Below the pieces are notes generated by a model. That model did not search any database. It was not told the origin of the DNA and worked only from the letters and a program-made list of their open reading frames with translations. DNA of 14,672 nucleotides from Azonexus sp. (GTDB lineage Bacteria > Pseudomonadota > Gammaproteobacteria > Burkholderiales > Rhodocyclaceae). The stretch spans positions 1 to 14,672 of the forward strand of contig JAKLLI010000038.1 in NCBI GenBank assembly GCA_023150195.1. Reading direction: 5' to 3'. A program made the position numbers and the translations under genes. How positions within the stretch are numbered: the stretch's first letter is position 1; the number at the start of each line of letters is the position of its first letter. This document shows positions 1-14,672 of the stretch, piece after piece.

Positions 1-1195
1 TGGCACGCGTGCGTTTCTTGGAAAACAGGTCGGCGACCTTGATTTTGTAATAGTCGGCGACGGTTTTCTGGATATTGTCGATACCGATATTGCGGACCGA
101 GCCAATCACATCCTTCAAGGCATCCTTGGCCAGCTCCAGCGAGATGGCCCGACCGTGGAACGAGGAATACGCCAGCACGCGCTTGAGTGCCCCTTCCAGT
201 TCGCGGACGTTGGAACGCAGGTGCTTGGCGATGAAGAAGGCAACTTCGTCGTCCAGCTGAATACCCTCGGCTTCCGCCTTCTTTTTGAGAATGGCGACCC
301 GCATTTCCAGTTCAGGCGGTTCGATCTGTACCGTTAGCCCCCAGTCGAAGCGGGTGACCAGCCGATCATCCAGCCCATTGATGTCCTTGGGGTAGGTATC
401 GCAGGTAATGATCAGTTGCTTGCGGGTTTCAATCAGCGAATTGAAGAGGAAGAAGAATTCTTCCTGCGAACGGGCCTTGCCGTTGAAGAACTGAACATCG
501 TCCAGCAACAGTACGTCGATGGAACGATAGTTTTGCTTGAAGGTATCGAAGGCTTTTTGCTGATAGGCGCGAACGACGTCGGAGTAATAGTCTTCGGCGT
601 GGGCGTAGCGAACCACCTTGCCCGGATGCTCGGTGCGGATGAGATTGCCGATGGCGTGTATCAAATGGGTTTTGCCCAGTCCGGCCCCACCGTAGATAAA
701 GAGTGGGTTGTAGGAGCCACCAGGATTGTTGCCCACCTGAATGGCCGCTGCGCGGGCCAGGTCGTTGGCCTTGCCGACGACCAGGTTGTCGAAGGTGAAT
801 TCGGGAATCAGGCGGGACTTGTCCGGCAGGCCGGTGCGTCCGCGGGAATTGCCAGCCGTGGATTGCGGTGCGATTGCAGGTTTTGCCGGGGAGTCGGATT
901 CCAGGGCGACTTGCGGGGCGTGACTGGAACGGGATACCGCAGGTTTTGCAGATTGAACAACGAGTGCGATGCTGATGTTCGTATGAAAAAATTCCTGCCC
1001 ATAACTTTCGATACGGGCGAGATAACGATCACGAATCCACTTGGCGACGAAGGTATTCGGCGCAATCAGGCGCAAGCCCTCTTCACGGACGGCTTCTTCG
1101 CCTTCCAGACGCAATGGTTTGATCCATGTATTGAATTGCTGAGCGGGCAGTTCCTGCTCGAAGCGCTTAAGACAGGATTCCCAAAAACCGGCCAT
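1..1195 (-). CDS. dnaA: Chromosomal replication initiator protein DnaA (C-terminal end cut by window edge)
   Basis: DnaA binds DnaA boxes at the chromosomal origin, opens the duplex as an ATP-bound oligomer and loads the replicative helicase. The 398 residues visible from the ATG at 1195-1193 begin MAGFWESCLKRFEQELP, the usual domain I (about 1-85). A Ser/Ala/Pro-rich linker follows to about 125. The AAA+ domain carries Walker A GGAGLGKT (K175) and Walker B LLLDDVQF (D232-D233). The window ends inside domain IV, just after FSKKRTRA and before the helix-turn-helix signature, so the last 60-80 residues lie outside. A Shine-Dalgarno AGGAG (plus coordinates 1207-1211) stands 11 nt upstream of the ATG, rather far but the only candidate. 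The gene is divergent from rpmH, the usual proteobacterial arrangement. A DnaA box overlaps its putative promoter, which suggests autorepression. Identification is secure. Confidence 0.98.
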   Translation of the reverse strand, partial: MAGFWESCLKRFEQELPAQQFNTWIKPLRLEGEEAVREEGLRLIAPNTFVAKWIRDRYLARIESYGQEFFHTNISIALVVQSAKPAVSRSSHAPQVALESDSPAKPAIAPQSTAGNSRGRTGLPDKSRLIPEFTFDNLVVGKANDLARAAAIQVGNNPGGSYNPLFIYGGAGLGKTHLIHAIGNLIRTEHPGKVVRYAHAEDYYSDVVRAYQQKAFDTFKQNYRSIDVLLLDDVQFFNGKARSQEEFFFLFNSLIETRKQLIITCDTYPKDINGLDDRLVTRFDWGLTVQIEPPELEMRVAILKKKAEAEGIQLDDEVAFFIAKHLRSNVRELEGALKRVLAYSSFHGRAISLELAKDALKDVIGSVRNIGIDNIQKTVADYYKIKVADLFSKKRTRA

Positions 1196-1285
1196 TGAAC
1201 AAAAAGCTCCTCTCTGCAGTGCCCTTGCATTCGGCCAGCAGATTTTTTAACTGATTGATTATTATTGATATTTGCGGGAAACATC

Positions 1286-1309
1286 CTGGCTGTCGGTGCG
1301 AACAGCCAG
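1286..1309 (-). repeat. 8-bp inverted repeat at the predicted 5' end of dnaA mRNA
   Basis: CTGGCTGT (1286-1293) and ACAGCCAG (1302-1309) are perfect reverse complements separated by 8 nt. Placed just downstream of the putative dnaA -10, it would form a hairpin at the extreme 5' end of the dnaA transcript. It could instead be a protein-binding site. No T-run follows it on either strand, so it is not a terminator. Confidence 0.5.
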
Positions 1310-1315
1310 AGCGCG

Positions 1316-1344
1316 ATTCTACCGCTCATCCCCAAAGTTATCCA
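1316..1344 (-). promoter_or_regulatory. Putative dnaA promoter
   Basis: On the minus strand TAGAAT (plus 1316-1321) is a 5/6 match to the -10 box. TGGATA (plus 1339-1344) is a 4/6 match to the -35 box, with a 17-nt spacer. The predicted transcript starts near 1309, at the first base of the 8-bp inverted repeat, leaving a leader of roughly 110 nt before the dnaA ATG. This is a consensus match only. Confidence 0.45.
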
Positions 1345-1346
1345 CA
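1338..1346 (+). promoter_or_regulatory. Perfect DnaA box
   Basis: TTATCCACA matches the consensus DnaA box exactly. It overlaps the putative -35 element of the dnaA promoter on the minus strand (1339-1344), so DnaA binding could both act in origin function and repress dnaA transcription. Confidence 0.85.
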
Positions 1347-1366
1347 GCTTGGGCAAATAAATCGTC

Positions 1367-1396
1367 TTGACAGAACCGGGTCAAACAAGGTGTAAT
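1367..1396 (+). promoter_or_regulatory. Strong sigma-70 promoter of rpmH
   Basis: TTGACA (1367-1372) is a perfect -35 and TGTAAT (1391-1396) a 5/6 match to the -10, with an 18-nt spacer. It lies 35 nt upstream of the rpmH start and is the most convincing promoter in the window, as expected for a ribosomal protein gene. Downstream genes rnpA, yidD, yidC and mnmE may depend on it. Confidence 0.8.
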
Positions 1397-1431
1397 CACG
1401 CGTTTTTCTCAGTACATCAAGGAATTAGAAC

Positions 1432-1566
1432 ATGAAACGCACGTATCAACCGTCGGTCGTGCGCCGCAAGCGCACCCATGGCTTCCTGGTCCGTTCGCGC
1501 ACCAAGGGTGGCCGTGCAGTCCTCGCTGCTCGCCGCGCCAAGGGTCGTAAACGCCTCGCCGTCTAA
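1432..1566 (+). CDS. rpmH: 50S ribosomal protein L34
   Basis: This is a 44-residue, very basic protein of the large ribosomal subunit. It starts [21 protein letters not shown] and ends GRKRLAV, which is the diagnostic L34 sequence and exactly the usual bacterial length. A Shine-Dalgarno AAGGAA (1419-1424) lies 7 nt before the ATG. It is the first gene of the rightward cluster and is preceded by a near-consensus promoter. rnpA begins 18 nt after its stop. The gene is complete and shows no anomaly. Confidence 0.98.
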
Positions 1567-1584
1567 TCACGGACACCCGGCGAG

Positions 1585-1956
1585 GTGAATCAAAACTTCG
1601 CCAGATGCTATCGCCTGACCAAAACGGATGAATTTTCATCCGTTTTTGGTTTCAGGAAGGCGATACGCGGTACCTGGCTGATGCTGCATTATCAGCCCCG
1701 AGCGGAAGGGTTTGTTGATCCCCGTCTCGGCTTGGTCATTGGCAAAAAACTGCTGAAGCGCGCCGTTGACCGCAATCGGGTCAAACGCATCGTGCGCGAA
1801 CATTTTCGTCTACAGCGTTCGCATCTTCCGGCATGTGACCTGATCGTGAGATTGCATGCCAAGCCTTTACCGCTGGATGGCAAGGCCATCGCCGATGATT
1901 TCATCAAGTTGCTTGGACGCTTGAAACGCCCGCGTCACGCAAAGGAGTTACGATGA
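1585..1956 (+). CDS. rnpA: Ribonuclease P protein component
   Basis: This is the protein subunit of RNase P, which helps the catalytic RNA bind and cleave 5' leaders of pre-tRNAs. The product is 123 residues, within the family range of 110-130. It contains the basic RNR signature [11 protein letters not shown] (about residues 62-72) following [14 protein letters not shown]. The start used is GTG at 1585, because it gives the usual short N-terminus before the conserved LTKTDEF segment. No good Shine-Dalgarno precedes it, so translation may depend on readthrough from rpmH. Its stop overlaps the yidD start (ATGA, 1953-1956). A 12-bp perfect inverted repeat followed by T5 lies within codons 13-21 and could limit transcription into this gene. 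Confidence 0.95.
1621..1647 (+). terminator. Terminator-like hairpin inside the rnpA coding sequence
   Basis: AAAACGGATGAA (1621-1632) and TTCATCCGTTTT (1635-1646) are perfect reverse complements around TT, and the T-run continues to 1647. As RNA this is an A-tract, a 7-bp stem CGGATGA with an AUUU-type loop, and a U5 tail: the shape of a bidirectional intrinsic terminator. It sits 55 nt after the rpmH stop, within rnpA codons 13-21. It may release short rpmH-only transcripts so that L34 is made in excess over RNase P protein. Function is inferred from structure only. Confidence 0.6.
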
Positions 1957-2162
1957 AATTTTTGCTGATCGGCTTGGTTCGCGTCTATCAATATGCGATC
2001 AGCCCGCTGATCGGCCGTCGTTGCCGGTATTTTCCGACGTGTTCGGAATATACAATCGAGGCCATCGAAAAATTCGGCCCCCTCAAGGGGGGTTGGCTGG
2101 GTACCAAACGTATCTGCCGTTGCCATCCCTGGCGTCCTGGCGGGTATGATCCCATCCCTTGA
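1953..2162 (+). CDS. yidD: Membrane protein insertion efficiency factor YidD
   Basis: This is a small membrane-associated protein that assists YidC/Sec-dependent insertion of inner-membrane proteins. The 69-residue product has the family's amphipathic N-terminus ([21 protein letters not shown]) and the conserved cysteine motifs [10 protein letters not shown] (about 24-33) and CRCHPW (about 56-61). It ends GGYDPIP, as in full-length family members. A strong Shine-Dalgarno AAAGGAG (1941-1947) lies 5 nt before the ATG, inside the end of rnpA, and the two genes overlap by 4 bp. Its place between rnpA and yidC is the conserved arrangement. Confidence 0.96.
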
Positions 2163-2189
2163 AATTCCACCCATTTTAGTAGGCAGCAC

Positions 2190-3842
2190 ATGGATACTCG
2201 ACGTCTGATTCTGGTCATGATCTTTGCTTTTTCCAGCTTCATGCTGTGGGAAAAGTGGCAGGCTTACCAACAGCCGAAAGCGGTTGCGCCCGTAGCGGCG
2301 GTGCAAGGTTCGGGCAATGCGGCCCTGCCTAAACCTACTGCCAGTTTGCAGAATGGGGCGGCAGCCTTGGCGGCAACGACGCCAGCGGTGGTCGCCAATG
2401 CGGCGCCGGCTTTTTCGGTGACGACCGATTTGCTGAAGGCCAGCATTTCTACCCAGGGGGGGGATCTGGTTGGTCTGGAATTGTTCAACTACAAGGATCA
2501 CGACGACAAGTCGAAGACCTTCGAACTGTTCGATGCCAAGCATCACTATGCGGCCCAGAGCGGCTTGCTGGGTGAAGGCCTGCCCACCCACCGTACGCTA
2601 TTTACCCGGGTGCCGGGGCCGGATCAACTGGCCGATGGCAGCGATGAACTCAAGGTTCGCCTCGAAGCCACTGGGGCGGATGGCGTCAAGGTCGCCAAGG
2701 TACTCACCTTCAAGCGCGGCTCCTACGTGATCGACGTGCAATGGGAAATCGACAACGGCAGCAGCAAGCCCTTGAGTGCCCACGCCTATTACCAGTTGCA
2801 GCGCGATGATTCCGCATCTGCTGGTGATAGCGCCATGATGCAGACCTTCACCGGGCCTGCGGTCTATACCGATGCCGAGAAATATCAGAAGCTGAAGTGG
2901 GGGGATATCGCCGACAAGAGCGCCAAGTTTGCCAAGACGGCCGATAACGGCTGGGTGGCCCTGGTGCAGCATTATTTCGTCTCTGCCTATGTGCCCAAGG
3001 CGGGGACGCAGCGCGAGTTCTACGCCACCAAGCTGGACGGCGGTAATCTGTACCAAATTGGTCTGATTGTGCCGGTTGCCGAAATTGCCCCGGGTACAAA
3101 GGCCGAAACGGGCATGACCTTGTTTGCCGGTCCGCAAATTCAATCCGAACTCAAGAAAATCGCCCCGGGTCTTGAACTGGTCGTGGATTATGGCTGGCTG
3201 ACCGTGATTGCCGCCCCGATTTTCTGGGGGCTGGAAGCGATTCATGCGGTTGTCGGTAACTGGGGTTGGGCGATTGTGATCCTGACGGTGCTGATCAAGC
3301 TGGCTTTCTTCCCGCTGTCCGCCGCGTCTTACAAGTCCATGGCCAAGATGCGCAAGGTGACGCCGCGTCTGACCCAGTTGAAGGAGCGCTATGGTGATGA
3401 CAAGGCGCGCCTGAATCAGGAAATGATGAAGTTGTACCAGACCGAGAAAATCAATCCGCTCGGCGGCTGCCTGCCCATCCTGATCCAGATTCCGGTGTTC
3501 ATTGCGCTTTACTGGGCTTTGCTGGGCGCCGTGGAAATGCGGGATGCGCCCTGGGTGGGCTGGATTACCGATCTGGCCTCGCCCGATCCCTGGTACATCC
3601 TGCCGGTGATCATGATGGCGTCCATGTTCGTTCAGATGAAGCTCAACCCCACCCCGCCGGATCCCATTCAGGCCAAGGTGATGATGGCCATGCCGCTGAT
3701 TTTCGGGGTGATGTTCTTCTGGTTCCCGGCCGGTCTGGTGCTTTACTGGGTGGTGAACAACATCCTGTCGATCGCCCAGCAATGGCAAATCACCCGCATG
3801 ATGGAAGCGGGTGGCAAGGCCGCCAACGATGACAAAGCCTAA
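2190..3842 (+). CDS. yidC: Membrane protein insertase YidC
   Basis: YidC inserts and folds inner-membrane proteins, alone or with SecYEG. The 550 residues match proteobacterial YidC length. An N-terminal transmembrane anchor (about 5-23) is followed by an Ala/Pro-rich linker and the large periplasmic domain (about 75-325). The conserved five-helix insertase core runs from about 332 (YGWLTVIAAP) to 535. In the core, SMAKMR places R388 where the conserved hydrophilic-groove arginine sits, and INPLGGCLPILIQIPVF is the family signature. The ATG at 2190 is 27 nt after the yidD stop; only a weak AGG-type ribosome site precedes it. The stop codon TAA lies in the same reading frame as mnmE, 3 nt before its GTG. 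Confidence 0.97.
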   Translation: MDTRRLILVMIFAFSSFMLWEKWQAYQQPKAVAPVAAVQGSGNAALPKPTASLQNGAAALAATTPAVVANAAPAFSVTTDLLKASISTQGGDLVGLELFNYKDHDDKSKTFELFDAKHHYAAQSGLLGEGLPTHRTLFTRVPGPDQLADGSDELKVRLEATGADGVKVAKVLTFKRGSYVIDVQWEIDNGSSKPLSAHAYYQLQRDDSASAGDSAMMQTFTGPAVYTDAEKYQKLKWGDIADKSAKFAKTADNGWVALVQHYFVSAYVPKAGTQREFYATKLDGGNLYQIGLIVPVAEIAPGTKAETGMTLFAGPQIQSELKKIAPGLELVVDYGWLTVIAAPIFWGLEAIHAVVGNWGWAIVILTVLIKLAFFPLSAASYKSMAKMRKVTPRLTQLKERYGDDKARLNQEMMKLYQTEKINPLGGCLPILIQIPVFIALYWALLGAVEMRDAPWVGWITDLASPDPWYILPVIMMASMFVQMKLNPTPPDPIQAKVMMAMPLIFGVMFFWFPAGLVLYWVVNNILSIAQQWQITRMMEAGGKAANDDKA

Positions 3843-3845
3843 AGG

Positions 3846-5192
3846 GTGAAGAAAGACACCATCGCCGCCATCGCCACGGCCCCGGGTCGTGGCGGGGTCG
3901 GCGTGATTCGCATCTCGGGCAGCAATTTGCTGCCCTTTGCTTTTGCGCTGACCGGGAAAACGCCCAAGCCGCGTTATGCCACGCTGGCCGATTTCAGGGC
4001 TGCTGACGGTGCCACGGTCGACACCGGCATTCTGCTGTTTTTCCCCGGCCCGCATTCGTTTACCGGCGAAGATGTGCTCGAGTTGCAGGGACATGGCGGG
4101 CCGGTCGTCATGCAATTGCTGCTCGGTCGTTGCCTTGATCTGGGTGCCCGGCTGGCGGAACCGGGAGAATTCAGTCAGCGTGCCTTTCTCAATGGCAAGA
4201 TGGATCTCGCCCAGGCCGAGGCGGTTGCCGATTTGATTGATGCTGCCACAGCCAGTGCGGCGCGTTCCGCCGTTCGCTCCCTGCAGGGGGAGTTTTCGCG
4301 GGCAATTGGCGGCTTGAACGAGGAACTGATCCATCTGCGCATGTTGGTGGAAGCCACGCTGGATTTTCCGGAAGAGGATATCGATTTTCTTCAGGCCGCC
4401 AATGCGTTTGGTCGCCTGGATGCCCTACACGACAAACTTGCGGAAATTTTTCACCGTGCGGGTCAGGGCAAGTTGCTGCAAAGTGGACTGCATGTGGTCC
4501 TGGCCGGCCAGCCCAATGTCGGCAAATCTTCCCTGCTCAACCGGTTGACCGGCGACGAACTGGCCATCGTGACGCCGATTGCCGGGACGACCCGGGATGC
4601 CCTGCGGTCGACCATTCAAATTGAAGGTATTCCGCTGCACGTGATCGACACCGCCGGATTGCGCGATACCGACGACGAAGTGGAGCGCATCGGCATTGAA
4701 CGGACCTGGCAGGAGATCGAGAAGGCCGATGTCGTGCTCTTGCTGGTCGATGCCCGTAGCGGTGTCGGTGAGGCCGACCGCGACATTCTCGCCCGTCTGC
4801 CCGAGCGTTTGCAGCGGATCACGGTCTTCAACAAGATCGATCTGGCGCAAGGTGAGCCCGAGCGCCATGACGATGAAAACGGGGTGGCCATTGCCCTGTC
4901 AGCCAAAGCCAATCAGGGCATTGATCTGTTGCGTGACGAACTCTTGCGGATTGCCGGCTGGCATCAGGCGGAAGACGTGTTTATCGCCCGCGAACGTCAT
5001 CTGCGGGCCTTGGCCAGTGCCGAATCTCACCTGGCCAGCGCACGTGACGTGGTCGAAGGCGCGATGCCGGCGCTGGAGTTATTTGCTGAAGAACTGCGCC
5101 TGACGCAGCAGGCGCTGGGCGAAATTACCGGGGAATTTACGGCGGATGATCTGCTGGGGGTCATTTTCAGCCGCTTCTGCATCGGCAAGTAA
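3846..5192 (+). CDS. mnmE: tRNA uridine-5-carboxymethylaminomethyl synthesis GTPase MnmE (TrmE)
   Basis: MnmE works with MnmG to modify the wobble uridine (position 34) of certain tRNAs. The 448-residue protein has the N-terminal tetrahydrofolate-binding domain (about 1-118, starting [22 protein letters not shown]) and a helical domain interrupted by the GTPase domain. The G motifs are GQPNVGKS (221-228), the switch region GTTRD (near 246-250), DTAG (268-271) and NKID (329-332). It ends in the required C-terminal FCIGK, whose cysteine is catalytic. The start is GTG at 3846, chosen because the conserved DTIAAIAT begins three residues later. It is only 3 nt after the yidC stop and has no well-placed Shine-Dalgarno, so translation probably reinitiates after yidC. 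Confidence 0.97.
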
Positions 5193-5204
5193 GCGGCTGT
5201 TATT
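5168..5204 (+). terminator. Possible intrinsic terminator spanning the mnmE stop
   Basis: CAGCCGCTT (5168-5176) and AAGCGGCTG (5191-5199) form a 9-bp perfect stem with a 14-nt loop, followed by TTATT. The stem includes the last mnmE codons and the stop codon. It is placed as expected for the end of the rpmH-mnmE transcript, before the convergent DUF2726 gene. The loop is long and the T-run poor, so termination may be weak or need Rho. Confidence 0.45.
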
Positions 5205-5222
5205 CACCATGGTCATTCGTGA

Positions 5223-5822
5223 CTAGTGACGTTCAGCTTCCATCCGGTTGCGGCGAATGATCGCATCAGCAATTTCATGGCTGATGGTTTCGGCATCGGG
5301 CAGCATGTTGGGGCGGAAAACGATCAGGGGGATGCCCAGGCTCTGCAATGCCATCCGTTTTTCGTCCTCGGCCCCCTCGCCTTCCTGAGCCGCCGTGGTT
5401 GGCCAGGCCAGTTCGATGGCGGCAACGATGGCAAATTCCTGATCACACACCACAAAATCCACCCCGCGACCCGCCATCCGCCCCAGCCGCTGCGCCTCCT
5501 GGCGGCCACGCGCCAGCGCCAACTGGGCCACTCCGACCTGGGCAAAAACGCGCATGTTGGGCATGGCTTCGCTCAGACGGTGATAGAGTTCCTGCTCGCT
5601 GTCGTTCAGCAGGCGGTATTGCTTGCGTTTCGGCGTATCGATGAAGCGGGTTTGCGGGTCCAGATCCAGCGATTGCTGACGGGTTTCGCTTCGTTGTGTG
5701 CTCCGGGAGCGCTTGCGTTCCGGGAGCGTTTCTGCCGGGTTCTCGGCCTTTTTGCGCATCAGAACAAAGACCGCGACGCCAATGGCCGCGCCGATCAACA
5801 CCAACAAAGTCAGATTATCCAT
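5223..5822 (-). CDS. Membrane-anchored DUF2726 family protein (nuclease-like fold)
   Basis: The 199-residue protein has one N-terminal transmembrane segment (about 4-22), then a basic, low-complexity stretch (about 23-70, KRSRSTQRSETRQQ), then a DUF2726 domain (about 70-190). DUF2726 is thought to be related to PD-(D/E)XK endonucleases. The core here reads VDFVVCDQEFAIVAAIELAWP, with D122 and E137 as candidate acidic residues. The position expected for the lysine of the E-x-K motif is alanine, so nuclease activity is doubtful. The start at 5822 is preferred over a longer ATG at 5846 because GAGGAA lies 7 nt upstream and the membrane anchor follows directly. It converges with mnmE and diverges from the TauE/SafE gene. 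The cellular role is unknown. Confidence 0.85.
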   Translation of the reverse strand: MDNLTLLVLIGAAIGVAVFVLMRKKAENPAETLPERKRSRSTQRSETRQQSLDLDPQTRFIDTPKRKQYRLLNDSEQELYHRLSEAMPNMRVFAQVGVAQLALARGRQEAQRLGRMAGRGVDFVVCDQEFAIVAAIELAWPTTAAQEGEGAEDEKRMALQSLGIPLIVFRPNMLPDAETISHEIADAIIRRNRMEAERH

Positions 5823-5848
5823 GCCCGGGTTCCTCGATGTGAGCACGC

Positions 5849-5854
5849 ATTATA
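5849..5854 (-). promoter_or_regulatory. Perfect -10 box for the DUF2726 gene
   Basis: On the minus strand the sequence is TATAAT, 26 nt before the DUF2726 start codon at 5822. The expected -35 location (about 5872-5877) has only a poor match (TGCAGA) and lies within the right arm of an inverted repeat. This would fit an activator- or repressor-controlled promoter. Confidence 0.5.
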
Positions 5855-5862
5855 GCGACATA

Positions 5863-5880
5863 GTCTGCACTTCTGCAGAC
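5863..5880. repeat. Perfect inverted repeat in the divergent promoter region
   Basis: GTCTGCA and TGCAGAC flank a CTTC tetraloop, giving a 7-bp perfect palindrome between the DUF2726 and TauE/SafE genes. It overlaps the presumed -35 region of the minus-strand promoter. It could be an operator for a dimeric regulator or a small RNA hairpin; no T-run follows it. Confidence 0.45.
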
Positions 5881-5906
5881 GCCCAAAGCGGCAAAAAACG
5901 GCCCTC

Positions 5907-6689
5907 ATGATGCCCGAACTTCTGGATGCTGGCTTATTGGCGCTCGTGCTCGCAGCCTTTATCGCCGGCCTGGTGGATGCGGTCGTCGGTGGCGGTGGTC
6001 TGATCCAGATTCCCGCGCTGTTTACGGCATATCCCCAGGCCGCGCCGGCCACCCTGTTTGGTACCAACAAATTTGCCAGCGTGTTTGGCACCGCCAATGC
6101 AGCGCTGCGCTACGCCCGGCGTGTCCGCATGCCCTGGCGCACCATCCTGCCGGCGGCGGTATCGGCATTTGCGCTGTCGTATGCCGGTGCAGCGGCGGTG
6201 GCCTGGTTGCCCAAGGATGCGGTGCGGCCCCTGATTCTGGTGCTGTTGATTTTTTCTGCGGTCTACACGTTGTTGAAGAAGGATTTCGGTCAGGCCCACC
6301 AGCCCGCGCATAGCGGGCACAAGGAATGGATTTACGCGGTGCTGCTGGGGGGCGCGATCGGGTTCTACGACGGATTTTTCGGGCCGGGGACGGGCAGTTT
6401 CCTGATCTTTCTGTTCATTCGATTTTTTGGCTTCGATTTTCTGCATGCGTCAGCGGGGTCCAAGGTCGTTAATGTGGCCACCAATCTGGCGGCGATGGCT
6501 TTTTTTCTGCCGGCGGGCCACATTCTTTTGCCCCTGGCCGTCGGCATGGCGCTGGCCAATATGGCCGGCTCGGCGACCGGGACCTGGCTGGCACTGCGTT
6601 ATGGCAGCCGCTTCATCCGGATGGTTTTCCTGTGGCTGGTCGGCTTGCTGATCGTGAAATTTGCACTGGATACCTTTCGCAGCTTTTAA
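5907..6689 (+). CDS. TauE/SafE (TSUP) family membrane permease
   Basis: Members of this family export or import small anions such as sulfite, sulfoacetate or related sulfonates; the substrate here cannot be told from sequence. The 260 residues are almost entirely hydrophobic, with about eight membrane segments. The first internal repeat has the family glycine-rich motif DAVVGGGGLIQIPAL (about 25-39) followed by GTNKFAS. The second repeat has GFYDGFFGPGTGSF (about 152-165) followed by KVVNVATNLAA. Two consecutive ATG codons (5907 and 5910) are possible starts; neither has a clear Shine-Dalgarno. It stands alone between a divergent gene and a 64-nt gap, so it is probably its own transcription unit. 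Confidence 0.93.
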   Translation: MMPELLDAGLLALVLAAFIAGLVDAVVGGGGLIQIPALFTAYPQAAPATLFGTNKFASVFGTANAALRYARRVRMPWRTILPAAVSAFALSYAGAAAVAWLPKDAVRPLILVLLIFSAVYTLLKKDFGQAHQPAHSGHKEWIYAVLLGGAIGFYDGFFGPGTGSFLIFLFIRFFGFDFLHASAGSKVVNVATNLAAMAFFLPAGHILLPLAVGMALANMAGSATGTWLALRYGSRFIRMVFLWLVGLLIVKFALDTFRSF

Positions 6690-6690
6690 T

Positions 6691-6706
6691 CCGGCTGCCG
6701 GTTTTT
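6691..6706 (+). terminator. Weak terminator-like hairpin after the TauE/SafE gene
   Basis: CCGG-CTG-CCGG is followed directly by TTTTT, just after the stop codon at 6689. The stem is only 4 bp, so this is a marginal candidate. A TAAAAT (6721-6726) downstream could be a -10 box for the next gene, but I see no good -35. Confidence 0.3.
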
Positions 6707-6753
6707 GCGGATTTTTCCCATAAAATCAGCCCCAGTTGCTCAAAGGATTTCCC

Positions 6754-8400
6754 ATGCGCATTACGCTCGTTCATCCCGCCGGATTTAATTTTGTGCCAGG
6801 ACAACCCGATTTCTCGGTGCTGGCCAACCGCATGCCGCCCATCGGCATCATGCAGCTCGCCAGCTGGCTGGAGAAATTTGGTCACAGCGTCCAGTTGCAC
6901 GACTGTCTCGGGCCGTATGCGCCGCCCGGCATCGAAGCCAACGCGGAGATCATTCTGGCCACTGATCCCGAGATGGTGGGATTTTCCGCCACCACTTCCG
7001 GTTTCATGGATGCCGCCGATATGGCGCTGTACATCCGCGAAAAGCGACCGGACATCAAGATTGTTTTTGGCAACGTTCATGTCTCCTCGCTGGGTGCGCC
7101 CATCCTCGAGAAATTCCCCGAAATCGACTATCTGGTGATTGGCGAGGGTGAAGGCGCCCTGCTCGACCTGGCCGATGGCAAGCCGCTGGCCGATATCGGG
7201 AACCTGATCTGGCGTGACGATACCGGGCGGATTACGGTCAACCCGCGCCGAGACCGAATTCTCGATCTCGATGAACTGCCTTTCCCCGCCTACGAAAAAC
7301 TCGCCGGATTTCCGCACGCCTACCATCTGCCGCTGTTCGCCTACGCAAAGCGCTACGGGGCGACGATGATTACTTCGCGCGGCTGCCCCTACACCTGCTC
7401 GTTCTGCGACCGGACCGTGTTCGAGCGCCTCTACAAGACCAATTCCGCGCAATACACCTACGATCACATGAAGTACCTGCGGGACAACTTCGGGGTGTAT
7501 CACATCAATATGTACGACGATCTGTTCACCGCCAAGAAGCAGCGGGTGATGGATCTGTGCGATCTGTTGATCGAAAAGCCGCTGGGCGTGCAGTGGAATT
7601 GCGCCATCCGCACCGGCCATACCTCGGACGAAATGCTGGCCAAGCTAAAGCAGGCGGGCGCACTGATGGTGTCCATGGGGGTGGAGTCGGCCGATCCAGG
7701 CATGATGGCCCGCCACAAGGCGGGCGTGACGCTGGATGCGGTGCGCGATACCGTGCGCCAGATTCATGCGGCCGGCCTGCGCGCCAAGGGCCTGTTCATT
7801 TTCGGCATGCCGGGCGAAACCCCGGAAACGCTCAAGGTCACCAGCGATTTCATCCTTTCGCTCGATCTCGATGAAATGAACATGACCAAGTTCAGTCCGC
7901 TGCACGGGGCGCCGATCTGGGACGAATGCGTGAGCGGCGTGGGCGGCGACATGATCGAGGACTGGCGCTTGATGAACTGCCTGAACTTTGTTTATCTGCC
8001 CGAAGGCTTCTCCTCCCGCGAGGAAATGGATGCGCTCTACAACTGGCATATCAAGCGCTTTTACGACAGCAAGGGCTATCGCCGGCGCTTCGCCAAACGC
8101 TTGTGGCAGCACCGCTGGAGCCTCTGGCATGTACTCAGGCATTTGCCGGAAACGATTGCCGCCATGCGTTACTTCAGTGCCAACAAGGAAGACATGGAAC
8201 GGGCCAAGCGGGAATTCAAGCGTCATCCCCGCCAGCCGGTCGGACTGATTCCGCAACTCAGCACGGATCTGCAAATCGACAACATCGTGGCGATGTCGCC
8301 GGTCAAGCTCTCTCGCCGTGAGGCGATGAAGCAGATCATTCCGGTGGTGTATGAAGGCAGCAGTTGCAGCAGCGCAGGGGCCTGTTCGACAGCGGTATAA
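6754..8400 (+). CDS. B12-binding-type radical SAM enzyme
   Basis: Radical SAM enzymes cleave S-adenosylmethionine with a [4Fe-4S] cluster; members with this architecture (class B methylase/BchE type) often methylate unactivated carbons or rearrange rings. The 548-residue protein has an N-terminal Rossmann-like cobalamin-binding-type domain (about 1-140; MRITLVHPAG at the start, VGFSATTSGFMDAADMA, VIGEGEGALLDL). The radical SAM domain carries CxxxCxxC at C211, C215 and C218 in TSRGCPYTCSFC. I do not see the DxHxxG cobalamin motif, which many relatives also lack. The C-terminus is unusual: SSCSSAGACSTAV with C538 and C544. The ATG at 6754 is preferred over an upstream TTG (6736) because AAAGGA sits 6 nt before it. 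It lies upstream of the halogenase-like and chorismatase genes, suggesting a shared aromatic substrate; the reaction is unknown. Confidence 0.9.
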   Translation: MRITLVHPAGFNFVPGQPDFSVLANRMPPIGIMQLASWLEKFGHSVQLHDCLGPYAPPGIEANAEIILATDPEMVGFSATTSGFMDAADMALYIREKRPDIKIVFGNVHVSSLGAPILEKFPEIDYLVIGEGEGALLDLADGKPLADIGNLIWRDDTGRITVNPRRDRILDLDELPFPAYEKLAGFPHAYHLPLFAYAKRYGATMITSRGCPYTCSFCDRTVFERLYKTNSAQYTYDHMKYLRDNFGVYHINMYDDLFTAKKQRVMDLCDLLIEKPLGVQWNCAIRTGHTSDEMLAKLKQAGALMVSMGVESADPGMMARHKAGVTLDAVRDTVRQIHAAGLRAKGLFIFGMPGETPETLKVTSDFILSLDLDEMNMTKFSPLHGAPIWDECVSGVGGDMIEDWRLMNCLNFVYLPEGFSSREEMDALYNWHIKRFYDSKGYRRRFAKRLWQHRWSLWHVLRHLPETIAAMRYFSANKEDMERAKREFKRHPRQPVGLIPQLSTDLQIDNIVAMSPVKLSRREAMKQIIPVVYEGSSCSSAGACSTAV

Positions 8401-8409
8401 TTGCGGGCT

Positions 8410-8490
8410 GACCGGCTGCCGATGCGCGCCGGTCCATGACAAAAATTATTGATGCCGCGACAGGGAAGCCAGACCGGGGAGTTAGGACCG
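8410..8490 (+). promoter_or_regulatory. Structured leader before the halogenase-like gene
   Basis: The 90-nt gap contains a 7-bp perfect inverted repeat, GACCGGC (8410-8416) and GCCGGTC (8428-8434). The same right arm can alternatively pair with GACCGG (8472-8477) or, through CGGTCC (8430-8435), with GGACCG (8485-8490) next to the ribosome site and start codon. Mutually exclusive pairings of this kind can control translation, but short GC-rich matches can arise by chance. A TATAAT (8396-8401) overlaps the upstream stop codon without a convincing -35. Confidence 0.3.
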
Positions 8491-9825
8491 ATGGAACAGC
8501 AGACACAATCCGTGGAACGCCAGCACTGTGACGTGCTGGTCATTGGCGGCGGGCCGGCGGGAACGACCGTGGCGCCGATGCTGGCGGAAAAGGGTTACAA
8601 GGTGGTGATTCTGGAAAAGGACCACCATCCGCGTTTCCATATTGGTGAATCGCTGTTGCCGGCCAATCTGCCCCTGTTTGAAGCCATGGGGATCGCCGAG
8701 GAAGTCCGTTCCATCGGCATGCACAAGCCGGGCGCCGAGTTTGTATCGCCCAACCATGACATGTCCTCGGTCTTCAACTTTGCCGAAGCCTGGGACAAAT
8801 CCATGCCCAGCGCCTATCAGGTCAAGCGCGACGAATTCGACACCATCCTGATCCGCAACGCGGCGCGCAAGGGCGTGGTGGTGCACGAAGGCTGCAAGGC
8901 CAAGGGCATCGATTTTCTTGAAGATAAATCCGCCGTGGTTCGCGCCATGCACGACGATGGTCGCGAAAGCGAATGGCAGGCCCGTTTCGTGGTCGATGCC
9001 TCGGGGCGCGACACCTTTCTGGCCAACCGCTTCCGCATCAAGCATCGCAATCCCAAGCACAACAGTTCGGCGATCTACGGCCATTTCACCGGCGCCAAGC
9101 GCCTGGAAGGTCAGGCCGCCGGCAACATCACCATTTTCTGGTTCGAGCACGGCTGGTTCTGGTTCATCCCGATGCAGAACGACCTCACCAGCATCGGCAT
9201 GGTGACCTGGCCATATTTCATGAAGACCAAGGGCGAGCGCAGCCTCGAACAGTTCCTGCGCGATGGCATTGCGATGTGCCCCAAACTGGGCGAGCGTCTG
9301 ATGAACGCGACCCTGGTCAACGAGGTCGAGGCCACCGGCAATTTCTCCTATGTATCGGAGCGCAACCACGGCGAAAACTACGTCATGCTGGGCGATGCCT
9401 ATGCCTTCATCGACCCGGTGTTTTCCTCCGGGGTGCTGCTGGCGATGAACAGTGGCGTGCTGGCCGCCGAGGCCATCGATACCTGTTTGCGCACCCCGGC
9501 CAAGGCGCCTGCGGCGCTCAAGCGATTCGACAAATTGATGAAGCACGGGCCCAAGGAATTCTCGTGGTTCATCTACCGCGTCACCAATCCCATCATGCGC
9601 GATTTCTTCATGGGGCCGCGCAACCTCTTCCGCACCAAGGAAGCGGTGCTGTCCATGCTGGCCGGTGACATCTTCGGCAAGACCCCGATCTGGCCATCGA
9701 TCTGGATGTTCAAGGTGCTGTACTACTTTGCCAACGTGATTCAGCCGAAACGCGCCTTCATGGGCTGGAAACGTCGCCAGTTCAATATTCAGCGGGTTGA
9801 TGATCCGGCAGCGAACGCGCTCTGA
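8491..9825 (+). CDS. Flavin-dependent halogenase-like oxidoreductase
   Basis: The 444-residue protein belongs to the FAD-dependent halogenase/monooxygenase superfamily. The FAD-binding motif GGGPAG spans residues 19-24. HKPGAEF places K79 at the position of the conserved halogenase lysine. The halogenase signature WxWxIP is W222-F-W-F-I-P227. FxxPxxSxG is F306 to G314, following GDA (301-303). All features expected of a genuine halogenase are therefore present, although several family members act as oxidases or have unknown substrates. ATG 8491 is preferred over the upstream TTG/ATG (8449/8452) because GGGGAG and TAGGA lie just before it and the FAD fold follows directly. It overlaps the chorismatase start. 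A similar halogenase-like gene accompanies the chorismatase in xanthomonadin (brominated aryl polyene) loci, so an aryl or polyene substrate is likely (inference). Confidence 0.88.
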   Translation: MEQQTQSVERQHCDVLVIGGGPAGTTVAPMLAEKGYKVVILEKDHHPRFHIGESLLPANLPLFEAMGIAEEVRSIGMHKPGAEFVSPNHDMSSVFNFAEAWDKSMPSAYQVKRDEFDTILIRNAARKGVVVHEGCKAKGIDFLEDKSAVVRAMHDDGRESEWQARFVVDASGRDTFLANRFRIKHRNPKHNSSAIYGHFTGAKRLEGQAAGNITIFWFEHGWFWFIPMQNDLTSIGMVTWPYFMKTKGERSLEQFLRDGIAMCPKLGERLMNATLVNEVEATGNFSYVSERNHGENYVMLGDAYAFIDPVFSSGVLLAMNSGVLAAEAIDTCLRTPAKAPAALKRFDKLMKHGPKEFSWFIYRVTNPIMRDFFMGPRNLFRTKEAVLSMLAGDIFGKTPIWPSIWMFKVLYYFANVIQPKRAFMGWKRRQFNIQRVDDPAANAL

Positions 9826-10837
9826 CGTGCCCTTTCTGACCTTTACGCCCCGTTTTGATCCCGTTGCCGTTCCACGTGGAACGGCGCAGGTGCTGGGCAC
9901 CTTCCGTCTGGGCGGGCAAGCGCTTGCGGTCGACTGGCCCGAACAAGGCATTTTTGCCCGCCTGCCCGGGTTGACCGCCGATGCCGTGCACGAGGCCTGG
10001 CTGGTGGAGGGGCCGGTCACGTCCGGCACCTTTGACGGGATTGCCTGGCGGCGTGCCGGCGATGTGTTGTTCGGCGTGATCGATCTGGACGAAGCCGCCT
10101 TTGCTGACGGGGCCGAGGCCCCCATGCAGGCGGCCAGCGAACTGGCTTACCGGCGAATTTTTGCCCTGCTCGATGCGCAAGGCCTGCCGGCCTTGTGGCG
10201 GGTGTGGAACTACCTCAGCGACATCAACGGCGAGGCTCGCGGGTTGGAGCGCTATCGCCAGTTCAACGTGGGCCGGCAGGATGCCTTTTTGGCCTGCCGA
10301 CGCGGGTCGACCGGCAACGTGCCGGCTGCGTGTGCGCTCGGCCTGCAACGTGGTCCGCTTTCGGTGGCTTTTCTGGCTGGCGCCACGCCCGCCGTGCCCG
10401 TCGAAAACCCGCGTCAGGTCAGCGCCTACAACTATCCCGCCGAGTATGGCCCGCGCAGCCCGACTTTCTCGCGCGCGGCGCTGGTTTATCCGCCGGGGCA
10501 GGAAATCCTGTTCATTTCCGGGACCGCCAGTATTGTCGGTCATCAGACGGTTCATGCCGGCGACGTTACCGGGCAAACCCGGGAGGCGCTGGCCAATGTG
10601 CTGGCGGTGCTCGCAGAGGCTAACAGCAAGTGCCGTTCTGCCGAATTTTTGCCGGAAACGCTGGTGTACCGCGTCTATCTGCGCCACCTTGCCGATTATC
10701 CGCAAATTCACGCCCTGCTCAGCGCCGCGCTGCCGGGTGCCGAGGTGCTGTACGTGGAAGCCGATGTCTGTCGCAGTGATTTGCTGGTTGAGATTGAAGC
10801 CATGGCGCTGCATGCGCTGGAGGACGCCCCATGTTGA
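9800..10837 (+). CDS. Chorismatase, FkbO/Hyg5/XanB2 family (hydroxybenzoate-forming)
   Basis: Enzymes of this family convert chorismate to dihydroxycyclohexadiene-carboxylate (FkbO type), 3-hydroxybenzoate (Hyg5 type) or 3- and 4-hydroxybenzoate (XanB2 type); databases often call them pteridine-dependent deoxygenases. Visible signatures are RVWNYLSDIN (134-143), LERYRQFNVGRQDAF (149-163), ENPRQVSAYNYP (202-213), FISGTASIVGH (238-248) and VEADVCRSDLLVEIE (319-333). C324 with E331 matches the spacing of the cysteine and glutamate described for Hyg5-like 3-hydroxybenzoate synthases, so I favour that product (from memory of the family, to be checked by alignment). The start is uncertain: ATG 9800 overlaps the halogenase end, while GTG 9827 directly after it gives VPFLTFTPRF; neither has a strong ribosome site. 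A parS-like palindrome is embedded at codons 23-29. The stop overlaps the next gene by 7 nt. Confidence 0.9.
   Translation: MIRQRTRSDVPFLTFTPRFDPVAVPRGTAQVLGTFRLGGQALAVDWPEQGIFARLPGLTADAVHEAWLVEGPVTSGTFDGIAWRRAGDVLFGVIDLDEAAFADGAEAPMQAASELAYRRIFALLDAQGLPALWRVWNYLSDINGEARGLERYRQFNVGRQDAFLACRRGSTGNVPAACALGLQRGPLSVAFLAGATPAVPVENPRQVSAYNYPAEYGPRSPTFSRAALVYPPGQEILFISGTASIVGHQTVHAGDVTGQTREALANVLAVLAEANSKCRSAEFLPETLVYRVYLRHLADYPQIHALLSAALPGAEVLYVEADVCRSDLLVEIEAMALHALEDAPC
9866..9885. other. parS-like palindrome (ParB centromere site)
   Basis: A 20-bp perfect palindrome is centred on GTTCCACGTGGAAC (9869-9882). This core is identical to the core of the parS sites of Pseudomonas and related proteobacteria, where the half-site GTTCCAC is the main ParB determinant; only the outermost pair differs (C..G instead of T..A). 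It lies about 8.5 kb from the dnaA-rpmH spacer, as expected for an origin-proximal parS, and is read through as codons AVPRGTA of the chorismatase gene. I found no second copy in the window. Confidence 0.8.
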
Positions 10838-11618
10838 AGCGAATTGCCCGTTGTGCGGCCCTGTTGGGCCTGTCCGCCGCCCTGCCCATGTCGGCGATGG
10901 CGGAAGATGTCCCCTTGTGGGAAGTCGGGGCCGGGGTTGCCGCCTTCAGTTTTCCGGCCTACCGCGGTTCGGATCAGACCAGCAATTTCGTGATGCCGGT
11001 GCCGCATTTCACCTATCACGGGATCGCCTTGAACTGACCTTGTCCGCCGCGCTGTCCCCGCCCGCCAGCAGCGACGACATCGAGGCGCGCAAGGGCATGC
11101 AGGATCTCGACGCCACCTTTGAAATCGGGCCACAGATCGATGTCACTTTATGGCGCTCCGAGAACCGTGCCCGCTTCGTCAAGCTGCTGCTGCCCCTGCG
11201 CGCGGCGGTTACGCTGGACAGCAAGCCGCGCGACATCGGCCTGGTCTTCCATCCCAAGCTGAACATGGACGTGACCGACCTGCCGGGCATGGCCGGCTGG
11301 AACCTTGGCCTGCTGGCCGGCCCGCTGTTTGGCGACCGGCGTCAGCATGACTACTTTTACGGGGTGAAGGCGAGCGAGGCGACCGCCACCCGCCCCGCCT
11401 ACGAAGCTCGCAGCGGTTATGCCGGCATGCAGTATCTGGCTTCGCTGTCCAAGCGCTTCCCCGGCTATTGGGTGGGCGGGTTTGTGCGTTACGACAATCT
11501 GGCCGGCGCCGTTTTCGAGAACAGCCCGCTGGTTCGCGACAAAAATTATTTTGCCGCCGGCATGGCCGTGACCTGGATTCTGGGCGAGTCGTCGACCCGC
11601 GTTCGCATCGATGACTGA
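10831..11618 (+). pseudogene. MipA/OmpV family outer-membrane protein, frameshifted
   Basis: The first segment (10831-11037) encodes a signal peptide, MLKRIARCAALLGLSAALPMSAMA, and the MipA start EVGAGVAAFSFPAYRGSDQ...PVPHFTYHG, then hits TGA at 11035-11037. The rest of the family sequence continues in another frame as DRLELTLSAALSPPASS...RKGMQDLDATFEIGPQID and runs to 11618, ending in the beta-barrel-like AAGMAVTWILGESSTRVRID. The break lies at the GGG run at 11020-11022. One extra G there would join YHG to DRLELTLS in frame and give a 262-residue protein, a normal MipA length. The cause is either a real one-base deletion or a base-calling error in the run. Family members are outer-membrane or MltA-interacting proteins. 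Both ends overlap neighbours (chorismatase by 7 nt, acyltransferase by 8 nt). Confidence 0.85.
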
Positions 11619-12387
11619 TGGCCGGCAGCGGACGGGCTGGCTTTGGCGCGCCTATGAAGCGATTGCCATGGTGCTCGGTCTTGGTGCGCTGGCCGTCATC
11701 TGCCTGTTGTGGCTGCCCTTTGCCCTGATCCTCAATCCCCTGCTGCCGCGCCAGTCCGGGCAGCGGCTCGGTCGACTGGCGATTCGCCTCGGTTTTCGCG
11801 CTTACCTCGCCTTTCTGGAAATCGTCTGCGCCTGCAACTTCGATCTCTCGGATCTTGATCGCCTGCAAGACGAAGCACCGCTGATCCTGGTGGCCAATCA
11901 TCCCTCGCTGCTCGATGCGGTGATGATCCTCTCGCGCTTTCCCAATGCCGTCTGCGTCATGAAAGCGGCCTTGCTGGACAACATCCTGTTTGGTTCGGCA
12001 GCGCGGCTGGCGCGCTACATCCGGAACAATGCGCCGCTGGAGATGATCCTGTCCGCGCGTGAAGAATTGCAGGCTGGCGCGCATCTGGTGATTTTTGCCG
12101 AAGGCACGCGCACCCGCCATTTCCCGCTCGATCCCTGCATGCCGACCACCGGCCTGATTGCCGGTCGGGCGCAGGTGCCGGTCCAGACCCTGCTGATCGA
12201 GTTTTCCACGCCCTATCTCGGCAAGGACTGGCCGCTGTTCCGGCGCCCGATCCTGCCGCTGCGTTGCCGTATCCGCTGTGGTCGCCGTTTCCCGCCGCCG
12301 GCCAATGTCGCGGCATTTACGGTGGCGCTCGAAACTTACCTGCGCAGCGAATTGTCCCCGACCTCGCCGTCGACCGTGCACGCCTGA
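11611..12387 (+). CDS. PlsC-type lysophospholipid acyltransferase family protein
   Basis: The family transfers acyl chains to glycerol phosphates or other hydroxyl acceptors at the inner membrane. The 258-residue protein has an N-terminal hydrophobic segment (about 20-42, IAMVLGLGALAVICLLWLPF). It carries the catalytic HxxxxD motif as NHPSLLD (H97, D102) and the phosphate-binding EGTR (164-167, in FAEGTRTRHF). The start at 11611 overlaps the end of the MipA gene by 8 nt and the glycosyltransferase follows after 3 nt, so the genes are probably co-transcribed and coupled. Acyltransferases and glycosyltransferases are regular members of aryl polyene clusters, where they are thought to attach the polyene to a lipid or sugar anchor. 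A housekeeping PlsC role cannot be excluded from sequence. Confidence 0.9.
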   Translation: MTDGRQRTGWLWRAYEAIAMVLGLGALAVICLLWLPFALILNPLLPRQSGQRLGRLAIRLGFRAYLAFLEIVCACNFDLSDLDRLQDEAPLILVANHPSLLDAVMILSRFPNAVCVMKAALLDNILFGSAARLARYIRNNAPLEMILSAREELQAGAHLVIFAEGTRTRHFPLDPCMPTTGLIAGRAQVPVQTLLIEFSTPYLGKDWPLFRRPILPLRCRIRCGRRFPPPANVAAFTVALETYLRSELSPTSPSTVHA

Positions 12388-12390
12388 ATC

Positions 12391-13149
12391 ATGACCGAAG
12401 CTTCCACCACCCATCTCGTTCTCATCCCCAGCTACAACCCCGGCCCCAAGGTGCTCGATACCGTGCGCGCCGCCCGCGCGCAATGGACGCCGGTGTGGGT
12501 GGTAGTGGATGGCAGTACCGACGGTAGTGATCGCGCCCTGCGGGAGATGGCCGCCAGCGACCCCGGTTTGCAGGTAATCGTGCTTCCTCAAAACAGCGGC
12601 AAGGGCGCCGCGGTGCTCGAAGGCATCACCCAGGCCGCCGCCGCCGGGTTCACGCATGCCCTGACCATGGATTCCGACGGTCAACATCCGGCGGATCTGA
12701 TTCCGGCTTTCATGGCCGCCTCGCAGGCAGCACCGGAGGCGATGGTGCTGGGCAAGCCGGTCTTCGCTGCCGATGCCCCGGCCCTGCGGGTGAATGGGCG
12801 TAAGGTGTCCAACGGCTGGGCCAATCTGGAAACCCTGTGGATGGGCATTGGCGATTCGCTCTACGGTTTTCGGGTGTATCCCATCCTGCCGTTGATCCGC
12901 ATCATGCGGGGCAATCGCTGGATGCGCCGATTCGACTTCGATCCGGAAGCCGTGGTCCGCCTGTGCTGGGCGGGCGTGCGGCCGATCAACCGCGACGCGC
13001 CAGTGCGCTATTTCCGCGCCGATGAAGGCGGTGTCTCGCATTTCAAATATCTGCGCGATAACACCCTGCTGACCTGGATGCACACCCGGCTTTTCCTCGG
13101 TTTTGTCATGCGCCTGCCCCTGCTGGCATTGCGCCGCCTGCGGGGATGA
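12391..13149 (+). CDS. Family 2 glycosyltransferase
   Basis: The 252-residue GT-A fold enzyme transfers a sugar from an activated donor. Near the N-terminus is LIPSYNPGPKV. The nucleotide-binding DGSTDGS follows at 40-46, NSGKGAAVLEGI at about 70-81, and the metal-binding DSDGQH at 94-99. The last 25 residues (FLGFVMRLPLLALRRLRG) form a hydrophobic, basic-ended tail that probably holds it on the inner membrane. The arrangement resembles short dolichyl-phosphate-mannose-synthase-like enzymes, but donor and acceptor are unknown. It starts 3 nt after the acyltransferase stop and its own stop overlaps the antiporter start (ATGA). The tight coupling suggests that acyltransferase and glycosyltransferase act on the same molecule. 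Confidence 0.92.
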   Translation: MTEASTTHLVLIPSYNPGPKVLDTVRAARAQWTPVWVVVDGSTDGSDRALREMAASDPGLQVIVLPQNSGKGAAVLEGITQAAAAGFTHALTMDSDGQHPADLIPAFMAASQAAPEAMVLGKPVFAADAPALRVNGRKVSNGWANLETLWMGIGDSLYGFRVYPILPLIRIMRGNRWMRRFDFDPEAVVRLCWAGVRPINRDAPVRYFRADEGGVSHFKYLRDNTLLTWMHTRLFLGFVMRLPLLALRRLRG

Positions 13150-14345
13150 ACACCAGCGAAATATTCCTGATCGCGATGGCGATCATCTTCACCGTGCCCT
13201 GGCTGATCTGGCGCTTGGGCAATACCGACTATTACGCGCCGCTCGTCGTCGTCCAGATCATTGCCGGCATTCTGCTTGGGCCCGGCATTCTCGGCGCCGT
13301 CTTCCCCGAGTATTACGCCTTCGTCTTCCGGCCACCCGTGATCCAGTCGCTGAACGGCATTGCCTGGTGGGCGGTGATGCTTTTCGTGATGATTGCGGGC
13401 GTGGAACTGGATCTGAAAAAGGCCTGGGCCTATCGGCGGGAAAGCGGCATTACCGCCGGGCTGGCGCTGGGCACACCGCTGGCATTCGGCTGTCTCGCGG
13501 CACTGATGATGTTGACGGTCGACGGCTGGATGGGGCCAAAAGCCATGATCTGGCAATTCGTCCTCGGCGTCGGCATGGCCTGTGCCGTCACCGCCCTGCC
13601 CATCCTGATCCTTTTCATGGAAAAGCTCGATATCCTGCGCCAGCCCATGGGCCAGCGCATTCTGCGCTACGCCAGTCTGGACGACATCGCCATCTGGGGT
13701 GTGCTGGCACTGATCCTGATGGACTGGCAGCGCGTTGGCCGCCAGACCGCCTTCCTGCTCGCCTTTGCACTCGCCGCCTGGGCCTATCACCGCCTGATGG
13801 CGGCCTTGCAGGAACGCGACCGCTGGTATGTCGTGCTGATCTGGCTGGCGGTGATCGCCTTTGCCGCCGACTGGGCCGGCCTGCATTTCATGGTCGGCGC
13901 CTTCCTTGCCGGTGCCAGCACCGAGGCGGAATGGTTCGATCAGGAAACAATGGACCAACTGCGGCAGCACGTCCTGCTCGTCGTGATGCCCGTCTTTTTC
14001 CTCAGCACCGGCCTGCGCACGGACTGGGCGATGGGTGGCGCCGCCGTCTTCATCGCCGCAGCGCTGCTGCTGGCGGCATCGGTCGTCGGCAAACTGGTTG
14101 GCGTGCAACTGGCGGGACGCATCCTGCGCTGGGCCCCCGGCGAAGCCAGCATCATCGGCTGGCTGCTGCAAACCAAGGCCCTGATCATGATCATTTTCGC
14201 CAACATCCTGCTCGACAAGCAGATCATCACCAGCGAAACCTTCACCGCCCTGCTGCTGATGGCCGTGGCCAGCACCATGCTCACCGTGCCCATGGTTGCG
14301 CCCAAGCTCGCCCGCCTCAAGGCCCTCATTACCCGGAGTGAGTGA
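13146..14345 (+). CDS. CPA2-type cation:proton antiporter (Kef/NapA-like)
   Basis: Antiporters of this family exchange Na+ or K+ for H+ across the inner membrane. The 399-residue protein has about 12 hydrophobic segments. It shows the family's early GILLGPGILG (about 41-50), MLFVMIAGVELDL (about 78-90) and the ion-binding acidic pair D179-D180 in SLDDIAIWGVL. The later segments include HFMVGAFLAGAS and FFLSTGLRTDW. There is no C-terminal RCK/TrkA-N regulatory domain, unlike KefB/KefC, so it is a membrane-domain-only form. The ATG overlaps the glycosyltransferase stop by 4 nt, indicating translational coupling. A direct link to the aromatic pathway is not evident; it may simply share the operon. 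Confidence 0.92.
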   Translation: MNTSEIFLIAMAIIFTVPWLIWRLGNTDYYAPLVVVQIIAGILLGPGILGAVFPEYYAFVFRPPVIQSLNGIAWWAVMLFVMIAGVELDLKKAWAYRRESGITAGLALGTPLAFGCLAALMMLTVDGWMGPKAMIWQFVLGVGMACAVTALPILILFMEKLDILRQPMGQRILRYASLDDIAIWGVLALILMDWQRVGRQTAFLLAFALAAWAYHRLMAALQERDRWYVVLIWLAVIAFAADWAGLHFMVGAFLAGASTEAEWFDQETMDQLRQHVLLVVMPVFFLSTGLRTDWAMGGAAVFIAAALLLAASVVGKLVGVQLAGRILRWAPGEASIIGWLLQTKALIMIIFANILLDKQIITSETFTALLLMAVASTMLTVPMVAPKLARLKALITRSE

Positions 14346-14349
14346 ACCC

Positions 14350-14661
14350 ATGCCCTACACTGAAACCTTCACGGTCGACGCCCCTGACAGGGCAGAAATC
14401 GACACCCTGCCCGGCCTCACCCTGCTCGAATTCGGCGTCGACTGGTGCCCCCATTGCCAGGCAGCCCAAGCCTTATTGCGCGGTCAACTCGAAAAATCGC
14501 CTGAAATCCGCCACCTGAAAATCGAAGACGGCCCGGGCCGCCGGCTAGGCAGAAGCTACCGCGTCAAACTCTGGCCGACGCTGATCCTGCTGCGCGACGG
14601 CGTGGAAACCGGGCGCGTGGTTAGGCCTTCGGCAGCGGAGCTGGCGGAACTGCTGGATTAG
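14350..14661 (+). CDS. Thioredoxin-fold protein with CPHC active site
   Basis: The 103-residue protein has one thioredoxin domain. The redox motif WCPHC gives C33 and C36, and KLWPTLILLRDG supplies the cis-proline region. CPHC is the pair typical of DsbA-like oxidants, in contrast to the CGPC of thioredoxins, but the rest of the protein is a short thioredoxin without the DsbA helical insertion. No signal peptide is visible, so it is likely cytoplasmic. The ATG at 14350 is preferred over an upstream extension to 14296 that would overlap the antiporter. It is 4 nt after the antiporter stop, with GGAGTGAG upstream. The target is unknown. Only 11 nt of the window follow, so any downstream gene cannot be seen. 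Confidence 0.9.
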   Translation: MPYTETFTVDAPDRAEIDTLPGLTLLEFGVDWCPHCQAAQALLRGQLEKSPEIRHLKIEDGPGRRLGRSYRVKLWPTLILLRDGVETGRVVRPSAAELAELLD

Positions 14662-14672
14662 TTAAAGCGAAC

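Follow-up and report, generated by a model that had tools for sequence, protein, structure and literature searches.

Why should early codons of a chorismatase gene spell a perfect palindrome, and is it the DNA or the peptide that is being kept there? The window analysed here, a stretch of 14,672 nucleotides from an Azonexus sp. genome (a 2.52 Mb draft in 425 contigs, 77% complete, of which the window is contig C198), reads GCCGTTCCACGTGGAACGGC at positions 9866..9885 (no strand assigned), which by inspection is a perfect 20-bp palindrome, present as the initial annotation had described it. Its core at 9869..9882, likewise without strand, is GTTCCACGTGGAAC, an exact match to GTTYCACGTGRAAC, which, in line with that annotation, we take to be the core motif of chromosomal parS sites and hence the putative point of ParB nucleation. 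A motif this short can turn up by accident, and a search for GTTYCACGTGRAAC with up to two mismatches in dinucleotide shuffles of the window gave a mean of 0.17 matches, and 32 of 200 shuffles contained one or more. In the window itself, however, the same search returned 9869-9882 as its single match, and that match is exact; a reversed-pattern control gave 0 matches in all 41 genomes of a first set (and one match each in 2 of the 121 genomes of a second), and 31 genes retain the site at exactly this position. We therefore regard a chance palindrome as hardly credible.

Extended to the whole genome, the scan that the initial annotation had suggested yields 12 exact matches compared to 0 for the control. 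Allowing one mismatch added 2 matches compared to 3 for the control, so only the exact sites are clear of chance. Six of the 12 lie within Pfam-matched genes (LOG-family, SLT, MetH, peptidase U32, flavoprotein/UbiX and the chorismatase) and a seventh occupies the last codons of an 819-aa open reading frame without Pfam match; one is found just 5' of an ATG taken as the gyrB start, one just 5' of an MFS gene, and the remaining 3 are between genes or not assigned to one. Most sites being in genes, an intragenic parS is normal here, as in Pseudomonas aeruginosa PAO1, for which PMC4368675 gives 9 of 10 parS as predicted within coding sequence. The idea that a segregation site and a gene share the same bases thus stands as far as the overlap goes, but such sharing is not unusual for parS.

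The genome also encodes the protein that would read these sites, as had been anticipated. Contig C226 carries mnmG and the genes for ParA and ParB together, with rsmG, by our reading, between them. This ParB possesses the ParB_N, HTH and C-terminal domains, all three recognized by Pfam, and its HTH region reads GRSR..N..GHAR, a motif that by residue count from the HTH motif corresponds to R173 and G201 of the Caulobacter protein. These two residues are said, in PMC7383237, to be absolutely conserved in extant ParB. A ParB was found in 8 of 8 relatives searched, some of which have extra ParB-like genes.

An origin-proximal location is suggested by the landmarks of the window: dnaA, cut by the contig end (2..1246, minus strand; Pfam Bac_DnaA, E=1.5e-61), and rpmH (1432..1563, plus strand; PF00468). 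The site lies 8.3 kb from rpmH, which within rounding is the distance of about 8.5 kb to the dnaA-rpmH spacer given before. Since the genome is fragmented, its other sites were placed by synteny, against origin-region stretches only of two genomes of the same genus (G008:C9 1-220,000 with part of C16, and G014:C13 220,001-420,000). By this estimate 11 of the 12 lie no more than 13 bp from a G008 site, one of them on C16, while the twelfth is 233 bp off; for G014 the same closeness is seen for 9 of the 12. Their places extend from -151 to +67 kb relative to rpmH in G008 or G014 coordinates. Two relatives assembled as one contig agree with such clustering. All 10 sites of G020 (3.45 Mb) are inside 190 kb, a stretch that includes rpmH, and all 4 of G024 (3.96 Mb) are inside 30 kb, at 23 kb from rpmH. 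On one contig of G152 (about 4.2 Mb), four sites occur at 3-47 kb and three others at 4,168-4,207 kb. G102, whose sites are found at distinct places on three contigs (as judged from contig positions only), is an exception and counts against clustering.

The gene that holds the site (9827..10837, plus strand) is of the FkbO/Hyg5 type of chorismatases, as indicated by a Pfam match to PF21168 (E=6.9e-40), by its PDB relatives (FkbO 4bps, 5ag3 and 5a3k) and by the finding of both the Pfam FkbO_Hyg5-like N domain and the RidA-like C part. With NCBIfam TIGR04444 it scores 227.5 bits, below the curated cut-off of 325, so that it is a relative, perhaps of another subtype. The mechanically called reading frame covers 9797-10837; we place the start at the GTG at 9827. 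The gene immediately 5' of it (8449..9825, plus strand; Pfam Trp_halogenase, E=4.3e-30) resembles FAD-dependent halogenases, and its stop codon leaves a single base before this GTG. Beside dnaA-rpmH, the window at 6736-14345 comprises a cluster of genes for a B12-binding radical SAM protein, this halogenase-like FAD enzyme, the chorismatase, a MipA-like protein, an acyltransferase, a GT2 protein and a Na/H exchanger. In most genomes of Azonexus/Dechloromonas the chorismatase is found 8-11 kb from the origin.

Within this gene the core occupies, in frame, the codons GTT CCA CGT GGA ACG (VPRGT; 9869..9883, plus strand), in agreement with the initial annotation. They are codons 15-19 if the GTG at 9827 is the start, 42 bp downstream of that presumed start codon, and the Pfam N-terminal domain begins about 36 residues further on. 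The site sits in a variable N-terminal tail of the enzyme, where its 14 bases can be kept at little cost to the protein.

Among the genomes of the genus examined for the gene, 20 of 25 (that of the window included) have the chorismatase, two of them as partial matches, and 13 of these 20 have an exact parS inside it, in one codon register. The chorismatase of the window and the site-bearing orthologues of the same genus are 59-69% identical in protein. In a wider set of 81 genes, which comprises the best 80 of 421 confirmed loci plus the window and overlaps the genus set, an exact parS is present in 31, again all in a single codon register.

It could be argued that V[SP]R[EG]T serves the chorismatase as a functional motif and that the palindrome is a side effect of it, as the peptide occurs in all 31 site genes. 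The codons tell a different story. In the 31 genes the site is written as GTT (31), TCA (23) or CCA (8), CGT (31), GAA (29) or GGA (2) and ACN (31). Out of 330 codon columns, each filled in at least 28 of the 31 genes, only 11 have an invariant third base, namely four consecutive parS codons, five Trp, one Gln and one Leu, so that the parS codons form the sole run of invariant third bases. By comparison, in the 92 columns containing only V, P, T, A, G, S, L or R, the commonest third base has a median share of 68%. The codons in question are mostly rare further downstream in the same genes (GTT in 135 of 716 Val, TCA in 33 of 594 Ser, CCA in 74 of 650 Pro and CGT in 115 of 757 Arg codons), GAA being common (385 of 651 Glu). 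The variation of the peptide (S/P and E/G) is confined to the two free bases of the motif; the half-sites appear as GTTCCAC and GTTTCAC in PMC7022226. Among the 50 site-less genes, moreover, the peptide stands in place in only one, L059, the DNA of which is one base off parS, and L095 has VPRET further downstream in quite different codons. A comparable peptide, VPRETP of the UbiX-family gene in this genome, likewise coincides with a parS and speaks for a protein motif; the start of the Pfam N-terminal domain well past the site speaks against it. Invariant third bases at these codons point to selection on DNA and not on the peptide, and we consider the protein explanation very improbable. The check proposed in the initial annotation, an alignment of orthologues for synonymous positions conserved at these codons, came out for a parS, the site dictating the codons.

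Taken together, the origin-near sites, the parB gene and the invariant third bases support the reading as a parS-type site, and we are highly confident that the palindrome functions as a chromosomal parS and belongs to the 12 exact sites that synteny places round the origin, to which ParB would be expected to bind. ParB would nucleate on the palindrome, then form a closed CTP clamp that slides along the flanking DNA, and the origin region would thereby become the cargo of ParA and a platform for SMC loading, in keeping with a presumed role in segregation. The 14 bases would be kept at little protein cost, with the peptide V[SP]R[EG]T as a probable by-product of the DNA.

How the site came to be in this gene can be addressed from its distribution. 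A locus was counted as linked to the origin if tblastn detected rpmH, yidC or mnmE in it (YidC confirmed by Pfam, MnmE presumed), absence being judged only where at least 9.3 kb of upstream sequence was available; 64 of the 81 loci could be judged, and 17, of which 6 with the site, were dropped. Among the judged loci of this set (best 80 of 421 plus the window), 36 of 64 chorismatases are linked, and a parS is present in 24 of the 36 linked compared to 1 of the 28 unlinked genes (Fisher p 1e-7, as a simple count). The sole unlinked gene with the site, L067, is on a contig that bears two other parS. In the same set (best 80 of 421 plus the window), 12 of the 36 linked genes, that of D. agitata among them, have no parS, and the chorismatase site is thus dispensable. 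A tree-aware pair test of linkage against site gave 1 independent pair on starred branches, which is too few. These counts bear on the proposal that the site entered together with a pathway gained by horizontal transfer. Relatives of the chorismatase do occur in several genera of other lineages, but 27 of the 28 unlinked homologues, including those of Hydrogenophaga, Accumulibacter, Thiobacillus and Thauera, are without the site, compared to 12 of the 36 linked copies, and the gene is linked to the origin landmarks in over half of the judged loci. Such joint arrival, raised by the initial annotation, is accordingly disfavoured and in our estimate highly unlikely. More probably, the parS arose or became fixed inside the chorismatase within the Azonexus/Dechloromonas lineage and has probably been lost several times since, the direction of these events being our reading of the distribution.

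Chorismatase trees, built quickly and with SH-aLRT support only, show 7 changes of site label in a first version, which was cut at residue 45 and retained part of the site columns in some rows, and 8 in a second, cut at a later anchor (4 anchorless rows at residue 75). Site-less genes are nested in site-bearing groups, as for D. agitata and for Thauera butanivorans, the latter unlinked to the landmarks, and we read such genes as losses of the parS. In the L059 chorismatase (Dechloromonas sp. SB18), which retains the parS peptide, the core is one base off (GTTTCACGCGAAAC), which may reflect either decay of the site or an error in the sequence. Compensation for an absent chorismatase site by a neighbouring one was considered and not supported: on the side concerned, G020 shows no parS up to +38 kb, and the contig of G016 shows no parS at all. 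In G015 (locus L105), where the chorismatase site is absent, a parS is found 4.8 kb further on.

The chorismatase position is part of a larger set. In 10 genomes chosen from the 27 of the genus, sites were joined into positions if a tblastx segment of more than 60 bits predicted the partner within 15 bp. The 96 sites of these genomes could all be assigned to 16 exact positions, of which 2 are represented by a single site. Three positions are occupied in every one of the 10 genomes and two in 9 of them, whereas the chorismatase position is occupied in 6. At another position, filled in 7 of the 10, the UbiX-family gene (L127:9523, G000:C267) has its parS embedded at the peptide VPRETP. Calculated from the aligned segment, a parS in the MetH gene of another genus of the family (L215:1575) coincides with the MetH position of Azonexus, and some positions hence predate the genus Azonexus/Dechloromonas. 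Of the other genera of the family examined, two show a different layout, with close parS pairs just upstream of mnmG, 35 bp (L219:1547-1595) and 27 bp (L220:1513-1553) apart.

These positions also bear on a regulatory use of the site, in which bound ParB would mainly repress or tune the chorismatase and the genes downstream of it, segregation being secondary. A site 42 bp past the presumed start codon would be suitably placed, and ParB is able to silence genes near parS in some settings (PMC7022226). Against this, many further sites occupy conserved positions within or next to unrelated genes (LOG-family, SLT, MetH, U32, UbiX and the gyrB leader), and we judge the regulatory explanation improbable, though less so than the other alternatives, and keep to the reading as a segregation site.

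The number of sites sets the genus apart. In 27 genomes of Azonexus/Dechloromonas, several of them incomplete, the median is 7 exact parS (range 2-15). The 118 genomes examined from 67 other genera of the family have a median of 2, with exactly 2 in 88 genomes, one in 12, three in 10, five in 3, six in 1 and none in 4. This difference indicates that Azonexus/Dechloromonas enlarged its parS set. In G008, G014 and G020, 10-14 sites on one contig span 174-202 kb. Over the 24 stretches of the genus with at least 2 sites, the 102 gaps among the sites listed have a median of 14.5 kb and a minimum of 5.97 kb; 2 are under 6 kb and 6 over 40 kb, the largest being 278 kb in G102. Gaps are more regular than under uniform placement (p<0.05) on 9 of 14 chosen contigs, with p about 2e-4 for G008 and for G014; among the 14 contigs tested, no such regularity was detected in G016, G018, G024, G006:C82 and G022:C5. 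A combined p over the 14 contigs is not valid because the genomes share ancestry. A strict spacing rule was rejected, as distances between the same positions differ fivefold between genomes: from the MetH to the MFS site they amount to 26.5, 6.9, 17.8, 29.9 and 6.0 kb in G008, G014, G020, G016 and G024. Positions are thus kept and distances are not, and there is no fixed ruler.

A tentative extension, which we think possible yet rather doubtful, is a dispersed centromere specific to the genus, in which the usual two parS have become up to 15 at fixed, spaced places, so that overlapping ParB domains would tile some 200 kb round the origin and genes, including the chorismatase, would be bent at codon level to host sites. 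The median gap of 14.5 kb is close to the travel of the ParB clamp, given in PMC9242446 as a reach of about 15 kb from the loading site.

Our literature search, many subscription journals lying outside its scope, returned nothing on parS in Azonexus. A paper matched for parS, ParB and Dechloromonas makes no mention of Dechloromonas in its main text. On parS together with chorismatase, no title about ParB was among the matches listed, and searches on even spacing, coding overlap, betaproteobacteria and conserved positions of parS gave no title on the chorismatase site. A parS in the chorismatase is known in kind, since intragenic parS are already known; the genus-specific, enlarged and position-conserved set is the less expected and larger point. 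The locus offers a clean, measurable case of a segregation signal superimposed on coding sequence and maintained, despite deep divergence, by selection on DNA. Moreover, a genus with a median of 7 and up to 15 sites beside 67 other sampled genera of the family, in which 2 is usual, provides a natural experiment on why certain bacteria spread out many parS.

Compared to the chromosomal ParABS systems of Bacillus subtilis, P. aeruginosa and Caulobacter, the site itself is no different, sharing the GTTYCACGTGRAAC core, the clustering round the origin and the parAB genes beside mnmG; particular to the Azonexus lineage are the host gene, a chorismatase, and the exact set of sites. With P. aeruginosa PAO1 the similarity is that parS are mostly predicted in coding sequence, whereas in Azonexus the conservation has been measured at codon level across species and the host gene is part of a cluster which in relatives is either absent or located elsewhere. 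In most bacteria parS are clustered within 5-40 kb, scattered sets being restricted to few lineages that include the Bacilli, and B. subtilis has eight parS over about 0.75 Mb (both from PMC8357415). Azonexus thus resembles B. subtilis in having many sites over a wide origin region, but the 10-14 sites on one contig of its relatives G008, G014 and G020 span 174-202 kb instead of 0.75 Mb, and the shortest of the 102 listed gaps is 5.97 kb.
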